From assembly GCA_947453695.1 (NCBI GenBank), contig CANGHW010000019.1:1-64000 (forward strand): a stretch of 64,000 bases of DNA. The letters are read 5' to 3'. Shown here piece after piece: positions 1 to 64,000 of this stretch (its first letter is position 1; every line of letters begins with the position of its first letter). The notes beneath the pieces were generated by a model, which ran no database searches, had not been told where the DNA came from, and saw only the letters and a program-made list of their open reading frames with translations. Made by a program: the position numbers and the translations under genes. This stretch comes from Opitutia bacterium (GTDB taxonomy: Bacteria > Verrucomicrobiota > Verrucomicrobiia > Opitutales > Opitutaceae).

Positions 1-113
1 CGGTGACGGCCACGCAACTGGGGCTGTCGCTGGGTAAGACATGGACGGCGCTCAATATGGACATGGCCTTCGACCTGCTTATCGCGGATTCTGAGGAGGG
101 GGCGGCGCTATAA
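1..113 (+). CDS. rsbS: RsbS-like STAS-domain protein, 3' end only
   Basis: The reading frame enters from the left edge and ends at the TAA at 111-113. The visible 36 residues (VTATQLGLSL then WTALNMDMAFDLL) resemble the C-terminal helix region of RsbS, the small STAS-domain scaffold of the stressosome, which in Bacillus ends with a QLGLNL...TALDLEEGL pattern. RsbS holds the kinase RsbT until it is phosphorylated. The stop overlaps the next start (TAATG), so the two genes are translationally coupled, as is usual for rsbS-rsbT. The assignment leans on the unmistakable RsbT that follows. The start and the phosphorylated serine lie outside the window. Confidence 0.7.
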   Translation, partial: VTATQLGLSLGKTWTALNMDMAFDLLIADSEEGAAL

Positions 114-520
114 TGTCCATTACGCCCACAGAGCTTCAGATCCGCTCCGAGAGCGACATCGTCACCGCCCGGAAGCTCGTGCGCGAGGCGGCGACGTTTC
201 TGGGCTTCGGCCTGACCGATGTGACCCGCATTGTGACGGCGGCCTCGGAGTTGACCCGTAACATTTACGTCTACGCGGGCTCGGGCCTGATGGTGTGCAT
301 GCCGATTGAGCGCGGCACCAAGTATGGGGTGGAGATCACTTTTCAGGACAACGGTCCGGGCATTGCCGATTTGGCCCAGGCGATGCAGCCGGGCTTTTCC
401 ACGAAAAAAAGCATGGGGATGGGCCTGCCTGGCTCGAAGCGGCTGATGGATGAACTGGAAATCAGCTCGGTAGTGGGGAAAGGGACGACCGTCGTGGTGA
501 GAAAATGGCTGCGAAAGTAG
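113..520 (+). CDS. rsbT: RsbT-like serine/threonine kinase (switch kinase)
   Basis: This 135-residue single-domain GHKL ATPase has the size of RsbT. The N-box is ASELTRN near residues 44-50, the G1 box is DNGPGIADL near residues 79-87, and the G2 loop is GMGLPGSKRLMDEL near residues 101-114. The protein ends in RKWLRK, typical for RsbT. In Bacillus, RsbT phosphorylates the stressosome proteins RsbS and RsbR, is released, and activates the phosphatase RsbU. The start is the ATG at 113, inside the upstream stop. The next gene starts 16 nt before this stop, so the operon is tightly coupled. No RsbU-like gene is visible, so the downstream target is unknown. It could feed the fusion protein or the histidine kinase that follows. 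Confidence 0.85.
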   Translation: MSITPTELQIRSESDIVTARKLVREAATFLGFGLTDVTRIVTAASELTRNIYVYAGSGLMVCMPIERGTKYGVEITFQDNGPGIADLAQAMQPGFSTKKSMGMGLPGSKRLMDELEISSVVGKGTTVVVRKWLRK

Positions 521-1533
521 CTGCCACGGGCATCTCAAGCTGTGAGGCGGAGGTTGGCCACCCTGCCGATGTGCCGAGGGCGCGCCGACTGGCTGCAACT
601 ACCGCCGCGGCAGTTGGGTTCCCGCCCGACGCGTGCGCAGAAATGGTTTTGGTGGCGAGCGAGCTAGCGACCAATCTCGTCAAGTATGCGGGCGGCGGAC
701 GGCTCATTTTTTCGACTTTGCACGAGGCGGGCCGGAAAGGTTTACAGATCGAGTCACTGGACGAGGGGCCGGGCATTGCGGACCTCAGGAAGTCGGTATG
801 TGACGGATATTCCACCGCCGGCAGTTTGGGCGTCGGGCTCGGTGCGGTGAATAGATTGATGGATGAACTTAAGATTCGGGCGCGGGCCAAGGGCGGAATG
901 AAGTTGGTTTGTCGCAAGTGGCTGCGGGAGGCGGTGCTTCCGCTCGTCAATTCGCCCTTGGATTTCGGGGCGGCCTCGCGGGCTAAGGCCGAGGACAACG
1001 GGGATGATTTCGTGATCAAGCAATGGGGCGCACATGCTTTGGTGGGCGTGATTGATGGCTGCGGTCATGGAACTCTGGCCCATCGCGCCGCGCGGATCGC
1101 GCGCCACTACGTCGAAGGACACTTCGACCGGCCGCTGGGGGAGATCTTCTCCGGCGTGGAACTGGCCTGTCAGGGATCGCGCGGAGTGGTGATGGCCCTG
1201 CTGCGATTCAATTGGATGCAAGGCGAGGTGATCGCCGCTTCGGTCGGAAATGTGGAGGTGCGGATCTTCGACGCCGGGCAAAGTCTGCCGGTGCGGGTGC
1301 GTCGGGGCATATTAGGAGTCCACGCGCCCCGTCCTCTTCTAACTACGCTGCCTTGGACGCGCACCAGCATGGCGGTTTTGTTTTCGGACGGGGTGAGTTC
1401 CCGTTGGGGACCAGAGGAAGTTGTTCCCTGGGCCGGGCTCAAGGCGGACGCCATGGCGCAGGCGGTGCTCCGCGCGCGCGGGAAAACTTCAGATGATGCC
1501 ACGGTGCTCGTGGTCAAACAGAAGATACCATGA
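505..1533 (+). CDS. RsbT-like ATPase fused to RsbX/SpoIIE-type phosphatase
   Basis: This 342-residue protein has two domains. Residues about 10-145 form a second GHKL kinase domain related to the upstream RsbT (ASELATN N-box, DEGPGIADL G1 box, GVGLGAVNRLMDEL G2 loop, KWLRE end). Residues about 160-340 form a PP2C-type phosphatase like RsbX: VIDGCGHG holds the first metal-binding Asp, LFSDGVSS is the central motif and SDDATVLVV the last metal-binding Asp. RsbX resets the stressosome by dephosphorylating RsbS and RsbR, so a kinase-phosphatase fusion could both set and reset the switch. That role is inference. The gene overlaps rsbT by 16 nt and the next gene by 4 nt (ATGA). Confidence 0.8.
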   Translation: MAAKVAATGISSCEAEVGHPADVPRARRLAATTAAAVGFPPDACAEMVLVASELATNLVKYAGGGRLIFSTLHEAGRKGLQIESLDEGPGIADLRKSVCDGYSTAGSLGVGLGAVNRLMDELKIRARAKGGMKLVCRKWLREAVLPLVNSPLDFGAASRAKAEDNGDDFVIKQWGAHALVGVIDGCGHGTLAHRAARIARHYVEGHFDRPLGEIFSGVELACQGSRGVVMALLRFNWMQGEVIAASVGNVEVRIFDAGQSLPVRVRRGILGVHAPRPLLTTLPWTRTSMAVLFSDGVSSRWGPEEVVPWAGLKADAMAQAVLRARGKTSDDATVLVVKQKIP

Positions 1534-3215
1534 CCACCGACGAACTCCGCCGCGAAATCGAACGACGCCACGCAGAATTGAGCGCGGTGCACCTCGAGCT
1601 GAGCCAGACGAACTCCGAGCTCATGCTCATGACGCTGGAGCTAGATGAACGCGTGGCGCAGCGCACGACGGAACTGTTACAGTCCAACGAGGCATTGTTG
1701 GCCGAGAACGAGGCGCGCCGGCAGGCGGAGCGGCGGCTGATCGAGCAGGCTGAATTGCTGGACAAGGCCAATGAGGCCATCATCACGACCGACCTTAATC
1801 ACCGGGTTATATTTTGGAACCGAGGCGCCGAGCGATTGTTGGGCTGGACGGATCGGGAAATCAAGGGGCGCAGTTTGGGAGAGATCTTTGCGCTGCCCGG
1901 CTTCACTGGTTACGTGCCAGTGGCAGGAATCTTTCAGGGCGTCGGCGATTGGCGGGGCGAAATCCAAAGCCAGCGGCGAAGCGGTGAGGCACTCATCCTG
2001 GAGGCCAGCGTAACCAGTCTGCGCGATGACGAAGGGCGGACGACGGGATGGCTCTGTATCGGCAACGACGTCACGGAAAACAAGAAACTGGAGGAGCAGT
2101 TCTTCCGGTCGCAGCGACTTGAGAGTATCGGTCTGCTGGCTTCCGGAATTGCACACGATCTCAACAACGCGCTGGCCCCGGTGGCGATGGTGGCCAGTTT
2201 GCTCCGCGGTCGGCTCAAGCATCCCGAAGATGAGCGATGGATCGACACGTTGGAAAAGTGCGTTACCCGGGGGTCGGGACTGGTGCGGCAGATTTTGGGC
2301 TTCGCCCACGGAGTCGGCGGCGAGCCTAGAATCGTGCAAATGCAGCATTTGATGCGGGAGATTGTGGAGGTCATCGCGCAGACCTTTCCCAAGTCGATTC
2401 AGCTGGAGCAATGGGTGGCGCACGAACTCTGGACGATCAAAGCGCAGGTCACCCAGATGCATCAGGTGCTGCTCAATTTGTGCGTCAATGCCCGCGATGC
2501 CATGCCCGAGGGTGGTAAATTGCGTCTGAAGGCCGAGAACTGCCGGCTCGATACGGCAGCAGCGCAGGCGATTGAGGGGGCCAAGCCGGGAGCATGGGTG
2601 ATGCTGCAGGTCGAAGACAACGGCACCGGCATCCCGCCGGAGGTGGCGGCCCGGATCTGGGAACCATTCTTCACCACCAAGGAGGCCGACAAAGGCACGG
2701 GACTCGGTCTCTCGACGGTGCGGGGGATCATCGAGGCGCACCAGGGGTTCATCGTGATGAGCACCGAGGTCGGGCGCGGCACCACCTTTCGGGTTTATTT
2801 GCCGGCGGCGGAATTGCCGGAGGAGGTGGTGGCGCATCCGCCCGCTGAATTGAAGTGTGCGGCGTCGAATCAACTCGTCTTGATCGTGGATGACGAAAGT
2901 CCCAATCGCGAGGGGTTGAAGGAAGTATTGTCCATGAGTGGCTACCGCGCCATCACGGCGGGCAACGGAGTGGAAGCAACCGGGCTACTGGAAAAGCATG
3001 GTAAGGAAATCGCCGCTATCATCACCGATTACGATATGCCCATGATGCATGGCGGGCGCCTCGCCAGCGTGGTCAGAGCCCAGCAACCCGGGATTAAAAT
3101 TCTGATGGTGAGCGGAGACGAACGCATGAATGGTTCGGTGTGCGACGCGCGTCTGGCCAAACCCTACACCGTCGATCAATTGCTCGCCTTGCTGGCGCAA
3201 ATGCTGAGTTCCTGA
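1530..3215 (+). CDS. PAS-domain hybrid histidine kinase with C-terminal receiver
   Basis: The 561-residue protein has no membrane segment and is probably cytoplasmic. Residues 1-78 are charged and heptad-like (coiled coil), 78-185 form a PAS domain (AIITTDLNHRVIFWN...ERLLGW), and the HisKA box has the phosphoacceptor His209 in GIAHDLNN. The HATPase domain shows NLCVNARDAMPEGG (N box), DNGTGIPPE (G1) and GTGLGLSTV (G2). A receiver domain fills the last 115 residues or so, with IVDDES and the phosphoacceptor Asp in ITDYDMP. It starts at an ATGA overlap with the phosphatase fusion, so it belongs to the same operon and is a candidate output or sensor partner. No separate response regulator follows. 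Confidence 0.88.
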   Translation: MTTDELRREIERRHAELSAVHLELSQTNSELMLMTLELDERVAQRTTELLQSNEALLAENEARRQAERRLIEQAELLDKANEAIITTDLNHRVIFWNRGAERLLGWTDREIKGRSLGEIFALPGFTGYVPVAGIFQGVGDWRGEIQSQRRSGEALILEASVTSLRDDEGRTTGWLCIGNDVTENKKLEEQFFRSQRLESIGLLASGIAHDLNNALAPVAMVASLLRGRLKHPEDERWIDTLEKCVTRGSGLVRQILGFAHGVGGEPRIVQMQHLMREIVEVIAQTFPKSIQLEQWVAHELWTIKAQVTQMHQVLLNLCVNARDAMPEGGKLRLKAENCRLDTAAAQAIEGAKPGAWVMLQVEDNGTGIPPEVAARIWEPFFTTKEADKGTGLGLSTVRGIIEAHQGFIVMSTEVGRGTTFRVYLPAAELPEEVVAHPPAELKCAASNQLVLIVDDESPNREGLKEVLSMSGYRAITAGNGVEATGLLEKHGKEIAAIITDYDMPMMHGGRLASVVRAQQPGIKILMVSGDERMNGSVCDARLAKPYTVDQLLALLAQMLSS

Positions 3216-3355
3216 TGGTGATTGGTCGCGTGCAGATCGGGTGCGCCGGTGGCCCGGCTGAGCACCGGCCTCCGGCGGACGGCGTTTGACCGGCGGAGAT
3301 AATCTGTCGCGCGACGCGGGAGAAACGGTTTCAGTGGAGGAAGTCCCCCTCTAGC

Positions 3356-6094
3356 ATGAAACCTTACTCGTGGGCGCGGGCCCTGATCGTCGGCTTTTTT
3401 CTTTCGCGGTTAGGGGCTCTGGCCCTCGACCTCTACGTGAGCCCGCAGGGTAACGATGCATGGACCGGCCGGCCGGCGGTGCCCAATGCCGCGCAGACCG
3501 ACGGCCCGCTTGCCTCATTCGACGGGGCGCGTCGCGCGGTGCGACAGCTGGCCCGACCGCTGGCAGAGCCTGTGCGGGTGATCTTCGCCGGGGGCCTCTA
3601 TCGCATCGAGCAAGCGGTGGCCTTTGACGCGCGCGACTCGGGCGAGAGCGGCCGGGTGGTGTCGTATGAGGCCGCGCCGGGCGCCGAGGTGATCATCTCC
3701 GGGGGCAAGACGCTCCCGCCCTTCACGGCGGGCGAGGCCGGGCGCTGGGAACTAAAGCTGCCGGCGGGCGTAGCGAACTTCGAACAACTCTGGGTGGGAG
3801 AACGCCGGGCCGTGCGCGCGCGGACGGTGAGCCAGGGCTATCCTTTCATGCGCAGTCTCGAGGAGGAGAAGCGGGTGCAGTCCGAGCTGGGGACGGAAGT
3901 CTACGAGCAAACGCTGCGGGTCTCGCCGACGGATCTGCAGGCCTTTGTCGGCGTGTCGGCGGCGGAGACGAAGGACGCGGTGATCAATTTTTATCACAAA
4001 TGGGACAACACGCGGCGCCGCGTGGAGTCCGTCGATCCGGTCAACGGCACGGTGGTGATCCGCGGAGGGGCGGTGAAGCCGCACAACACGCTCGACCACA
4101 ATACGGGCTTCATCATCGAGAATTTGCCGTCGCTCCTCGATCTGCCGGGAGAGTGGTTTCTCTCCCGCGAAGGTGCGCTGGCCTATCTGCCGCGGCCGGG
4201 GGAGAAGGTGGGTCAGGTGAGCGCGACCTATCCCCACGCGGAAAAATTGCTCACGCTAACCGGCGATGCGTCGCGCCCGGTGGGATTCATCCGCTTTCAA
4301 GGGCTGAAGTTCCGGCACGCCAAGGGCATCGCCTCGGTCGCCACCTTTGAGCCGAATCAGGCGGCGGTGCGCAGTGTGGATGGAGTGATCACGCTCGCGC
4401 ACGCACGGCAGGTGGTCTTCACGGGCTGCGAGTTGGCGCATTTCGGCAGTTACGGTTTTTCCCTGCAGCAGGGCTGCCGCGAGGTGTCCGTGGAGCAATG
4501 TCTCATCACCGACATGGGCGCCGGCGGGATCAAGATCGGCACGCTGAACGACGAGCCGAAGGCGGAAAACCACACGAGTCACAATCGCGTGCACAATAAT
4601 ATCATTCGCGATGGCGGCCTGCTCTTTCCCTGCGCCGTGGGCGTGTGGATCGGCTCGTCGTCGGACAACGAAGTCACGCACAACGAGATTTCGGATCTCT
4701 ACTACTCGGCGATCTCGGTCGGCTGGCGCTGGGGCTACGCGCCGAGCAACGCGAAGCGCAATCGCATCGAGCAAAATCACCTCCACCACCTCGGCAAGGG
4801 CCTGCTCTCCGACATGGGCGGCGTTTACACGCTCGGACCCTCGGAAGGCACGAGTGTGAGTCACAACCTCATCCACGATGTGACCTGCTTCAGCTACGGC
4901 GGCTGGGGACTCTACACCGACGAAGGCAGCACGGGGATCACGATGGAAGGCAACGTGGTCTACAACACGACCGACGGCGGATTTCACCAGCATTACGGCC
5001 GGGACAATGTCATTCGAAACAACATCCTCGCCTTCGCGAGTGAAGTGCAGGTGAAGCGCAGCCGGGCGGAAGAGCACCGCTCGTTTACGTTTGAAAACAA
5101 TCTCGTGGTGTTTGAGCGCGGTGACCTGCTCGGCGGCAATTGGAGCGGGACGACGGCGAATTTTCTGCTGAAGGGAAATCTCTATTGGAATTACGCGGGC
5201 CGCCCGGTGACGTTTACGAACAAGGCGCTCGCGCTGGCGGACTGGCAGAAGACGGGGCAGGACGCGGGTTCGGTGGTGGCCGATCCGCTCTTTGAAAATC
5301 CGGCGGCGCGGGATTTTCGGCTGAAGGCGAATTCGCCGGCGCTCGCGCTCGGCTTCAAGCCGATCGATATCTCGACAATGGGCGTCGTCGGCGATCCGGC
5401 GTGGCGGGCGCTCGCGGCGGTGTTTGTGCGGGAGGCGGAGGCGCCGAGGCCGGCCAAGCCAATGCCACCGGCGCTCAATATCCGGCAGAATTTTGAAGGG
5501 CGGATCGTCGATCCCAAGCATCCCTTTCCTCATGCGACCGGGGCGATGTCGGAGCGCAAAGCCGGGAAACCGTCGCTGGGCGACTCCCTCAATCTGACGG
5601 GAGCCAAGAAGTCGGAAGGAAAGCAGAGCCTGCTGTTTCTCGATGCGCCGGGCTTGCCGGCAACCTACTATCCGATGGTGACGTTTCTCCCGAATCACCA
5701 CACGGGGACGTCGACGGTGAGCTTCGATCTCTATCTCGAACCGAAGGCGATTTTTCAGCACGAATGGCGCAACAAGGCTTCGCCGTATCAGTCGGGCCCC
5801 AATCTGCAGATCAAGGACGGCAAGCTGGCCGGGGTGAAAGGCCTGACCGGGACGATCCCGCTGCAGCAGTGGGTGCACTTTGAGCTCGTGGCTGAGCTGG
5901 GCGCGGCGAGCCGGGAGCGGTGGAACCTCCGCGTGACCCCGGCCGGGGGCGCGACGCAGGAGTATAAGGACCTACCTTTCCGCAGCACGGGGATGAAAAC
6001 GCTCGATTGGGTGGGCTTCATCAGCGCGGCCAATGAGCGGACTGAGTTCTACCTGGATAACCTCGAGATCACGACGACGGCGCCGGGGCCGTAA
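3356..6094 (+). CDS. Secreted right-handed parallel beta-helix protein (GH141-like)
   Basis: The 912-residue protein starts with a signal peptide (about residues 1-23, ending LSRLGALA). The mature start [14 protein letters not shown]...[13 protein letters not shown] and the following segment with [12 protein letters not shown] and VIISGGKTL are typical of long parallel beta-helix carbohydrate-active enzymes of the GH141 or pectate-lyase type. Residues about 300-620 are rich in short turns with N-x-I and HNxI motifs ([30 protein letters not shown]), as in helix coils. The last 190 residues or so look like a separate beta-sandwich. It is probably a periplasmic or secreted polysaccharide-degrading enzyme. 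The substrate cannot be read from the sequence. The gene stands alone, with 140 bp of non-coding sequence before it. Confidence 0.75.
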
Positions 6095-6249
6095 AGGGGC
6101 CGGAAACGCGTCGACGGAGCAGGTCGGAGGGAGCGCTAAACCAAAAGCTGAGGTGGTCCGCGCAAGGGGCGAGAGCCCGCGGAGCGGAGGTAAGGCGACG
6201 CGCAACGACGATTAAGGTCCGCGCGACGAAGCGCGGAGGAGGCGCAATC

Positions 6250-6564
6250 GAGGTAAATCGGCGCGTGACCGAAGTAAATGGACGCGTGATGGAAGTAAAT
6301 GGACGCGTGACGGAGGTAAATGGAGGCGCGACGGAGGTAAATGGAGGCGTGACCGAAGTAGATGCGGGCGTGATGGAGGTAAATGCGGGCGTGACGGCGG
6401 TAGAAGGCGGCGTGACGGCGGTGGGAAGACGCTCGTCGGAGGTAAATGCCGTCTGATCGGAGGTAGATGCGCCAATGACGGAAGAAAATGTCGTCTATTC
6501 GGCGGTAAATGAGCGCGTGACGAAGGTGGGAGCCGTCGTGACGGAAGGAAATGGCCGCGGTGCG
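6250..6564. repeat. Tandem array of about fifteen 21-bp units
   Basis: Units start at 6250 and recur every 21 bp with no slip: 6271, 6292, 6313, 6334, 6355, 6376, 6397, 6418, 6439, 6460, 6481, 6502, 6523 and 6544. The consensus is GAGGTAAATGGACGCGTGAC with one more base, degenerate from about 6397 on. A related GAGGTAAGG at 6187 lies in the same phase, three units upstream. Because 21 is a multiple of 3 the array reads as a heptapeptide repeat (EVNGRVT) on the plus strand, but that frame has a TGA at 6454-6456. No start with a good ribosome site was seen, so it is listed as a repeat and not as a gene. Confidence 0.85.
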
Positions 6565-6796
6565 GTGGTCGAGACGCGCAGCGGCGAAGTAGAGGCGGGG
6601 GCCGCGGCGTCGGCGGCAGGCAGGGCGACGGTGGGAGTCGTCACCGGGGCGGTAGTGGGCGGCACGCGCGCGGGGGGAGAGGCCCACTTTGGCGGGGGAA
6701 TCGCGGGTCGCGGCCGGCGGAGGAAAAAAATGAAGATTTTTTCGCGAAATCGGCGAAAACGGTATTCTCGCCGGTAAGGGAGGGTAGGCACACTTC
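6565..6796. other. Non-coding stretch between repeat array and ImmA-like gene
   Basis: No convincing gene is visible. The left part is GC-rich and continues the open plus-strand frame of the repeat array as low-complexity Gly/Ala/Arg sequence. From about 6718 the composition changes to an AT-rich patch with an A6-TGAAGA-T6 inverted repeat, followed by TATTCT at 6763-6768 that could serve as a -10 box for the next gene. The stop TAG at 6785 closes the frame of the downstream peptidase. Confidence 0.4.
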
Positions 6797-7414
6797 GTGC
6801 GCGTGGGCGACAAAGGCGGCGTCACGATCAATGCCGCGATCCCTGAGGAGGGCCGCCGGCGGTTTGCGCTGGCGCACGAGCCCGGGCACTGGCTGCTGCA
6901 CGCCGATCGCACGCAACGCTTTCTCTGCTGGCAGGAAAATCTGCGCGACTACGATGGCAGCGCGGAAGACATCGAGGCCAACGCCTTTGCGGCCGCGCTG
7001 CTCCTGCCGCGACCGATGATGTTCCCCGCGCACCTCGCGGCGCTGCCCAGTCTCGGCTTGATCGCCGCGATCGCCGCGCGCTTCCACGTCACACTCATGG
7101 CCGCCGCGCTGCGCTACGTGAGCACGTTGGAAAAACCGGTGATGGTGGTCTTTTCCCGCGAGGGAAAAATCGCGTGGTGGCGGAGAAACGACGACCAGAT
7201 GAAAGGCCTGTATGGCGAAAAAGCGCAGGCGCTGTCGCCGCGCAGCCTCGCGAGTGCAGTCGCGGAGACGGGGCAGCCGAGTGGCGACATGCAGCCGGTC
7301 GAGTGGGACGTGTGGTTTCCTCATCTGGCGCCGCGCAGTGGCCGGACGTTACACGAGCAATCCGTGCGCCTCGAGCATGCGCCCATCGTGATGACGCTGT
7401 GGTGGGCGAAGTGA
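6797..7414 (+). CDS. ImmA/IrrE-type (M78) zinc metallopeptidase domain protein, N-terminus short
   Basis: The 205-residue protein carries the M78 signature: a zinc motif in FALAHEPGHWLLH near residues 24-36, and the third ligand in EDIEANAFAAALLLP near residues 55-69. Members of this family cleave or bind HTH repressors and are often paired with an Xre-type regulator or sit in mobile elements. Here no HTH gene is adjacent. The start is a GTG at 6797, forced by an in-frame TAG at 6785. The domain normally begins 30 or more residues before the zinc motif with a GFxxR-type strand, so the N-terminus looks clipped, and the gene may be a remnant. The HEPGH motif replaces the usual HELGH but keeps all ligands. 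The role here is unknown. Confidence 0.7.
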   Translation: MRVGDKGGVTINAAIPEEGRRRFALAHEPGHWLLHADRTQRFLCWQENLRDYDGSAEDIEANAFAAALLLPRPMMFPAHLAALPSLGLIAAIAARFHVTLMAAALRYVSTLEKPVMVVFSREGKIAWWRRNDDQMKGLYGEKAQALSPRSLASAVAETGQPSGDMQPVEWDVWFPHLAPRSGRTLHEQSVRLEHAPIVMTLWWAK

Positions 7415-7437
7415 GGGGCGGGGCGGAAGTTGAGACC

Positions 7438-9849
7438 TCAGCGCGCAGGAGTCAGGAGAATGCGGGACTCGGCCACCTGTTCGACGGCGGCGCGGGTGTA
7501 GGTGAGCGGGAAGTAGCGGTCCTCGGCCCAGTCGGCGAAGAGATCGCGGTAGTGGGGGCTGCGTGGATCGCCGGACTGACCGGGGGAATTGGTGGCGAGG
7601 CTGCGATCCCAGTCGCCCACATCGGCGACGAAACGGGCGGAGGCGCCAGAGATGAGGCGGAAATCAGCCGCCCGCCACGTGCTGCGGCCGAGAGATTCGT
7701 TGTCCCCGGCCTTGCTGACGGGGCCGAGGTTGAATTGCTGCGCGGCGGCCGCGGCGGGAAAGGCGCCGGTGAGCGCGTGGATGAACTCGGCTTGGTGGAG
7801 CCGGCCCCAGCGCCACGCGGCTGGGTCGGGCCCAAGTCGGGTGACGAGATCGGCGGCGGCGGCGGTGAGCGTGGTGCGGAAGAGCTCCGTGCGGGCCCGT
7901 TGGGGATCGGGGCCGAGGCGGGTGTCGGGTTTCTCCAAGTAGTCGATCGCCATGGCGGATTCGGCGGTGGGAATGAGCGAACGGGCGGCGGCGGGCACGA
8001 GAGCGCGGGCAAGGGCGGGCCGCACATGTTGGTGAAACCAGACGTTGAAGACGGCGGCGCCGACGGAGTCGCGGGTGGAGCGGTGGTCCCAGCTCCGGAG
8101 GGCGGCGAGCGCGGCGGCCGTGGGGGCATCGGCGGGCGGAGGCAGATCGGCGAGGAGTGCGGTGACGCGCTGGCCGGTGACATTGACGACGTCGGTCTGC
8201 GCGCGGACGAGGGCGGCGACGTCGAGCTTGGCCGGACCGTCGAAGAGCTGGTGCTGGCGGCGCATGCGGGCAGGGTCGGCCCACTCGAAGCCGAGCTTGG
8301 TCGCGGCGGCATCGTAGCCGGGCGGGAGGTTCATCTCGTTGGATGTGCCGAGCCAACCGGCGGGCGGATCGAGGCGGCGGGGGAACTCATCCGCGGGGCG
8401 GAAGCCGGCCCACTCGAAGCGGCCGTCGCCGGGCACGGGCAGGAGGCCGTCCCAATTGGGCCGGATCGGAGCGAGCCCGGAAGGAGCCCAGCCGATGTGA
8501 CCGGCGCGATCGGCGTAAAGGTAGTTGAGGCCGGGCAGGCCGTGGCGGTTCATCGCGGCGAGAAACTCGTCCCACGAGCGGGCGCGCATGTAGTCGAGGC
8601 TCGCGAGGTAGGGCGCCATGCCGGGTTCGAGCCACGCGAGGCGGGCGGCATAGGCGCGGTGCCGGGCGCGGTCTTCGAAGAGGACGGGGCCGTGGCGGGT
8701 GAACTTGAGCTGCACGGTGCGGGGCGCCTCGCCCTTGACCGCGATGGTCTCGGTGCGCACGACGAACGGCTCCCACCGATCGCCATAGCGGTAGTCGTCG
8801 GGGGCGGTGGGATTGGTGGCGTAGACGTAGAGATCCTCCTGATCGAGGGCGAAGATGGTGAGGCCGACGGCGATGGTGCCGTTGTGCCCGAGCGAGACGC
8901 CGGGCAGGAACGGCTCGCCGGCGCCGATCACATCGAGGCCCGGCGCGGAGAGATGCGCGAAATACCGCAGACTCGGGACGCCGTGGGTGCGGTGAGGATC
9001 ATTGGCGAGGAGCGGGCGACCCGTCGCGCTGCGACCGGCTGCGATGGCGAAATTGTTACTCGCATAGGCGGGACGCGCGAGGGCGTGGGCGAGCTCGGTG
9101 ACGCCCCGGGCCGGGGCGGGCAGGCCGCGCAGCGTGTCGGCGGTAAACGTAACGGGATCGCGCGCGAGATTGTAGGCGCGCAGGACGGCGTCGGGGAAAT
9201 CAGCGACGTCGAGGCCCTCCGGGATCGACGACGTCCAGGCGGGCTCGAGGCTGCGACGGATCAGATCGGTGGAGAGACCGGCGACAGCGGCGACACGCGC
9301 GCGGGCGACCTCGCTGGGGAGATTGCCGACGAGGCCGTGACTGCGCAGCCGCACGATATCGGCGGCTTGCCAGAGCGACGGACGATAGCCGAGCAAGGTG
9401 AACTCGGGCGGGAGCAAGTCGGGTTGGGCGAGGACGAGGGCGACGTAGGCGTTGATGCCGGCGACGAAGTTTTCCGCGATGCGCTTGGTGTCAGAACTAT
9501 AGGCGATCCACTCGGTGCGCAGATCGCCGCGGTAGAGAAACAAGCGGGCGGCGCGATCCTGCTCGACGTAGGCGGGGCCGAAGTCGCGGGCGAGTTCGCC
9601 GAGGCCGCGTTTGCGCCAGAGATCGATCTGCCAGAGGCGGTCGCGGGCGGCGTTGAATCCCTGGGCGAAGTAGGCGGAGTAGGCGTCGGGCGCGTAGATG
9701 TGCGGCACACCCCAGCGGTCGACAAGGATTTCGACCGGGGCGCCGAGACCGGCGACGGTGTGGCGGGTGGTGGGGAGCGACGCGACCTCGGCGGCGAGGG
9801 CGGCGGAGGCCAGGGCGAGGCACAGGAGCAGGCGGAAGAGCGACGTCAT
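7438..9849 (-). CDS. Penicillin acylase family protein (Ntn hydrolase)
   Basis: The 803-residue protein has an N-terminal signal peptide (MTSLFRLLLCLALASAALAA). The alpha region starts VEILVDRWGVPHIYAPD and contains QGFNAARDRLWQIDLWRKRGLGEL, both hallmark segments. The beta subunit would begin at the catalytic Ser264 (ASNNFAIA), followed by LLANDPHR. The family matures by autocatalytic cleavage before that Ser and hydrolyses amides such as beta-lactam side chains or acyl-homoserine lactones in the periplasm. Which amide is used here cannot be told. The gene lies downstream of hipA on the same strand, 96 bp away, and probably has its own promoter. Confidence 0.88.
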   Translation of the reverse strand: MTSLFRLLLCLALASAALAAEVASLPTTRHTVAGLGAPVEILVDRWGVPHIYAPDAYSAYFAQGFNAARDRLWQIDLWRKRGLGELARDFGPAYVEQDRAARLFLYRGDLRTEWIAYSSDTKRIAENFVAGINAYVALVLAQPDLLPPEFTLLGYRPSLWQAADIVRLRSHGLVGNLPSEVARARVAAVAGLSTDLIRRSLEPAWTSSIPEGLDVADFPDAVLRAYNLARDPVTFTADTLRGLPAPARGVTELAHALARPAYASNNFAIAAGRSATGRPLLANDPHRTHGVPSLRYFAHLSAPGLDVIGAGEPFLPGVSLGHNGTIAVGLTIFALDQEDLYVYATNPTAPDDYRYGDRWEPFVVRTETIAVKGEAPRTVQLKFTRHGPVLFEDRARHRAYAARLAWLEPGMAPYLASLDYMRARSWDEFLAAMNRHGLPGLNYLYADRAGHIGWAPSGLAPIRPNWDGLLPVPGDGRFEWAGFRPADEFPRRLDPPAGWLGTSNEMNLPPGYDAAATKLGFEWADPARMRRQHQLFDGPAKLDVAALVRAQTDVVNVTGQRVTALLADLPPPADAPTAAALAALRSWDHRSTRDSVGAAVFNVWFHQHVRPALARALVPAAARSLIPTAESAMAIDYLEKPDTRLGPDPQRARTELFRTTLTAAAADLVTRLGPDPAAWRWGRLHQAEFIHALTGAFPAAAAAQQFNLGPVSKAGDNESLGRSTWRAADFRLISGASARFVADVGDWDRSLATNSPGQSGDPRSPHYRDLFADWAEDRYFPLTYTRAAVEQVAESRILLTPAR

Positions 9850-9945
9850 CGGGTGGGAGCGGAGACCGGACTGAACAGCGGGGATGGGCGCGGCGACGGG
9901 GAGGATTTTCGAGCTGAGGTGAAGGAGGGGCTGACCAGGGACGGG

Positions 9946-11253
9946 TCAACCGGCGGTGAGGACTTTGGCCTGTTGCTGGATGCCGGTGAAAATTTTGTCG
10001 CCAACGTAAGAAGGAAATTTTTTTGGGAGCAGCGCGCCGACGGCAGAGAGGGCGGTCGGCACGAGGGTGAGGATTTCGTGGATGAGTGCGTCAGCGTCGC
10101 CGAGGCCGGCTTGCTTGGCGACGGCGGACCAGTGGCGCGGGCGGATGTCTTTGATTTTCCAATGGGCGTTGGTGGCGCGCACGGCCATGGCGAGGGAGGC
10201 TTTTTGCCAGGGGACCTGATTGGGCTTCGGGCCTATCACGGGCCAAACGGAGAGCACATCGTAGAAGGGCGTCATGCGATACGCCCCGCCGGCTTCGTGA
10301 AACAGAGAGAAGTTTTTCGCGTGACCGTCGGTCGCGGCGAGGAGCCAAAAGAGAATCTGGGCTTTGACGAAGTCGCGGCGATTGCGCGCGGCTTCGGCGC
10401 TGAAGGCCAGGGTGTGGAGGATTTCGGCCATGCCGGGGCCGCCCTGATTTTCGTATTTCTTCCAACCGGCGACACCGAGCGCCTGGCAGAAATCTTCCTG
10501 CGGACGGCGCGCGATCCACTTTGTGCCCTGCCAGACGCGGTCGAAGCGCTCTACGATGAGCACTTGGTGCTTTCCGAAGCGGGCGATCTCGGCGGTGGCG
10601 GTTTCCAGTCCGAAGGCGGCGAGCAGTTTTAAGCACAGCCACTCGTTTTCAATCGAGTCGCTGAGGTCGATCTGCAGGTTGCCGACGACACCGAGCGGAA
10701 GCTTGAAGATGTGGGTGGTCGGCGTGGCGCCGGCGGGACGGCACCAGCGATCTTTATGGCGGAGCAGCGCAGTTTTTTCCTGGGCGCCGGCGAGTGAGAT
10801 GCGGAAGTCCTCGTCGTCGGTTTGGCCCAACCCGCGTCCGTCGGAGAGTGCGGCGCTGATTGCTTGTTCGACTGCGGCTTCGTCCAGCGGCTCGGCAGTG
10901 ACCTTTTCCACGCCCGACGGTTCCTCGCCCTCGGGCAGCAGTTGCACGGCGCCGACGCAATCGCGACCGATGGCGGCGAGGAGGTCGAAAGCTTCGCGGG
11001 AGTCTGTGCCAAAGCGGCTTTGGAGACGTCTACGGATGGGTTCGCTGTCGGGCAGGAGGTTGTCGAAGTAGCTTTCGACGACCGCACCTTTGTGCGGCGC
11101 ATTGCCGGGCTGGAAATCGAGGGACAGTGACAGGCGCCGGCGGTCGCTGGCGGCCGCCCACACGGCGTCATACTGGAAACTCGCAGTGCCGCGGGTGTGC
11201 GTCCAGATGCCGACGTGGCGGCCGTTCATCCAGACATGGAGCGAGGCGGGCAT
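9946..11253 (-). CDS. hipA: HipA-type serine/threonine kinase toxin
   Basis: The 435-residue protein matches HipA throughout. The N-terminal subdomain (MPASLHVWMNGRHVGIW) is followed by SLAGAQEKTALL, the loop region that carries the regulatory Ser and contacts ATP. Then come LIVERFDR, the catalytic TDGHAKNFSLF and the metal-binding FYDVLS. In E. coli, HipA phosphorylates glutamyl-tRNA synthetase and triggers growth arrest or persistence. The target of this homologue is not known. It starts 3 bp after the hipB stop, so the two are co-transcribed and HipB should neutralise it. All kinase motifs are intact, so it is predicted active. Confidence 0.92.
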   Translation of the reverse strand: MPASLHVWMNGRHVGIWTHTRGTASFQYDAVWAAASDRRRLSLSLDFQPGNAPHKGAVVESYFDNLLPDSEPIRRRLQSRFGTDSREAFDLLAAIGRDCVGAVQLLPEGEEPSGVEKVTAEPLDEAAVEQAISAALSDGRGLGQTDDEDFRISLAGAQEKTALLRHKDRWCRPAGATPTTHIFKLPLGVVGNLQIDLSDSIENEWLCLKLLAAFGLETATAEIARFGKHQVLIVERFDRVWQGTKWIARRPQEDFCQALGVAGWKKYENQGGPGMAEILHTLAFSAEAARNRRDFVKAQILFWLLAATDGHAKNFSLFHEAGGAYRMTPFYDVLSVWPVIGPKPNQVPWQKASLAMAVRATNAHWKIKDIRPRHWSAVAKQAGLGDADALIHEILTLVPTALSAVGALLPKKFPSYVGDKIFTGIQQQAKVLTAG

Positions 11254-11256
11254 GGG

Positions 11257-11505
11257 CTACCACGTAGACTTGGGCTGCTTGGTGTCGGTCTGGCCGTCGT
11301 CGATGACGAGGCGCCCGCCGAGCAGGGCGACCAACTTGGCGACCTGCGCAACGCTCGTGCTGCCAGGCTCGGCTTCGATGCGCGCGATGCGCTTCTGGTT
11401 TACGCCCATCAATTCGCCGACCTGCGCCTGGGTGAGGCCCTTGGCTGCGCGCAGGGCCCGGAGCACGGCCTGAGCTTGGGCCGGCGTGTCGATTGGGTAG
11501 TTCAT
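11257..11505 (-). CDS. hipB: HipB-type antitoxin, Xre-family HTH repressor
   Basis: This 82-residue protein is almost entirely one Xre/Cro helix-turn-helix (LTQAQVGELMGVNQKRIARIE, residues about 23-43). The tail has the HipB pattern LVALLGGRLVIDD, the strand that dimerises HipB, and then a short charged end. It should bind HipA and repress the operon. The upstream 60 bp hold an array of inverted half-sites, which supports autoregulation. Confidence 0.9.
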   Translation of the reverse strand: MNYPIDTPAQAQAVLRALRAAKGLTQAQVGELMGVNQKRIARIEAEPGSTSVAQVAKLVALLGGRLVIDDGQTDTKQPKSTW

Positions 11506-11514
11506 GGCGGAATG

Positions 11515-11577
11515 ATTACTACTTAATGATAGTAATGTCGAATTACTATCTTATTGTAGTAGTTTGGACTTACTACT
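11515..11577 (-). promoter_or_regulatory. Array of hipBA operator half-sites
   Basis: Five related half-sites alternate in orientation: ATTACTA at 11515, TAGTAAT at 11530, ATTACTA at 11542, TAGTAGT at 11557 and TACTACT at 11571. Pairs form inverted repeats with 8-bp spacers (11515-11536, 11542-11563 and 11558-11577). The central pair GATAGTAAT-N5-ATTACTATC at 11528-11550 is perfect over 9 bp. E. coli HipB binds TATCC-N8-GGATA, so the N8 geometry fits. The array lies directly upstream of hipB in an AT-rich patch that should hold the promoter. Confidence 0.7.
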
Positions 11578-11733
11578 TGTGGGTAGTTTCGTTGCGAAGA
11601 TCCTCTTTCGGGGATTCGCCTTTGGTTTTAGGCGGACAGCTCACCTGTCGTTCGGATGTGTGTGTTTGAGATAGGCGGCGTGCTTTGTGCCGTCACCGAT
11701 AAAGTCCGGCCGGGTTTTTCTTATTCGCGTCGC

Positions 11734-11763
11734 AAAAAAGGCCGCCCCGGTGTGGGGCGGCCT
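11734..11763 (-). terminator. Intrinsic terminator of the RNase G/E operon
   Basis: Read on the minus strand, a perfect 10-bp GC-rich stem (AGGCCGCCCC at 11739-11748 paired with 11754-11763, 5-nt loop) is followed by six T. It lies about 30 bp after the RNase G/E stop. Confidence 0.9.
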
Positions 11764-11794
11764 GAAGGGGGAGCCAGCGTGGGCGTGGAGGGAA

Positions 11795-13543
11795 TCAGCG
11801 GTATTCTTCGCCGGTGAGGGCGTTGATGATCTTGAAGTTCTCGACGTGGTAGTTGAGGTCGGCGCGGAAGGCCAACTTCACCCCGAAGAGCTTCTCCATG
11901 CGCACGAGGAGGTCGGCGTCTTCGCTGCGGAGACGCTCGAGGATGCTCGGGTGCACGAGGACACGGAGGGAATACTCCTTGCCGTCGTTGCGCAGCTGGA
12001 GGCGGCGGACGACGGAGCTGAGTTTGCGCTGGAGCTCGACTGAGACGGTGGTCGCGCTCTTCACAATGCCGCGGCCGCGGCAATACGGGCAGTCCGTGTA
12101 GAGATTGCTCGAGAGCGACTCGCTCTGGCGCTGGCGGGTCATCTGCATGATGCCGAGCGACGAGATGGGGAGGATGTGGTTCTTCGCTTTGTCGGTGGCC
12201 ATCAGCTCGACCATCTTTTCGTAGACGGCGTTGCGGTGGCGGCGCTCCTTCATGTCGATGAAGTCCATGATGATCAGGCCGCCGAGGTTGCGGAGGCGGA
12301 TCTGGCGCGCGATTTCGGCCGCGGCCTCAAGGTTCACGGCGTAGATGACGTTCTTCTCTTCGCCACCGCGGTTCTTGTGGGAACCGGTGTTCACGTCGAC
12401 GGCGATGAGGGCCTCGGTCTCATCGATGATGATTTCGCCGCCGGACGGGAGCGGGACCTTGCGCTGGCCGGTCTGCTCGATCTGACGCTCGATGTTAAAG
12501 CGTTCGAAAATCGGGATGCTGTCCTTGTAGAAGGCGATCTTGCCGGCGCTGCGTTTCGAGATTTGGCCGACGAGTTTCTGGGTGCGCTCGTGGTCGGGTT
12601 TGCTGTCGATGAGGACGCGGTCGACCTCCTCGGTGAGGAAGTCGCGGACGGTGCGCTCGACGATGTCGGGCTCCTGGTAGAGGCACGCGGGGGCGCGGTC
12701 GTTCTTCATCTTGGCCTGGATGTCTTCCCAAGTCTTGAGGAGGAGGTGGAGATCGCGAACGAAGTAACGGGCCTTCTTACCCTCGCCGGCGGTGCGGACG
12801 ATCACGCCCACGCCTTCCGGGATGGTGAGCTCGTTGATGAGGGTCTTGAGGCGCTTGCGCTCGGCGGGGTCCTCGATCTTGCGGGAGATGCCGCAGCCAT
12901 CGGAGAACGGCGTGAGGATCAGGTAGCGACCGGGAATGGAGAGATTGGTGGTGGTGCGGGGGCCTTTGGTGCCGATGGGGCCCTTGGTGACCTGGATCAC
13001 GATCTCGGAGCCGGGAGGATACATCGAGGGGATGTCCTTCACGGTGGGCTCGGCGGGGCGGGGGGCGGCGTTCTTGCGCTTGTTGACGCGGACGACCTCG
13101 ACGGAGGAGTCGGTCGCGGCGGGGAGCATGTCCCAGTAGTGGAGAAACGCGTTCTTGGTGTAGCCGATGTCGACGAAGGCGGCCTTGAGGCCGGGATCGA
13201 GGTTCTTGATCTTACCCTTGTAGATGCCGCCAACCATGCGGTTGTCGGACTCGCGCTCGATTTCGAACTTCTCGAGGCGGCCATCGACCAGGAGGGCGAC
13301 GCGCTTTTCGAGCGGTTCGGAATTGATGATGAGCTCGCGGTAGGAGCCCTTTTCCTTCTGGAAGACCGCGAGGATCTTTTGAAGGAGAGGACGTTGCTTG
13401 GCCCGTTCTTGGGCGCCGGCTTTTAGTTCGGCTGCGTCGACGGGACCGGCTTCGGACGGGGCGGGAGGATTGACGAGTTCTTCGTCATACTTGGCGGCAA
13501 CGTCCGAAGGGTTGCCGGGGTTGGGTTGCGATTGATCGCTCAT
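11795..13543 (-). CDS. rng: Ribonuclease G/E family endoribonuclease
   Basis: The 582-residue protein has an N-terminal charged extension of about 70 residues, an RNase-H-like/S1 region starting [28 protein letters not shown], and a Lys/Pro-rich insertion in the S1 domain ([13 protein letters not shown]). The catalytic aspartates are in IAVDVNTG and MDFIDM. The zinc-link motif is DCPYCRGRG near residue 480. It lacks the long degradosome tail of E. coli RNase E, so it is nearer RNase G. It processes rRNA and tRNA precursors and decays mRNA. It lies 93 bp after rodA on the same strand, as in many bacteria where rodA and rng adjoin the mre cluster, and ends at a clear terminator. Confidence 0.92.
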
Positions 13544-13636
13544 GGTGGGTGTCGTGTGGTTTAGTCACGGTGGACCCCGGTGCGGCAGTCGCGGCGCAGG
13601 AAATTCCGGCAGGGCGGTCAATGGCGCGGGCGGATC

Positions 13637-14866
13637 TCATGCGAAATCCTTCCTGAAGCGCCAGACGCTCTGGACCAGTCCTTGCAGCAAGCAGCAACTA
13701 AGCACAAAAGAGCCACCGTAGCTGATGAAGGGAAGCGGTATGCCCGTAATGGGCACAAGCCCGATGGTCATGGCGATGTTCACGAACACATGCACCGCAA
13801 ACAGCACGGTGATGCCGATGGCGAGCAGCGTGCCGAAGCGGTCCCTCGCGGAACCGGCGATGCGTATGCCGTTGAACAGAACCAGACCAAACAGACCGAG
13901 AACCGTGAGGCTTCCCAGAAATCCTTTTTCCTCGGCGATGACCGAGAAGATAAAATCGTTGTGCGCGACGGAGCGCGGTAAATAGCCGAGCTGGGCTTGC
14001 GTGCCCTCGGTCCAGCCCTTGCCGGCGAGTCCACCGGAGCCGACGGAGATGATGGACTGGGTGCGATTCCAGCCGACGCCGGTGGGGTCGATCTGGTCGG
14101 GCCAGATGAAGCCGACGATGCGATTGCGCTGGTAGTCGCGGAGGGGAAGCCAGGAGCCGGAGACATTACGCTCCTCGTGTTTCCACGGGATGTCGTGGCT
14201 GAGAATGTAGCTGCGGTAGTGGGCGGTATCCCAAGCGACGAACGCGAGGACGATGGCAAACGCGCCGAGCGCTCCCGCGAAGAAACGCGCGGAGAGGCGG
14301 GAAACGTAGAGCATCGAGAACACCATCGGGGGCAAAACAATCGCCGACTTTAGGTCGGGTTGTTTCAGGATAAGGAACATGGGTGCGCCTACCGCAAGGG
14401 CCAATTTCCCCAGTGTGCCCAGAGACTGCGTCACGGTGCCGATTTTCGAGTGAATCAAGATGCTCGCGGTGATGAGGAGCACGGCGATCTTGGCGGTTTC
14501 CGAGGGTTGGAAGGAGAAGAACCCAAGATCGATCCAACGATTGGCGCCCCAGCGGGAGTTGTTGGCGTTGTGCAGGAAGAGGACGACGACGAGAGGGATG
14601 AGGCACGCGAGGTAGAACCAGTGCGCGACGCTGAGCCAGAAGCGGTAGTCGATCAGCGACACCGCAAAGTAGATGCCGGCGCCGAGGACCAGAAAGACGG
14701 CCTGTTTTTGCCAATCGTTGCCGTGGGCGGAGAGCTGGGCGGAGTAGATAAACGCCAGGCCGAAGAGGCTGAGGCCGATCAGCGCCAGTGGCGTGACCAA
14801 GTCCCACGACGTGCGGGTCGTGGGCTTGAAGACGCTGAAGAGATCGGCGGGAGAGGCGAGGTTCAC
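13637..14866 (-). CDS. rodA: RodA/FtsW/SpoVE family peptidoglycan polymerase
   Basis: The 409-residue protein has about ten membrane segments and SEDS-family motifs: GANRWIDLGFFSFQPSETAKIAV near the middle, QPDLKSAIVLPPMV, VAHNDFIFSVIAEEKGFLG, and the C-terminal ITGIPLPFISYGGS. RodA polymerises glycan strands for side-wall growth together with a class B penicillin-binding protein. The pairing with RNase G/E favours RodA over FtsW. Its start overlaps the stop of the upstream O-antigen ligase-like gene by 4 nt, so the two are co-translated. Confidence 0.92.
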   Translation of the reverse strand: MNLASPADLFSVFKPTTRTSWDLVTPLALIGLSLFGLAFIYSAQLSAHGNDWQKQAVFLVLGAGIYFAVSLIDYRFWLSVAHWFYLACLIPLVVVLFLHNANNSRWGANRWIDLGFFSFQPSETAKIAVLLITASILIHSKIGTVTQSLGTLGKLALAVGAPMFLILKQPDLKSAIVLPPMVFSMLYVSRLSARFFAGALGAFAIVLAFVAWDTAHYRSYILSHDIPWKHEERNVSGSWLPLRDYQRNRIVGFIWPDQIDPTGVGWNRTQSIISVGSGGLAGKGWTEGTQAQLGYLPRSVAHNDFIFSVIAEEKGFLGSLTVLGLFGLVLFNGIRIAGSARDRFGTLLAIGITVLFAVHVFVNIAMTIGLVPITGIPLPFISYGGSFVLSCCLLQGLVQSVWRFRKDFA

Positions 14867-16356
14867 GGGGCGGAACGGGAGGCGAGTGCAGGCTCAGGCG
14901 CGGCGGGGTGCAAGTCTGCAGGGAGGATTACGGCCAGGGCGGGCTCGGTCAGACGTGCATTGGCCGTGCCGAGCGCGGTCCAAAAGATCACGGCGCCCAT
15001 CGGGCCCTCGAGGACGACGCCGAAACAGGCGCTGACGAGGATAATACCGGCCACGCACCAAAGGGCGGTGTCGTCGGACGGGCCGGCGCGGGCGGCGCGC
15101 ACCGTGCGGCGAACCAAAACCACAATGAGGAGAAGAAAAGGGAGAAGGCCGGCGAGGCCGAGCCGGCCGAAGATGGTCAGGAGGACGTTGTGCGGACTGC
15201 GGGTGGAGAATTCGTCGCCGGCGTTGGGGTAGTATTCGCGCAGGAAGCGGTCGGCGAGGTCGCGACCCCAGCCGAGGCCGACCCAAGGGTTCTCGGCCAT
15301 GGTGTCGTCGTAGACGGCGCGCCACCAGACGGCGCGGAAGAGGTTGTTGTCGCCCTTGTAGTAGGTGTCCTCGCCCGAGTAGGTGCGCTGGCCGAAGGGA
15401 TCGAAGACGGAGAGGGCGCGCTCGTAGACGCCGTAAAGCGGGGTTTTTTCCCAACGGGAGTTGGAGAGATTGGCGGCGAGGATCAGGACGAGGGCCGCGC
15501 CAAGGCCGGCCGCGCCGAGCGTGACCGCGTAGCGGCGGCGACCCGCGACGAAGAGCAGGATGGTCACGACGGCCAGGCCGAGCATCGAGGCGCGGTTGTT
15601 GGTCGCGAGGGCGCCGGCGGCGAGCGCGAGGCTGAGGGCGGCCTGCCACCGGGAGCCGCCGGATTCGAAGCGCAGAAAGAAAAGGACGGAGCCGGCGGCG
15701 AGAAAGGTGCCCGCGAGGTCGCCCTTGTAGAAAATCAGCGGAGCGCCGCGGAAGGTGAGCGTGCCGAGGAAGAAGTCCGGGTAGACCTGATAGAGCGCGT
15801 GGAGGGGGAGCAGCACGGCACAGCCGACCAGGAGACAATGGTGCAGGAAGCGCCGGCCGGCGGGATCGCGCGCCGCGTGTTGGGCGAGAAAGAAAAAGCC
15901 AACGTAGTAGACCAAGGCGAAGTCGCGGAGGGCGGCGAAGCCGTAGCTGCGCACGTCCTGAAAAAGGCGGCCGGTGCCGATGACGAGCCAGACGAGCAGA
16001 ATGAGATTGAGCGCATCACGCTGGAGCGGGAGTTCGCGGCGGAGGGCGCTCTGCACGAGCAAGAAGGTGACGCCGATGACCAGGGCGATCTCGGCCGGGA
16101 ACAACGGGAAGAAACTGACGGGCGAGATTTGGGCGAAACCGCGATTGCCGATCAGGTAGCCGCAGGCGACGCCGCCGAGGACGAGCGTCGGGAGTGGCAG
16201 GGGTTGGAGCCACGCCAGAGCGAGACCGACCAAACCGAGGGCAAAGAGAACCGGCAGGACAAACTCCTGGTTCGCGATGGCCACGCCCATCCACACGGCG
16301 ACGAGGGCCGCGCCGGTGGCAAAAAGGCGGGTGCGCCAAGCGGGAGCGAGGGTCAT
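14863..16356 (-). CDS. O-antigen ligase/polymerase (Wzy/WaaL-like) membrane protein
   Basis: From the ATG at 16356 the protein has 497 residues and ten or more hydrophobic segments. A large periplasmic loop near residues 320-390 (LYGVYERALSVFDPFGQRTYSGEDTY then PWVGLGWGRDL and SPHNVLLTIFGRLG) is typical of the O-antigen ligase family. These enzymes join or polymerise polysaccharide on the periplasmic side. A TTG at 16395 would add 13 residues, but ATG is preferred because those residues are not hydrophobic. The neighbouring glycosyltransferases and flippase fit a role in surface polysaccharide. Coupling to rodA (ATGA overlap) is unusual, and ligase versus polymerase cannot be decided. Confidence 0.8.
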   Translation of the reverse strand: MTLAPAWRTRLFATGAALVAVWMGVAIANQEFVLPVLFALGLVGLALAWLQPLPLPTLVLGGVACGYLIGNRGFAQISPVSFFPLFPAEIALVIGVTFLLVQSALRRELPLQRDALNLILLVWLVIGTGRLFQDVRSYGFAALRDFALVYYVGFFFLAQHAARDPAGRRFLHHCLLVGCAVLLPLHALYQVYPDFFLGTLTFRGAPLIFYKGDLAGTFLAAGSVLFFLRFESGGSRWQAALSLALAAGALATNNRASMLGLAVVTILLFVAGRRRYAVTLGAAGLGAALVLILAANLSNSRWEKTPLYGVYERALSVFDPFGQRTYSGEDTYYKGDNNLFRAVWWRAVYDDTMAENPWVGLGWGRDLADRFLREYYPNAGDEFSTRSPHNVLLTIFGRLGLAGLLPFLLLIVVLVRRTVRAARAGPSDDTALWCVAGIILVSACFGVVLEGPMGAVIFWTALGTANARLTEPALAVILPADLHPAAPEPALASRSAP

Positions 16357-16454
16357 GCGGGCAGGCGGGACGAATGACAGCGGGGCGGGCGGCAAACGAG
16401 TCTGAAACGTGCGGTGGGCTTGCCTCGCGGGAGGCGGGCGGTTTTCTGCGTGCC

Positions 16455-17420
16455 ATGCCCGCCGTCTCGGTGCTCATGGTGTTTCACCGCGACACGCCTT
16501 TTTTGAGGCCTGCGATCGCGAGTGTCGTCGCGCAGACGTGGACGGATTGGGAGCTGGTGCTGGTGGACAATGGCACGGGCCTCGCGCCGGAGGCGTTGGG
16601 CGAGATCGGGCGTGATCCGCGGTTGCGGTGGGTGCGACTTCCGCGGAACGAAGGCATTGGCGCGGGCCACAACGCGGGCGTGGCCGCGGCGCGCGGGGAG
16701 TTTTTGGCGCTGTTGGACTATGACGACGTGATGACGCCAACACGGCTGGAGCGGCAGGTGGCGCGATTGCGGGCGGAGCCGGCGCTCGGGCTGGTGAGCG
16801 CGCGCGCGGAATCGATCGACGCGACGGGACGCGTGACCGGGCGCGAGTTCTCATTGGACGACGGCGAGGCGCAGCGGGCCTACACGCAATACGCGGCGCC
16901 GGTGGTGACCCCGGCGTTTGCGGGGCGGCGCGACGTGTTTGCCGCGCTGCCGTATCGGGCGGAATTTTCGTGGACGGCGGATTTCGATTTTCTCGCGCGG
17001 GCAGCGGAGCGGTGGCCGATGGCGGCCGTGCCGGAAGTGCTGCTGCAGTATCGGCATCACCCGGGGCAGACTACGCAAGTGAAGGCGGCGCAGATCGCCG
17101 CGGAACGGTGCGCGGTGCGCCTGTTCACGGCCCGGCGGCGGGCCGGGCGGGCAGAAGGTGGGCTGCCGTCGGTGGGGGCGAAGGCATCGAGCGGAGAGGT
17201 GCTGCGCACCTATGCTCGCGTCTGTCTGACGGAGCGGTTTCCGGTGCTGGCGGCGTATCACGCGCGCCGGAGCTTGGCCGAAGAGCGGACGCTGCGGTCA
17301 CTCGTGATGGCGGGACGGATTTACGCGGCGGTCAGGCGCGAGGCGGGGGCTGAAGCGACCTTGGTGCGGCGGATGTTTTTCAGCGGGCCGGTGCGGGCGC
17401 TGGGGCTGCGGCCATCATAA
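16455..17420 (+). CDS. Family 2 glycosyltransferase
   Basis: The protein has 321 residues from the ATG at 16455. It shows a GT-A fold: VSVLMVFHRDTPFLRPAIASVVAQTW, then VDNGTG, NEGIGAGHNAGVAAARGEFLALLDYDDV with a DxD-like DYDD, and the acceptor-side FSWTADFDFLARAAERW. It transfers a sugar from a nucleotide donor on the cytoplasmic face, and both donor and acceptor are unknown. The frame is open 87 codons further upstream, but that part overlaps the divergent ligase gene and looks non-coding. The 3' end overlaps the convergent flippase gene by 41 bp. Confidence 0.88.
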   Translation: MPAVSVLMVFHRDTPFLRPAIASVVAQTWTDWELVLVDNGTGLAPEALGEIGRDPRLRWVRLPRNEGIGAGHNAGVAAARGEFLALLDYDDVMTPTRLERQVARLRAEPALGLVSARAESIDATGRVTGREFSLDDGEAQRAYTQYAAPVVTPAFAGRRDVFAALPYRAEFSWTADFDFLARAAERWPMAAVPEVLLQYRHHPGQTTQVKAAQIAAERCAVRLFTARRRAGRAEGGLPSVGAKASSGEVLRTYARVCLTERFPVLAAYHARRSLAEERTLRSLVMAGRIYAAVRREAGAEATLVRRMFFSGPVRALGLRPS

Positions 17421-18657
17421 AGAAATAGCGGCGGGCCAGTGGGCGGTTGATGAGCCACGGGAGCAGCGGGGTGACCATGCACCAGGTTTCCCAGCAGGTG
17501 CGGTTGACCGCGGCCGCGGCGACGGAGCCGAGGAGGATGACTGCGGCGGCGGTGAGCTCGACGTAGCTGCAGGCGGCCTCACGACGACCAGCGAGGAGCA
17601 GCGAATGGTAAAACCAGCCGGTCACGAGGGCGAGCATCGCACAACCGGTGGGCAGCAGGTAGCCGAGCGCGGCTCGGTAGCTCTCGCCGATGATCGGTCC
17701 GACCAAGAACGGGGCGATGAAACGCAAGGCGAGCAAGGCGCCGATCGCGCAGGCACCGTGGGTGAACGCCGCGCGGTCGATGCGGCGGGCGAGGGCGTGT
17801 CGGTCGGCGTCGGAGGTGAGGGTGGCGGCGAAGAAGCCCGGCTGGAAATATTGCAGGAAGATGGTGCCGAGGATGGCGGGAACCAACGTCGCGAGGTTGG
17901 AGGCGAGGGTCACGTAGCCGGCTTTCTCCGCGCCGAAGAAGGCGGCGGTGACCCAGCGCTGGAGGCCGGACATGACCCAGCCGTTGAGCGAGAGCACCAC
18001 GAAGAGCGGGCCGGCGTAGGCGTTTTCGAGTGCGGGGGCGGTATTCGAATCGGAGGTGGAGCGCGCGGGGCGCAGGGCGAGTTGCCCGGCGACCGCGGCG
18101 GCCAAACCGTGAAGGGCAAGACCGGCAAACAACGACCACGAGGCTCCGTCGGTGAACCAATAGAGGCCGGCGGGGAGGAACGAGCGCGAGAGTGAGGCGG
18201 TGGCCGAGACGGCGAAATCACGCCAGTGGAGTTGGGCAGCCTGAAGTTCGGCTTGGGCGAGGGCCGACCACGACAGGAGTGCGGCGGTGGTGAAGAGAAG
18301 GGCGAAGTTGGCGGGCCAGTTCGCCAGACCGAAGCTCAGCGCAGCGGCGGCGGTGGCGCCGGCGAGCCAGGGGAGCAGCCGGAAAAACGCGGCGGTGCGC
18401 GTGCGGCGCAGGGCGGCCTGGTCGGTGGCACCGGCCCAGTGGCGCGTGATGAACTTGATGAGGCCGATGTGCACGACCCACATGCCGAGCGGAGCGAAGC
18501 TGAGAAAGACGCCGAGGCGTCCCATGTCCGCGGGCGGCAGGAGCGTGCTGGTGAGTTTCACGCCAGCGACGCCGCAGAGCAGGCCGAAGGCGTGGCTTGC
18601 GGCAATGGGGAGAAGCCGCGAATGGGGCAGGCGGGAGGCTTTTGACGGAGCGGTCAC
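17380..18657 (-). CDS. Oligosaccharide flippase (Wzx/MATE-like)
   Basis: Starting at the GTG at 18657 the protein has 425 residues and about twelve hydrophobic segments. It begins LPIAASHAFGLLCGVAGVKLTSTLLPPADMGRLGVF, the polysaccharide-flippase opening, and has GWVMSGLQRWVTAAFFGAEKAGYVTLASNLATLV in the middle. It would move lipid-linked glycans across the inner membrane. The GTG overlaps the stop of the GT9 gene (GTGA), so both are one unit. A longer frame to 18795 exists, but its extra residues are Arg/Pro-rich shadow sequence inside the GT9 gene. Confidence 0.82.
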   Translation of the reverse strand: MTAPSKASRLPHSRLLPIAASHAFGLLCGVAGVKLTSTLLPPADMGRLGVFLSFAPLGMWVVHIGLIKFITRHWAGATDQAALRRTRTAAFFRLLPWLAGATAAAALSFGLANWPANFALLFTTAALLSWSALAQAELQAAQLHWRDFAVSATASLSRSFLPAGLYWFTDGASWSLFAGLALHGLAAAVAGQLALRPARSTSDSNTAPALENAYAGPLFVVLSLNGWVMSGLQRWVTAAFFGAEKAGYVTLASNLATLVPAILGTIFLQYFQPGFFAATLTSDADRHALARRIDRAAFTHGACAIGALLALRFIAPFLVGPIIGESYRAALGYLLPTGCAMLALVTGWFYHSLLLAGRREAACSYVELTAAAVILLGSVAAAAVNRTCWETWCMVTPLLPWLINRPLARRYFFMMAAAPAPAPAR

Positions 18658-19739
18658 AGAGGGGGAAGGGCGGCGGCAAGGGCGAGCGGATCGAGGCCGG
18701 TCAGGCAGGCGACCGTGGGTTGCGTGCAGTGCCAACCGCAGGAATAGCAGGCCGTGCGGTGCTGCGCGATGACCTGGCGGGTCGACCGGCGCCACGGTGA
18801 GCAGAGGCCAAAGAGGCCGCCGCCGACGGCGACGACCGCGCGTTTGTCGAGGGCGGTGGCGAAGTGGCCGGGGGCGCTCTCGGTGGCGAGCACGGCGCCG
18901 GCGGCGGCGAGACGCGCGGCGAAGGCGGGAAACGAATCGTGGACGGCAATGTTGACCAAGCCGGAGACGGCGGCGCGCAGGCGGGCCGCGAGGGCGTTTA
19001 GTTCGGCTTCGGCCGACGGAGGCCCCGAAAAGGTGATGGGGGCGATGCTGCGCGTGCGCCAGCGGATGAGCGCGGGGAGGAGGACGGAATCAGGGAGGCG
19101 ACGGAGGGCGTCGGTGGAGACGGGGCAAACGACGAGCTCAGGGCCGTCGTGGCTCGAGAGTTGGGTGAAGTGGGGAGTGATTTCGTCGGCAGAAACGGGC
19201 CGACCGAGGGCGGCTTGGGTGAGCTGGTGGTGGGCGGTGAGTTCGAGGCAGGAGTCGGCGGCGTGGGCGGTGGGATACGTGGAGCGATCCAACTGATGGA
19301 TCTGCGGCGTGCGGAGCCAAGAGAGGGCGACCTGTTTATAGAGATCGCGATGATGGCTGAGGCAGACGACGCGTTCGCAGGCGAGGCCACGGAAGAGGGG
19401 ACGTTCGCGTCGCCAGAGCGGGAGTAGGTCGTGCAAGACCCCCGGCGCGCTATCGGTCAGGACGAGGCGCGGGGTGTGGGGAAACTCCAGCGCGGCGAGG
19501 GGCGCGGCGGAGCGCGAGACGACGAGCAGGCAGGAGTCTGCGCCCCAAGTGGCCAGCATGGTGCGCACGGCGGACAGGGTGAGCACAAAGTCGCCGAGGC
19601 GGTCCAACTGGAAGATCGCGGCGCGGAAAGGGCGGGTCGGGCCGCCGCGCGGTGGTCCGCCGAGGAGTTGGCCGATACGCTCCCGCAGCGGCGCCGGCAG
19701 GCGGGTGCGCGGCGGACGGAGGAGCGGTGAGCTGAACAT
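18654..19739 (-). CDS. Family 9 glycosyltransferase (heptosyltransferase-like)
   Basis: The ATG at 19739 gives 361 residues. FRAAIFQLDRLGDFVLTLSAVRTM is the GT9 opening (Q-x-D-R-L-G-D). The C-terminal half has LAAAGAVLATESAPGHFATAL, the GT9 donor-site segment, and VAVGGGLFGLCSPW. The Cys-rich end (TACYSCGWHC, PTVACL) is common in GT9 proteins. Such enzymes add heptose or other sugars to lipopolysaccharide core or related glycans. The frame is open upstream to 20258, but that region is antisense to the next glycosyltransferase and not credible. It is divergent from the GT4 genes across a 159-bp gap. Confidence 0.85.
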   Translation of the reverse strand: MFSSPLLRPPRTRLPAPLRERIGQLLGGPPRGGPTRPFRAAIFQLDRLGDFVLTLSAVRTMLATWGADSCLLVVSRSAAPLAALEFPHTPRLVLTDSAPGVLHDLLPLWRRERPLFRGLACERVVCLSHHRDLYKQVALSWLRTPQIHQLDRSTYPTAHAADSCLELTAHHQLTQAALGRPVSADEITPHFTQLSSHDGPELVVCPVSTDALRRLPDSVLLPALIRWRTRSIAPITFSGPPSAEAELNALAARLRAAVSGLVNIAVHDSFPAFAARLAAAGAVLATESAPGHFATALDKRAVVAVGGGLFGLCSPWRRSTRQVIAQHRTACYSCGWHCTQPTVACLTGLDPLALAAALPPL

Positions 19740-19898
19740 GGTGACACGTGGGCAGGAAACGCGGGCCGATGCACTTTTTTTTCGGCGGGTGGCGCGGAAC
19801 GGAAAGGGGAGCGGTGCGTTGACCGCCGCTACAGGGAGCGGAGGGTTTTCGCGGGGCTTGCGGGCGGCAGGGGAAGTCCGTGCGATGGAGCATCGACC

Positions 19899-20993
19899 AT
19901 GGCGAATGATCCGCGATTCACGGTGCTCCACTACCTCGGCTGCGACGAGGATCGAGGGGGCATCGCGGCGGTGGTCCGAGCCTTGGCGACAGCGAATCGG
20001 TTCGACTGCGTGCTCGGCGTGAATGCAGGCGCGCAACAACGGCGGACGCCGGTGTTGGTGCAGCGGGAGTTTCCGCGGGTGGCGGGCGAGTCGCTCGGGC
20101 TCACGACGCTGTGGCGCACGCGAAGCGTGGCGCGGGAGGTGCGCGCGTGGCTGGCGGGCGGTCCAGAGCGGATTTTTCACGGACACTCGCGGGCGGGGTT
20201 GGCGGTGGCGGTGTGGTTGGCGGCGATGGGTGAGCGTCGCGTGGTGGTGAGCGTGCACTGCTATGGGCGGCGGAAATGGTTTTATCGGTGGGCGGCGCGG
20301 CAGTTGGGGGAGCGGATGTTTTGGCTCACCCCGGCGATGAAAGCCTATTATGGAGTGGGTGACGCGGGGTCTTGGAGGCAGTGCGTGCCCTCGTGTGCCA
20401 TTCCCCGGGTGCGGGAGTCGCGCCTCGCGGGCGCGACGGGCGTGCTGCGGCTGGGAGGCATCGGTGCGCTCGTGCGTTGGAAGGGGTGGGGGGTGGTGCT
20501 GGAGGCGTTGGAAAAACTACCGGAAGCGGTCCGGGCGCAGGTGCGATTTTCACACATCGGAAGTGCAGAAGAGGCGAAGGCGTCGCAGGCGTTTGCGGAG
20601 GAGTTGCGAACCCGAACGGCGGCGCGGGGGTGGGAGAAGATCGTGACGTGGCGCGGCGAGGAGCCGAACTCGGCGGCACTGTTGCGGGAAACCGACGTGT
20701 TGGTGATTCCGTCGGTGAACGAACCGTTTTCGGTGGCCATGCTGGAGGCACTGGCGGCGGGAGTGCCGGTGCTGGCGGCGGACTCGGGCGGGCCCCGCGA
20801 TGTGCTGACGGTGGGCGAAGACGGCTGGTTGTTTCGCACGGGCGAGGCGCAGGATTTGGCGCGGGCAATCACGATGCTCGTGGAAACCGATGCGCGGGAT
20901 CGGGTGAGGTTCTCAGCGGGGAAGTTGGAACGATTTTCGGCGGCGGCGGTGGCCGAGCAGTGGCGGGAGATTTACGCGCGGCTCGGGCCTTAG
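19899..20993 (+). CDS. Family 4 glycosyltransferase
   Basis: This 364-residue GT-B protein opens with FTVLHYLGCDEDRGGIAAVV, the nucleotide-sugar transferase start with a Gly-rich turn. The C-terminal donor-binding domain has LRLGGIGALVRWKGWGVVLEAL, then IPSVNEPFSVAMLEALAAGVPVLAADSGGPRD, the E-x7-E type motif of GT4. It acts in the cytoplasm on a lipid-linked or polysaccharide acceptor, and its specificity is unknown. It is followed with no gap by a second GT4 gene and then the exosortase, so the three form an operon. Confidence 0.88.
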   Translation: MANDPRFTVLHYLGCDEDRGGIAAVVRALATANRFDCVLGVNAGAQQRRTPVLVQREFPRVAGESLGLTTLWRTRSVAREVRAWLAGGPERIFHGHSRAGLAVAVWLAAMGERRVVVSVHCYGRRKWFYRWAARQLGERMFWLTPAMKAYYGVGDAGSWRQCVPSCAIPRVRESRLAGATGVLRLGGIGALVRWKGWGVVLEALEKLPEAVRAQVRFSHIGSAEEAKASQAFAEELRTRTAARGWEKIVTWRGEEPNSAALLRETDVLVIPSVNEPFSVAMLEALAAGVPVLAADSGGPRDVLTVGEDGWLFRTGEAQDLARAITMLVETDARDRVRFSAGKLERFSAAAVAEQWREIYARLGP

Positions 20994-22214
20994 GTGGAGC
21001 GGCGGTTTTTGCTTCGCCGCGGGCGGCGGGCGGCGCTCAAATCTCGGGGCTTGCGACTCGCGCTCTCCATTCTCTGTGAAAATCCGCACCGACGCACGGG
21101 GCTTACGACCTTGTTTCACGAGTTCGTGGCGCAGGCGCTGCGGCAATTTCCGGAGGTGTCGTGGGTGGTGTTTGCCGGGCCCGAGCAGGCGTGGACGGTG
21201 GTGGACCCACGCGTCGAAGTCGTGCGGGATTTTCCGGCCAACGATCGTCGACCGGCGCGACTGTGGGCCGATCACGTTCGGGTGGGGCCGGCGGCGCGGG
21301 CGCGCGGAGCGGCGGCGCTGTTGACGGTGGGCTTCATGCCGTTGCGCACGGGTGGGCTCCCCGTGGTGATGCATGTGTTTTCCGTGCACCACTTGCGCAC
21401 GGGAGCGCGCGGCGGGCCGGGGGCGTGGTATCGACGCTGGGCGGTGGCGCGTGGGTTGCGGCAGGCGGCGCTGGTGATCGCCAATTCGCGGTGGACGGCG
21501 GAGCAGTTGGGTGCCGGAGGTGGCCGGACGGCGGGCGGAGCCGGCGGAAAAAAGCGCGCGCCGGGGCGGGTGCTGGTGAGCTACGAAGGGGTGGACCACG
21601 GGCGGTTTCACGCGGATCTGACAGCCGAAGATGAAGCGGTGCGCGCACGGGAAGGGTGGCCGCGTGAATACCTGCTCTGGGCGTCGAATTTCTACGACTA
21701 CAAGCGGGCGGAGTTGGCGATCGCCGCGTATGCGCGGTTGGCGCCGGAGTGGCGGAAGCGCTTTCCGCTGGTGATGGCCGGCGGGGATTGGGCGGGAGGA
21801 CGGGCGCGGGCCGAGCAGGCGGCGCGAGAGGGCGGAGTCGAACGAGACGTGCGATTTCTCGGGTGGGTGGATGATGCAGTGCTGCCGGCGTTGAACCGCG
21901 GGGCGCGAGCGCTGGTGCTGGCGACGCGGGAGGAAACGTTTGGCCGGAGCGTGGCGGAGGCGATGGCGTGCGGGTGTCCGTGTGTGGTGCAGGATCTGCC
22001 GGTGTTGCGCGAGGTGACGGCGGGTGCGGCGCTGCTGGTGGACTTTGCGGACACGGCGGCGGCCGGGGCGGCGTTGGCGAAGATTTGTCGCGAGGACGAG
22101 ACAGTGGCGCGCTTGCGGGTGGCGGGAGTGCGGCGGGCGCAGGCCTTTAGCTTTGAGCAACTGGCCCGCGAACGGGTCGCGGCAATCGTCAGTATTCTAG
22201 GTGCAAAGCGGTGA
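20994..22214 (+). CDS. Family 4 glycosyltransferase
   Basis: The 406-residue protein starts with the GTG directly after the stop of the previous gene. After a basic start it has LSILCENPHRRTGLTTLFHEFV. The donor domain shows LLWASNFYDYKRAELAIAAY, RDVRFLGWVDDAVLPALNRGARALVLATREETFGRSVAEAMACGCPCVV, a clear GT4 pattern with E-x7-E. The first GT4 and this one differ enough to use different donors or acceptors. The stop overlaps the exosortase start (GTGA). Confidence 0.88.
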   Translation: MERRFLLRRGRRAALKSRGLRLALSILCENPHRRTGLTTLFHEFVAQALRQFPEVSWVVFAGPEQAWTVVDPRVEVVRDFPANDRRPARLWADHVRVGPAARARGAAALLTVGFMPLRTGGLPVVMHVFSVHHLRTGARGGPGAWYRRWAVARGLRQAALVIANSRWTAEQLGAGGGRTAGGAGGKKRAPGRVLVSYEGVDHGRFHADLTAEDEAVRAREGWPREYLLWASNFYDYKRAELAIAAYARLAPEWRKRFPLVMAGGDWAGGRARAEQAAREGGVERDVRFLGWVDDAVLPALNRGARALVLATREETFGRSVAEAMACGCPCVVQDLPVLREVTAGAALLVDFADTAAAGAALAKICREDETVARLRVAGVRRAQAFSFEQLARERVAAIVSILGAKR

Positions 22215-23881
22215 AGACAACGTGGGCCAGATCTTCAGGGGGGCCGGCGCTGGCGCTTGCCGTTGTGGGCGCGGGGGTGTGGCACTTTTTCGGCAATGCG
22301 ACGCGCGGCTACATCGATTCCGCGTCGGTTTTTTGGTGGTGGGGCTACCAGTGGTTTGATCCGCGGTCAGAGGCGGAGCATGGATTGCTCATTCTGGGAC
22401 TAAGTGGGTGGTTGCTGGGGAGGAACGCGCGCGGAAGGACCAATCGCCAAGGACCAAGGCCCAAGGACCAACGAACGGAGGACGTGAGCTCGCTGTGGCC
22501 GGTGGGATTGGCATTGGGGTTTGGGCTGGCGCTGCATGCGCTCGGGTTTGCGGCGCAGCAGACACGGGTGTCGGTGGTGGCGCTACTGGTGTTTGCGTGG
22601 GGAGTGGTGCGGCTCGGAGGCGGTCGGCGCTGGGGCACGGCGGCGGCGTTCCCGCTGGGATTTCTGGTGTTTGCGATTCCCGTGGGGGGAATCGACGAGA
22701 TCGGGCTGCCCCTGCGGCTGCGCGTGGTGGAGGCGGGCGAGGTGTTGGCGAAGGCCATGGGGATCGCGGTGGTGCGCAACGGAACGCAACTCGTCGCGCC
22801 GGACGGGCGGTTCAACTACGACGTGGCGGCGCCGTGCTCGGGGGTAAACTCGCTGGTGGCGCTGGTGGCGTTGTCGGCGCTGGTGGGTTATTTGAATTTC
22901 CGCGGGTGGGCGCGACGTGCGCTAGTGTTGGTGCCCTGTCTGCCGCTGGTCTACGCGGGCAATGTTGCACGGATCACGTCGATTGTCGCGGCTGCGCAGT
23001 GGGGCGGGACCAAGGCCGGTGAATGGGCCCACGCGGTGATGGGTTATGGAGTGTTTGTGATTGTGTTGGGTGGCGTGTGGGCCGCGGCGGCGGCGGTGCG
23101 GCGGTGGTGGCCGGAGCCGGATGAGGCGGCGAGTGAGGCGCGTGAGGTTGATCCAGCGGACGCCTCGGAGAGGCGTCCCTACCTCACGGCGACGGTGATT
23201 ATTGCGCTCGCGGTGGGGGAGATGTTTTTTCTGAGTGCGCTGGCGGCGCGGCCGGCGCAGGGAGAAGCCGGGGTCGCGCTCGCGGCCGACGGACTGAATC
23301 CGGTGGAACTGCCGGCCTTTCTCGGCACGGAGTGGATTGGGCGTCGGGCCGAGGTTACGACGGTGGAGCGGGACCTGTTGCCGGCCGATACGGGGTTTGC
23401 GCGGAAGAGCTACGTAGCGGTGGCGAATCCCACCCAGCAGGTATTTCTCTCGGTGGTCTTGAGCGGGCGGGACCGGTCGTCGATCCATCGCCCCGAGCTG
23501 TGTTTGGTGGGGCAAGGCTGGACGATCGAGAGCGGGCAAGAGCGGCGGTTTTCACTGCCGACGGCCGACGGCGGGCGGGCGGAGTTTCCGGTGACGTTGC
23601 TGCGCGTGCGGCGTGAAATCACCTCGCCGCGGGGGCCGGTGGTGGTGCCTCAACTGGTGGCGTATTGGTTTGTCGGCGCGGACACAGTGGTGGCGACGCA
23701 TGGGCGCCGCATAGCGCGCGACGCGTGGAATCGCGTGGCCCACGGTCGGGCCGATCGCTGGGCTTACATATTGGCTCAGACGGATGCCGTCGACGGGGAG
23801 GAAGCGGCATTGGCACGAATGAAGGGGGTCCTGGATGTTGCCCTGCCAGGGGTGCAGCGGATGGTGGGAGTCCGACCCTAG
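22211..23881 (+). CDS. Exosortase fused to an EpsI-like domain
   Basis: The 556-residue protein has an N-terminal exosortase domain of about eight membrane segments with the catalytic triad visible: Cys209 in AAPCSGVNSL, Arg254 in GNVARI and His274 in WAHAVMGYG. Residues about 340-550 match the EpsI domain often fused or adjacent (LPAFLGTEWIGRR, SSIHRPELCLVGQGWTI). Exosortases cleave PEP-CTERM-type sorting signals during export linked to exopolysaccharide. The three upstream glycosyltransferases fit that setting, but no PEP-CTERM substrate gene is visible here. Residues about 75-91 (RTNRQGPRPKDQRTED) come from three 14-bp AAGGACCAA units at 22435-22476, inserted between the first two membrane segments. 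The start GTG overlaps the previous stop. Confidence 0.87.
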   Translation: MKTTWARSSGGPALALAVVGAGVWHFFGNATRGYIDSASVFWWWGYQWFDPRSEAEHGLLILGLSGWLLGRNARGRTNRQGPRPKDQRTEDVSSLWPVGLALGFGLALHALGFAAQQTRVSVVALLVFAWGVVRLGGGRRWGTAAAFPLGFLVFAIPVGGIDEIGLPLRLRVVEAGEVLAKAMGIAVVRNGTQLVAPDGRFNYDVAAPCSGVNSLVALVALSALVGYLNFRGWARRALVLVPCLPLVYAGNVARITSIVAAAQWGGTKAGEWAHAVMGYGVFVIVLGGVWAAAAAVRRWWPEPDEAASEAREVDPADASERRPYLTATVIIALAVGEMFFLSALAARPAQGEAGVALAADGLNPVELPAFLGTEWIGRRAEVTTVERDLLPADTGFARKSYVAVANPTQQVFLSVVLSGRDRSSIHRPELCLVGQGWTIESGQERRFSLPTADGGRAEFPVTLLRVRREITSPRGPVVVPQLVAYWFVGADTVVATHGRRIARDAWNRVAHGRADRWAYILAQTDAVDGEEAALARMKGVLDVALPGVQRMVGVRP

Positions 23882-23927
23882 GGTGTTTCCCGCGTTGGGG
23901 TCGCCTCGCCGGAAGAAGGCTTGAGCT

Positions 23928-25538
23928 TTGAAGGTCCCCTCCTACGTTGCCCGTCCCTTGACGTCAGTGAGCGCAGCCGACTTCGCGTTTCTGATCGCCG
24001 AAAGCGACGCATTTGATTGGTCGATTCCGGCGGCCTTGGTCGTCGGCGGAGGTATCGGTTTTTGGGTGGTTTGGCGGCTCACCCGGCACACGCGCCGGGC
24101 GGCGCACGAACAGGCAGCCGAATTGATCGAGGTGGCGCGGCGCGAAGCGGCCGTGGCCGCCGAGGAACTCAAGCAGAAAGCCGAGTCGGAAATTCAGGAA
24201 AAGCGGGCGGAGCTAAACCGCGAATTCGACCGCCGCGAGATTGAGAGCGACGTGCGGTTGCGCGAGATCCGGGCCCACGAGGAATCGCTGGCGTTGCTCG
24301 ACTACCAATTGGAACAGCGGCAGGAGCGCCTGAACCGCGAGAGCGCCGCGGTGAAACAGGCGCGCGACGCGATTCGGGCCCTCTCCAAGAGTGTGCGCAA
24401 GCGCCTCGAAGGCGTCTCGCAGATGGATGCCGACGAGATCAAGAAGCAGCTTCGCGAGGAGGTCCTCTTGGAGTGCGGCGATGAACTCCGGGCGTTGCGT
24501 CGGGCGACACTCGAGAAATCGGAGCAGGAACTGCAAAACGACGCGCGCCGTATTCTCGTCGCCGCGATGCAGCGGATCTCGAGCAAGCCCAACAACGATC
24601 TCACCGCGACCATTGTGCAGCTGCCGACCGAGGACATGAAGGGCCGTATTATCGGCCGTGAGGGGCGCAATATTAAGTCCTTCGAGGCCGCGACCGGCGT
24701 GACTCTGCTGATCGATGAATCGCCGCAGATGGTGCTCATCTCCTCGTTTGATCCCGTGCGCCGCGAAGTGGCCCGCTCGGCGCTGGATGCGTTGGTGAAA
24801 GACGGCCGCATTCATCCGGCCTCGATCGAGGAATTCGTGAAGCGGGCCGCGGAAGAGGTCGAACTCGTGACCACCCAGGCCGGTGAGGAGGCCGTCGCGA
24901 AGCTCAACATCAACGGTCTGCACCCCGAGATCATCAAGCTGCTCGGCCGCCTCAAATACCGCTTCTCTTACAACCAAAACGCCCTCGATCACTCGGTGGA
25001 GACGGCGTTTCTCGCCTCGCTGATCGCGAGTGAGGTCGGCCTCGATCCGAATGTAGCGAAGCGCGCCGGACTCCTTCACGACGTGGGCAAGGCCGTTTCG
25101 GGCGAACTCGAGGGCAGCCACGCCATGATCGGCGCCGAGTTTATCAAGCGCTTTGGCGAGACCCCCATTGTGGTGAATGCGGTGGCGGCGCACCACGAAG
25201 AGGTAAAGCCCGAGACCGTTTACGCCGGACTGGTGATCCTCGCCGACACGATTTCCGCCGTGCGCCCGGGGGCGCGCGCCGAGTCGATGACGAGCTATAT
25301 CCAGCGCCTCGGTCGCCTGGAGAAACTCGCGCTCTCGCTCGAAGGCGTGCAGCAGGCGTTTGCCATTCAGGCTGGCCGTGAGATCCGCGTGGTTGTGTCC
25401 CCGAGTGAGGTTACCGACGACCGCGCCCGCGAGATCGCGAAGGAGCTTCGCGGCCGCATCGAGGCCGAGCTGCAGTATCCCAGCACCATCAAGATCACCG
25501 TCATTCGCGAATCGCGGTTTACTGAGACGGCGACCTAA
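23928..25538 (+). CDS. rny: Ribonuclease Y
   Basis: The 536-residue protein has one N-terminal membrane segment (IPAALVVGGGIGFWVVWRL), a long charged coiled coil (about residues 60-200), a KH domain (EDMKGRIIGREGRNIKSFE) and an HD domain with catalytic HD in RAGLLHDVGKAV and AAHHEEV. The end is EIAKELRGRIEAELQYPSTIKITVIRE, typical of the family. RNase Y starts mRNA decay at the inner membrane in bacteria that lack a full RNase E. Here an RNase G/E is encoded 10 kb away, so both pathways coexist. The start is a TTG at 23928. A later start is possible, but the membrane helix lies after it. Confidence 0.93.
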   Translation: MKVPSYVARPLTSVSAADFAFLIAESDAFDWSIPAALVVGGGIGFWVVWRLTRHTRRAAHEQAAELIEVARREAAVAAEELKQKAESEIQEKRAELNREFDRREIESDVRLREIRAHEESLALLDYQLEQRQERLNRESAAVKQARDAIRALSKSVRKRLEGVSQMDADEIKKQLREEVLLECGDELRALRRATLEKSEQELQNDARRILVAAMQRISSKPNNDLTATIVQLPTEDMKGRIIGREGRNIKSFEAATGVTLLIDESPQMVLISSFDPVRREVARSALDALVKDGRIHPASIEEFVKRAAEEVELVTTQAGEEAVAKLNINGLHPEIIKLLGRLKYRFSYNQNALDHSVETAFLASLIASEVGLDPNVAKRAGLLHDVGKAVSGELEGSHAMIGAEFIKRFGETPIVVNAVAAHHEEVKPETVYAGLVILADTISAVRPGARAESMTSYIQRLGRLEKLALSLEGVQQAFAIQAGREIRVVVSPSEVTDDRAREIAKELRGRIEAELQYPSTIKITVIRESRFTETAT

Positions 25539-25561
25539 CGCGGAAGTAGCGGGAGCGGGTC

Positions 25562-25585
25562 GGGCGTAACATGCGGGTTACGCTC
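25562..25585. terminator. Hairpin between rny and queF, possible terminator
   Basis: GCGTAAC at 25564-25570 pairs perfectly with GTTACGC at 25577-25583 across a 6-nt loop, with two further pairs at the base (one G-T). It lies about 25 bp after the rny stop. There is no T run, so termination is only a suggestion. Confidence 0.4.
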
Positions 25586-25658
25586 GATGACTCGCCCCGG
25601 CGACCCCACTAGGTTTGTCCTCGCTACCTGTTATTCGCTACCCACTACTTTCTGCATC

Positions 25659-26027
25659 ATGGCCGATCCCAAGATCCTCGAAACCTTCCCGAATCCTGCT
25701 CCGCATCGCGACTACGTGATCGAGCATTCGCACCACGAATTTACGTCGATGTGCCCAATCACCGGACATCCTGATTTCGCCACGATCAAGGTCCGCTTCG
25801 TGCCCGAAAAGACCTGCGTCGAGTTGAAATCGCTCAAGCTATATTTTCACGCCTTCCGCAATGCCGGCATCTTTTTCGAAGCGGTGACCAACAAGATTTG
25901 CGATGATATTGGCAATACCCTGCAGCCCCGCGAGCTGACCATCATTGCCGATTGGAAAGGCCGCGGTGGCATCACCTCGATCGTGACGGCCACGTGGTCC
26001 CCCAAGAAGGCCAAGAAGCGGGGCTGA
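25659..26027 (+). CDS. queF: NADPH-dependent 7-cyano-7-deazaguanine reductase (preQ0 reductase)
   Basis: This is the short, single-domain QueF type (122 residues from the ATG at 25659). The catalytic Cys lies in HEFTSMCPITGHPDF, followed by IKVRFVPEKTCVELKSLKLY and RNAGIFFEAVTNKI, all conserved. QueF reduces preQ0 to preQ1 in the cytoplasm, a step in making queuosine for tRNA. No other queuosine gene is near. The frame is open 24 codons upstream, but ATG 25659 gives the known family start (MADPKILETFPNP). A strong palindrome follows the gene. Confidence 0.93.
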   Translation: MADPKILETFPNPAPHRDYVIEHSHHEFTSMCPITGHPDFATIKVRFVPEKTCVELKSLKLYFHAFRNAGIFFEAVTNKICDDIGNTLQPRELTIIADWKGRGGITSIVTATWSPKKAKKRG

Positions 26028-26056
26028 CCCTCCCGACCGACGTCGTTCCCTCGACG

Positions 26057-26095
26057 GGTCGCCAAGCCGGATGACGCCCATCCGGCTTGGCGACC
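26057..26095. terminator. 17-bp perfect hairpin downstream of queF
   Basis: GGTCGCCAAGCCGGATG at 26057-26073 pairs without mismatch with 26079-26095 over a 5-nt loop. It lies 30 bp after the queF stop and before the TonB receptor gene. No T run follows on either strand, so it may be a terminator of an unusual kind, an mRNA-stabilising stem or a member of a repeat family. Confidence 0.6.
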
Positions 26096-26157
26096 GTCAA
26101 GTTGCACCGCTCCGCAACTATGCATCTTGGAGCTCCTGACTTAAATCCCAGCTACCG

Positions 26158-28452
26158 ATGACACCTGCCACCCAGCGTCCGATTACTCTTGTTGCCCTCC
26201 TTGCGATGGCCGCCACTGCCCGCGCGCAGACTGCGACTGATCCGGTCGTGGCGCTCGATGAAATCACGGTATCCGCGACGCGTATCGCGCAGCCCGTCTC
26301 CGACGTGCCGGCGAGTGTGTCGGTGATCCGGCTCAACGACGTCTTCAACAACGTGAGCACGTTGCGTGATCTCGCCAAGGCCGAGCCGGGCGTGTCGGTG
26401 CCGGTGTCCTTTGGCGCGACCGGCAATGCGCCCCGCAATTTCCCCACGGCGCGGTCGTTCAACATCCGCGGCCTCGACGGCAATCGCGTGCTCATCCAAG
26501 TCGATGGTGTGCGCCAGCCCGAGCAGTTTACCTTTGGCAACGCGCAGCTCATTGGCCGCGACTACTTCGAGCCCTCGCTCTACCGCACCGCGGAAATCCT
26601 CAAGGGCTCCGCTTCCGCGCTCTACGGCTCCGATGCCGTCGGTGGCGTGTTGTCGTTCATCAGCCCGGCGCCTTCCGCGCTCCTGGCGGAAACGAAGCGC
26701 GACGTGATGGGCGGTCTCTCCTCGTCGTATGCTTCTTCCACGCAGGAGTGGACGCACACGGGTAGCGCGGCCGGACGCTCGGGAGCCGTGGCGGCTTTGG
26801 CGACGGCGACGCATCGCACGGGTCATGAGGCCGAGCCCAACGGCACCTACAAGGCTGACCCCTCGAGCTTCACAATTGATGCCGGGCTGTTCCGCGTGGA
26901 TTACACGCCGGCCAAGGACCAAGTGCTGTTCCTCACTGGAGAAACGTTTACCAAGAAAACCGATGCGGCGTTTCCGAGTCTCATCTCGGCGACGTTTGCC
27001 GGCCAGACCGGCCGCCAGCGCATCACGCGCGACCGCGCGACGCTGGGCTACGACTTTGCAACGACCTCCGGCTACTTCCGCAATGTGCAGGCCCGCCTTT
27101 CGTGGCAGGGCGCCAAAGTCCGCGAGATCTATGAAACGCGGCAATCGATTCCGGTCGGCCCGCCGCCGCCCGCGCCGCAGACCTTTGTGCCGCGCCTGCG
27201 TCTGCGCGATTCTGACTTCCGCAACCGCGGCCTTTCGGGCTCGGTGCAAGTCGAGAGCGCCGCGCAGCTCGGGGGGCGCGCTCACCGCATTCTCTGGGGC
27301 GTGGACGGCTCCGAGACCAAGCAGACGCGCTACGAAGACTTCTCGCAGTTCGACGGCACGACGGGCGCGTTTCTTAACAAGGTGTTCGTCGGGGAAAACT
27401 TCCCGCTGAAGCGCATCCCGGACGGCAAGGTCTCGCGCTACGCCTTCTTCGCGCAGGATGAGGTCAATCTCGATGCGGCGCAGCGCTTCATCGGCACGTG
27501 GGGCCTACGCTTCGATCACTACCGCCTCGGCGTGAGCGATGATGCGCTCTACCAAAACCTCGCCAAGGGCACGCCTCCGGTCGGATTTCAGGAGTGGGCG
27601 GTCGCGCCGAAGCTCGGGCTGCTCTGGCGCGTGAGCGCGCAGGAGACGTTCTTCGCCCGCTATCACCGCGGCTTCCGCAATCCCACCAACGAAGACCTCA
27701 ATGGTTCGATCGTGAACCTCACGACGCCGCCCGTATTTTACCGCACGAAGCCGAATCCTGCGCTCAAGGCGGAGACGAGTGACAGCTTCGATTTCGGCAT
27801 GCGCGCGCGCCGTCCCGGTGCGACTTATGTGATCAGCGTGTTCTACAACGCCTACGAAAACTTCATCGAGACCTTCAGCCCGACGCGCGATCCACAGCTG
27901 CCGAGCTCGCCGACGGATCCGGTGGTCTACCAGTCCAAGAATATCAACCGCGCCCGCATCCATGGAGCGGAGGCGACGGTCGAGTTGCCCTTGGGCCACT
28001 ATGAGAAGTCCCTCGCGGGCACGACATGGTCCAACTCGCTCGCGTGGTCGCGGGGTGACAATCTCGAGGCGGGCAAGCCGCTCAATTCCGTCGAGCCCCT
28101 CAAGTGGGTGAGCGCACTCAGCTATTCGGCCAAGGATAGTTGGGGCGTCCGCCTCACGGGCACGACCCATGCGCGCCAGCGCCGGGTCGATTCCGGTGCG
28201 ATCCTCGCCCTGTGGGACGGCCGTCCGCCGGCCCCGGTGCAGTTTGTGCCCGCGGGTGTGACGCTGCTGGATCTCACGGGCTACGTTAACGTGTCGAAGA
28301 ATGTCCGCCTCAGCGGTGGACTCTACAACGTCACCGACCGCCAATACTGGTATTGGCAGGACGTGCGTGAACTCGACCGGGGTCGCGCCGACCTCCAGCG
28401 CTTCTCCCAGCCCGGGATGAATGCGCGGGTGTCGCTCACGTTGAGCTTCTGA
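26158..28452 (+). CDS. TonB-dependent receptor (heme/hemoglobin-type)
   Basis: The 764-residue outer-membrane protein has a signal peptide (LVALLAMAATARAQ) and a TonB-box-like VALDEITVSATR. The plug domain has NIRGLDGNRVLIQVDGVRQPEQF and ILKGSASALYGSDAVGGVLSF. The barrel ends in the aromatic VSLTLSF. The plug layout and barrel length fit the hemoglobin/transferrin receptor group, but the ligand is not proven. TonB and ExbBD genes are not in the window. It stands alone between the queF hairpin and a broken PDZ gene. Confidence 0.85.
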   Translation: MTPATQRPITLVALLAMAATARAQTATDPVVALDEITVSATRIAQPVSDVPASVSVIRLNDVFNNVSTLRDLAKAEPGVSVPVSFGATGNAPRNFPTARSFNIRGLDGNRVLIQVDGVRQPEQFTFGNAQLIGRDYFEPSLYRTAEILKGSASALYGSDAVGGVLSFISPAPSALLAETKRDVMGGLSSSYASSTQEWTHTGSAAGRSGAVAALATATHRTGHEAEPNGTYKADPSSFTIDAGLFRVDYTPAKDQVLFLTGETFTKKTDAAFPSLISATFAGQTGRQRITRDRATLGYDFATTSGYFRNVQARLSWQGAKVREIYETRQSIPVGPPPPAPQTFVPRLRLRDSDFRNRGLSGSVQVESAAQLGGRAHRILWGVDGSETKQTRYEDFSQFDGTTGAFLNKVFVGENFPLKRIPDGKVSRYAFFAQDEVNLDAAQRFIGTWGLRFDHYRLGVSDDALYQNLAKGTPPVGFQEWAVAPKLGLLWRVSAQETFFARYHRGFRNPTNEDLNGSIVNLTTPPVFYRTKPNPALKAETSDSFDFGMRARRPGATYVISVFYNAYENFIETFSPTRDPQLPSSPTDPVVYQSKNINRARIHGAEATVELPLGHYEKSLAGTTWSNSLAWSRGDNLEAGKPLNSVEPLKWVSALSYSAKDSWGVRLTGTTHARQRRVDSGAILALWDGRPPAPVQFVPAGVTLLDLTGYVNVSKNVRLSGGLYNVTDRQYWYWQDVRELDRGRADLQRFSQPGMNARVSLTLSF

Positions 28453-28495
28453 TTCGGCTGGCGCCGGGACCGCGGGGTGTGTTTTCGAATTCACC

Positions 28496-28879
28496 ATGAA
28501 AGCGGTCCTGTGGCTGATGGCATTACTCGTCGGCGAGATCGTCGCCGCCGATTCCGGCGCGCCCGTGCAACTGGAGCCGGTGCGCGTGGCGGCGATCTGG
28601 GCAAGTGCCGAGGTAAGGATTGTTTATCAGCGGTCCAACGAAGATCCGCGCATCTCGTATTTACGCGTCGAGTCCGTGCGCGAAAAATCTGCAGCGGAGC
28701 GTGCGGGGCTGGAGAAAGGCATGTAGATCGTCGCGATCCAGGGTGTCGCGCTCAACGGCCTGTCCGAGGAGGAATACCAGCGGTTGATGCGCACGCCCAT
28801 GGCGGAAACGTTGGCGTTACGAGTGCGTCGCGCCGGGCGCGTGCGCACGGAGGAGCTGCGGATTGCGGTGGCGAAGTGA
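28496..28879 (+). pseudogene. PDZ-domain exported protein interrupted by an amber codon
   Basis: The frame starts MKAVLWLMALLVGEIVAADSG (signal peptide) and runs into a PDZ-like segment (YLRVESVREKSAAERAGLEKGM). It is cut by TAG at 28724-28726, then continues in the same frame as IVAIQGVALNGLSEEEYQRL to a TGA at 28877-28879. The two halves together make one small PDZ protein of about 127 residues, and the stop falls where the family has a residue in GMxIVAIQG. A single base change (for example CAG to TAG) explains it. No frameshift is needed. It could be a recent pseudogene, a sequencing error, or a readthrough site. Confidence 0.75.
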
Positions 28880-29111
28880 TGGGGCCGGGGGGGCTTGGCC
28901 GACTCGGGCGTCGAGACGAAATCCAGTCGCCGCGTGATTCGATCCGGCCACTTTGGCCCGCATGAAGAGTGCAGCTCTCGTGCATCCAGCGTTAGAGGTT
29001 CAGGCATAGTCAGTTTCTTTGTGCCAATGCTTGCCGCGTAGCTTCGGTCCGCCAGCGTGGCGGTCATTCCCCTCGGCCTGTCCCGGCCGTTTTATACTCC
29101 CCCGCTACGCC

Positions 29112-32100
29112 ATGATTCCCCTGATTCGCTCACGCCTGCGCCACGTTGCCGTCGGCTATGCCCTCGCTGCGTCCCATGCCCTCGCTCAGTCGATTGCGCC
29201 GACTGCTCCCCGACCTGCCACCGAGGAAAAACCAGTGGCGCCCGAGGCCGTCATGCTCTCGGTCTTCGAGGTGAACACCGACAAGGACAATGGCTTTGCC
29301 GCCGCCAGTTCGCTCGCCGGCGGTCGCCTCGCGCTCGATTTGCGCGATACCCCCGCGGCCTACTCTGTCATCACGCGCGAGTTCATCGACGCGCTCGGCA
29401 TCACCGATCTGCAGAACGCCGCCGAGTGGACCACCGGAGGCACACTCAACGTCGATAATGGCCTGCAGAATTTTTTCGCGTCCCCGATTAACTACACCAT
29501 CCGCGGCACCGGCAACAGCCGCCCGCAGAGGAATTTCTTCCCGCAGTTCAACAACGGCGACAGCTACAACCTTGAGCGTTACGACTTTGGCCGTGGGCCC
29601 AACGCCATCCTCTTCGGCAACGGCTCGATCGGCGGCGTGAGTTCGTCTACCACCAAACGCGCGCAGACGAACCGCCAGTCGCAGACCGTGCAGCTCAGTG
29701 TCGGCTCGTGGCGCAATTACCGCGCAACGTTCGACGTCAACCAGCCGCTCACCAAGAAGCTCGCCCTCCGCACCGCGGCGGTCTGGGGCGACAGCGATGG
29801 CTGGCGCATGAAGGACTTCGACAAGCGCAAGGCAGCCTTCGTCACCACCACACTGCGTCCCTGGCGCGATGCCGAGTTTCGTCTCGAGGGTGAATACGGC
29901 ACCAATTCCCGCCAGTCTGGCTTCACCACGCTCGATGACCGCCTCTCGGGTTGGGACGGGAAGACGACCTATAACGCGCCAGTCGCAGCCACCACGCTGC
30001 CCACCAACGCCAACGCGCTCGGAATTACGCGGCGCGGTGCCAACTACTTCGTCTACGACCCGTTTTCGTCATCGCGGGCGATCATGAACTATCAGAACGA
30101 CCCCGTGACGCTCTCCGGCGGCGCGAGCACCACAACCCCGATTGGTAATTTCCTGCAGGGCGCGCTGCCCACGTTTAACAGCGCCAACACCACTTTCCTC
30201 CACGCGATCGACATTCCGTCGAACCGCTTTGATCGCGCCATTGCGGGCTCGTTCTTCCGCATCCCTTCGGAGGAATTTACTATTTCGCCCGATGCCCCCG
30301 TGCTCCAGCAGCAGTTCAAGGATCTTCAGTTTACCTACAACCAGCGGCTCGGAAGTTTCTTCTTCGAGGTCGCCGCCGACGTGAACCGCGCGCGCTCCTT
30401 CATTAACGGCGAACAGAACCGCAGCAGCGCCGACACCTACATCGACATCAATCGCGTGCGCCCCGACGGCTCCAATAACCCGAATTTCCTCCAGCCCTAC
30501 GGTGACGGCCAACTCATGCGCGGTTACCGCACGTTTGACTACAATAACATCCGTGGCGCCGCGGCCTACGTTTGGAATACTCGCTTCGGTAACTTCTCCT
30601 TCAATGCCCTCGGCGGCATCAACCAAGGCGAGGAAACCTCCGACTACCGCTACCTCAGCATCGCCCAAGGCAACGACCACCGGCAGTGGGGCTTCCTCGA
30701 GTCCACCGTGCTCCAGAGTGTCCGTATCCGCCGCTATTGGAACGAGCTCAGCCGCCCCATCCCGGACCTCTCGCTCGGCACGATCCGCCTCTACGATCCG
30801 AATCCTGCCACGCGCACGGACAAGGAAATCAAGCCGATCTGGGCCGTGAACATCGCGCGGCGCGACACCGAGTCCATCAACACCTCCAACTTCAAATACC
30901 TCCTCGGCTCCATCAACGCGAAGTTCTTCAAAGACCGCCTCGTGATCCTTGGTGCGCTGCGCTACGACTCCTATTTCTTCCGCACGCTGCAGCAGCTCGA
31001 CAAGGGCGACTACCCGCTCGATTGGGACGGCCTGCACCGCATCATGCGCCCGGCCGCACCGGCTGACTATTCGACGCTTACCTTCCGCCAACGGGATAAC
31101 AACGGGAACCCAATCGGCGCGCCCCAGGAAGCCGCCATCCGGCCGCGCATCGCGCCCAACGGCGACCGCGACCCGCTCTACGCCAACGACCGCTTCAAGG
31201 ACGACTTCAATCCGCCGCCCGTCACCGGCAGCCAGATCACCCGTTCCATGGGCTCGGTGCTCCATCTCACCAATTGGATCAACCCGTCGTTCAACTTCTC
31301 GGAGACCTTCAATCCCCCCAGCGGCATCGTCCGCATCGACGGCCGCCTCCTCGATCCCACCATCGCGACCGGCACGGACTACGGTTTGCGCATGGAGCTT
31401 TTCCAAAACCGCCTGAATCTCAATTTTACCTACTACGAGACCAAGGAGGTAAATAGCATCATCGGCACGGACGGCCCGAACTTCTTCACGACGCTCTACC
31501 AGGCCAATGTTGTCGGCGACCTCTCGGCGACCGGTCGCAACATCCGCGGCGCTGGCGACCTGCCCGTGCAATATCGCGACATCCGCACTCGCTCCGGCAA
31601 AGGCTTTGAAGTCGAGGTGGTCTTCAATCCCACCAAGGCGTTCCGGCTCACCGGCAGCGTCAGCCTGCCGAAAGTCTACGAGTCCAATCTCAATCCCGAT
31701 GTGAAGGCCTACATCGACAAAAACATGACGCTCTTCCAGCAGATCGCTGCGGATGCCGGTGTGCTGATCGACGCCAACAACGTCGCGAGCGTGAACCTCG
31801 CCATCCCGGTTAATCAGCGCTCGCCTGACGCGACGAACGCGACGAACGCCTACAACAACATCGTCGCCTTCCGGCAGAACATCATCGAAGGCAAGCGCCT
31901 CAACCAGGACCAACCCATCGTCAATATTTTCGCCGACTATACGATCCAACGCACCCTGCTGAAGGGGCTGCGCGTCGGCGCCGGCGTGCGCTACCGTGGA
32001 AAGCAGATCGTCGGCTCGCGCGGCTCCGACACGATCGCGGATCCAGCCAATCCATTGCGTGCCATCGACGATCCTAATGTCAGCGCTTACACGCCGGTCT

Positions 32101-32363
32101 ATACGCCCAACGACTACTACATCGTGACGTCGACGTTGAACTATACCTGGCGCTTCAAGAATCGCCGCGAAATGCAGGCGAATCTCGTGATTAACAATCT
32201 CCTCAATGACCGCGGTCCGCAGTATTCGTCGATTGCGCAGGCCGCGTCGGCCCTCAGGCCCAAGGGCGGAGATTACACGAGTCCGGCGCGCGAGACCGTG
32301 CCGATCTCTTTCGCGCTAAAACAGCCGATCAGCTACAATTTTCAGCTTACCCTGAAGCTCTGA
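29112..32363 (+). CDS. Large TonB-dependent receptor, plug domain protein
   Basis: The protein has 1083 residues from the ATG at 29112. The signal peptide is VAVGYALAASHALA, and the TonB box region is VMLSVFEVNTDKD. The plug domain has LRDTPAAYSVITREFIDALGITDLQNAAEWT, INYTIRGTGNSRPQRNF and FGRGPNAILFGNGSIGGVSSSTTKRA. The barrel ends ISYNFQLTLKL. Such receptors of more than 1000 residues are expanded in Opitutaceae and relatives and take up siderophores or glycans. This one has no SusD-like partner. The frame is open upstream to 29019, but that part has no signal-like character. A TATACT at 29093-29098 lies 14 bp before the ATG and may belong to the promoter. Confidence 0.85.
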   Translation: MIPLIRSRLRHVAVGYALAASHALAQSIAPTAPRPATEEKPVAPEAVMLSVFEVNTDKDNGFAAASSLAGGRLALDLRDTPAAYSVITREFIDALGITDLQNAAEWTTGGTLNVDNGLQNFFASPINYTIRGTGNSRPQRNFFPQFNNGDSYNLERYDFGRGPNAILFGNGSIGGVSSSTTKRAQTNRQSQTVQLSVGSWRNYRATFDVNQPLTKKLALRTAAVWGDSDGWRMKDFDKRKAAFVTTTLRPWRDAEFRLEGEYGTNSRQSGFTTLDDRLSGWDGKTTYNAPVAATTLPTNANALGITRRGANYFVYDPFSSSRAIMNYQNDPVTLSGGASTTTPIGNFLQGALPTFNSANTTFLHAIDIPSNRFDRAIAGSFFRIPSEEFTISPDAPVLQQQFKDLQFTYNQRLGSFFFEVAADVNRARSFINGEQNRSSADTYIDINRVRPDGSNNPNFLQPYGDGQLMRGYRTFDYNNIRGAAAYVWNTRFGNFSFNALGGINQGEETSDYRYLSIAQGNDHRQWGFLESTVLQSVRIRRYWNELSRPIPDLSLGTIRLYDPNPATRTDKEIKPIWAVNIARRDTESINTSNFKYLLGSINAKFFKDRLVILGALRYDSYFFRTLQQLDKGDYPLDWDGLHRIMRPAAPADYSTLTFRQRDNNGNPIGAPQEAAIRPRIAPNGDRDPLYANDRFKDDFNPPPVTGSQITRSMGSVLHLTNWINPSFNFSETFNPPSGIVRIDGRLLDPTIATGTDYGLRMELFQNRLNLNFTYYETKEVNSIIGTDGPNFFTTLYQANVVGDLSATGRNIRGAGDLPVQYRDIRTRSGKGFEVEVVFNPTKAFRLTGSVSLPKVYESNLNPDVKAYIDKNMTLFQQIAADAGVLIDANNVASVNLAIPVNQRSPDATNATNAYNNIVAFRQNIIEGKRLNQDQPIVNIFADYTIQRTLLKGLRVGAGVRYRGKQIVGSRGSDTIADPANPLRAIDDPNVSAYTPVYTPNDYYIVTSTLNYTWRFKNRREMQANLVINNLLNDRGPQYSSIAQAASALRPKGGDYTSPARETVPISFALKQPISYNFQLTLKL

Positions 32364-32380
32364 TCCGCGCCCGGTGACTT

Positions 32381-32410
32381 GCGGAACGAGGGAATCTCAC
32401 CTCGTTCCGC
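32381..32410 (+). promoter_or_regulatory. Hairpin directly before the HtrA-like start
   Basis: GCGGAACGAG at 32381-32390 pairs perfectly with CTCGTTCCGC at 32401-32410 over a 10-nt loop. It ends 2 bp before the ATG at 32413 and would cover any ribosome site. It may control translation, or end the TonB receptor transcript that stops 18 bp upstream. If the GTG at 32374 is the real start it would lie inside the gene. Confidence 0.55.
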
Positions 32411-32412
32411 GA

Positions 32413-33399
32413 ATGATTGAATCGTTTCTCGCTCCCGTCGCCGGTGCGCCGGCGGATGAAGGTTTGCTCGACGCTTACTCCCAAGCGGTCTCGTCGGCGG
32501 TGGTTGCGGCGCATCCGGCCGTGGTTCACATTGAGGTGCGCGGCAACGACGCGCCCGGCGGCTCGGGCTCCGGATTTTTCATTTCTCCGGACGGCTATCT
32601 GGTGACCAACAGTCATGTCGTGCACGGCGCGCGCGAACTGCGCGTCTTCCTCGCTGACGGACGCAAGCTCGCCGCGGACCTCATCGGTGACGACCCCGAC
32701 ACGGACCTCGCGGTATTGCGCGTAAGTGCGGATGAGATTGCGCATCTATCGCTCGCTGACAGTGCCGCGGTGCGTCCCGGGCAGATCGCCATCGCGATTG
32801 GCTCGCCGATGGGTTTCCAGCAAACGGTCACGGCCGGGGTGGTGAGTGGTCTCGGACGTTCGTTGCGCGGTGCGTCGGGCCGGCTCATCGACAATGTGAT
32901 CCAGACGGATGCCGCTTTGAATCCGGGCAACTCCGGCGGGCCGCTGATCAACACGAGTGGCAGCGTGATTGGCGTCAACACGGCCATCATCCGCCCGGCG
33001 CAGGGCATCTGCTTTGCCATCGCGAGCAATACTGTGCGCTGGGTGGTCGCATGGCTCATTAAGGACGGACGCATTCGGCGGAGCTACATCGGCGTCGCTG
33101 GACAGACCGTGCCACTCATCCGCAAGGTGGCGCGTTACCACCGCCTCGTTCAAGATACGGGCGTGCTCGTGGCGGGCCTCGAATCCGCGAGCCCCGCAGT
33201 CCGCGCGGGGCTACAGGAAGGTGACATCGTGATCGCACTCGATGGAGTGGAGACTCCCGCGGTGGATGCACTGCACAAGCAACTCACCGGCGAGCGAATC
33301 GGTGAGCGCGCGATTGTGACTTTTCTCCGCGGTGCCGAGCTGCGCCGTCACGCAATTATTCCGATGGAAATGCCCCCACCGCAGGTGCGAAACGGGTAG
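32413..33399 (+). CDS. HtrA/DegP-like S1C serine protease with PDZ domain
   Basis: The protein has 328 residues from ATG 32413. The trypsin-like domain has the triad His in TNSHVVHG, Asp in DPDTDLAVLRV and Ser in NPGNSGGPLINTSG. One PDZ domain follows (about residues 230-320: GVLVAGLESASPAVRAGLQEGDIVIALDGV). HtrA proteases refold or degrade damaged envelope proteins, but here no signal peptide or membrane anchor is seen. It is either cytoplasmic or exported in another way. A GTG start at 32374 adds 13 residues and still gives no signal peptide. It is convergent with the cytochrome/WD40 gene. Confidence 0.9.
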   Translation: MIESFLAPVAGAPADEGLLDAYSQAVSSAVVAAHPAVVHIEVRGNDAPGGSGSGFFISPDGYLVTNSHVVHGARELRVFLADGRKLAADLIGDDPDTDLAVLRVSADEIAHLSLADSAAVRPGQIAIAIGSPMGFQQTVTAGVVSGLGRSLRGASGRLIDNVIQTDAALNPGNSGGPLINTSGSVIGVNTAIIRPAQGICFAIASNTVRWVVAWLIKDGRIRRSYIGVAGQTVPLIRKVARYHRLVQDTGVLVAGLESASPAVRAGLQEGDIVIALDGVETPAVDALHKQLTGERIGERAIVTFLRGAELRRHAIIPMEMPPPQVRNG

Positions 33400-33427
33400 C
33401 GATAGAGTCGAGGCGTGTGGCCCAAGC

Positions 33428-35224
33428 CTATTCCAGTGAGGTGACCTTGCCGGCGGGGCCCGATGATTGGACGGACTGCCACTTGGCGAGGGACTTTTGA
33501 GCGGCGGCGAGTTTGGCGCGGGCTTCCTCAATGGAAGTCTTCGCGGTAGCAACGGACTTGGCGGCGGTCTCTAGCCGCTTGTTGGCCTCGGCGATAGTTT
33601 TCTGCTGGTCGACGAGTTTGGCCTCGAGGGATTTGAGCGTGGCGGGCGTCTGTTCGGCGGCGGGCTTGGCTTTTTCGGCGGTGAGCGCCGTGCGTGTGAC
33701 GTCACGGTTGAGTTTGAGCTCTTCGAGCTTGGCCTTGGCGGCGATGACTTCCTTTTCGGCGGGAGCAACGGAGGCGACGGCTTGATCGATGGACTTTTGG
33801 ATCGCCGGGATACTCTCGGTGAGACGTTGGACGCGTTCGGCGAGCGGGGGCGGATTCGATTCGAGTTCGCCGAGCGGTTTGCCGGTTTCGGTGTCCCAGA
33901 CGAAGACGCGACCGACCCAGTCGCTGGCGATGATGCGTTTGTCGTCGTCGCTGAAGGTCACGCGGTGCGGGAGGTCGCCGGTAAAGGCGTAGGCGCGGAC
34001 GTTGCGGCCGGCGGTTTCCCAGAGCTGGACTTTGTTATCGCGGCCGGCCGAGACGATGCGGCCGTCGTGCGAGAAGCGGGCGGAGAGGACGCCGCCGGGG
34101 TTGGCGTTGAGGGAGCGGAGGGCGGTGCCGTCGGAGGCCTTCCAGAGTTTCACCGTGCCGTCTTCGGAGGCGGAGAGGAGCATCTCGGAGTCGGCGCGCC
34201 AGCTGACGGAGGTGATGGCGCCTTTGTGGCCGGGGAGGGTGAACATTTCCTGGCCGGTGCCGGCTTCCCAGAGGACGAGGCCGCCGTTGCGGTCGCCGCT
34301 GGCGAGAAACTTGCCGTCGGGGGAAAACTCCACGGCGGTGACCCATTCGGTGTGTTTCTTGAGGCGGTGTTCGAGGGTGCCGTCGGCGGTGCGGTAGATC
34401 TTGAGGACGCGGTCCGGGCCGCCGAGGGCGATCCATTTTTGATCGGAGCTGAGGTCGGCGGAGAGGACAGAGTCGTATTGGTCGCCGACGGTGATGACGC
34501 GTTCGCCGGTGGTGATGTCCCAGACGACGACGGCGCCGGAGTGGCCGCCGCGGCCGCCGCCGGCGAGGAGAAGTTTGCCGTTGCGGGAGAATTTCAGGTC
34601 GTGCGGGAAGCCCTCGGGAAACGGGAGGACGCCGGCGAACTCGAGGTCGTCGGTGCGGTAGAGGACGACTTGCTTGGACTCGGCGAGGGCGACGACGGGC
34701 GCCCATGGACTGCGCGCGAGGGCGCCGAGCGCGGAGCCATGGAGGGCGCGGACGACGGGGTCGAGCGGGAGCTTGCCCGGGAGCGGGGGCGGGCCCTCGG
34801 GTTTGCCGACCGCGGTGACTTTGAGGGAAAGGTCGGCGGTGGGCTTGCCGGCGAGGGCTTTGCTGTTGAGGCCTTGGAGGAGGCCGCCGGCGATCCAAGC
34901 TTTGATGACGCCGATTTCCTTGTCGGAGAGCTTCGACTTCGGCGGCATCGCCGGCTCGTCAGTTTGGAGAACGGATTTGTAGAGCTGGCTGCCATCAGGG
35001 TCACCGGCGTTGACGGTGGCGCCGCTGCCGCCGCCCTTCATAACGGCGCTGAAGGAGGTGAGATCGAGGTCGCCCTTAATCTTGTCGGGGTTGTGACACT
35101 TGAGGCAGTTGTCGCGGAAGATCGGCAGAACGTCGTCCTCGTAGGTGACCTTCTTCGCGTCGGCAGCGAATGCGACTGCAGCGGTGGCGAGCAGCGAGGT
35201 GAGCAGGGAACGAGCGGCGGGCAT
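33428..35224 (-). CDS. Exported c-type cytochrome with WD40 propeller (planctomycete type)
   Basis: The 598-residue protein has a signal peptide (LLTSLLATAAVAFAADA). A planctomycete-type cytochrome C domain follows, with VLPIFRDNCLKCHNP, whose CLKCH is the heme motif, and the distal EPAMPPKSKLSD. Residues about 160-460 form at least six WD40-like repeats (DGTVKLWKASDG, DNKVQLWETAG, GRVFVWDTETG). The last 130 residues are a Lys/Ala-rich coiled coil. It is the last gene of the four-gene set that begins at 41569, 7 bp after the DUF1549/DUF1553 gene. The set is typical of PVC bacteria. The role of the cytochrome in it is not known. Confidence 0.88.
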   Translation of the reverse strand: MPAARSLLTSLLATAAVAFAADAKKVTYEDDVLPIFRDNCLKCHNPDKIKGDLDLTSFSAVMKGGGSGATVNAGDPDGSQLYKSVLQTDEPAMPPKSKLSDKEIGVIKAWIAGGLLQGLNSKALAGKPTADLSLKVTAVGKPEGPPPLPGKLPLDPVVRALHGSALGALARSPWAPVVALAESKQVVLYRTDDLEFAGVLPFPEGFPHDLKFSRNGKLLLAGGGRGGHSGAVVVWDITTGERVITVGDQYDSVLSADLSSDQKWIALGGPDRVLKIYRTADGTLEHRLKKHTEWVTAVEFSPDGKFLASGDRNGGLVLWEAGTGQEMFTLPGHKGAITSVSWRADSEMLLSASEDGTVKLWKASDGTALRSLNANPGGVLSARFSHDGRIVSAGRDNKVQLWETAGRNVRAYAFTGDLPHRVTFSDDDKRIIASDWVGRVFVWDTETGKPLGELESNPPPLAERVQRLTESIPAIQKSIDQAVASVAPAEKEVIAAKAKLEELKLNRDVTRTALTAEKAKPAAEQTPATLKSLEAKLVDQQKTIAEANKRLETAAKSVATAKTSIEEARAKLAAAQKSLAKWQSVQSSGPAGKVTSLE

Positions 35225-35231
35225 GGGCGGC

Positions 35232-37766
35232 TCAGTGGTTGAAGACGAATTCTTTGGCGTTGAGGAGGGACCAGAAGAGGTCGTTCAGAACGACGTCCTC
35301 CTTTTTGCTTTCGCCGAAAAAGGCGGCGAGGGCGGTGGTTTCCTTCTCGGTGGGCGGCCGGCTCAAGGTGCGGACGTAGAGCTCGTCGATAATCTCGGCG
35401 CGGGTGCGGCCGGCTTTCTGGAGTTTCTTCACGAGACCGCCGTTGAGGACCTTGGCGTTGACGGTGTCACCGTTGAGGAGGTGGAGGGCTTGGGAGAGGT
35501 TGGGCTCCATCTTCACTTCGCAAGAGCAGGGGGTTTCGCGGGTGGCGCGGCCGAAGGTGGTGAGGAAATAGGTGCTGGTGCGACCGTCGGCGATCTCGAC
35601 GGCGCGGGCACCGTCGGGGAGGCCCTTGAGTTTTTCGGCGGCGCCGGTGACGGCGGTGATGGCGTCGAGGAGGACCTCAGCGCGGATGCGGCGGACGGCG
35701 GCGTGCGAGAAGTTGCGGTCGTCGCCGGCGTTGGAGTCGTTGGGCGCGGAGGAGAGCTGGTAGGTGCGCGAGGTGCAGATGTCGCGGACGAGCTGCTTGA
35801 AGTCGTAGCGGGAGGAAACCAGGCGTGCGGCGAGGGCGTCGAGGAGCTCGGGGTTGAGCGCGGGGTTGGAGACGCGCACGTCGTCGACGGGATCGACGAT
35901 CCCGCGGCCGAGGAAGTGGGACCACACGAGGTTGGCGAGATTGCGGGCGAAGAACGGGTTGTCGGGCGCGGTGAGCCAGTCGGCGAGGGCGGCGCGGCGG
36001 TCGGCGCCCTTGGCGAGTTCGGGAGCGGGGCCGCCGAGGAATTTCGGGGCGACGTCTTTACCGCCGACGGGGTGCTTCACGCCGCCGCTGGCGCTGTTGG
36101 TGATGATGGTCTCACGGGGATCTTCACCGGGTTTGCGGCCGACTTGGGAGAAGAAGGCGGCGAAGCCGTAGTAGTCGTTCATCGTCCAGCGGTCGAACGG
36201 ATGGTTGTGGCACTGGGCGCACTGGATGCGGACGCCCATGAGGGCTTGGGCGGCGTTTTCGGCGAGCTTCAGGGTGTCGCGCTCGACTTTGTAGAAATTG
36301 GCGGCGGGGTTTTCGAAGGTGGGGCCGGAGGCGGTGACGAGGTTTTTCACCATCACGTCGACGGGGACGTTTTGGGTGATTTGGTCCTCGAGCCAGTCGA
36401 AGTATTGGAGGGCGGACTTGGTGCTCATCTGCTCCTGTTGGTCGGCACTGCGGATCTGGAGGAGCTCGGCCCACTTCATGACCCAGACATCGACGAACTC
36501 GCGGCGGGAGAGCAGGGCGTCGACGGCGGTTTCGCGTTTCTGCGGAGAAGAGTCGGCAAGGAAGGCGCGGACGGCTTCGGGTGTGGGGAGAGTGCCGGTG
36601 ATGTCGAGCGTGGCACGGCGGAGGAAGGTGGCGTCGTCGCAGACAGCGGAGGGCGCGAGGCGGAGTTTGCGGAGCTTGGCGTTGACGTGGGTGTCGATGT
36701 AGTTGGCCTCGGCGACGGAGGCGGGCCAGGTGAAGTTCAGGTCCTTCGGAATCGAGAGTGCTTGGACGCCGGTGGCTTGGGTCTCAAAGCGAGCGGTGAT
36801 GAAGGCCTCGCCCCGGGCGAGGGCAGTCAGTTTGCCGGTTTCGGAAACTTTCACGGCCACGTCGTTGTTGGTCATGAAGACCGTGAGCGTCGTGACGTCG
36901 CGGTCGGAGCCGTCGGAGTAGAAGGCGCGGGCGTTGAGCTGCTGCGTCGTGCCCTCGCCGGCGAGCACGGATTGTTTCGGGTGGACCTCGAGGCGGACGA
37001 CCTGGGGCACGTTGGCCTTGTCCTTGGGGGCGCCGGCCTGGAGCCAGGCGAGGATCGTCCGGTAGTGTTCGCTCTCGGGCGTGAAGAGTTTGCCGCCGGT
37101 GTGCGGGACGCGGTTGGTGGCTTTTTCGAGGACGAGGCTTTCTTCCGGGAGAGCGAGGTTGATGCGGCGGGTGATGGATTCGCGGGTGAGGCGATAGTAA
37201 TCGCCGTCGGGATCGTAGCCGAAGAGGGAGAGACGGAAGCCGTCTTTGCCGCGGGACGAGCCGTGGCAGCCGCCGGTGTTGCAGCCGGCCTTGGTGAAGA
37301 CGGGCATGACGTCGCGGATGAAGCTGATGGGCTCGGCGGTCTTGGCGGCTTCGACTTTGACGGGGACGACGAGGGACTTACCGGAGAATTTAACGCGGAG
37401 CTCGGTGGTGCCGTCGACGAGCGGAGTGAGGGTGGAGCCGGTGGCGGTGACCGCGAGGTTGGCGAGTTTCTTGTTGGCGAGGGCGAAGGAAGACTCGGCG
37501 GTGACGTCGCGGGTGAGGCCGTCGGCGTAGGTGGCCTGGACGATCACGGACTGGCGGTCGCCGGAGGTGCGGAGATTGATGTCAGCGGGGTAGACGCGGA
37601 CCTCGGTGAGGGCGGGCTTGGCGGCGTGGGCGTTGAGCGCAGACAGGCAGAGAAGGAGAGAGAGGGGGAGCAGGAGAGAACAGATGGCAGGCGTAAAGCC
37701 GGCCCCACAGAGGCGGACGCGGGAGCGAGCGAAGTGGTGTGCGACGACGGCGAGGAAGGCTTTCAT
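35232..37766 (-). CDS. DUF1549/DUF1553 protein with cytochrome-like N-terminus
   Basis: The protein has 844 residues from the ATG at 37766. A signal peptide (LLLPLSLLLCLSALNAHA) is preceded by an odd n-region containing GAGFTPAI, which is encoded by a palindromic repeat. Two Ig-like/BIG2 segments follow. Then comes a heme-like motif in FTKAGCNTGGCHGSSRG, the DUF1549 domain (YIDTHVNAKLRKLRLAPSAVCDDATFLRRATLDITGTLP) with CAQCHNHPFDRW, and the C-terminal DUF1553 domain (NLVWSHFLGRGIVDPVDD, ALHLLNGDTVNAKV). It is expected in the periplasm. Its ATG overlaps the stop of the pre-peptidase gene (ATGA). The frame upstream to 38198 is shadow sequence. Confidence 0.88.
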   Translation of the reverse strand: MKAFLAVVAHHFARSRVRLCGAGFTPAICSLLLPLSLLLCLSALNAHAAKPALTEVRVYPADINLRTSGDRQSVIVQATYADGLTRDVTAESSFALANKKLANLAVTATGSTLTPLVDGTTELRVKFSGKSLVVPVKVEAAKTAEPISFIRDVMPVFTKAGCNTGGCHGSSRGKDGFRLSLFGYDPDGDYYRLTRESITRRINLALPEESLVLEKATNRVPHTGGKLFTPESEHYRTILAWLQAGAPKDKANVPQVVRLEVHPKQSVLAGEGTTQQLNARAFYSDGSDRDVTTLTVFMTNNDVAVKVSETGKLTALARGEAFITARFETQATGVQALSIPKDLNFTWPASVAEANYIDTHVNAKLRKLRLAPSAVCDDATFLRRATLDITGTLPTPEAVRAFLADSSPQKRETAVDALLSRREFVDVWVMKWAELLQIRSADQQEQMSTKSALQYFDWLEDQITQNVPVDVMVKNLVTASGPTFENPAANFYKVERDTLKLAENAAQALMGVRIQCAQCHNHPFDRWTMNDYYGFAAFFSQVGRKPGEDPRETIITNSASGGVKHPVGGKDVAPKFLGGPAPELAKGADRRAALADWLTAPDNPFFARNLANLVWSHFLGRGIVDPVDDVRVSNPALNPELLDALAARLVSSRYDFKQLVRDICTSRTYQLSSAPNDSNAGDDRNFSHAAVRRIRAEVLLDAITAVTGAAEKLKGLPDGARAVEIADGRTSTYFLTTFGRATRETPCSCEVKMEPNLSQALHLLNGDTVNAKVLNGGLVKKLQKAGRTRAEIIDELYVRTLSRPPTEKETTALAAFFGESKKEDVVLNDLFWSLLNAKEFVFNH
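37685..37713. repeat. Palindromic dispersed repeat, copy a (in DUF1549 gene)
   Basis: TGGCAGGCGTAAAGCCGGCC then CCACA. It is one of four copies of a GGCAGGC-GTAAA-GCCTGCC hairpin followed by CCAC. It lies inside the signal-peptide region of the DUF1549/DUF1553 gene and encodes GAGFTPAI on the minus strand. Confidence 0.75.
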
Positions 37767-40219
37767 TGCTTGGCGTCGGCGAGGGTGGCGGGTTTCGCGG
37801 CGTTGATGCGCAGGACGCTGCCGGAGGCGATGGTTTGGGAGATGGGTTCGCCGTTTTTCGTGATGACGATATTGCACGCGAGCGACTTGGTGAGACCGGG
37901 CGTGGCTTTGTCGGAGGCGACCACCTCGAACACAGCTTCGGTGCTCGCGGAGGTGATCTCCACGTCCTTGGCGGTGGTGTTGGCGGGGAGGCCGACGAGG
38001 CGGGCGACGGCGGTGCCTTCGAAGGGAATCTTCTGCTCGAGCTTCACGGTGAGCGGGGCGCTGCCGCCGCGCGGGACCTTGGTGAGGGCGATCTTGCCGG
38101 CGAGGAAACCGGCGGAGATTTCGAGCGGTGCAAGTTGGGACGAAACGTGAGCAAGGCCGCCTTTGACCGTGGCGCTGGCGATGACGGCAGTCTTCCACGC
38201 GCGGATCTCGGCCTTGTCAGTGGCGGTGAGTTTATAGGCGATGGTGGACGAACCCTTCGGAATCGTGAGGTCGGGCTGCGAGGTGACGCCGGGGGGATTC
38301 CAAAGCATCTTTACCGTGATGGGCTCATCGAAGCCCTCGGCGCGCTCGGCGACGATCTTGAGGTCCATCTCGCCGGCTTGGACGAGGGGAACCTTGGGCT
38401 CGACGATGCTGATCTTAAAAGGGACTTCCTCGACGACGGCGGTGGCGAGCTGGCCGACTTCGGAGCGGACGTAGACGGTGTCGTTTTGGATGCGGACCCA
38501 ATCGACCGTGTGGCGGTAGCGGCTGGCGACGGTGGGGCGCTTGGCCTCGTCGGTGGGAATGCCGGCAGGGGTGACGAGGGCGCCGGCGAGCGGCGCATCG
38601 GCGGCGGCTTCGAAGACGACGGGGACGGCGGAGAGACTGCCGGGGACGACGTCGGAGGTGGCGGTGACGCCGGCGGGGAGGCCGTCGAGGGCGACGCGGA
38701 GATCGCCGTTGAACGAGTCGCGCGTGACGTTCATGAGCACGGCGAAACGATTGCCGCGCGGAATGGCGGGAGACTTACGGGTCTCGTAGTCGTAGCGGGC
38801 CGGATCAGGGATCGAGAGCACGAGGGACGGACGGACCTCGGCGATTTCAACGCGGTAGACAAAGGTGGGGCCGGCGCGGCCGAGTTGATCGGCGATCTTC
38901 ACGGTGTAGTCACCGTCTTCGGGAATGCGCACGCGGAGGGAGCTGTCGGGATTGCCGGCGGCATCGTCGTTATTGCCGAGCTGCTTGCCCTTCGCGTCGA
39001 GGACGGTGAGCACCGAGTCGACGGGCGAGCCGAGGCGGCGGGCGAAGACGGTGAACTCGAGGTTTTGGTCTTTCTTGGCCTTGAAGCGGAAGAAGCCGGG
39101 CGTGTCTTTGGCGGTGAAGGCGCCGTTGAAGGCGAAGGGGGCGGTGGCGGTCAGCAGAGGAGCCGCGGCGGCGGTGGCGCCGGCGGGCACGGAGTCGGCG
39201 TTGGCGAAGGGCGAGACGCGCAGCCAGTTGGGCGAGGCGGCGAGGCCGTCGCGCTCGGCGAGAATCGGGGTGCGGAGCGGACCGACGGCGGTGGGATTCG
39301 CCGGCGCGGCGGGCAGAGTAAGGGATTGGGTGAAGTCGCCGGTGGGATCGCCGATCCAAGTGACGGCGAGCGTGTCGCCGGCTTTGCCGCCGAGGGGAGC
39401 GGCGATGGTCGGACGCGGGAAGGTGCCGAGGTGGAGGCGGTAGACGTGGCCGTTGCCGCTGTAGGCCATGTCGCGGATCTGGACGAAGTATTTGCCGTCA
39501 GCCGGGGCGAAGAAGGAGACGAAGCCGTCATGCCCGAGGAGTGGGGTGTCGTCAGAGCGGGCGACGATTTTGCCGGCGGCGTCCTGCACGGTGATGATGG
39601 GGTCAAACATCGTGCGGCCGAGGCGGGCGCCCTCGATCTCGACGGAGAGGCGCTGGTCCTTTTTCGCTTCGACGGAGAACCAATCGATGTCCTCGGCGCC
39701 AATGGTGCCGTGCACGGTGGTGTTGAGCGCGACGGGTTGGGCGGCGTCGGCTTTGTTGTTCGGTTCCTTCTCTTCGACTGCGGCAAACGGGCCGACGTAG
39801 AACACGCGGAGCGCGGAGATGCCGCTGGCGGTGCGGAGGCGGATGGGGTGTTCGCCGAGCGGGCAATCGGGGGCGACGGCGAGGGTGAGTTTTACCTGTT
39901 TGTCGGCGGCCTCGGTGATCTTCGCGACGCTGAGGCCGGGACGGTAGAAAAACACTTCCTGCGCGTCGGCCAGACGGTCGCCGCGGAGGGTGACGGTGAC
40001 CTCGGAGCCGCGCTGGCCGCCGGCGGGGGTGACGGTGGTGAGGTTGGGCGCGACGGCGTGGGCGAAGGGCGCGGAGCAGGCAAGAACGAGGGCGAGGGAG
40101 AGGGGGAGACGGCGGGACCGGATAGCAGGCATAAAGCCTGCCCCACCGTGGCTGGTCTGACTTGGGCCTGCCCCGCAACCGTGAGGGAAGGCGGAGGGGC
40201 CGCGCGAGAAGAGGGCCAT
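37763..40219 (-). CDS. Secreted protein with pre-peptidase C-terminal (PPC) domains
   Basis: The 818-residue protein has a signal peptide (LPLSLALVLACSAPFAHA) behind a long start that includes GGAGFMPAIRS, encoded by a palindromic repeat at 40122-40151. A start at the Met of MPAIRS (residue 30) is equally possible. The mature part begins with an IPT-like segment (PNLTTVTPAGGQRGSEVTVTLRGDRL). PPC-like beta-sandwich segments follow (EKEPNNKADAAQPVALNTTVHGTI...DIDWFSVEAKKDQ, and ENDGDYTVKIADQ-type stretches later). No catalytic motif was seen, so it probably binds or scaffolds. It lies between the DUF1501 and DUF1549 genes, 3 bp after the former. Confidence 0.8.
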   Translation of the reverse strand: MALFSRGPSAFPHGCGAGPSQTSHGGAGFMPAIRSRRLPLSLALVLACSAPFAHAVAPNLTTVTPAGGQRGSEVTVTLRGDRLADAQEVFFYRPGLSVAKITEAADKQVKLTLAVAPDCPLGEHPIRLRTASGISALRVFYVGPFAAVEEKEPNNKADAAQPVALNTTVHGTIGAEDIDWFSVEAKKDQRLSVEIEGARLGRTMFDPIITVQDAAGKIVARSDDTPLLGHDGFVSFFAPADGKYFVQIRDMAYSGNGHVYRLHLGTFPRPTIAAPLGGKAGDTLAVTWIGDPTGDFTQSLTLPAAPANPTAVGPLRTPILAERDGLAASPNWLRVSPFANADSVPAGATAAAAPLLTATAPFAFNGAFTAKDTPGFFRFKAKKDQNLEFTVFARRLGSPVDSVLTVLDAKGKQLGNNDDAAGNPDSSLRVRIPEDGDYTVKIADQLGRAGPTFVYRVEIAEVRPSLVLSIPDPARYDYETRKSPAIPRGNRFAVLMNVTRDSFNGDLRVALDGLPAGVTATSDVVPGSLSAVPVVFEAAADAPLAGALVTPAGIPTDEAKRPTVASRYRHTVDWVRIQNDTVYVRSEVGQLATAVVEEVPFKISIVEPKVPLVQAGEMDLKIVAERAEGFDEPITVKMLWNPPGVTSQPDLTIPKGSSTIAYKLTATDKAEIRAWKTAVIASATVKGGLAHVSSQLAPLEISAGFLAGKIALTKVPRGGSAPLTVKLEQKIPFEGTAVARLVGLPANTTAKDVEITSASTEAVFEVVASDKATPGLTKSLACNIVITKNGEPISQTIASGSVLRINAAKPATLADAKQ
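40122..40151. repeat. Palindromic dispersed repeat, copy b (in PPC gene)
   Basis: GCAGGC-ATAAA-GCCTGC hairpin followed by CCCACCGTGG. It sits in the start region of the PPC gene and encodes GGAGFMPAI on the minus strand. Confidence 0.75.
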
Positions 40220-40222
40220 GGC

Positions 40223-41569
40223 TCAGGCGAGGAGTTCTTTGACGATGTGACCGTCTTTCACGATGAACTGCGGGCGGCCGCCGGGCGTCATGATCGCCTT
40301 GCCGGGATCGATACCGACCTGGTTGAAGATGGTGGCGGCGTAGTCTTCGACGCTAAGCGGATCAGCGTCGGGTTCGCCACCGGTGGCGTCGGAGGAGCCG
40401 TGGACGTAGCCGCGTTTCATGCCGCCGCCGGCGAGGGCGATGGAGAAGACTTTGGGCCAGTGATCGCGACCGGCGGTGCCGTTGATCTTGGGAGTGCGGC
40501 CGAACTCGGTGTTGACGATGACGAGGGTGGAGTCGAGGAGGCCGCGTTCGTCGAGGTCGCGGATGAGCGTGGCGTAGGCCTTGTCGAAGTTGGGCATCTG
40601 GGTGCCGTTGGCGCGCTTGATATTGTCGTGGTGATCCCAGCTGCCGTAGGTGAGCGAGACGAAGCGCACACCGGCCTCGACGAGGCGGCGGGCGAGGAGC
40701 ATGCGCTGACCGGCGGCGTTGCGGCCGTAGTCGTCACGGACTTTCTTGGGCTCGGCCTTGATGTCGAAGGCGGCGCGGGCCTTATCGGAGCTGATCATGG
40801 CGTAGGCGCGCTGGTAGAATGAATCCATGCCGTCGAGGGCGTCGGATTTTTCGAGGGCGCTGAAGTGCGCGTCGACGACGCTGCGCATCTCGCGGCGCTC
40901 GGCGAAGCGGGCGGGATCGATGCCGCCGGGTAGAGTGAGATCGCGGACGGAGTAGCCATCGGTAGCCGGATCGCTGCCGACCGCGAAGGCGCCGTAAGCG
41001 GAACCGAGGTAGCCGGTGCCGGCATAGGGCGTGGATTGGTTCGGGATCAGGATGTAGGGCGGCAGGTCGTTGCGCGGGCCGAGCTCATGGGAGACGATGC
41101 TGCCCATGCTCGGATACTGGATCGCGGGGCTGGGGCGGTAGCCCGTAAACATCGAGTGCGTGCCGCGCTCGTGGGCGGCCTCGCCGTGGGTCATCGAGCG
41201 GACGACGGTGATCTTGTCGGCGATCTGGGCGGTCTCCTTGAGGTTTTCGGAGAAGTAGACGCCGTCGACTTTGGTCTTAATCGCCTCAAGCGGGCCGCGG
41301 TATTCGATGGGGGAGTTGATCTTCGGGTCGAAGGACTCCTGGTGCGACATGCCGCCGGGCAGATAAATATTGATGACGGATTTGGCGCGGGGATTGGCGG
41401 CGACGGCCTTGGCGACGGTGTCGAGGGTGGCGGCGTCGGCCGGAGTGGCAGCGTGAGCTTGGGCGCGAAAGAGGTCGCTCATCGTCGCGCCGATGGTGCC
41501 GAGCAGGCCGACATAGAGGAACTCGCGGCGGTTGGGCTGCCAGGGGGCGTGCGGGGGCGGTTGTTGCAT
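40223..41569 (-). CDS. DUF1501 family exported protein (sulfatase-like fold)
   Basis: The 448-residue protein begins with a twin-arginine type start (PNRREFLYVGLLGTIGATMSDLFRAQAHA). DUF1501 motifs are present: VINIYLPGGMSHQESFDPKI, TVVRSMTHGEAAHERGTHSMFTGYRP, SLTYGSWDHHDNIKR, VIVNTEFGRTPKINGTAGRDHWPKVFSIALAGGGMKRG. The family is related to alkaline phosphatase and sulfatase folds, but its substrate is not established. It is the first gene of the planctomycete-type operon, followed after 3 bp by the PPC gene. Confidence 0.92.
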   Translation of the reverse strand: MQQPPPHAPWQPNRREFLYVGLLGTIGATMSDLFRAQAHAATPADAATLDTVAKAVAANPRAKSVINIYLPGGMSHQESFDPKINSPIEYRGPLEAIKTKVDGVYFSENLKETAQIADKITVVRSMTHGEAAHERGTHSMFTGYRPSPAIQYPSMGSIVSHELGPRNDLPPYILIPNQSTPYAGTGYLGSAYGAFAVGSDPATDGYSVRDLTLPGGIDPARFAERREMRSVVDAHFSALEKSDALDGMDSFYQRAYAMISSDKARAAFDIKAEPKKVRDDYGRNAAGQRMLLARRLVEAGVRFVSLTYGSWDHHDNIKRANGTQMPNFDKAYATLIRDLDERGLLDSTLVIVNTEFGRTPKINGTAGRDHWPKVFSIALAGGGMKRGYVHGSSDATGGEPDADPLSVEDYAATIFNQVGIDPGKAIMTPGGRPQFIVKDGHIVKELLA

Positions 41570-41801
41570 GGGCGACGAAAACGATGGTGGGACCTAAGGA
41601 GGCGAAGCAGCGTGGGGGAGCGCGCAGGGGAACTACGACGTTGGGGCAGCGAAAGCGGTTACGTGGGGAGGTGGGAAGTAACCGAATGGGTAGCCGCGGT
41701 GCAAGTCTGCGAACGCGGTTTACCCGCAGGGTGATTTACCCTCGGACGGTAGTGGGATTGCCGGGTGGGAACGTAGTCTTCCGGCGAAGGAGCTAACCTC
41801 C

Positions 41802-43559
41802 TTACCGGACCTCGACGGTGTGGGTGCCGGTGAGCTCGTCGGCGAGGAGGAGCCAGTCGCCGGACTTGGTGGCGTTGACGCGCTTGCCGTCGACGAAGAC
41901 TTTAGCTTCGCCGATGGCGGGGAGGTCGACGCGCGCGGTGGTTTTCGGCGGGACGGTGAACGTGAGCGAGAAGGTGGTGGCGCGTTTCCACGCGACCTCG
42001 ACGGGACCGCGGGGCGTGGGGATCTTGCCCGACGCGAAGGTGAGGGCGCCGGTGTGCGGACGAAGGCGGATGCTGTTCCAGCCCGGGGTGAGCGGGCGGG
42101 CGCCGAGGACGTAACGGGAGAGGAGGTTGACGGGGGCGGCGCCCCAGGCGTGGTTCCAGTCCTGGTTGGGTTTGTATTTCTGGTCCCACGCTTCCCACGT
42201 GATGGTGGTGCCGCTGTTGACCATGTGGCGCCAGCTGCGGTCGCCGGGGGCGATCATGAGATCGAGGGCGGTGGTGGCGCCGCCGTTTTCGAAGAGGCCC
42301 TCGAGGAGATATTGGGCGGCGTAGACGGAGCAGGCCATGCCGCGTTCGCCGAGCCATTGGGCAACGGCGGGGCGCTGGGGTTCGGGGACGAGGCCGAAGG
42401 CGAGCGGGAACAGGTTGGCGTGGAGCGAGGCGTGGTCGGTGCCCTCGCCGTCGCGATAGAGGCCGCGGGTGGCGTCGAAGAGCTTGGCTTGGAAAGCGGC
42501 GCGCGTGGTGCGCTCGCGGGCGGCGAAGGCGGCGGCTTCGTCGTCGCGGTGGAGGGCGCGGGCGAGCTCGGTCATGAGCGCGAGGGCGCGGAGGTGGAAG
42601 GCGTTGACGACCGTGTTGACGGGTTTGAAGACGTAGCCGTCGCGCTCGCCGAGGGGCCAGTCGACGATGTCGCCGCGTTTGACCTGGGCCTCGGAGCTGA
42701 CGAGGAGGCCGTCTTCGCGGGCGCGCTCGGTGAGGAGTTTGGATTTCAGGGATTCGAAGCGCGGAGATAGCCAGGCGGTGTCGCCGGTCTGGAGCCAGTC
42801 GGCGTGGGCCATGAAGACCATGTGCGGCGCCCACTCGGTCGGCCACGTGGGGAACTTGATCAGGTGGTCAAAGGTGTCGCGCGTCATCGTGGGGTCGGGG
42901 TCGCTGGCGTAATGGGAGAGCTGGTTGAGGTAGGCATCGGCCTCGTAGGCGATGCGCTCACGGTCGCCGTCGACGTAGACGCCGGCAAACGTCGTGGCCT
43001 TGATGGAGTAGCGGGAGAGTTCCCAGATGCGGTCGAAGAGCGGCTCGGACGAGCGGAAGCTGGCGGCGTGGTCATTCCACGTGCTGGCGAAGGCGGCGCG
43101 GCGCTGGATCTGGTCGGCGCGGAGTTCGCCGGACCAACCCTCGATCTCGACCCAGCGAAACGGGAGCACGACGCCCCACTCAGCGGGCGTGAGCACGGCG
43201 GGCGCGGTGGTGTTGCGCTTGTCGGCGGCGGGGGCGGCGATGAGGGGTTGCCCGCCGACTAGGGTGGGAGTGGTGGTGGCGTAGCGGACGGTGCCGGGGG
43301 GCTTGCGGTTGATGCGGCCGTCGGTGAGGGCTTCGCCGAAATGGACGGTGATCGGGCCGGTCGCGTCGGCGCCGGGGAGAAGGCGGATGTTGCCGAATGC
43401 GACCTGGCCAAAATCGACCAGCACAAGGCCGGGGGCGACAGTGGTGATCTTTACCGGGGCCTGGTCGACGAGCCGGGTCGGGGCGGCGGCGGCGGTGACG
43501 ATCGAGGCGAGGAGCAGAAGAGCGCCGAAGGTGGACGCGAAGAGGCGGGAAAGCGGCAT
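41802..43559 (-). CDS. Alpha-L-rhamnosidase-like (GH78) glycosidase
   Basis: The 585-residue protein has a signal peptide (FGALLLLASIVTAAAA), a short beta-sandwich region (ITVHFGEALTDGRI, FRWVEIEGW), and then an alpha/alpha six-hairpin domain. VYVDGDRERIAYEADAYL fits the GH78 catalytic region with its acidic cluster, and SGTTITWEAWDQKYKPNQDWNHAWGAAPV is the second conserved block. The C-terminal sandwich (PLTPGWNSIRLRPHTGAL, GPVEVAWKR) is typical. It is shorter than most GH78 enzymes because the N-terminal modules are reduced. It would release terminal rhamnose or a similar sugar from glycans in the periplasm. It stands alone. Confidence 0.78.
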   Translation of the reverse strand: MPLSRLFASTFGALLLLASIVTAAAAPTRLVDQAPVKITTVAPGLVLVDFGQVAFGNIRLLPGADATGPITVHFGEALTDGRINRKPPGTVRYATTTPTLVGGQPLIAAPAADKRNTTAPAVLTPAEWGVVLPFRWVEIEGWSGELRADQIQRRAAFASTWNDHAASFRSSEPLFDRIWELSRYSIKATTFAGVYVDGDRERIAYEADAYLNQLSHYASDPDPTMTRDTFDHLIKFPTWPTEWAPHMVFMAHADWLQTGDTAWLSPRFESLKSKLLTERAREDGLLVSSEAQVKRGDIVDWPLGERDGYVFKPVNTVVNAFHLRALALMTELARALHRDDEAAAFAARERTTRAAFQAKLFDATRGLYRDGEGTDHASLHANLFPLAFGLVPEPQRPAVAQWLGERGMACSVYAAQYLLEGLFENGGATTALDLMIAPGDRSWRHMVNSGTTITWEAWDQKYKPNQDWNHAWGAAPVNLLSRYVLGARPLTPGWNSIRLRPHTGALTFASGKIPTPRGPVEVAWKRATTFSLTFTVPPKTTARVDLPAIGEAKVFVDGKRVNATKSGDWLLLADELTGTHTVEVR

Positions 43560-43602
43560 GGCGCCGAGTGTGGGCGGCGCCGGGGAAAAAGAAAGACCGC
43601 GT

Positions 43603-43890
43603 TCAGTCGGCTGACGTGGGGGGCGCGGCCGGCGGGCGCGGACGGAGCTCCCAGAGCAATAAGGCGAGGAAAACGAAGCCGAAGACCGGGCGGTAAGTGG
43701 TGGCGACGCGGGAGATCAGTGACCAGCGGAAGTCGCCCTCGCGCAGGGCTAAAACGAGCAGCGCGACCGTGGCGATGATGGCGGTGGAGCGCAGGGCGCG
43801 CAGCAGGGCGAGAGCGAAACGGAAACCCGGGGAGAGCGGGCGGGGGGTGAGGGCGGCCACAGGTCCGGAGTGTGGAGAAGGAGTATGCAC
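43603..43890 (-). CDS. Small membrane protein downstream of modC
   Basis: The 95-residue frame starts with a GTG, 29 bp after the modC stop on the same strand. It shows two hydrophobic segments (STAIIATVALLVLALREGD and YRPVFGFVFLALLLWEL) between Pro-rich ends. I do not recognise a family. Position suggests it is the last gene of the mod operon, but it may be independent. The hydrophobic pattern is real, while gene status is less certain because high GC makes open frames common. Confidence 0.45.
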   Translation of the reverse strand: MHTPSPHSGPVAALTPRPLSPGFRFALALLRALRSTAIIATVALLVLALREGDFRWSLISRVATTYRPVFGFVFLALLLWELRPRPPAAPPTSAD

Positions 43891-43919
43891 GCCGAGACGA
43901 CGGATGAGGCGGACGTTTC

Positions 43920-44633
43920 TTAGACGGACGGCGGCCGGAGTTCGTAGCGCGGTTGCGGGGAAGGCTGGAAAAGTTCGGCGGGGCGGTCGCGGGCGGTGAT
44001 GCGGCCGGCGGTGAGGACAAGAACATCGTCGCAGAGCGCCATGACCTCGTCGGGCGAGTGCGTGACGTAGAGCATGGGGATCACGAACTCGTCGCGCACG
44101 CGGGCAAGGTAGGGGAGGAGACGCGCGCGCAGCGGGGCGTCGAGGCCGGCGAGCGGTTCGTCGAGGAGGAGCAGGCGCGGCGCAGCGAGGAGGGCGCGGC
44201 CGAGGGCGACGCGTTGTTTCTCACCGCCGGAGAGAGTGGCGGTCGCGCGCTCGAGCAGCGGGTCGATCTCCAGGACTGCCGTGACGTGAGCCAGCGTGAG
44301 GTCGGCCGGGCGCGTGCGAGCCGAGGCGAAACCGTAAAGGAGATTTTGGCGGACGGAGAGATGGGGGAAGAGCGCGCCCTCCTGCGGGACGTAGCCGATG
44401 GCGCGGTGTTCGGGTCGGACGAAGGTGAAGGTGGCGACGTCGGTGAGCGTGGTGTCGGCGAGGCGGATGGCGCCGGCGGCGGGGCGGCGGAGACCAGCGA
44501 TGAGTTCGAGCAGGGAAGTCTTGCCGGCACCAGAGGCGCCGAAGATCGCGGTGACGCGCCCGGGGAGCGTTGCGTCGAGCTCGAGCGTAAACGCGCCGAG
44601 CGGGAGGCGGAGTTGGGTGAGCGTGAGCGTCAT
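43920..44633 (-). CDS. modC: Molybdate ABC transporter ATP-binding protein, short form
   Basis: The protein has 237 residues from the ATG at 44633. Walker A is FGASGAGKTS, the ABC signature LSGGEKQRVALGRAL, Walker B RLLLLDEPLAGLD, and the switch His lies in YVTHSPDEVMALCDD. ModC usually has about 350 residues with a C-terminal molybdate-binding MOP/TOBE domain, which is missing here, so the gene ends after the nucleotide-binding domain. It powers uptake of molybdate (or tungstate) through ModB. Its ATG overlaps the modB stop (ATGA). Confidence 0.88.
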   Translation of the reverse strand: MTLTLTQLRLPLGAFTLELDATLPGRVTAIFGASGAGKTSLLELIAGLRRPAAGAIRLADTTLTDVATFTFVRPEHRAIGYVPQEGALFPHLSVRQNLLYGFASARTRPADLTLAHVTAVLEIDPLLERATATLSGGEKQRVALGRALLAAPRLLLLDEPLAGLDAPLRARLLPYLARVRDEFVIPMLYVTHSPDEVMALCDDVLVLTAGRITARDRPAELFQPSPQPRYELRPPSV

Positions 44634-45307
44634 GCCGGGCGCCTCCGGAGAAACCATTCGCTCAACCAGACGGCGGCGAAGGCAATGGCGACGGAGACGC
44701 CGAGCAGCGAGAAGGCCTCGGCGTCGCGGCCGAGTTGGACAAGGTGATAGATCGAGAGGGAAAGCGTGGCGGTCTGGCCTGGGATAAAGCCGGCGACCAT
44801 AATCGTCGCGCCGAATTCGCCGAGGGCGCGGGCGAAGGCGAGGACGGCGCCAGCGAGGAGACCGCGCGCGGCGAGCGGCAGCGTGATCGTGACAAAGACG
44901 CGCCACGGCCCGGCGCCCAGCGTGCGCGCGACGTGTTCGAGCCGGGGGCTCACGCCTTCGAAGGCGATGCGCGCGGTGCGGACGAGGAGAGGGAAGGACA
45001 TGACGGCAGTGGCGACGACCACGCCGCGCCACGTGAAGACGATTTCCCAGCCGAAGGTGGATTCGAGCCACGCGCCGAGCGGGCCGCGGCGGCCGAGGAG
45101 CTTGAGCAGAATGAGTCCCGTGGCGACAGGTGGGATGACGAGCGGGAGCGCGACGAAGGTTTCGACGAGGGATTTTCCCGGCCAGTCACGGCGCGCGAGG
45201 AGCCACGCGAGCGCGACGCCGAACGGCAAGATCGCGAGCGTGCTGAGCGCGGCGACGCCGACGGTGAACCAGGTGATTTGCCACGCTTCAGCGGACATGC
45301 GCAGCAC
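44630..45307 (-). CDS. modB: Molybdate ABC transporter permease
   Basis: The 225-residue inner-membrane protein has five or six segments. The family core is visible: FVALPLVIPPVATGLILLKLLGRRGPLG, FTWRGVVVATAVMSFPLLVRTARIAFEGVSPRLEHVARTLGAGPWRVFVTITLPLA (EAA loop) and ALGEFGATIMVAGFIPGQTATL. It forms the channel with ModC and receives substrate from ModA. An alternative start is the Met at residue 4. It follows modA by 12 bp. Confidence 0.9.
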   Translation of the reverse strand: MLRMSAEAWQITWFTVGVAALSTLAILPFGVALAWLLARRDWPGKSLVETFVALPLVIPPVATGLILLKLLGRRGPLGAWLESTFGWEIVFTWRGVVVATAVMSFPLLVRTARIAFEGVSPRLEHVARTLGAGPWRVFVTITLPLAARGLLAGAVLAFARALGEFGATIMVAGFIPGQTATLSLSIYHLVQLGRDAEAFSLLGVSVAIAFAAVWLSEWFLRRRPA

Positions 45308-45319
45308 GGTGCGGGGCGA

Positions 45320-46075
45320 TCACGGCGCAGGCAAGAAGCCGTATTTCACAAAGACGTCGCGGGCGGCGGGGCTGGCCAAGTAGGCGGTGAACTTGCGCGC
45401 TCCGGTGGCGTGCCTGGCGTCTTTGAGCACGGCGAGTGGATAGGAAATTTTCGGAGCGGCGGGATCGGCGGCGGAAATTTCGAGGGCGATCTTCACCCGC
45501 TTCGAGATGAGGGCATCGGTCTTGTAGACGATGCCGGCGTCGGCATTGCCGGCCTCGACGGCGGCGAGGCAGGCGCGGACGTTTTCGGTGGGGACGACCT
45601 TGTCGATGACCTTATTCCACAGGCCGATTTTCTGGAGCCATTGTTTCGCGTAGATGCCAGCCGGCACGGTCTGCGGTTCGGCGAGCGCGATGCGGCCCAC
45701 GGCGGTGAGGACGAGATCGTCGGGCCGGGTGACGGCTGCGCCGCGCTCGGCGTGGGTGACGATGACGAGGGTGTTGGAGAGCAGACTGCGACGGGTGTCG
45801 TCGGCGAGGAGGCCGGCCTTGGCGAGGTCGTTCATCTTCGCTTCGTCGGCGGAGAAAAAGACGTCGGCGGGCGCGCCGTTCTTGATCTGGAGCGCGAGCG
45901 CGCTGGAGGCCGCGAGGTTGAAAACCAGTTTGTCGCCGCTCGCGGGTTCATAGGCTTGGGCGATTTCTTTCAGCGCATCGGAGAGGCTGGCGGCGGCGTA
46001 GATCTGCAGATCCGCGGCGCGCAACGAAAGTCCCGCGAGGAAGACGGCGAAGAGGAGGAGGCGCGGGAGTTTCAT
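45320..46075 (-). CDS. modA: Molybdate-binding periplasmic protein
   Basis: The 251-residue protein has a signal peptide (LLLFAVFLAGLSLRAA). It opens DLQIYAAASLSDALKEIAQAYE, with the oxyanion-binding Ser of ModA, then FNLAASSALALQIKNGAPADVFFSAD. It also has VPAGIYAKQWL and VEAGNADAGIVYKTDAL, all ModA marks. It binds molybdate or tungstate in the periplasm. It lies 13 bp after the porin gene. Confidence 0.93.
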   Translation of the reverse strand: MKLPRLLLFAVFLAGLSLRAADLQIYAAASLSDALKEIAQAYEPASGDKLVFNLAASSALALQIKNGAPADVFFSADEAKMNDLAKAGLLADDTRRSLLSNTLVIVTHAERGAAVTRPDDLVLTAVGRIALAEPQTVPAGIYAKQWLQKIGLWNKVIDKVVPTENVRACLAAVEAGNADAGIVYKTDALISKRVKIALEISAADPAAPKISYPLAVLKDARHATGARKFTAYLASPAARDVFVKYGFLPAP

Positions 46076-46088
46076 GTCGGAGGCGGAA

Positions 46089-47321
46089 TCAGAAAATCGT
46101 TTGGAGGCGCATGATCAGCTTTTTGTTTTTGGCCGGCACGCCCTCGAGATCGGTGAGGAGATAGTTGAACTGGAGCTTAATGTCATCGGCTTTGATCAGC
46201 CAGTTGGCGCCGAGCGTCCAGGTGCGGGTGCGGGTGCGGTTGTGGCTGAGGGCAAGGTTGGGGTCGAAGGTGTCGTATTTCAGGATCGTTTGGAGGATTT
46301 GCGGGACGACGAAACAGGTGGCCTGCGCATACCAACCGTCGGCGTCGAAGCGGCGAGACGGGATCGCCGAGGAGGGTTGGAGCCGGGCGCGCAGGTATTC
46401 GAACCAAAGGTCGAACGGTCCGAGGTGGAGCTGGGTGTCGAGGCCCCCGGCGCGGCGGCGGCCGGCGAAGGCGTTGTCGCGCGCGCCGCCGGGCACGAGG
46501 TCGAAGCCGAACTCGGCGGGCTGGGCAGGGAGATTGCTGTCGCTAGCAGTGAGGGCGTTGGCCCCGAGCGTCCACTTGGCATCCTGCTCACCGATCCGGC
46601 CCTGCCACGCGGTGGCGGAGACGCGCCCGGCCCAAAGAAAACGGTCGTTGTCGTTGGCGGTGGTGTTGACGCCGGTGCCGTTGAAGAGACCGAGGGCGTA
46701 GGAAAATTGTTTATTGGAAAGATCGCCGCCGAGCTGGACGCCGAGTTGGCGGCCGGCGGTTAGGCGGTCGTTGGCGAGGGAGCGTTCCACCACGAAGAGG
46801 CGCGGGTCGGCGTAGAGCTGCTCGTAGCCAAACGGGGTCTTGAATTGGCCGACCTTGATGTTGGCGAATTCATAGCGGTTCCAGTTGATGAACCCGTCGG
46901 TGAGCTGCGCGCGGGTGCCGGTTGCCTCGGCAAGGGAGCCGGCGAGGTCGAGCTCCACGCGGAAGTCGAACTCCTCGAGGAAGCGGCCCTGGGCATTGAG
47001 GCGCGCGCGGCGGAGGTAGAAGCGGTCGTTGCCCGTGGCGAACCGGGCGTCGCCCTTGTCGCCGAAATCGGCCTGGGCCTGCACGAGACCTCCGACGCTG
47101 ATGGTGGGCGCGCGGCCCGCTGGTCGCACGATCGTCTGGCCGGCACGGCCCTCGAGGCCGAGCTCGGCGCGGAGTTGCTGATTTTCCTGCCGGAGCGAGC
47201 CGACCTCGGATTCGAGGCGGAGGAGGCGTTCCTCGAGCGAAGGGGATGGGGCCGCGGCCGCGGCGGCGGTAGCGAAGACGGCAACGGCGGCGGCGAGCAG
47301 GCGGGGCGACGCGGCGGACAT
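46089..47321 (-). CDS. Outer-membrane porin (OprP/OprO-like) of the mod operon
   Basis: The 410-residue protein has a signal peptide (LLAAAVAVFATAAAAAA), then a short coiled coil (LEERLLRLESEVGSLRQENQQLRAEL) as in phosphate-selective porins, then a beta-barrel (FYLRRARLNAQGRFLEEFDFRVELDLAGS, LTDGFINWNRYEFANIKVGQFKTPFGYEQLY). It ends LIMRLQTIF with a C-terminal Phe. OprP-type porins pass oxyanions. As first gene of porin-modA-modB-modC behind a ModE-type site, this one may bring molybdate across the outer membrane, which is inference from context. Confidence 0.82.
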   Translation of the reverse strand: MSAASPRLLAAAVAVFATAAAAAAPSPSLEERLLRLESEVGSLRQENQQLRAELGLEGRAGQTIVRPAGRAPTISVGGLVQAQADFGDKGDARFATGNDRFYLRRARLNAQGRFLEEFDFRVELDLAGSLAEATGTRAQLTDGFINWNRYEFANIKVGQFKTPFGYEQLYADPRLFVVERSLANDRLTAGRQLGVQLGGDLSNKQFSYALGLFNGTGVNTTANDNDRFLWAGRVSATAWQGRIGEQDAKWTLGANALTASDSNLPAQPAEFGFDLVPGGARDNAFAGRRRAGGLDTQLHLGPFDLWFEYLRARLQPSSAIPSRRFDADGWYAQATCFVVPQILQTILKYDTFDPNLALSHNRTRTRTWTLGANWLIKADDIKLQFNYLLTDLEGVPAKNKKLIMRLQTIF

Positions 47322-47340
47322 GCCGGCGAAGCAAGCCGAG

Positions 47341-47364
47341 CGTTATACTTTGTCAAATATAACG
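47341..47364 (-). promoter_or_regulatory. ModE-type operator of the porin-mod operon
   Basis: CGTTATA at 47341-47347 and TATAACG at 47358-47364 form a 24-bp palindrome with a 10-bp spacer, 20 bp upstream of the porin start. From memory, E. coli ModE sites are CGTTATAT...TATAACG palindromes of the same size, so the match is close. On the minus strand TATAAC can serve as a -10 box, which a repressor here would cover. Confidence 0.75.
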
Positions 47365-47381
47365 GTTGGCAAGGAAGACGG

Positions 47382-47411
47382 ATGGCAGGCGTAAAGCCCG
47401 CCCCACCGTGG
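47382..47411. repeat. Palindromic dispersed repeat, copy c
   Basis: GGCAGGC-GTAAA-GCCCGCC hairpin followed by CCACCGTGG, between the ModE-type operator and the modE-like gene. Confidence 0.75.
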
Positions 47412-47424
47412 ACGGAGGGCCGGG

Positions 47425-47778
47425 TCAGCGCAGTAGGCGGGTGAGGGCGAGCCAGTCGGTGCGGGTGGCGGTGCGGGCGGCCTCCTCCATGCGGGAGTAG
47501 CGGGTGAGGACCTCTTCTCCGAGGGCGGTGAGCGCGGCGCCGCCGCCGGTGCCGCCGCCGCGGGTGACAGTCACGAGGGGATCGCGGAAGAGGGCGTTCA
47601 TCGCAGTGACGAGCTGCCAGGCGCGGTTGTAGGACATGCCGAGTTCGGTGGCGGCGGTGCGGATGGAGCCGGTGGCGGCGATGTGGCGGAGGAGTTCGGC
47701 TTTGCCGGGACCGAAGGCATCGGGGCCGGCGTGGGGGAAGCGCAGGCGGGGTTCGAGGGCGGGAGCGGGGCGGGGCAT
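47425..47778 (-). CDS. ModE-like HTH regulator without molybdate domain
   Basis: The 117-residue protein is the LysR-like winged helix of ModE: GKAELLRHIAATGSIRTAATELGMSYNRAWQLVTAMNALFRDPLVTVTRGGGTGGGAALTALGEEVLTRY. The T-R-GGGTGGGA loop is typical of ModE and related molybdenum regulators. The tandem MOP domains of E. coli ModE are absent, so how it would sense molybdate is not clear. It is encoded upstream of the porin-mod operon on the same strand, and a matching palindrome lies between them. Confidence 0.82.
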   Translation of the reverse strand: MPRPAPALEPRLRFPHAGPDAFGPGKAELLRHIAATGSIRTAATELGMSYNRAWQLVTAMNALFRDPLVTVTRGGGTGGGAALTALGEEVLTRYSRMEEAARTATRTDWLALTRLLR

Positions 47779-47895
47779 CCGGGATGATTGAGAGAACGAG
47801 AGACGGAGGGGGAGTAGCGGGGAGGGCGATGCGCGGTGGCGGCCTGCCGCGCCAAGATTCTGAAGGCGGTTGGAAACTTCGGCCCCGCTCGGAAC

Positions 47896-48174
47896 TCAGA
47901 TTTTCAAATGCGAGAGGAGGGAGCGCTCTTCTTCAGCGGGGAGGGGGTCGCCGTCGACTTCGAGGATGCGGCGGGCGAGGGGTTCGAGTTGCTCGGCGGG
48001 GACTTCAACGACGCCGCGGCCCTCGCGCCACTGGATCACGGGGAGGCCCCAGGCTTTGTTTTCCTGGACGACTCGGGCGTAGGCGCGGCGCATGGCGCGT
48101 AGGGAGCGCCGGGTTTCCTCGGAGGGCGTGTAGGCCGGTTGCTCCTGAAGCGTGAACGGATCAGCGGCGGGCAT
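47896..48174 (-). CDS. Small hypothetical protein
   Basis: The ATG at 48174 gives 92 residues (MPAADPFTLQEQPAYTPSEE...). No signal peptide or membrane segment is seen, and it is rich in Glu and Arg with a WGLPVIQWREGRGVVEVP segment. I do not recognise a family. The frame is open to 48264, but the extra residues come from the palindromic repeat at 48238-48266. It lies between the modE-like gene and the CusF-like gene on the same strand. It looks like a real soluble protein, but the function is unknown. Confidence 0.5.
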   Translation of the reverse strand: MPAADPFTLQEQPAYTPSEETRRSLRAMRRAYARVVQENKAWGLPVIQWREGRGVVEVPAEQLEPLARRILEVDGDPLPAEEERSLLSHLKI

Positions 48175-48237
48175 GAAGCGGACGTTGCTGGACTGCTCGA
48201 TGAAGGCAAGGCGGGCGGCATCGGGCTCGTGATAGGA

Positions 48238-48266
48238 GTGGCAGGCGTAAAGCCTGCCCCACACGG
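48238..48266. repeat. Palindromic dispersed repeat, copy d
   Basis: GGCAGGC-GTAAA-GCCTGCC perfect 7-bp hairpin followed by CCACACGG, upstream of the small hypothetical gene. Confidence 0.8.
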
Positions 48267-48330
48267 AGCGCGGGGGGCACAGGGGGCACGCGGAGACCGG
48301 GCTGAAGCTCCGGGCTACGGGCGACGGGAG

Positions 48331-48666
48331 TTACTTTTTCGCGGCGGGGGCGGCGGGCTTCACTTCTTCGAGGACCCAGCCGGTGGGTTGGCGGGACATG
48401 AGGCCGGTGATGGCGTCGCCGGCCTTGAAGATCTTGAGGGTGGGTTCGTCGACTTTGAACATCATCGTCATGGCGCGCATCACGCCGGGGATTTCTTCGT
48501 GTTTCACCATGAACGCGGATTTGTCGGCGAGGACAGACGTGATGACGCCCCGGAGCGGGTGGCGCTTGGGAGCGGCGGGAGCTTCGGCGGGAGCGGGAGC
48601 TTTTTCGGCGGCGAAGGCCGCGACTGGGGCGAGGGCGAGTGTGGCGAGAGTGAGGAGGTGACGCAT
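48331..48666 (-). CDS. CusF-like periplasmic copper-binding protein
   Basis: The 111-residue protein has a signal peptide (LLTLATLALAPVAAFA), an Ala/Pro linker, and a CusF-type OB domain: HPLRGVITSVLADKSAFMVKHEEIPGVMRAMTMMFKVDE. The His in VKHEEIPG and the Met pair in AMTMMF are the likely copper ligands (CusF uses His, two Met and a Trp). It would carry Cu(I) in the periplasm. The SCO protein nearby carries the same domain, so both act in one metal pathway. It lies downstream of the propeller gene on the same strand. Confidence 0.85.
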   Translation of the reverse strand: MRHLLTLATLALAPVAAFAAEKAPAPAEAPAAPKRHPLRGVITSVLADKSAFMVKHEEIPGVMRAMTMMFKVDEPTLKIFKAGDAITGLMSRQPTGWVLEEVKPAAPAAKK

Positions 48667-48720
48667 GGGAGAAACAAAAGGGTCAGGGTGGCCGACGGGG
48701 GAGGAGCGAGGAAAGGAGGG

Positions 48721-50130
48721 CTAGTGGCTGGCCAGAGTGGGAGCGATACAGAATTCGAGGGCGGTGGGGGAGGAGTTGAGCGTTGAGAGCTGTGAGTTGA
48801 GTGTCTTGGAGGTGGTGGTGAGGGCACGGGAGGTGGGACGTGTGAGGGTCGCGGGGTCGAGGGAAAGGAGTCCGACTTGGGAGGTTTCGCCGGTTTGGGT
48901 GTAGGAGAGCACGACTTGGCCGCTGGGGCGGAGGGCGGCGCGGGGGAAACCGCTGGAGCGGGCCGACGAGCTGGCGGCGACGAGCTGCGGGGCGGAGAGG
49001 GTGCTGTCGGGCCAGAGGCGGCGGGTGTAAATGCCGGCGGCGTTTTCGGCGGTGCCCAGTTCCATCCAAAAGATGAGGGCGGATTGGTCGCCGAGCATGA
49101 CGGTCTCGAGGCGACCCATGGGGCGGCCGAGGTCGATGACAACCGGGGCGGTGAAGGTGCGGGCGGAGTTGGCGGAGTAGGCGGATTGGACGCGGGGCGT
49201 GCCGTTGGCGGCGGTGAACCAGGCGACGGCGAGGGCGGGGCCGCGGGTATCGGCGGCGGGGCCGTTGACGGGGCAGGCTGGGATTTTCCAGCCGTCGTCG
49301 CGGAGCGTGGCGGGAGCGGTCCAAGTGCCGGATTTGAGATCGAAGAGGGAGAACTTGTTGTCGCGGATTTCGTCGGCGGTATGGCCGCGGTAGGCGGCGA
49401 AGACGCGGTCGCCGGGGAGGACGGCGACGGTGTTTTGGCAACAGGTGCAAACATCGGGATCGACGGTCCAGTCGCCGAGGGAAGTGCCATCGGGCGCGAG
49501 GAGGCGGGCCATGAGTTTCATGGCCGGGGCGTAGGGAGCATTCGGATCTCGCGGGGGGCGGGGGGCGTTGGGATCGCGTTTGGGGCGGGGAGCGGCGGAG
49601 GGGTCGTGCTGGCGGGTGCTCGCGAGCCAGACGGCGAGGGTGCGGCCCGAGCTGAGCGGGGCGAGGGCGACGAATTCTTTGCCGAGGGGAGCGGGCGTGC
49701 GCCACGTGAGGCCGCCGTCGTCGGAGCGGGAGAACCAGCCGGAGTAACTGTGCTGGCCGCCAGAATCGTTGTTCTGAAACCACTGGGCGGTGAGGGCGCC
49801 GTCGGTGCCGACGGCGAGGGACGCGAAATCGGCCCAGTTTTCCATGAGGAGCGGGGTCGTGATGATCGCGTGCGGCGAGGAGAAGGCGGTGGCGCCAGGG
49901 GAGAGGGAGGCATGCCAGAGCGTGCGGGCGGCGGGCTCAACGCCGGACGCGGAGGCAGTGGCGGGGCCGTAGTAGGTGAGGTGCAGCGTGCCGTCGGGGG
50001 CCGCAGTGAGGTTGGAGCACTGGGAAGCTGCGGGGGCGGGGGAAGGAAGATTTTCGATCTTGGATTTCGGATTTTCGATCGAGGCACCAAAGGCGAGGGC
50101 CGGCAAAAGGAGGCAGAGGACGAGTTTCAT
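48721..50130 (-). CDS. Exported sialidase-like beta-propeller with CxCC motif
   Basis: The 469-residue protein has a signal peptide (LVLCLLLPALAFGA) and propeller repeats with Asp-box-like turns (SRSDDGGLTWRTPAPL, YSANSARTFTAPVV). Two Cys motifs stand out: DPDVCTCCQNTVAVL near residue 230 and KIPACPVNGPAAD near residue 286, which could bind a metal or disulfide. No sialidase catalytic set was seen. Two peptides look repeat-derived: IENPKSKIEN just after the signal peptide (21-bp repeat at 50050-50080) and TLNSQLSTLNS near the end (21-bp repeat at 48773-48801). It lies 17 bp after the SCO gene, in the copper set. Confidence 0.72.
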   Translation of the reverse strand: MKLVLCLLLPALAFGASIENPKSKIENLPSPAPAASQCSNLTAAPDGTLHLTYYGPATASASGVEPAARTLWHASLSPGATAFSSPHAIITTPLLMENWADFASLAVGTDGALTAQWFQNNDSGGQHSYSGWFSRSDDGGLTWRTPAPLGKEFVALAPLSSGRTLAVWLASTRQHDPSAAPRPKRDPNAPRPPRDPNAPYAPAMKLMARLLAPDGTSLGDWTVDPDVCTCCQNTVAVLPGDRVFAAYRGHTADEIRDNKFSLFDLKSGTWTAPATLRDDGWKIPACPVNGPAADTRGPALAVAWFTAANGTPRVQSAYSANSARTFTAPVVIDLGRPMGRLETVMLGDQSALIFWMELGTAENAAGIYTRRLWPDSTLSAPQLVAASSSARSSGFPRAALRPSGQVVLSYTQTGETSQVGLLSLDPATLTRPTSRALTTTSKTLNSQLSTLNSSPTALEFCIAPTLASH

Positions 50131-50147
50131 GGGGCGGGTGGAGACGT

Positions 50148-51074
50148 TTAGAAGAATTTGAGGATGTCGTCGGGGGACCAGGCGGAGCCGTCTTCGCGGT
50201 GGAGGATCTTGCCGTCGGCGCCGATGAGCAGCGTGGCGAGGGTGTGCTTGAAGACGTTTTCGCCGGGCTCGGCGATGATGCCGAACTGGGCGAGGAGATC
50301 GCGGATGGCGTTTTCGGGTCCGGTGAGGAAGGAGAAGTTGGTGGTGTCGATGCCGCGCTCGGCGGCGTATTTCTTCAGGATGGGCGGGGTGTCGTAGGCG
50401 GAGTCGAAGGAGATGGAGACGAGTTCGAGGTTGGTGATGCCGCGCTTCTTGGCGGCGGCTTGGAGGGACATCATCTTAGCGGTGGAGGCGGGGCACATGG
50501 TCGCGACGGGGCAACGGGTGAAGATGAAGTTGAGGACGACGCGCTTGCCGCGGAACGTGTCGAAGGAGACGGCGCGGCCGTCCTGATTGTAGAGCGTGAA
50601 CGACGGGACGGCCTCGCCGACCTCGCGGTAGGCGTTCTTGCCGCGAGTGAAGGTTTCCTGGCGGAGGGCGAGGGCGGCGGCCGCGACGGCCTGGTCGGCG
50701 GGGGAATGGAGGAGCTTGAAATCGGTAAGCGGAAAAATGCCGTCGACGGGTGCGCCCATGGTGGCGGTGAGGCGCTGGCCCTCGCGGACGGTGGCGAGGT
50801 CGAGGCCGGCGACGGAAAACTCCATCGTCATCGCGGGCATGTAGCCGGGGATTTCCTCGTGGTGGATGAGGAGGACTTTGCGCGGGAGATCGAGGCCGAC
50901 GATTTCACCGCGGATGGGATGGGTAGCGGTGGCGGAGCTGGCGCCGGAAGATGGGGTAGCGGAGTTGGGAGATGAGGGAGCGGAAGAGGTGGCGGTCTCG
51001 GTGCGCGTGCAGGAGGCGGTGAGGAGAAGGAGGGAGAGGGGGACGGAGAGACGGAGGAGTGGGGCGACGTTCAT
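50148..51074 (-). CDS. SCO1/SenC lipoprotein fused to a CusF-like domain
   Basis: The 308-residue protein has a lipoprotein signal (LLLLTASC lipobox, Cys near residue 22), a Ser/Thr-rich linker, then a CusF-like domain (HPIRGEIVGLDLPRKVLLIHHEEIPGYMPAMTMEFSV). The C-terminal thioredoxin-fold SCO domain has FTRCPVATMCPASTAKM, where the two Cys are five residues apart instead of the usual three, and the conserved His in FKHTLATLLIGADG. SCO proteins deliver copper to the CuA site of cytochrome oxidase or act in thiol redox. The fusion ties copper binding to delivery. The gene precedes the propeller and CusF-like genes on the same strand. Confidence 0.88.
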   Translation of the reverse strand: MNVAPLLRLSVPLSLLLLTASCTRTETATSSAPSSPNSATPSSGASSATATHPIRGEIVGLDLPRKVLLIHHEEIPGYMPAMTMEFSVAGLDLATVREGQRLTATMGAPVDGIFPLTDFKLLHSPADQAVAAAALALRQETFTRGKNAYREVGEAVPSFTLYNQDGRAVSFDTFRGKRVVLNFIFTRCPVATMCPASTAKMMSLQAAAKKRGITNLELVSISFDSAYDTPPILKKYAAERGIDTTNFSFLTGPENAIRDLLAQFGIIAEPGENVFKHTLATLLIGADGKILHREDGSAWSPDDILKFF

Positions 51075-51124
51075 GGGAGATGATGGAGTGACTAGGGATT
51101 GCTCGGGTGGAGGCTACGGAGAAT

Positions 51125-51144
51125 CCCGCCTCTCACGAGGCGGG
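51125..51144. repeat. Hairpin repeat downstream of TonB receptor, copy 1
   Basis: CCCGCCTCTCACGAGGCGGG, a perfect 8-bp stem with a 4-nt loop, lies 42 bp after the receptor stop. The same 20 bp recur at 54109-54128. Confidence 0.8.
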
Positions 51145-51157
51145 CTACAAGGGGAAA

Positions 51158-51177
51158 GGGCGGACTGAAGTCCGCCC
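51158..51177. terminator. GC-rich hairpin just downstream of TonB receptor
   Basis: GGGCGGACTGAAGTCCGCCC, a perfect 8-bp stem with TGAA loop, lies 9 bp after the receptor stop. There is no T run, so it may terminate weakly or protect the 3' end. Confidence 0.45.
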
Positions 51178-51185
51178 TACGGGGA

Positions 51186-53477
51186 TCAGAAGGAAGTGCG
51201 GATGCTGAGTTCGGCGGTGCGGGGGTCGGAGAGGCGGCGCATGGTGGTGCCGGCGACGGTCTCGTAGGTCTCGTCGAGGAGATTGCGACCTCGCAAGGTG
51301 AACGTCGTGCGGCGGTAGGTGTAGCTCGCGGACGCGTCGAGAACGACATAGCCATCGGCGACGACGGAGTTGTTGGTGTTGCCAAAGCGGTCGCTCACGT
51401 AGCGCGGGCCGCCGCTGAGGGCGAAGCCGGAGGCGAAGCGTTTCGCGACGAAGAAATTCGCGACCCACTCAGGGACATTGCTCGGGCGTTTGCCTGCGCG
51501 GGAGATGATGCCGGTGCCGAGGTTTTCGTTGAAGTCGGCGAAGGTGGAATCGGTGTAGGCGCCGTTGAGTTCGACGCGCCAGCCGTCGCCGGGGGAAACG
51601 GCGAGGGCGGCTTCGATGCCTTTCGATTTTTGCGCGCCGATTTGCTGATTCGTGCGGATGCCGGTGACGGGATCAGTCGTGCTCGTGAGGAGATCTTTTT
51701 TGAGGAGATCGAAGACGGCGACGGTGGCGTCGAGTTTGCCGCGGAGGAACGTGCCCTTGAGGCCGGCCTCGTATTGCTGGCCTTTCTGGAGGGAGAAGTC
51801 GGCGCTGGTGGCGGTGAGCGAGACGAGCTGCGTGACGGGCTCGGCGGCGCGACTGAAGGAGGCGTAGGCGTTGATTTCCTTGGTGAAGATGAACACGCCG
51901 CCGATGCGGCCGGTGGTGGTGCGGTAGCCCTTCTTGAAGGTGGAGAACGGCGTGGCGGGCGTGGTGGTGTTGTTGGCGAGCGTGTCGCGCTGGAGCGAGA
52001 TGTGGTCGTAGCGCAGGCCGACGACGGCGCGGAAATTCGACGTGACGTCGAAGACATCCTGCAGGTGGAACGCGTGCGTCTCGACGCCGATGCGGGACGT
52101 CTTCTGGAAGCGCGAGGCGGGGCCGTAGCCGACATTCGGATTCAGGATCGTGACGGCGGGAATGGCGGTAACCTGGTTGCCGGCGGCGCCGCCGCGGATC
52201 TGGTCGTTGTGCTCGAAGACGGCGCCGACGACGAGGCGGTTGGCGTGGCCCGCGACCCGTTTCTTCAATGTGAGATCGAGGCGGTCGCCGATGAGCAGGT
52301 CGTCGCGGTAGATGAGGGTGAGGCCGCCGCGGGTGATATTCTTCGCGACGGGATTCCAAGTGTTGCTCTCGGTGTTCTTCCACTTGAGGAGCTGGTTGGC
52401 GACGTAGGACTCATTCCGGAGCTCGAGCTCGGGTGAGAGGCGGAGATCGGCGCGGACGCGGTTGAAGACGTTCTCGGTCGTCGCGTAGTTGTCGAAGAAG
52501 TTGTAGTTCGTGCGGCGGGCGGCGGGATCGACGCGGGGGTTGACCAGGCGGTCGGTGGCGTTGGCGAAGAGCCGGACCTCGGGCTGGGCGTTGGCGACGG
52601 TGGAGTTGACGACGGCGTCGTAGATGACGGGGTTGCCGTAGTAACTCTCGTTCCAATCGTCGAGGAAGGTGCCGAACCACGTGAGCGTGAGTTTATCGGT
52701 GGCGCGCCACGCGAGGGAGAGGGAAACTGCGTCGTAGCGCTGAGAGTTTCGCTCCTGGTAGGCGTAGGTTTGGTTATGCGAGTAATCGGCGCGGTAGCTG
52801 ACGCCGGACTTGCCGAGCGGGCCGCCGACGCCGAGGCCGACGCGGTAGCTGCCCCAGGCGCCGTAGCTGGCGAGGGCATCGTCGCGAAACTCGGACGAAG
52901 GGGATTTCGAGATGTAGTTTACGGCGCCGCCGATGGCGCCCTCGCCGAACATGAGGCCGTCGGGGCCTTTGAGGACTTCGATGCGGTCGAGGATGAAGGA
53001 GTCGACGGTGCGCGAGGACTGGGAGGCGGTGTTTTGGCGGATGCCGTCGCGCATGACGGTGACGTTGTTGCCGCCGAAGCCGCGGGTGGAGTAGGTGGGG
53101 ATGGAGCCGAAGCTGGTGCCGCCGGTCATGCCGACGGCGGCTTCGACGGCCTCGACGGCGGTGCGGAGGCCGCGGAGCTGCATCATCTCCTGGGTGATGA
53201 TGGAAACGCTGGCAGGAAGATCGCGGCTGGTGAGACCGAGGCGAGAGCCGGAGGTGGAGATGGCGTCGAGCGGGAGGGAGAAGTTGTTTTCCTTCTCGGC
53301 AGCGACGGCAAATTTATCGAGCTGGACGGGCTCATCTTTGGTGGCCGAGGCCGGAGCGGCGGGAGCGGATTTAGTCGCTTGCGCGTGAAGGGCGCTCGCG
53401 GAGACGGAGAGGAGGAGAGCCGCAGTCGTGTAGACGCGGAGTGGACGGGAGAGAGAGAAGGAGAGACGGAGAGACAT
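51186..53477 (-). CDS. TonB-dependent receptor, siderophore type
   Basis: The protein has 763 residues from the ATG at 53477, with a signal peptide (LRVYTTAALLLSVSASALHAQ). The TonB-box-like VQLDKFAVAAEK is followed by a plug: LGLTSRDLPASVSIITQEMMQLRGLRTAVEAVEAAVGMT, YSTRGFGGNNVTVMRDGIRQ and ILDRIEVLKGPDGLMFGEGAIGGAVNYISKSP. The barrel ends TAELSIRTSF. The plug form (G-x-R...P.SVSIIT, RGF) is that of the siderophore receptor group. The ligand is not known and a copper-related compound is conceivable given the neighbours. It is read with the SCO gene in the same direction. The longer frame to 53522 begins in repeat-like sequence. Confidence 0.85.
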   Translation of the reverse strand: MSLRLSFSLSRPLRVYTTAALLLSVSASALHAQATKSAPAAPASATKDEPVQLDKFAVAAEKENNFSLPLDAISTSGSRLGLTSRDLPASVSIITQEMMQLRGLRTAVEAVEAAVGMTGGTSFGSIPTYSTRGFGGNNVTVMRDGIRQNTASQSSRTVDSFILDRIEVLKGPDGLMFGEGAIGGAVNYISKSPSSEFRDDALASYGAWGSYRVGLGVGGPLGKSGVSYRADYSHNQTYAYQERNSQRYDAVSLSLAWRATDKLTLTWFGTFLDDWNESYYGNPVIYDAVVNSTVANAQPEVRLFANATDRLVNPRVDPAARRTNYNFFDNYATTENVFNRVRADLRLSPELELRNESYVANQLLKWKNTESNTWNPVAKNITRGGLTLIYRDDLLIGDRLDLTLKKRVAGHANRLVVGAVFEHNDQIRGGAAGNQVTAIPAVTILNPNVGYGPASRFQKTSRIGVETHAFHLQDVFDVTSNFRAVVGLRYDHISLQRDTLANNTTTPATPFSTFKKGYRTTTGRIGGVFIFTKEINAYASFSRAAEPVTQLVSLTATSADFSLQKGQQYEAGLKGTFLRGKLDATVAVFDLLKKDLLTSTTDPVTGIRTNQQIGAQKSKGIEAALAVSPGDGWRVELNGAYTDSTFADFNENLGTGIISRAGKRPSNVPEWVANFFVAKRFASGFALSGGPRYVSDRFGNTNNSVVADGYVVLDASASYTYRRTTFTLRGRNLLDETYETVAGTTMRRLSDPRTAELSIRTSF

Positions 53478-53509
53478 GTGAGAAAAACGCGTGGGTGGAG
53501 CTGGGTTCA

Positions 53510-53665
53510 CGCCGGCGGGCACGCGGACGCGCGGGCGTGGGAAGTTCGCGCAGGGGCGAACGAGTGGGTGGAGGCGCGGGCCACGAAGGGGATCGCGGGT
53601 CGGGAGACCCGGGCCACTAGGGCGGACGCGGTGGGGTCACGGGCTGGAAAGCCCGTGCCGCTTAG
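53510..53665. repeat. Imperfect long repeat R', upstream of TonB receptor
   Basis: About 155 bp that match 56480-56650 over most of their length. Both hold a GGGTCGGGAGACCCG hairpin and, further on, CACGGGCTGGAAAGCCCGTG. In each case the repeat reaches the 3' end of a small CxxC gene and the 5' side of a TonB receptor gene. Confidence 0.75.
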
Positions 53666-54060
53666 GCGCGCGGGGGTGGTAGCGGCGGGGCGGCGCGCTC
53701 GACGCTGGCGGGAGTGTGGTCGCTACGCGACCAGCGGACAGACGAAGGGACGAGGGCGACGAGCGAGGTGGACTCGGGCTCGTGCGCGAGGACGAGTTTG
53801 CCGGAGAATTTTCCGGACGGAATATCGCCGGGCGTGTCGGGCGAATCGGACTGCGCTTGCTTGGCGTGCGTCACGACGACGCAGACGCCGCAGCGGCCCT
53901 CGGGACTGAAGGTGCGGTCGAGGGCGATCCGGAGGGGAAGCGTTCGGTAGTTTTCGGTGAACATGCGCGCCCACGCGAAGGTCTGCACGACATCCCACTG
54001 GCTGCCGGTGGCGAGGAGCCACGCGGTCAGCGTGAGGACGAGGGCGAGTTTGCGGCGCAT
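53662..54060 (-). CDS. Small exported CxxC protein, copy 2
   Basis: The protein has 132 residues from the ATG at 54060. The signal-like segment is KLALVLTLTAWLLATGS. Then come DVVQTFAWARMF, NYRTLPLRIALDRTFSP and a CGVC (CxxC) motif near residues 57-60, followed by a Pro/Ser-rich tail ending PPPRA. It aligns without gaps over 68 residues with the protein at 56642-57025, with about 31 identities. I do not know a named family. The CxxC and the copper neighbours suggest a metal or redox role in the periplasm. It lies 84 bp after the receptor at 54145-56454. Confidence 0.72.
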   Translation of the reverse strand: MRRKLALVLTLTAWLLATGSQWDVVQTFAWARMFTENYRTLPLRIALDRTFSPEGRCGVCVVVTHAKQAQSDSPDTPGDIPSGKFSGKLVLAHEPESTSLVALVPSSVRWSRSDHTPASVERAAPPLPPPRA

Positions 54061-54108
54061 GGGCGAGAGTGGGCGGGGAAGGAGGCCGGGGGCGATAGCC
54101 GCGACGGT

Positions 54109-54128
54109 CCCGCCTCTCACGAGGCGGG
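54109..54128. repeat. Hairpin repeat downstream of TonB receptor, copy 2
   Basis: The same 20 bp as 51125-51144 (CCCGCCTCTCACGAGGCGGG), 16 bp after the stop of the second TonB receptor gene. Confidence 0.8.
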
Positions 54129-54144
54129 ACACGGGGAGGCGGGT

Positions 54145-56454
54145 TTAGAAAATATACTTCACGTTCAGGACCGTGGTGCGGTTGGGGAACGGGTGGAAGA
54201 TGAAGTATTTTCGGTTGAGGACATTATCCACGCCGAGGCCGGCGTTCCACTGGCGGTTAAGGCGGAGATTGGCGTGGAAGTCGGCGACGAACCAGGCGGC
54301 GAAGCCCTGCCACGTGTTCGGGTTGACGTCCGTGTTGTCGAGGGTGGTCCAGAGTTTGTCGCTGTAGCGGCCGGCGATGCTGAAAGCCCAGCGTTGGTCG
54401 GGGCGGTAGGTGAGGACGAAGGAGGCGCGCCAGTCGGGGATGTTGGGGAGCTTCTTGCCGATGGCGGCGTAGGCGGGCGCGGTGGCGCTGGCGCGGCCGG
54501 AGAGGGCGAGGGTCTGGGCGTCGAGGTAGGTGAGGCTGCCGGTGAACTCGAGGCCGCGGATCCCGACGTTGTTTTGTTCGAGGACGAGTTCGGCGCCGCG
54601 GGCGCGGACGTGGTCGACGTTGGAGAGGAAGGAGAAGAGTTGCGTGGAGCCGGGGAGGAGCGGGTTGAACTGCGCGATGATGGCGTCGTGGATGTCGTCC
54701 TGGAACAACGAGAGGCGGATGCGGCCGGCGGGGAGGTTGCGCTGGAGCTTGAGCTCGGTGGCGAGGACGTCGTCGGGCTTCAGGTTGGGATTGGGCGAGG
54801 TGAACGTGGTCCCGGTGGAGACGAGTTGGTAGAGCTCGGCGGCGGTGGCGAAGCGGTAGGCTTGGCCGACGGAAGCGGTGACGAGCCAGTCGGCGGATGG
54901 GGTGTAGGCGAGGACGGCTTTCGGGGAGAGGCCGTGGTCGCGGACGGTGGGTTGGCGGACGGTGGTGGGGCCATTGACGTTGAGGCCGTCAGAGGCGCGG
55001 AACTCTTCGTAGCGGGCGCCGGCGGTGAGCTTCAGCGTCGGGGTGAACGTGATGACATCCTGCAGCCAGAGGGCCTGAGTGCGGGTCTTGCCGCTGCCTT
55101 CGGTGGCGATGGCGGTGTAGGGGGAATCGGCGTTGCGCCAATCGGCGGTGTTGAAGGTGGGGTTGTAGAGTTTGGCGCGCTGATCCTGCGCGCCGAAGGT
55201 GACGGTGTGCGCGCCGGCGGCGGTGGTCGCGGATGATTTGCCGGGCCGCCAAGTGCCCTTGAGGTCGAGGGTGGACCAGCCGGTGCCGCCGAGGACGGCG
55301 ACGCGACCGGCGGCGCCGACGGTGGGCGTGGCGGCGGTGGTGGCGGAGGCCGTGGTGGGCGTGAGCTGGCGATCGCGGTCCATGCGGTAGAGCGTGGCGA
55401 TGGCCTCGAAGTCGAAGGCGCCGCGCGTATCGGAGCGGAGCGACAGACTGTGCGCGGAGTGCTCCTGGAGGAGGTCGTAGGTGCCGGAGGCGAAACCGGC
55501 GAGGCCGGCGAACGTGGGCTGGCCGGCGGTGTTGCGGAGGTAGGTCTCGGCGGTGGCGTCGGCGTCGTTGCGCCAGGCACCGATGGTGTAGGCGGCGCGG
55601 AGGGTGGTGGTGAGATCGTAGGCGAGTTTGAGTTTCGCATTGGTCATGCGCGTGTGGAGGAGCCCCGAGGCGCCGACAACCTGGGCGGGGGCGCCGAGGC
55701 GGCTGGTGGCGGCATAGCCACCGGTGGTGCCAGTAGGGAAGGTGGCGTTGGTGACGTAGGAAAGCGGTTGGGAATAGCTGTCCTGGTAGTTGGCGCTGAC
55801 CCAGAAGGAGAACTGGCCGAGGCGGTGGCCGACGGTGGCGGCGGTCTGGGAGGTGCGGTAGGTGTCCTGGGTGTCGTATTGGGAAAAATTTTGGAACGCG
55901 AAGGTCTGCTGCAGCGAAGCCTCGAACTTTTCCGGGAGGCGGGTGGTGATCTCCATGACGGCGCCCATGGAGTTGCCGGCGTAGGAGGCGGCGTAGGGGC
56001 CATACATCATGTCGACCCGCTCGATCTCGGCGGGGGAGACGAGGCCCCAGCGCGGGCCGCCGATGTTGTTGTTGTTGGCGATGAGCGCGGTGAGGAGCAC
56101 GCCGTCGGCGTAGACGAGACTGCGCGCGCTGGAACTCACGCCCCAGACGCGCGTGGCCATGATGGCTTGGGTGTCGCCGTAGTTGCGTTTGCGGAGGAAG
56201 ACGCTCGGGAGGTATTTCACGGCGTCCTCGGGATCGACGATGTTGATCGTCTCCTCGATGCGGGTGGCGGTGACGCTCTCGGTGACCTGCGGGAGCAGGA
56301 ATTTCTCGGCGACGGACGGAGCTTCGCGGATGACGAGCGGAGAGAGTTTTTCCACCGGGGCGGGGGCGGGCGCGGGCGTCTGGGCCGAGAGCGCGGAGAC
56401 GGCGACGGAGAGAAGGAGGGACAGAGAGACAGAGAGACGGAGAGAGGGAGACAT
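54145..56454 (-). CDS. TonB-dependent receptor
   Basis: The 769-residue protein has a signal peptide (LSLLLSVAVSALSAQ) and a Pro/Ala linker. The TonB-box-like LSPLVIRE is followed by the plug with INIVDPEDAVKYLPSVFLRKRNYGDTQAIMATRVWGVSSSARSLVYADGVLL and IERVDMMYGPYAASYAGNSMGAVMEI. The barrel ends RTTVLNVKYIF. It differs in its plug from the neighbour at 51186, so the two are not a simple recent duplication. The ligand is unknown. It is flanked by two copies of a small CxxC protein and by an imperfect long repeat. Confidence 0.85.
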   Translation of the reverse strand: MSPSLRLSVSLSLLLSVAVSALSAQTPAPAPAPVEKLSPLVIREAPSVAEKFLLPQVTESVTATRIEETINIVDPEDAVKYLPSVFLRKRNYGDTQAIMATRVWGVSSSARSLVYADGVLLTALIANNNNIGGPRWGLVSPAEIERVDMMYGPYAASYAGNSMGAVMEITTRLPEKFEASLQQTFAFQNFSQYDTQDTYRTSQTAATVGHRLGQFSFWVSANYQDSYSQPLSYVTNATFPTGTTGGYAATSRLGAPAQVVGASGLLHTRMTNAKLKLAYDLTTTLRAAYTIGAWRNDADATAETYLRNTAGQPTFAGLAGFASGTYDLLQEHSAHSLSLRSDTRGAFDFEAIATLYRMDRDRQLTPTTASATTAATPTVGAAGRVAVLGGTGWSTLDLKGTWRPGKSSATTAAGAHTVTFGAQDQRAKLYNPTFNTADWRNADSPYTAIATEGSGKTRTQALWLQDVITFTPTLKLTAGARYEEFRASDGLNVNGPTTVRQPTVRDHGLSPKAVLAYTPSADWLVTASVGQAYRFATAAELYQLVSTGTTFTSPNPNLKPDDVLATELKLQRNLPAGRIRLSLFQDDIHDAIIAQFNPLLPGSTQLFSFLSNVDHVRARGAELVLEQNNVGIRGLEFTGSLTYLDAQTLALSGRASATAPAYAAIGKKLPNIPDWRASFVLTYRPDQRWAFSIAGRYSDKLWTTLDNTDVNPNTWQGFAAWFVADFHANLRLNRQWNAGLGVDNVLNRKYFIFHPFPNRTTVLNVKYIF

Positions 56455-56479
56455 GGTGTGAGACGCGTGGGTGGTAAGT

Positions 56480-56650
56480 AGGACACGGCGGCGGGCACGC
56501 GGACGCGCGGACGTGGTGTAGGTTCGCCGCGACGGTGGGCGAACGGTGGGGGGAGGCGCGGGCCGAGGGGAATCACGGGTCGGGAGACCCGTGTCACGAG
56601 GACGGACGCGGTGGGGTCACGGGCTGGAAAGCCCGTGCCACTCAGGCCCG
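56480..56650. repeat. Imperfect long repeat R, upstream of TonB receptor
   Basis: Partner of 53510-53665. It shares GGCGGGCACGCGGACGCGCGG, the GGGTCGGGAGACCCG hairpin, and GACGCGGTGGGGTCACGGGC running to the stop of the small CxxC gene. Confidence 0.75.
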
Positions 56651-57025
56651 TGGGGGCGGGACGGGCACGGCCTCGGTGCGCGACGGTGCGACGCGCGCAA
56701 GCGTCGCGGGCCAGTCGGCGGAGGGGAGCAGGAAAACGGGGCGCGCGGGAGAGTGGAGCGCGAGGAGGAGTTTCTCGGCGGAGGCGCGCTCGACCGTGGC
56801 GGGGAGCTCGCGGGCCGCGGTGTCCTTGGCGGTGGCGACGCTCACGCAGAGTTCGCAGGCCTTGGCAGGATCGAAGGTCGCACGCAAGGCGGCGGCCACA
56901 TCCATGGTGCGGGTATTGTCGGAAAACATCTTGCCCCAAGCGAAGACCTGCACGGCGTCCAGCAGCGCGCCATTGGCGCAGAGCCAGGCGAAGAGGAGGC
57001 AGGCGATGGAGAGTTTTTTCCGCAC
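56642..57025 (-). CDS. Small exported CxxC protein, copy 1
   Basis: The GTG at 57025 gives 127 residues. The signal-like KLSIACLLFAWLCANGA is followed by DAVQVFAWGKMF, NTRTMDVAAALRATFDP and CELC (CxxC) near residues 57-60. The tail ends PPPRA as in its paralogue at 53662-54060. The conserved pattern D-x-VQ-x-FAW-x2-MF-x2-N-x-RT and the TF-x-P-x3-C-x2-C segment point to one family. It may be a periplasmic partner of the downstream TonB receptor. The frame is open to 58381, but that is antisense to the CobW gene. Confidence 0.72.
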   Translation of the reverse strand: MRKKLSIACLLFAWLCANGALLDAVQVFAWGKMFSDNTRTMDVAAALRATFDPAKACELCVSVATAKDTAARELPATVERASAEKLLLALHSPARPVFLLPSADWPATLARVAPSRTEAVPVPPPRA

Positions 57026-57151
57026 GGGTGGGACGTGTCGGCGGAAAGTGCGCGAAGGAGGCGGGCGGCGGCAAGTGGGATTTCGTAACGGCTCCGATGG
57101 TATTAGCGCGGCATGCTGGACGCGGTGCGGCCAATTCATTGAGGTGGCGCG

Positions 57152-58357
57152 ATGTCGATCACGCCCAGCCCACGTTCGTTGCCACCGGTCACGGTGCTCA
57201 GTGGTTTTCTGGGCGCGGGGAAGACGACGCTGTTGCGTCATCTGCTCGGGCAGGCCGAAGGGCGGCGCTGGGCGGCGGTGGTGAACGATGTGGCGGCGAT
57301 CAATGTCGATGCGCAACTCGTGCAAGGCGCGGGGGCGGCACGCGTGGTGGAGTTGGGCAACGGGTGCGTGTGCTGCTCGGTGCGCGACGATCTGGCGGAG
57401 ACGATCGCGGAGCTGTGCGCGGGCGAGAAATACGATCAGGTGATCGTGGAAACGACCGGGGTGGCGGAGCCGCGCGGGGTGGCGGATCTGTTTGTGCGGA
57501 AGAACGAGTTTTGGCGGAGCCTGAGTGATTTCGCGGCGTTGAGCGCGCTGGTGACGGTGGTGGATGCGCGGGGATTCTTGGCGGAAATCGGGCGCAAGGC
57601 GGAGGGTCGAAACGAGGGCGAAAATGAGCCGCGTGGAAGCGGGAAGAAGCCGGTGGTCGAGTTGATGATCGATCAGGTGGAGTGCGCGGACGTGGTGGTC
57701 GTGAATAAATGCGATCTGGTGAGCGATGCGGAGCTGGCGCGGGTGGAAGGGATTTTGCGCGGACTGAATCCGCGGGCGGAACTTGTGCGGGCCGAACGCG
57801 GGCAGGTGGCGAGCGAGTTCTTGCTGGGGCGCGTGCGGTTTGACGCGACAGCGACGCTGGGGGCGGCGCGGTGGATGCGCGTGCTCAACGACGCGGCGGC
57901 GCGCGGCGCGAAGGGTGGAGCGGGGAGTGGAGCGGGAGTGGGTGTGTGGAAACCGGGCGCAGCGGGGCCGGGCGCAGCGAAGCACGAGGACGAGTATGGG
58001 ATCGCGAGCTTCGTGTTTGCGGCGCGGCGGTCGCTGGTGCGGGAGAAGTTTATCGCGTGGCTCGCGACGGAGTTGCCCGCGGGAGTATTGCGGGCAAAGG
58101 GGTTTTTCTGGCTCGCCGAGCAGGCGGCGGACATCGGCTTTTTGTCGGTCGCGGGTGGCTTGGTGCGGCACGAGTTTGTCGGACCGTGGTCGGCGGCGCT
58201 GGTGGAGGCGGGCGTGATCACCGCAGCGGCGGTGCCAGCCAGTGCGCGTGAGCGATGGGCCGAGCCGCACGGGGATCGGCGCGTGGAGTTGGTGTTTATC
58301 GGTGTCGGACTCGATGAGGCGGCGATGCGTGCGGGGCTGGAGCGTTGCTTGGGGTAG
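57152..58357 (+). CDS. CobW/COG0523 family GTPase metallochaperone
   Basis: The 401-residue protein has the G1 loop in VLSGFLGAGKTTLLRHLL, the metal motif CVCCSVRDDL (CxCC), switch-like ETTGVAEP and the guanine motif VVNKCDLVSD. The C-terminal CobW domain is present (YGIASFVFAARRSLVREKFIAWLA, GFFWLAEQAADIGFLSVAGG, ELVFIGVGLDEAAMRAGLERCLG). Members insert or traffic zinc, cobalt or other metals, and this one is of the zinc-homeostasis type by layout. The His-rich loop found in many relatives is reduced to KHEDE. It is divergent from the small CxxC gene across a 126-bp gap. Confidence 0.9.
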   Translation: MSITPSPRSLPPVTVLSGFLGAGKTTLLRHLLGQAEGRRWAAVVNDVAAINVDAQLVQGAGAARVVELGNGCVCCSVRDDLAETIAELCAGEKYDQVIVETTGVAEPRGVADLFVRKNEFWRSLSDFAALSALVTVVDARGFLAEIGRKAEGRNEGENEPRGSGKKPVVELMIDQVECADVVVVNKCDLVSDAELARVEGILRGLNPRAELVRAERGQVASEFLLGRVRFDATATLGAARWMRVLNDAAARGAKGGAGSGAGVGVWKPGAAGPGAAKHEDEYGIASFVFAARRSLVREKFIAWLATELPAGVLRAKGFFWLAEQAADIGFLSVAGGLVRHEFVGPWSAALVEAGVITAAAVPASARERWAEPHGDRRVELVFIGVGLDEAAMRAGLERCLG

Positions 58358-58422
58358 AGTGGGCGACGCCGGGTAGGGCATGACCCCATAGTTGGGTCGG
58401 CGAGGGCGCCTATAGTGGCGCG

Positions 58423-59034
58423 ATGAAATTCCGATATTTTGTAAACGTGGCGGCCGGATTGATGTTGGCCGTGAGTGCGGGGGCGCAGCCCGGTTCGAAA
58501 GAGACGCTGGCGAATCTCAATGCGGCTCATCTGGGCGAAGCCAACGCGCAGCACCGCTATTTGGTCTTCGCGCGCACGGCCGATGCCGAGGGCTATGTCC
58601 AGGTGGCGAAGTTGTTTCGCGCCGCGTCCGTTGCCGAGGCGACGCACGAATACACGCACATGGGCGCGATCCGAAATCTCGGCGGCAAAGTGGAGAACGG
58701 CGCGCTCGAGGCGGTGGCGCCCGGCACGACGCGGACGAATCTCAAGCAAGTGGTGGAGGGCGAGAGCTACGAGCGCGACACGATGTATCCCGGCTATCTC
58801 AAACTCGCCGAGCAGGAAAAGGCGCACGAGGCGGTGCGGTCGTTTGGTTTTGCGATGGCAGTCGAGAAGCAGCACGCCGCGCTGTTTACCGCGGCGCTGA
58901 GTCAGCTGGGAAAGAATCCGTCGGTCGCCTATTTCGTGTGTCCAAGTTGCGGCACCACGACCGAAGGCACTCCGGCGAAGGGCAAGTGCCCGACGTGCAA
59001 AAATCCGACGGCGAAATACGTGAGTATTCTCTGA
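58423..59034 (+). CDS. Rubrerythrin with export signal
   Basis: The 203-residue protein has a clear signal peptide (YFVNVAAGLMLAVSAGAQ), then a four-helix di-iron domain: LGEANAQHRYLVFA, EATHEYTHMG, EGESYERDTMYPGYLKLAEQEKAHEA and FAMAVEKQHAALF with the Glu and His ligands. A rubredoxin-like C-terminus follows (VCPSCGTTTEG, KCPTCKNP, two CxxC pairs). Rubrerythrins reduce hydrogen peroxide and normally act in the cytoplasm, so an export signal is unusual. A CTATAG-containing inverted repeat (GCGCC/GGCGC at 58406-58421) lies just before the start. It precedes the DUF2231 gene by 15 bp, so they form an operon. Confidence 0.88.
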   Translation: MKFRYFVNVAAGLMLAVSAGAQPGSKETLANLNAAHLGEANAQHRYLVFARTADAEGYVQVAKLFRAASVAEATHEYTHMGAIRNLGGKVENGALEAVAPGTTRTNLKQVVEGESYERDTMYPGYLKLAEQEKAHEAVRSFGFAMAVEKQHAALFTAALSQLGKNPSVAYFVCPSCGTTTEGTPAKGKCPTCKNPTAKYVSIL

Positions 59035-59049
59035 GTCACGCGCCCTCCG

Positions 59050-59574
59050 ATGCTGACCGTGTTTACACTGCCGACCCCGCTGCACCCGGCTGTGGTGCAT
59101 TTTCCGATCGTGATCCTGCTGCTGGGTGCGGCGGCGGCTTGGGTGATGGTGTTTCGGCCCACGGGGATGTGGCCGCGAATCGCGGCGGCGTGTTTTATTC
59201 TAGGGGCGCTCGGCGCCGTGGCGGCGGGACAAACGGGCGAAGAGGAAGCCGAAAGCGTGAAGAAGCCCTGGGGCAGCAAGGGCGTGCGGGAGGCGCACGA
59301 GGAGTGGGCAGAGCGCACACAAGTCGCGGCGGGGGTGGTCGCGGTGCTGGCGATCGCAGTGGTGGGGGTGCAGCGGTGGCCGAAGGTCGCACGCGGGATC
59401 GCCATCGTCACGGCGGTGGGGTCGTTGGGGTCGACGTGGTGCGTGATCGAGACGGGGCACTACGGTGGCCTGCTGGTCTACCGGTATGGCATGGGCATCC
59501 GCTCGGCGGCGGATTTTCCGGCGGAGAAAACTCCGGCGGATCACCACCGGTGGTGGCGCGGTGACGATTACTAG
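59050..59574 (+). CDS. DUF2231 membrane protein
   Basis: The 174-residue protein begins LPTPLHPAVVHFPIVILLLGAAAAWVM, with the HPxxVHFP motif of DUF2231, and has four membrane segments. The family often accompanies electron-transfer or c-type cytochrome genes and may hold heme through its His residues. Its pairing here with an exported rubrerythrin suggests an electron-transfer partner, which is inference. The stop TAG at 59572-59574 lies inside the left end of the MITE-like element, so the last residues may have been changed by insertion. Confidence 0.8.
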   Translation: MLTVFTLPTPLHPAVVHFPIVILLLGAAAAWVMVFRPTGMWPRIAAACFILGALGAVAAGQTGEEEAESVKKPWGSKGVREAHEEWAERTQVAAGVVAVLAIAVVGVQRWPKVARGIAIVTAVGSLGSTWCVIETGHYGGLLVYRYGMGIRSAADFPAEKTPADHHRWWRGDDY

Positions 59575-59748
59575 GGCCTGTCTGCAAATTAGATCAAGCC
59601 GTCGAACCCTGCGGGTGGGAGGGCAACCACGCTGGGCCGGCGTTGTCCTCGGTGGCATGGACCGCTGGTCCACCTCCACCTCGGCCGCCTTGGCCGAGCC
59701 CGGTTTCCCTCCCACGCCGGCCCGATCTATTTTGAAGACACGCCCTAG
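59571..59748. mobile_element. MITE-like non-coding element with terminal inverted repeats
   Basis: The ends match in inverted orientation: CTAGGGCCTGTCTGCAAATT with GATC nearby at 59571-59595, and its reverse complement at 59724-59748, with three mismatches in about 25 bp. Both ends carry CTAG. The 178-bp interior has no gene but many self-complementary blocks: GGGCCGGCGT/ACGCCGGCCC, GTGGGAGGG/CCCTCCCAC, GGACC-GCT-GGTCC and CTCGGCC-GCCTT-GGCCGAG. No transposase is visible here, so it would depend on a related insertion sequence elsewhere in the genome. Confidence 0.65.
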
Positions 59749-59755
59749 GCGAGTC

Positions 59756-61111
59756 CTACTTGGCCGCGGGCAGCGCGGCGAGGACGGCGGCGGAGATTTT
59801 TTCGGCGACGGCGGGTGCGCTCGCATCGTCGAGGGGGAACGTGGCCGACCACGCGACGACGCCGTTTTCGGTGCGCAGGAGAAGGACGGCGAGGGCAGGC
59901 GGCGCGTCCGGGGAGAGTTGCGCGGCGAGGATGAAGTCGGCGTCGAGTTTTTGACCTTGGGCGACCAGCGCGGCGTCGGTGAGGGCAGCGGGCGCCTCAG
60001 GCGCGAGCGTAACATCGCCGGGTCGGGCCACACTCAGGCGGCCGAAGGCGGCGGTGAAGACGGTGTCGGCAAATTTCGTGGCGGCGGCATCGGTGAGGCC
60101 GAGAGCAAACGGGACGACGGCGAGCGGTTTGCCGGCGCCGGGATGACCGAGGCCCGCGGCCAGGCCGCGGACGAATTCCTTGCCGAGCTTGGCGGCCTCG
60201 GCGGGCGTGAGGTTGGGATCAGCTTTGGCCTGTTCGGCGGCGGCGCGGATGAATTTTTCCCCCTTGGGGGTGATGAGCGCCGCTTTCCGTTCGCGGGCGG
60301 GCTTTTTGTCCGTGTCGATCTCGGCGGTGTCTTTGCCGCAACGCGAGAAGAGCAACAGCACGAACCAGACGGTGAGCACGATGCGGAGCCACTTGGGCGC
60401 GCGCTTGAAGAGCATCCAGCCGGCGGTGAGCGCCCACCAGAGGACTTCGGCGAGGAATTTCAGGCCATGACCGAGGTGACCGAATTTATCGGGCACGTGC
60501 GGAAACGGCGGCATCGGCGGCGGGGCATGGTGTGCGGACTCCTCGACCGAAGGTGGCTCGGGTGGCGGAGGCGGGGGCGTGACCGGGGCTTTGCGCGCGG
60601 CGGAGGGATGGGACGGGCGATAGACCGGAGGGGTGGGGCGCGGCGGGGCCGAGTGTTCGCCGGCGAGGAGGCGGCGGCAGAGGGCCTCGAGCGCGGGGGT
60701 GGACTGGCCGCCCGGCAGGCGAAGCCATTGCACGGCAAGAAATTTGTCGGGGACGCGCGCGCCGGACTCACTCGTGTCGTCGATGACGACGGGGAGGAGG
60801 AACATCACGTCGTCGGCCATATCGAGCGTGCGCTCGGCGGCGAGGCGCCACTCGCGGCGGAAGTAGCCCTCCTTGCGCGCCTCGGTGGCGGCCGAGATCA
60901 TCGGCATAAAGTAGTCGCAGTCGCGGATTTGGCGGCGGATTTTTTGGTCCCAGGCGTCGCCCCCGCCCAACTCGTTTTCGTCATACCATACCTCGAGGCC
61001 GGTGGCAGAGAGGACGTCGCGCAAGGTGCGTGCGGCCGTGCGGTCTTCGGAGGCGTAGCTGATGAAGACGGACGGGCGCGGCAAGAGAGGAGGTGCGGCG
61101 TCGCTGGACAT
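59756..61111 (-). CDS. TIR-domain membrane protein with C-terminal TolB-like domain
   Basis: The protein has 451 residues from the ATG at 61111. Residues about 12-145 form a TIR domain (SVFISYASEDRTAARTLRDVLSATGLEVWYDENELGGGDAWDQKI, with FRREWRLAAER that would hold the catalytic Glu if it is an NADase). A Pro-rich linker and one hydrophobic stretch (LRIVLTVWFVLLLFSRC) follow. The C-terminal half (GKPLAVVPFALG, LDADFILAAQLSP) resembles the TolB-like/CsgG-related domain seen behind TIR domains in some bacteria. The TIR part would be cytoplasmic. A defence or signalling role is possible, but no partner gene is adjacent. The 3' end lies 7 bp from the MITE-like element. Confidence 0.78.
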   Translation of the reverse strand: MSSDAAPPLLPRPSVFISYASEDRTAARTLRDVLSATGLEVWYDENELGGGDAWDQKIRRQIRDCDYFMPMISAATEARKEGYFRREWRLAAERTLDMADDVMFLLPVVIDDTSESGARVPDKFLAVQWLRLPGGQSTPALEALCRRLLAGEHSAPPRPTPPVYRPSHPSAARKAPVTPPPPPPEPPSVEESAHHAPPPMPPFPHVPDKFGHLGHGLKFLAEVLWWALTAGWMLFKRAPKWLRIVLTVWFVLLLFSRCGKDTAEIDTDKKPARERKAALITPKGEKFIRAAAEQAKADPNLTPAEAAKLGKEFVRGLAAGLGHPGAGKPLAVVPFALGLTDAAATKFADTVFTAAFGRLSVARPGDVTLAPEAPAALTDAALVAQGQKLDADFILAAQLSPDAPPALAVLLLRTENGVVAWSATFPLDDASAPAVAEKISAAVLAALPAAK

Positions 61112-61285
61112 GGGAACAGCCGTGAAGCTCGTGCCGTGCCGGGGGCGGGTCAAGCCGGGGGCAGGCGTGGCGTGCCGTAGAAAAAGGGGACCGCTGAGCA
61201 GGAGGGCGGCGAATGGGGAGACAGCGAAACCAAAGATGACGAAAGATTTTTGAAACACGGATGCGCCTGAGGCGTCGATACGCCC

Positions 61286-62380
61286 ATGATTTTGGGAAAA
61301 CTTCGGTGGCAGTGGCTGGGCTTGGTGTTGGCGGTGACGGCCATGTGGATGGCGCGGAGTGGCGCGGCCGAGGCCGTAGCTGGGACCCACGATGCACTCG
61401 TCTACAAAGATGGTGATCGGGTGCAGGGCAGGCTCGTAAGCCGCGAGGGTGGGGTGATTGTTTTTAAGTCGGATCGTTTTGGGGAACTCCGGGTCCCGGC
61501 GGCTGATGCGGTCGTGATTTTGGCGGAGAAACCGAAGGCGACCACCCCGGCGCCTACTCCGGCGGCGGCGGGCGGGACGGCAGTGGCAGGTGCGAGCGCC
61601 AAGCCGGCGGGGGCCGTGCCGGGGGGCAAGACCGCGGCGGAGCGTGACGAAGAGGAGCGGATGACCCTGTGGGAACGTTTCTCGCCGTGGGTGTTGACGG
61701 CGCAGGTGCGCAATTTCTTCGGGCCGTGGCACGGGCGGCTGGCGCTCTCGACCGAGACCGTGGCGGATAGCACGGACCGGAAAAATTCGTCGGTCGACGC
61801 GACCTTGCGGCGCAAGTGGGAGCGCGACGAAGTGCAGCTCAATGGTCGCTTTGAATATAGCGAAACCGACTCGATCGCGACGACGGACGTGGTGAAGGCG
61901 ACGGGGTTGTGGCGGCACGATTTTACCGGGCGGCAGTTTGCCCAGTATCGCCCGAGCCTCGAATGGAACCGCGCCAATCGGAAGGCAGGGCTGCCGGCGG
62001 ACTACTTGCTACTCCAGCAGGAGATCGGCACCGGCTTCACGGTGCTAAACACACCGGGCCGCAAGCTGCGCACGGGCATTTCGCAGAATCTTTTCGACCT
62101 GTGGAACGCGCAGGAGTTTTCGCAGCACAATTCGCGCGGCGTGCAGTCGGCGTTTGAAGAAGTGGAGTGGACGCTGCCGTGGCGGATGTCGCTGGCGCAG
62201 CGCGGCGTATGGTATCCGGTGCCGAGCCAGGACGACGGGTGGGAAAACCGCGTCGAGCTCAACAAGAAGCTGACGGAGACGCTCAGCACCTCGCTGCGCC
62301 ACGAGATCCGGCGCAACAATCCCGACGGCACGGCGCAGGATTTCACGCGCTTGAAGTTGCTGGTGGGGCTGGATTTTTGA
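61286..62380 (+). CDS. DUF481-like outer-membrane beta-barrel protein
   Basis: The 364-residue protein has a signal peptide (LGLVLAVTAMWMARSGAAEA). A short strand region (DALVYKDGDRVQGRLVSREGGVIVFKSDRFGELRVPAADAVVI) and an Ala/Pro linker lead to a barrel-like domain rich in alternating residues (WHGRLALSTETVADSTDRKNSSVDATLRRKWERDEVQLNGRFEYSE). The end is FTRLKLLVGLDF, with a terminal Phe. This fits DUF481, a family of putative salt-induced outer-membrane proteins. It is divergent from the TIR gene across a 174-bp gap and stands alone. Confidence 0.8.
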   Translation: MILGKLRWQWLGLVLAVTAMWMARSGAAEAVAGTHDALVYKDGDRVQGRLVSREGGVIVFKSDRFGELRVPAADAVVILAEKPKATTPAPTPAAAGGTAVAGASAKPAGAVPGGKTAAERDEEERMTLWERFSPWVLTAQVRNFFGPWHGRLALSTETVADSTDRKNSSVDATLRRKWERDEVQLNGRFEYSETDSIATTDVVKATGLWRHDFTGRQFAQYRPSLEWNRANRKAGLPADYLLLQQEIGTGFTVLNTPGRKLRTGISQNLFDLWNAQEFSQHNSRGVQSAFEEVEWTLPWRMSLAQRGVWYPVPSQDDGWENRVELNKKLTETLSTSLRHEIRRNNPDGTAQDFTRLKLLVGLDF

Positions 62381-62456
62381 GCCCCGGAACTACGTCGGCG
62401 AACTAATCGCGTTGGGAGCGGAACGACGCCGCGGGTTGACCACTCGTATAGAAGAA

Positions 62457-62491
62457 CTGGCGGTGGAGGCGGGTTTTAATGCGAACCAAAG
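62457..62491. repeat. Degenerate direct repeat left of higBA
   Basis: CTGGCGGTGGAGGC, then ATGCGAACCAAAG, matching 63401-63436 (CTGGCGGAGGAGAC, then ACGCGAACCAAAG) with several mismatches and a one-base gap. The two copies flank the higBA pair. Confidence 0.45.
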
Positions 62492-62524
62492 TGGCGCAAT
62501 AACCACCTCAGGCCCCCGCGCCGC

Positions 62525-62950
62525 TCAGGGCAGAAGTGCTACCGGATCCATACCGTAGGTGTTTGCGACTTTTCGAATCTGGGTGGCGGTCAATTGCCGT
62601 TCACCACGCAGGAGCCGATAGGCGAGAGATGCATCAATCCCGAGAAGTTTCGCGAGGTTCGTAGCCCCTTCGTTGCGTTCCGCGAGCACGAGACGCAGCA
62701 GTTCCGCCCCCGTTGCCCGGCTCAGGGGAAACTGCGTGCTCTCCCATTTTTCATAAAGATCACTCAGGAGGTCGAGGTAATCGGCCTGCTCGGCGTTGAG
62801 CGTGTGCCCGGCGAGCAGGCCAATCATCTCAGCGGCATTATCCGCATCAACCTGATCCCGAATGGGCCGTAGCAAGTGAAGGGCCATCAAGCCGGCGTAG
62901 CTCTTGGGAATCTTCGCGTAAGGAGTTGAGGTCTGACTAGTGGTTTTCAT
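62525..62950 (-). CDS. higA: HigA-type antitoxin, HTH protein
   Basis: The ATG at 62950 gives 141 residues. The N-terminal half (AGLMALHLLRPIRDQVDADNAAEMIGLLAGHTLNAEQADYLDLLSDLYEKWE) is the HigA-type domain, and the C-terminal half is an Xre helix-turn-helix (GATNLAKLLGIDASLAYRLLRGERQLTATQIRKVANTYGM). It binds and neutralises HigB and represses the operon. Toxin gene first, antitoxin second, is the usual higBA order and is what is seen. The ATG overlaps the higB stop (ATGA). Confidence 0.87.
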   Translation of the reverse strand: MKTTSQTSTPYAKIPKSYAGLMALHLLRPIRDQVDADNAAEMIGLLAGHTLNAEQADYLDLLSDLYEKWESTQFPLSRATGAELLRLVLAERNEGATNLAKLLGIDASLAYRLLRGERQLTATQIRKVANTYGMDPVALLP

Positions 62951-63255
62951 AGTCGGGTCTTCCAATGGTCGCGGCTGTATTCGGCGTGAGTGAGAAAATT
63001 GAGGACAAATACCTTTCGTCGGTCGTAGTGGATGGCGGTGATGAGGCGGAAGTCGTTGCCGCACACATTGAAGATGGTGACGACCTTCCCGCTCTTCACT
63101 TTAACTTGGTCGGCGTGGGGAAACATGCGGCGGGTTTGGACGAGATTCTGCCACGTGCCGGAAAGCACCAGTCGGGCCCAGTCGTTCAGCGCACGATCGG
63201 CCTTGGGGAACCGGGAGGCGTAGTGGCTCAGGGTGCTTCGTTTAATCAACCTCAC
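62947..63255 (-). CDS. higB: HigB-type mRNA interferase toxin
   Basis: The GTG at 63255 gives 102 residues: VRLIKRSTLSHYASRFPKADRALNDWARLV, then FNVCGNDFRLITAIHYDRRKVFVLNFLTHAEYSRDHWK. The end is the HigB_toxin pattern of a RelE-like RNase that cleaves mRNA on the ribosome. This start matches the family opening and lies just after the predicted promoter. The longer frame to 63294 would begin with a TTG inside the -35 box and is rejected. All of the family core is intact. Confidence 0.87.
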   Translation of the reverse strand: MRLIKRSTLSHYASRFPKADRALNDWARLVLSGTWQNLVQTRRMFPHADQVKVKSGKVVTIFNVCGNDFRLITAIHYDRRKVFVLNFLTHAEYSRDHWKTRL

Positions 63256-63259
63256 AGCG

Positions 63260-63294
63260 AGGACAATATGTCCTATTCTTGGCCCGTTTGTCAA
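63260..63294 (-). promoter_or_regulatory. higBA promoter with overlapping palindrome
   Basis: On the minus strand TTGACA (63294-63289) and CATATT (63270-63265) are 18 bp apart. AGGACA-ATA-TGTCCT at 63260-63274 is a perfect palindrome over the -10 box, a likely HigA operator. The transcript would start within a few bases of the GTG at 63255, so it is nearly leaderless. Confidence 0.7.
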
Positions 63295-63400
63295 ACCCCA
63301 GAAACCATGGCTTTAATTTTTTGCCCAGGATTTCGCGTTACCCAACCACTCGCCTGCTGGGGTAGGAGTGCAACTGACCGATTTACGGTTCTTTAGGAAA

Positions 63401-63436
63401 CTGGCGGAGGAGACGCGATTTCAACGCGAACCAAAG
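63401..63436. repeat. Degenerate direct repeat right of higBA
   Basis: Partner of 62457-62491, about 940 bp away. Confidence 0.45.
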
Positions 63437-63494
63437 GCGTGCTAATATCACGGAGTCGCGCGGAATTTAGTCAGGAAAAATGCCATCAGGTGCA

Positions 63495-64000
63495 CTAACC
63501 TTCAAGGCAGGTTAGGATTTCTTCCACGAAAAGTCCGTGGCCGAAGGCGTTCGGGTGGTTGTACGCGTTCGCGAATAGAGCGAAGTACGGGATGCCTTCG
63601 CGGTGCAAGTGGCTCCAGCGGGCGGCGGTGTCCGCGAGGGCGTGGCCATGAAGATCTGCGAACCGACGAAGGAAGGAATCGAGAGGTCGCACTTCGGTGG
63701 CCTTCATCTCTGCGAGGTTGGAGTTCGAAGGGATCTTTTGACTGGGTGTGACGATGATCCACTCGATGCCACGGGCTGTGAAGGCATCATGGATTGCCTT
63801 GTAAGTTCGCTCGAGCACGTCTTCCGAGAAAACAATGTCGTTAAGGAACTCCATCACGATTAGGTCGGGATTCCCGGAGACCACGTGTTCGAAGCGGCAC
63901 TTCTCCGGGTCTTTCTTTGGTAGGTCCCCGAACTCGCCGTTATTGAGCCATTGGACGCTCTTGCTGCCGCCGATACTGTGGTTTCGAAAGGTGAGCGCGG
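63495..64000 (-). CDS. SGNH/GDSL hydrolase, 5' end missing
   Basis: The frame enters from the right edge and ends at 63495, with 167 residues visible. The text is ALTFRNHSIGGSKS, then KDPEKCRFEHVVSGNPDLIVMEFLNDI, IEWIIVTPSQKIPS and NAYNHPNAFGHGLFVEEI. This matches the SGNH fold: the Gly block (NHSIGGSKS), the Asn block (IVMEFLND) and the catalytic His block (HPNAFGH). The nucleophile Ser (GDS) lies outside the window. The family hydrolyses esters, often sugar O-acetyl groups. The substrate is unknown. The start is not in the window. Confidence 0.8.
   Translation of the reverse strand, partial: ALTFRNHSIGGSKSVQWLNNGEFGDLPKKDPEKCRFEHVVSGNPDLIVMEFLNDIVFSEDVLERTYKAIHDAFTARGIEWIIVTPSQKIPSNSNLAEMKATEVRPLDSFLRRFADLHGHALADTAARWSHLHREGIPYFALFANAYNHPNAFGHGLFVEEILTCLEG

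Follow-up and report, generated by a model that had tools for sequence, protein, structure and literature searches.

Candidate copper-responsive arrest-peptide leaders ahead of TonB-dependent receptor genes in Verrucomicrobiota

Two small genes and the receptor genes behind them

The minus strand of the window, by which we mean the whole stretch of 64,000 nucleotides that was analysed, carries twice in succession a small ORF, a spacer and a gene for a TonB-dependent receptor (TBDT), and copper-related genes lie downstream (Table 1). The small ORFs, spacers and receptors of both sets are located where a preliminary description had placed them. That description had also listed separate SCO and CusF-like genes; the SCO gene is present, but its product additionally contains a CusF domain.

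Table 1. Positions of the features discussed, numbered from the first letter of the window.
Feature	Position	Strand	Remarks
Putative leader ORF 1 (P0001)	56642-57025	-	GTG start; hydrophobic N-terminus, CxxC, C-terminal PPPRA
CxxC (CELC) codons, leader 1	56846-56857	-	Candidate copper site
PPPR codons, leader 1	56648-56659	-	Putative arrest site, one residue ahead of the stop
Spacer R, leader 1 to receptor 1	56455-56641	-	187 nt; C-rich, few G and A
Palindrome GGCACGGGCTTTCCAGCCCGTG in R	56618-56639	-	Dispersed
Second palindrome in R, CACGGGTCTCCCGACCCGTG	56574-56593	-	Read from the sequence
Hairpin GTTCGCC-N9-GGCGAAC	56522-56544	-	3' half of R
TonB-dependent receptor 1 (cluster c20)	54145-56454	-	Pfam barrel and plug; PDB matches only weak
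Putative leader ORF 2 (P0002)	53662-54060	-	ATG start
CxxC (CGVC) codons, leader 2	53881-53892	-	
PPPR codons, leader 2	53668-53679	-	Putative arrest site
Spacer R', leader 2 to receptor 2	53478-53661	-	184 nt
Palindrome in R'	53638-53659	-	
Hairpin GTTCGC-N6-GCGAAC in R'	53544-53561	-	
TonB-dependent receptor 2	51186-53477	-	CrtA-like copper receptor homologue
CusF domain fused to SCO1/SenC	50148-51074	-	Downstream gene; Pfam PF11604 and PF02630
Propeller-like protein (cluster c2)	48721-50130	-	Cys-containing (CTCCQN)
CusF-like copper-binding protein	48331-48666	-	Pfam PF11604

The start of P0001 was chosen from an alignment with 64 homologues, the majority of which begin with M-R. P0001 and P0002 are homologous, as had been supposed (E 1.5e-18, 38% identity over 126 aa; 42% in a MAFFT alignment), with CxxC at residues 57-60 and a PPPRA C-terminus in each. 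Neither protein matched a Pfam or NCBIfam family, in agreement with the earlier view that they belong to no named family, and a profile search of the PDB with the small protein was without any match. An AlkZ-like match of P0001 (E 0.0066) was below the cut-off and absent from other members, and was dismissed as chance. In the AlphaFold model of P0002, residues 1-72 are predicted to be helical (block means of pLDDT 84-94) and residues 73-120 mostly disordered, which places CxxC in a helical head separated from PPPR by about 50 disordered residues.

The two receptors showed no mutual BLAST match at E 1e-5 with more than 150 aa aligned; they differ throughout, and not in the plug alone as first described. 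Receptor 1 is neither OprC-type nor CrtA-like. Receptor 2 matched PDB entries 9RVQ/9RVX over its full length (E 9.9e-72; next best 3.6e-30), which represent CrtA of Bordetella pertussis, where crtA lies behind the cruR leader (PMC12914433). From the CrtA ligands Y130, E337, Q356 and H358, receptor 2 has kept only E337 (as E370), with T150, I389 and R391 in place of the other three. The c2 propeller-like protein lies close to the leader in 20 of 61 loci (the window and 60 fetched ones), and a relative has a weak BNR_2 match.

A conserved small protein ahead of changing genes

Homologues of the small proteins were found in 143 of 200 sampled genomes of Opitutaceae, the family to which the window belongs, and in 70 of 289 Verrucomicrobiota genomes; one copy (L233) is in the genome of the cultured strain IMCC26134. 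Common to the aligned members (n = 106) are a hydrophobic helix at the N-terminus, the residues Q26, W30 and M33, CxxC and, at the C-terminal end, PP[R/K/Q]. CxxC is kept in all 106, and PP[RKQ] is present in 103, usually 1-4 and nearly always no more than 7 residues ahead of the stop; in comparison, merely one of 901 other proteins has PPP[RKQ] within its last 12 aa. The spacing between CxxC and the proline motif is 59-72 residues (mode 62-64). By simple residue criteria, 105 of the 106 contain a hydrophobic 12-mer and 104 have K or R among the first 10 residues, and the N-terminal helices carry conserved W14, G19, Q26, W30 and M33. Only 7 of 65 leaders have a close upstream gene on the same strand. 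In the tree of leaders, those of the window fall on two distinct, old branches, and each has a counterpart in a congeneric genome (locus L081).

In most cases, 100-300 nt separate the leader from the start of the next gene. A TBDT gene starts within 0.9 kb in 49 of 65 close relatives and in 14 of 41 others in the phylum; the association with genes for TonB receptors and copper proteins is real and reaches far beyond the window. The receptors downstream in close relatives are often CrtA-like or of the type of OprC, a known copper receptor. The OprC-type group is the largest, with a representative above the cut-off of the TonB-copper equivalog TIGR01778 (E 1.6e-157 to OprC). On the leader tree, the class of the next gene switches at least 22 times; the genes concerned include those for TBDTs (OprC-type, CrtA-like and others), for a Cys-containing barrel of the outer membrane, for PEP-CTERM proteins, NosL and cytochrome c, and for TonB itself. 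Copper-linked genes downstream of leaders are those for CusF, SCO1, PepSY_TM, CusB/CusA, cytochrome c and NosL. Among the 41 leaders from elsewhere in the phylum, 17 precede genes outside both the TBDT and c5 profiles, and some of the next genes there, such as one for a sigma factor, are not obviously copper-related. A Shine-Dalgarno-like site ahead of the next gene was found in only 1 of 58 cases.

Composition and origin of the spacers

Spacers R and R' are 83% alike over 180 bp (E 2e-43), which agrees with the long repeat reported earlier, but only part of it is specific to this pair: the palindrome GGCACGGGCTTTCCAGCCCGTG is dispersed at 20 sites in the genome at ≤2 mismatches (0 for the reversed control). 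No further copy of the full-length R/R' match exists anywhere in the genome. The 5' halves of R and R' are 87-89% alike, whereas the leader proteins are about 40% identical. In the congeneric genome the palindromic half is missing from the counterpart of R (58-59% over the first 95 nt); because of this, and of the 87% likeness of R and R', conversion inside this genome is the simplest account. Judged from these alignments, the repeat appears to reflect mostly dispersed palindromes and the local conversion of one spacer by the other. The notion of R/R' as a mobile unit was abandoned on the absence of another full genome copy and of the palindromic half from the congeneric counterpart, and the long repeat is not a unit carried along with the gene.

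The hairpin in the 3' half of R has an identical stem and different loops in related spacers, with little covariation. A conserved, strongly folded spacer was rejected, as MFE z-scores did not differ from those of control gaps (p 0.12). No intrinsic terminator was found on the coding strand of either spacer, nor any Rfam riboswitch or sRNA above the gathering score. C exceeds G in 98% of leader spacers, but commonly in control gaps as well (72%); the bias is weak, indirect support for Rho termination in the gap. A hairpin at the stop codon is over-represented in some of the leaders (mean stem 3.4 against 2.6), but GC content and common descent confound this comparison.

Relation to known leaders and proposed mode of action

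A cis-acting leader role has been demonstrated for CruR (PMC9426467) and for CutF (PMC9973294); the RAPP arrest of CruR has been demonstrated in vitro (PMC12992588). CruR (BP2923, DUF2946/PF11162, B. pertussis) resembles the small genes described here in being a small ORF, first in its operon, with CxxC, a C-terminal proline arrest motif, a long C-rich spacer and a copper TonB receptor gene next. It controls CrtA, and the receptor behind leader 2 is CrtA-like. The operon setting that characterizes DUF2946/CruR (copper TBDT, PepSY_TM or SCO, with a long intergenic gap) is likewise found around our leaders. They differ from CruR in the motif (PPPR instead of the proven RAPP/RGPP), in its distance from CxxC (45 in DUF2946/CruR, varying by 1-2), in having no His-rich segment, in the conserved W/Q/W/M helices and in the host, since the CruR type occurs mostly in Proteobacteria. 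Membership of DUF2946 was ruled out by a Pfam scan, in which 0 of 65 family members matched PF11162 at E ≤ 10, and by profile comparison (hhalign against 12 DUF2946 proteins: 3.7% probability, 7 columns, only CxxC aligned). SecM, ApdA, ApdP and their relatives (RAPP/RGPP) also regulate the next gene through a C-terminal proline arrest motif, but monitor the Sec/YidC machinery, whereas our leaders pair CxxC with copper genes; their motif is R-A/G-P-P-like (RAGP in SecM), not PPP-R.

The anatomy, conservation, spacing and synteny of the small genes, together with the kinship of the receptors to known copper receptors, argue that these genes probably constitute a new family of leaders that encode copper-responsive arrest peptides and control the downstream copper-receptor gene. 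The nascent leader chain would be directed into the export path by its N-terminal hydrophobic segment, the helical head would bind copper through CxxC and possibly the invariant Met33, and the C-terminal PPPR would stall the ribosome at the end of the ORF. Binding of copper would alter the stall and so set the expression of the receptor gene. For OprC- and CrtA-type uptake receptors we expect low copper to cause the stall and switch expression on, and copper to cause release and switch it off, as with CruR, in which copper relieves arrest and leads to Rho termination in the gap; for our leaders these steps are drawn by analogy. Rho-dependent attenuation within the spacer would be the likelier output, given the C-rich spacer, the absence of an intrinsic terminator and the near absence of Shine-Dalgarno sites.

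A variant of this explanation, the assessment of which overlaps with the preceding one, retains the nascent-chain copper sensor but gives it a CutF-type output, in which the stalled ribosome opens an mRNA structure hiding the next start and copper means ON. We consider it rather unlikely overall, although it may apply at least where CusB/CusA efflux genes come next, as behind leaders L055 and L070, which precede a barrel gene and CusB/CusA. The CutF precedent and the hairpin in the 3' half of related spacers speak for it. In CutF itself, however, a stem-loop shields the Shine-Dalgarno site of the next gene, whereas just 1 of 58 genes behind our leaders has such a site to shield and spacer structure does not exceed that of control gaps. 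In keeping with the CutF-like filter of PMC9973294, leaders are also shorter than 150 aa, carry PP among their final 15 residues and have a same-strand gene within 1,000 nt; where that filter asks for an N-terminal Sec signal peptide, they have an N-terminal hydrophobic segment. CutF of Rhodobacter capsulatus differs in its CxxxC and a spacing of 45 (CxxC and about 63 in our leaders), the downstream genes are others, and most CutF-like gaps are <100 nt while leader spacers are mostly >100 nt. That paper has 29 CutF-like clusters, and its main text does not name Verrucomicrobiota.

Less probable still is that the small protein acts in its mature form as an exported, membrane-anchored copper-binding accessory, such as a chaperone or receptor partner, close to the role in metal-linked TonB uptake first suggested. 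The export-type N-terminus, the invariant CxxC, the steady company of copper receptors, and N-terminal helices unusually conserved for a signal peptide would suit such a role, and the receptor and copper link behind that suggestion stands. It leaves unexplained, however, why PPP[RK] is fixed at the stop, past a disordered variable linker, why the gap to the next gene is long, and why one small gene precedes many unrelated gene classes. The constancy of tail and spacer while the next gene changes class instead indicates the behaviour of a cis-acting leader. A recent tandem duplication of gene and spacer without regulatory role, the spacer repeat being a mobile palindromic element, would accommodate the dispersed palindrome and the contrast between similar spacers and divergent proteins, but is highly improbable in view of the separate old branches with their congeneric counterparts and of a family conserved phylum-wide with fixed motifs.

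Copper-responsive leader ORFs have so far been reported mainly from Proteobacteria and Bacteroidota. The small genes described here represent a separate candidate leader family, not recognised by Pfam or NCBIfam, in about a quarter of the sampled Verrucomicrobiota genomes. We tentatively put forward, as a possibility somewhat short of an even chance, that they are phylum-wide copper-sensing arrest peptides, independent of DUF2946 or diverged past recognition, with a PPP-R site and a longer tether that, while the ribosome is stalled, would keep the copper site on the far side of the membrane and let the ribosome read periplasmic copper, a portable switch passed around among copper genes of the OprC type, the CrtA-like type and others. 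If this is true, nascent-chain copper sensing would have arisen or diverged more than once, PPP-R would be a new candidate arrest motif, and the family would point to those uncharacterised verrucomicrobial receptors, barrels and surface proteins that handle copper.

Two related small proteins ahead of different receptors

The preliminary description had proposed that a small ORF, a spacer and a TonB receptor occur twice in this order on the minus strand, and this arrangement is present (Table). The claimed kinship of the two small proteins, P0001 and P0002, was confirmed (E 1.5e-18, 38% identity); in a full alignment they are 42% identical, CxxC occupies residues 57-60 of both, and both end in PPPRA. 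As had also been stated, they belong to no named family, neither being known to Pfam or NCBIfam. The receptors had been described as differing in their plug. However, receptors 1 and 2 did not match each other by BLAST (1e-5) and are thus, on sequence grounds, two distinct receptors and not a paralogous pair with a changed plug.

Table. Features of the two-unit locus, its surroundings and the dispersed palindromes (window positions).
Feature	Position	Strand	Remark
Both ORF-spacer-receptor units	57025-51186	-	
P0001 (leader ORF 1)	57025-56642	-	
Spacer R	56455-56641	-	
Receptor 1	54145-56454	-	
P0002 (leader ORF 2)	54060-53662	-	
Spacer R'	53478-53661	-	
Receptor 2	51186-53477	-	
CusF and SCO1/SenC domains fused	50148-51074	-	single predicted exported protein
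TIR-domain-like protein (FISYASEDR...)	59756-61918	-	upstream of leaders
Palindrome GGCACGGGCTTTCCAGCCCGTG	56618-56639, 53638-53659		dispersed; about 18 other genome sites
Palindrome GGCAGGCNTAAAGCCTGCC	37680, 40118, 47378, 48234		second dispersed family

In several other Opitutaceae loci (e.g. L047, L072, L081, L089, L090), homologues of the TIR-domain-like protein (cluster c15) are encoded immediately before the leader, on the same strand.

A single-sequence search found small-protein homologues in 143 of 200 Opitutaceae genomes (38 of 49 genera), usually as a single copy. Searches at profile sensitivity covered the phylum Verrucomicrobiota, where a 65-member profile detected homologues in 70 of 289 genomes, spread over 44 of 152 genera and several classes. 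Relatives with a name fall in Opitutaceae or elsewhere in Verrucomicrobiota, and no PDB chain matched the profile. Across 106 members the fixed positions are Q26, W30, M33, T50-F51, C57-x-x-C60 and a terminal P-P-P-[R/K/Q], as a rule 1-4 residues ahead of the stop. From CxxC to the proline motif the sequence is variable, yet the distance stays within 59-72 residues (mode 62-64). PPP[RKQ] in the last 12 residues is otherwise rare, occurring in one of 901 other proteins from these loci. AlphaFold (60 sequences) predicted a helical head at residues 1-72 (block means 84-94 pLDDT) containing the CxxC; beyond it the chain is mostly disordered up to about residue 120 and ends in an extended tail. The stop codon of some leaders (e.g. 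L080, L081, L082, L091, L093) falls within the loop of a hairpin with a 5-8 bp GCGCG/CGCGC stem.

Genes behind the leaders

Among 65 Opitutaceae leaders (61 loci, window included; most genomes metagenome-assembled, with genes outside the window called by a simple custom caller), 49 have a TonB receptor starting within 0.9 kb, nine a Cys-containing outer-membrane barrel (cluster c5) and four a TonB receptor further on. The 41 leaders from the rest of the phylum precede a TonB receptor (14), a c5-like barrel (8), a later TonB receptor (2) or other genes (17); examples inspected among the latter encode NosL, cytochrome c, a TonB protein and a sigma factor. A tree of the 65 Opitutaceae leaders shows at least 22 changes in the class of the following gene, and in one congeneric genome (L081) leader 2 has a counterpart that stands ahead of an OprC-type receptor, not a CrtA-like one. 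CusF, SCO1, PepSY_TM, CusB and CusA occur farther downstream. A median of 158 nt separates a leader from the next gene, versus 80 nt for other co-directional pairs.

The receptors split into several groups, of which representatives were compared with curated families. That of the largest group (19 members) reached 672 bits with the TonB-copper model TIGR01778, whose cut-off is 472, and aligned with OprC at E 1.6e-157. A second, CrtA-like group of 11 includes receptor 2, which matches 9RVQ/9RVX over its whole length (9.9e-72; next structure 3.6e-30). These structures are Bordetella pertussis CrtA, a copper receptor encoded immediately behind the leader ORF cruR (PMC12914433). Three of four checked CrtA ligand residues, the essential His358 among them, are not conserved in receptor 2, so its exact ligand may differ.

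His/Met-rich outer-membrane barrels (SYRYMxMxMDG) immediately behind leaders L247, L267, L269 and L275 may form an undescribed family of copper-related barrels. At L043, L074, L079, L245 and L255, genes for PEP-CTERM, pseudopilin-like and His-rich exported proteins, including a 258-aa protein without a Pfam match, follow the leader and are a possible surface copper system.

The spacer repeat

Over 180 bp, R and R' share 83% identity (E 2e-43); the genome contains no further full-length copy. The first 25 nt of R contain a palindrome found at 20 genome sites with at most two mismatches, versus none for its reversed control; GGCACGGGCTTTCCAGCCCGTG often occurs in close inverted pairs and looks like a REP-type element. 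In L081 such palindromes are also present in the counterpart of R' but absent from that of R. Over the first 95 nt, R is 87% identical to R' but only 58-59% to its own L081 counterpart; as judged from these comparisons, the repeat is most simply accounted for by conversion of R by R' within this genome. Related spacers share a short hairpin (GTTCGC-loop-GCGAAC) in their 3' half.

Putative copper-sensing leaders

By analogy, P0001 and P0002 are most likely copper-sensing arrest-peptide leaders, because two characterised systems, CruR and CutF, have the same anatomy. CruR belongs to DUF2946 and carries CXXC and RAPP motifs; its ORF lies upstream of crtA, then named bfrG, across a 162-bp gap. When the CXXC senses copper, arrest at RAPP is relieved and Rho termination follows within the gap (PMC9426467). 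The arrest was later demonstrated in vitro (PMC12992588). In CutF, copper binding during export prolongs a stall that opens a stem-loop over the ribosome site of the next gene (PMC9973294). The P0001/P0002 family passes the working filter applied to CutF-like proteins: fewer than 150 aa, PP among the last 15 residues and a same-strand gene no more than 1 kb away. By sequence it is neither CruR nor CutF, and its motif and spacing are also different; by function it is probably a relative in kind. Membership of DUF2946 by sequence was rejected: PF11162 matched none of 65 members even at E<=10, and comparison with true DUF2946 proteins of the same phylum gave 3.7% probability, with the CxxC alone aligned.

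The main texts of the CruR (PMC9426467) and CutF (PMC9973294) papers do not name Verrucomicrobiota, and we found no such family described in the literature searched on CruR or TonB-copper receptors with Verrucomicrobiota. Of the 289 Verrucomicrobiota genomes, 9 encode genuine DUF2946 proteins (PF11162 over cut-off) of the small CxxC/RAPP type (L161-L170), and both leader types therefore coexist in the phylum; one genome (G321) holds both.

Spacers behind leaders are poor in A and have C > G in 98% of cases versus 72% of controls (p 1e-4). Their folding is not unusual, no intrinsic terminator was found in those of the window, and only 1 of 58 genes behind leaders has a Shine-Dalgarno site. These sequence features lean weakly towards Rho-dependent attenuation over Shine-Dalgarno shielding.

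About 63 residues separate CxxC from the putative arrest site; with ~30 residues occupying the ribosome tunnel, as assumed in PMC9973294, the head could already have crossed the membrane when the ribosome stalls. A tether of this length would make exported, periplasmic copper the likelier signal. With uptake receptors, the polarity that makes sense would be ON at low copper, and it may be reversed where efflux genes follow the leader.
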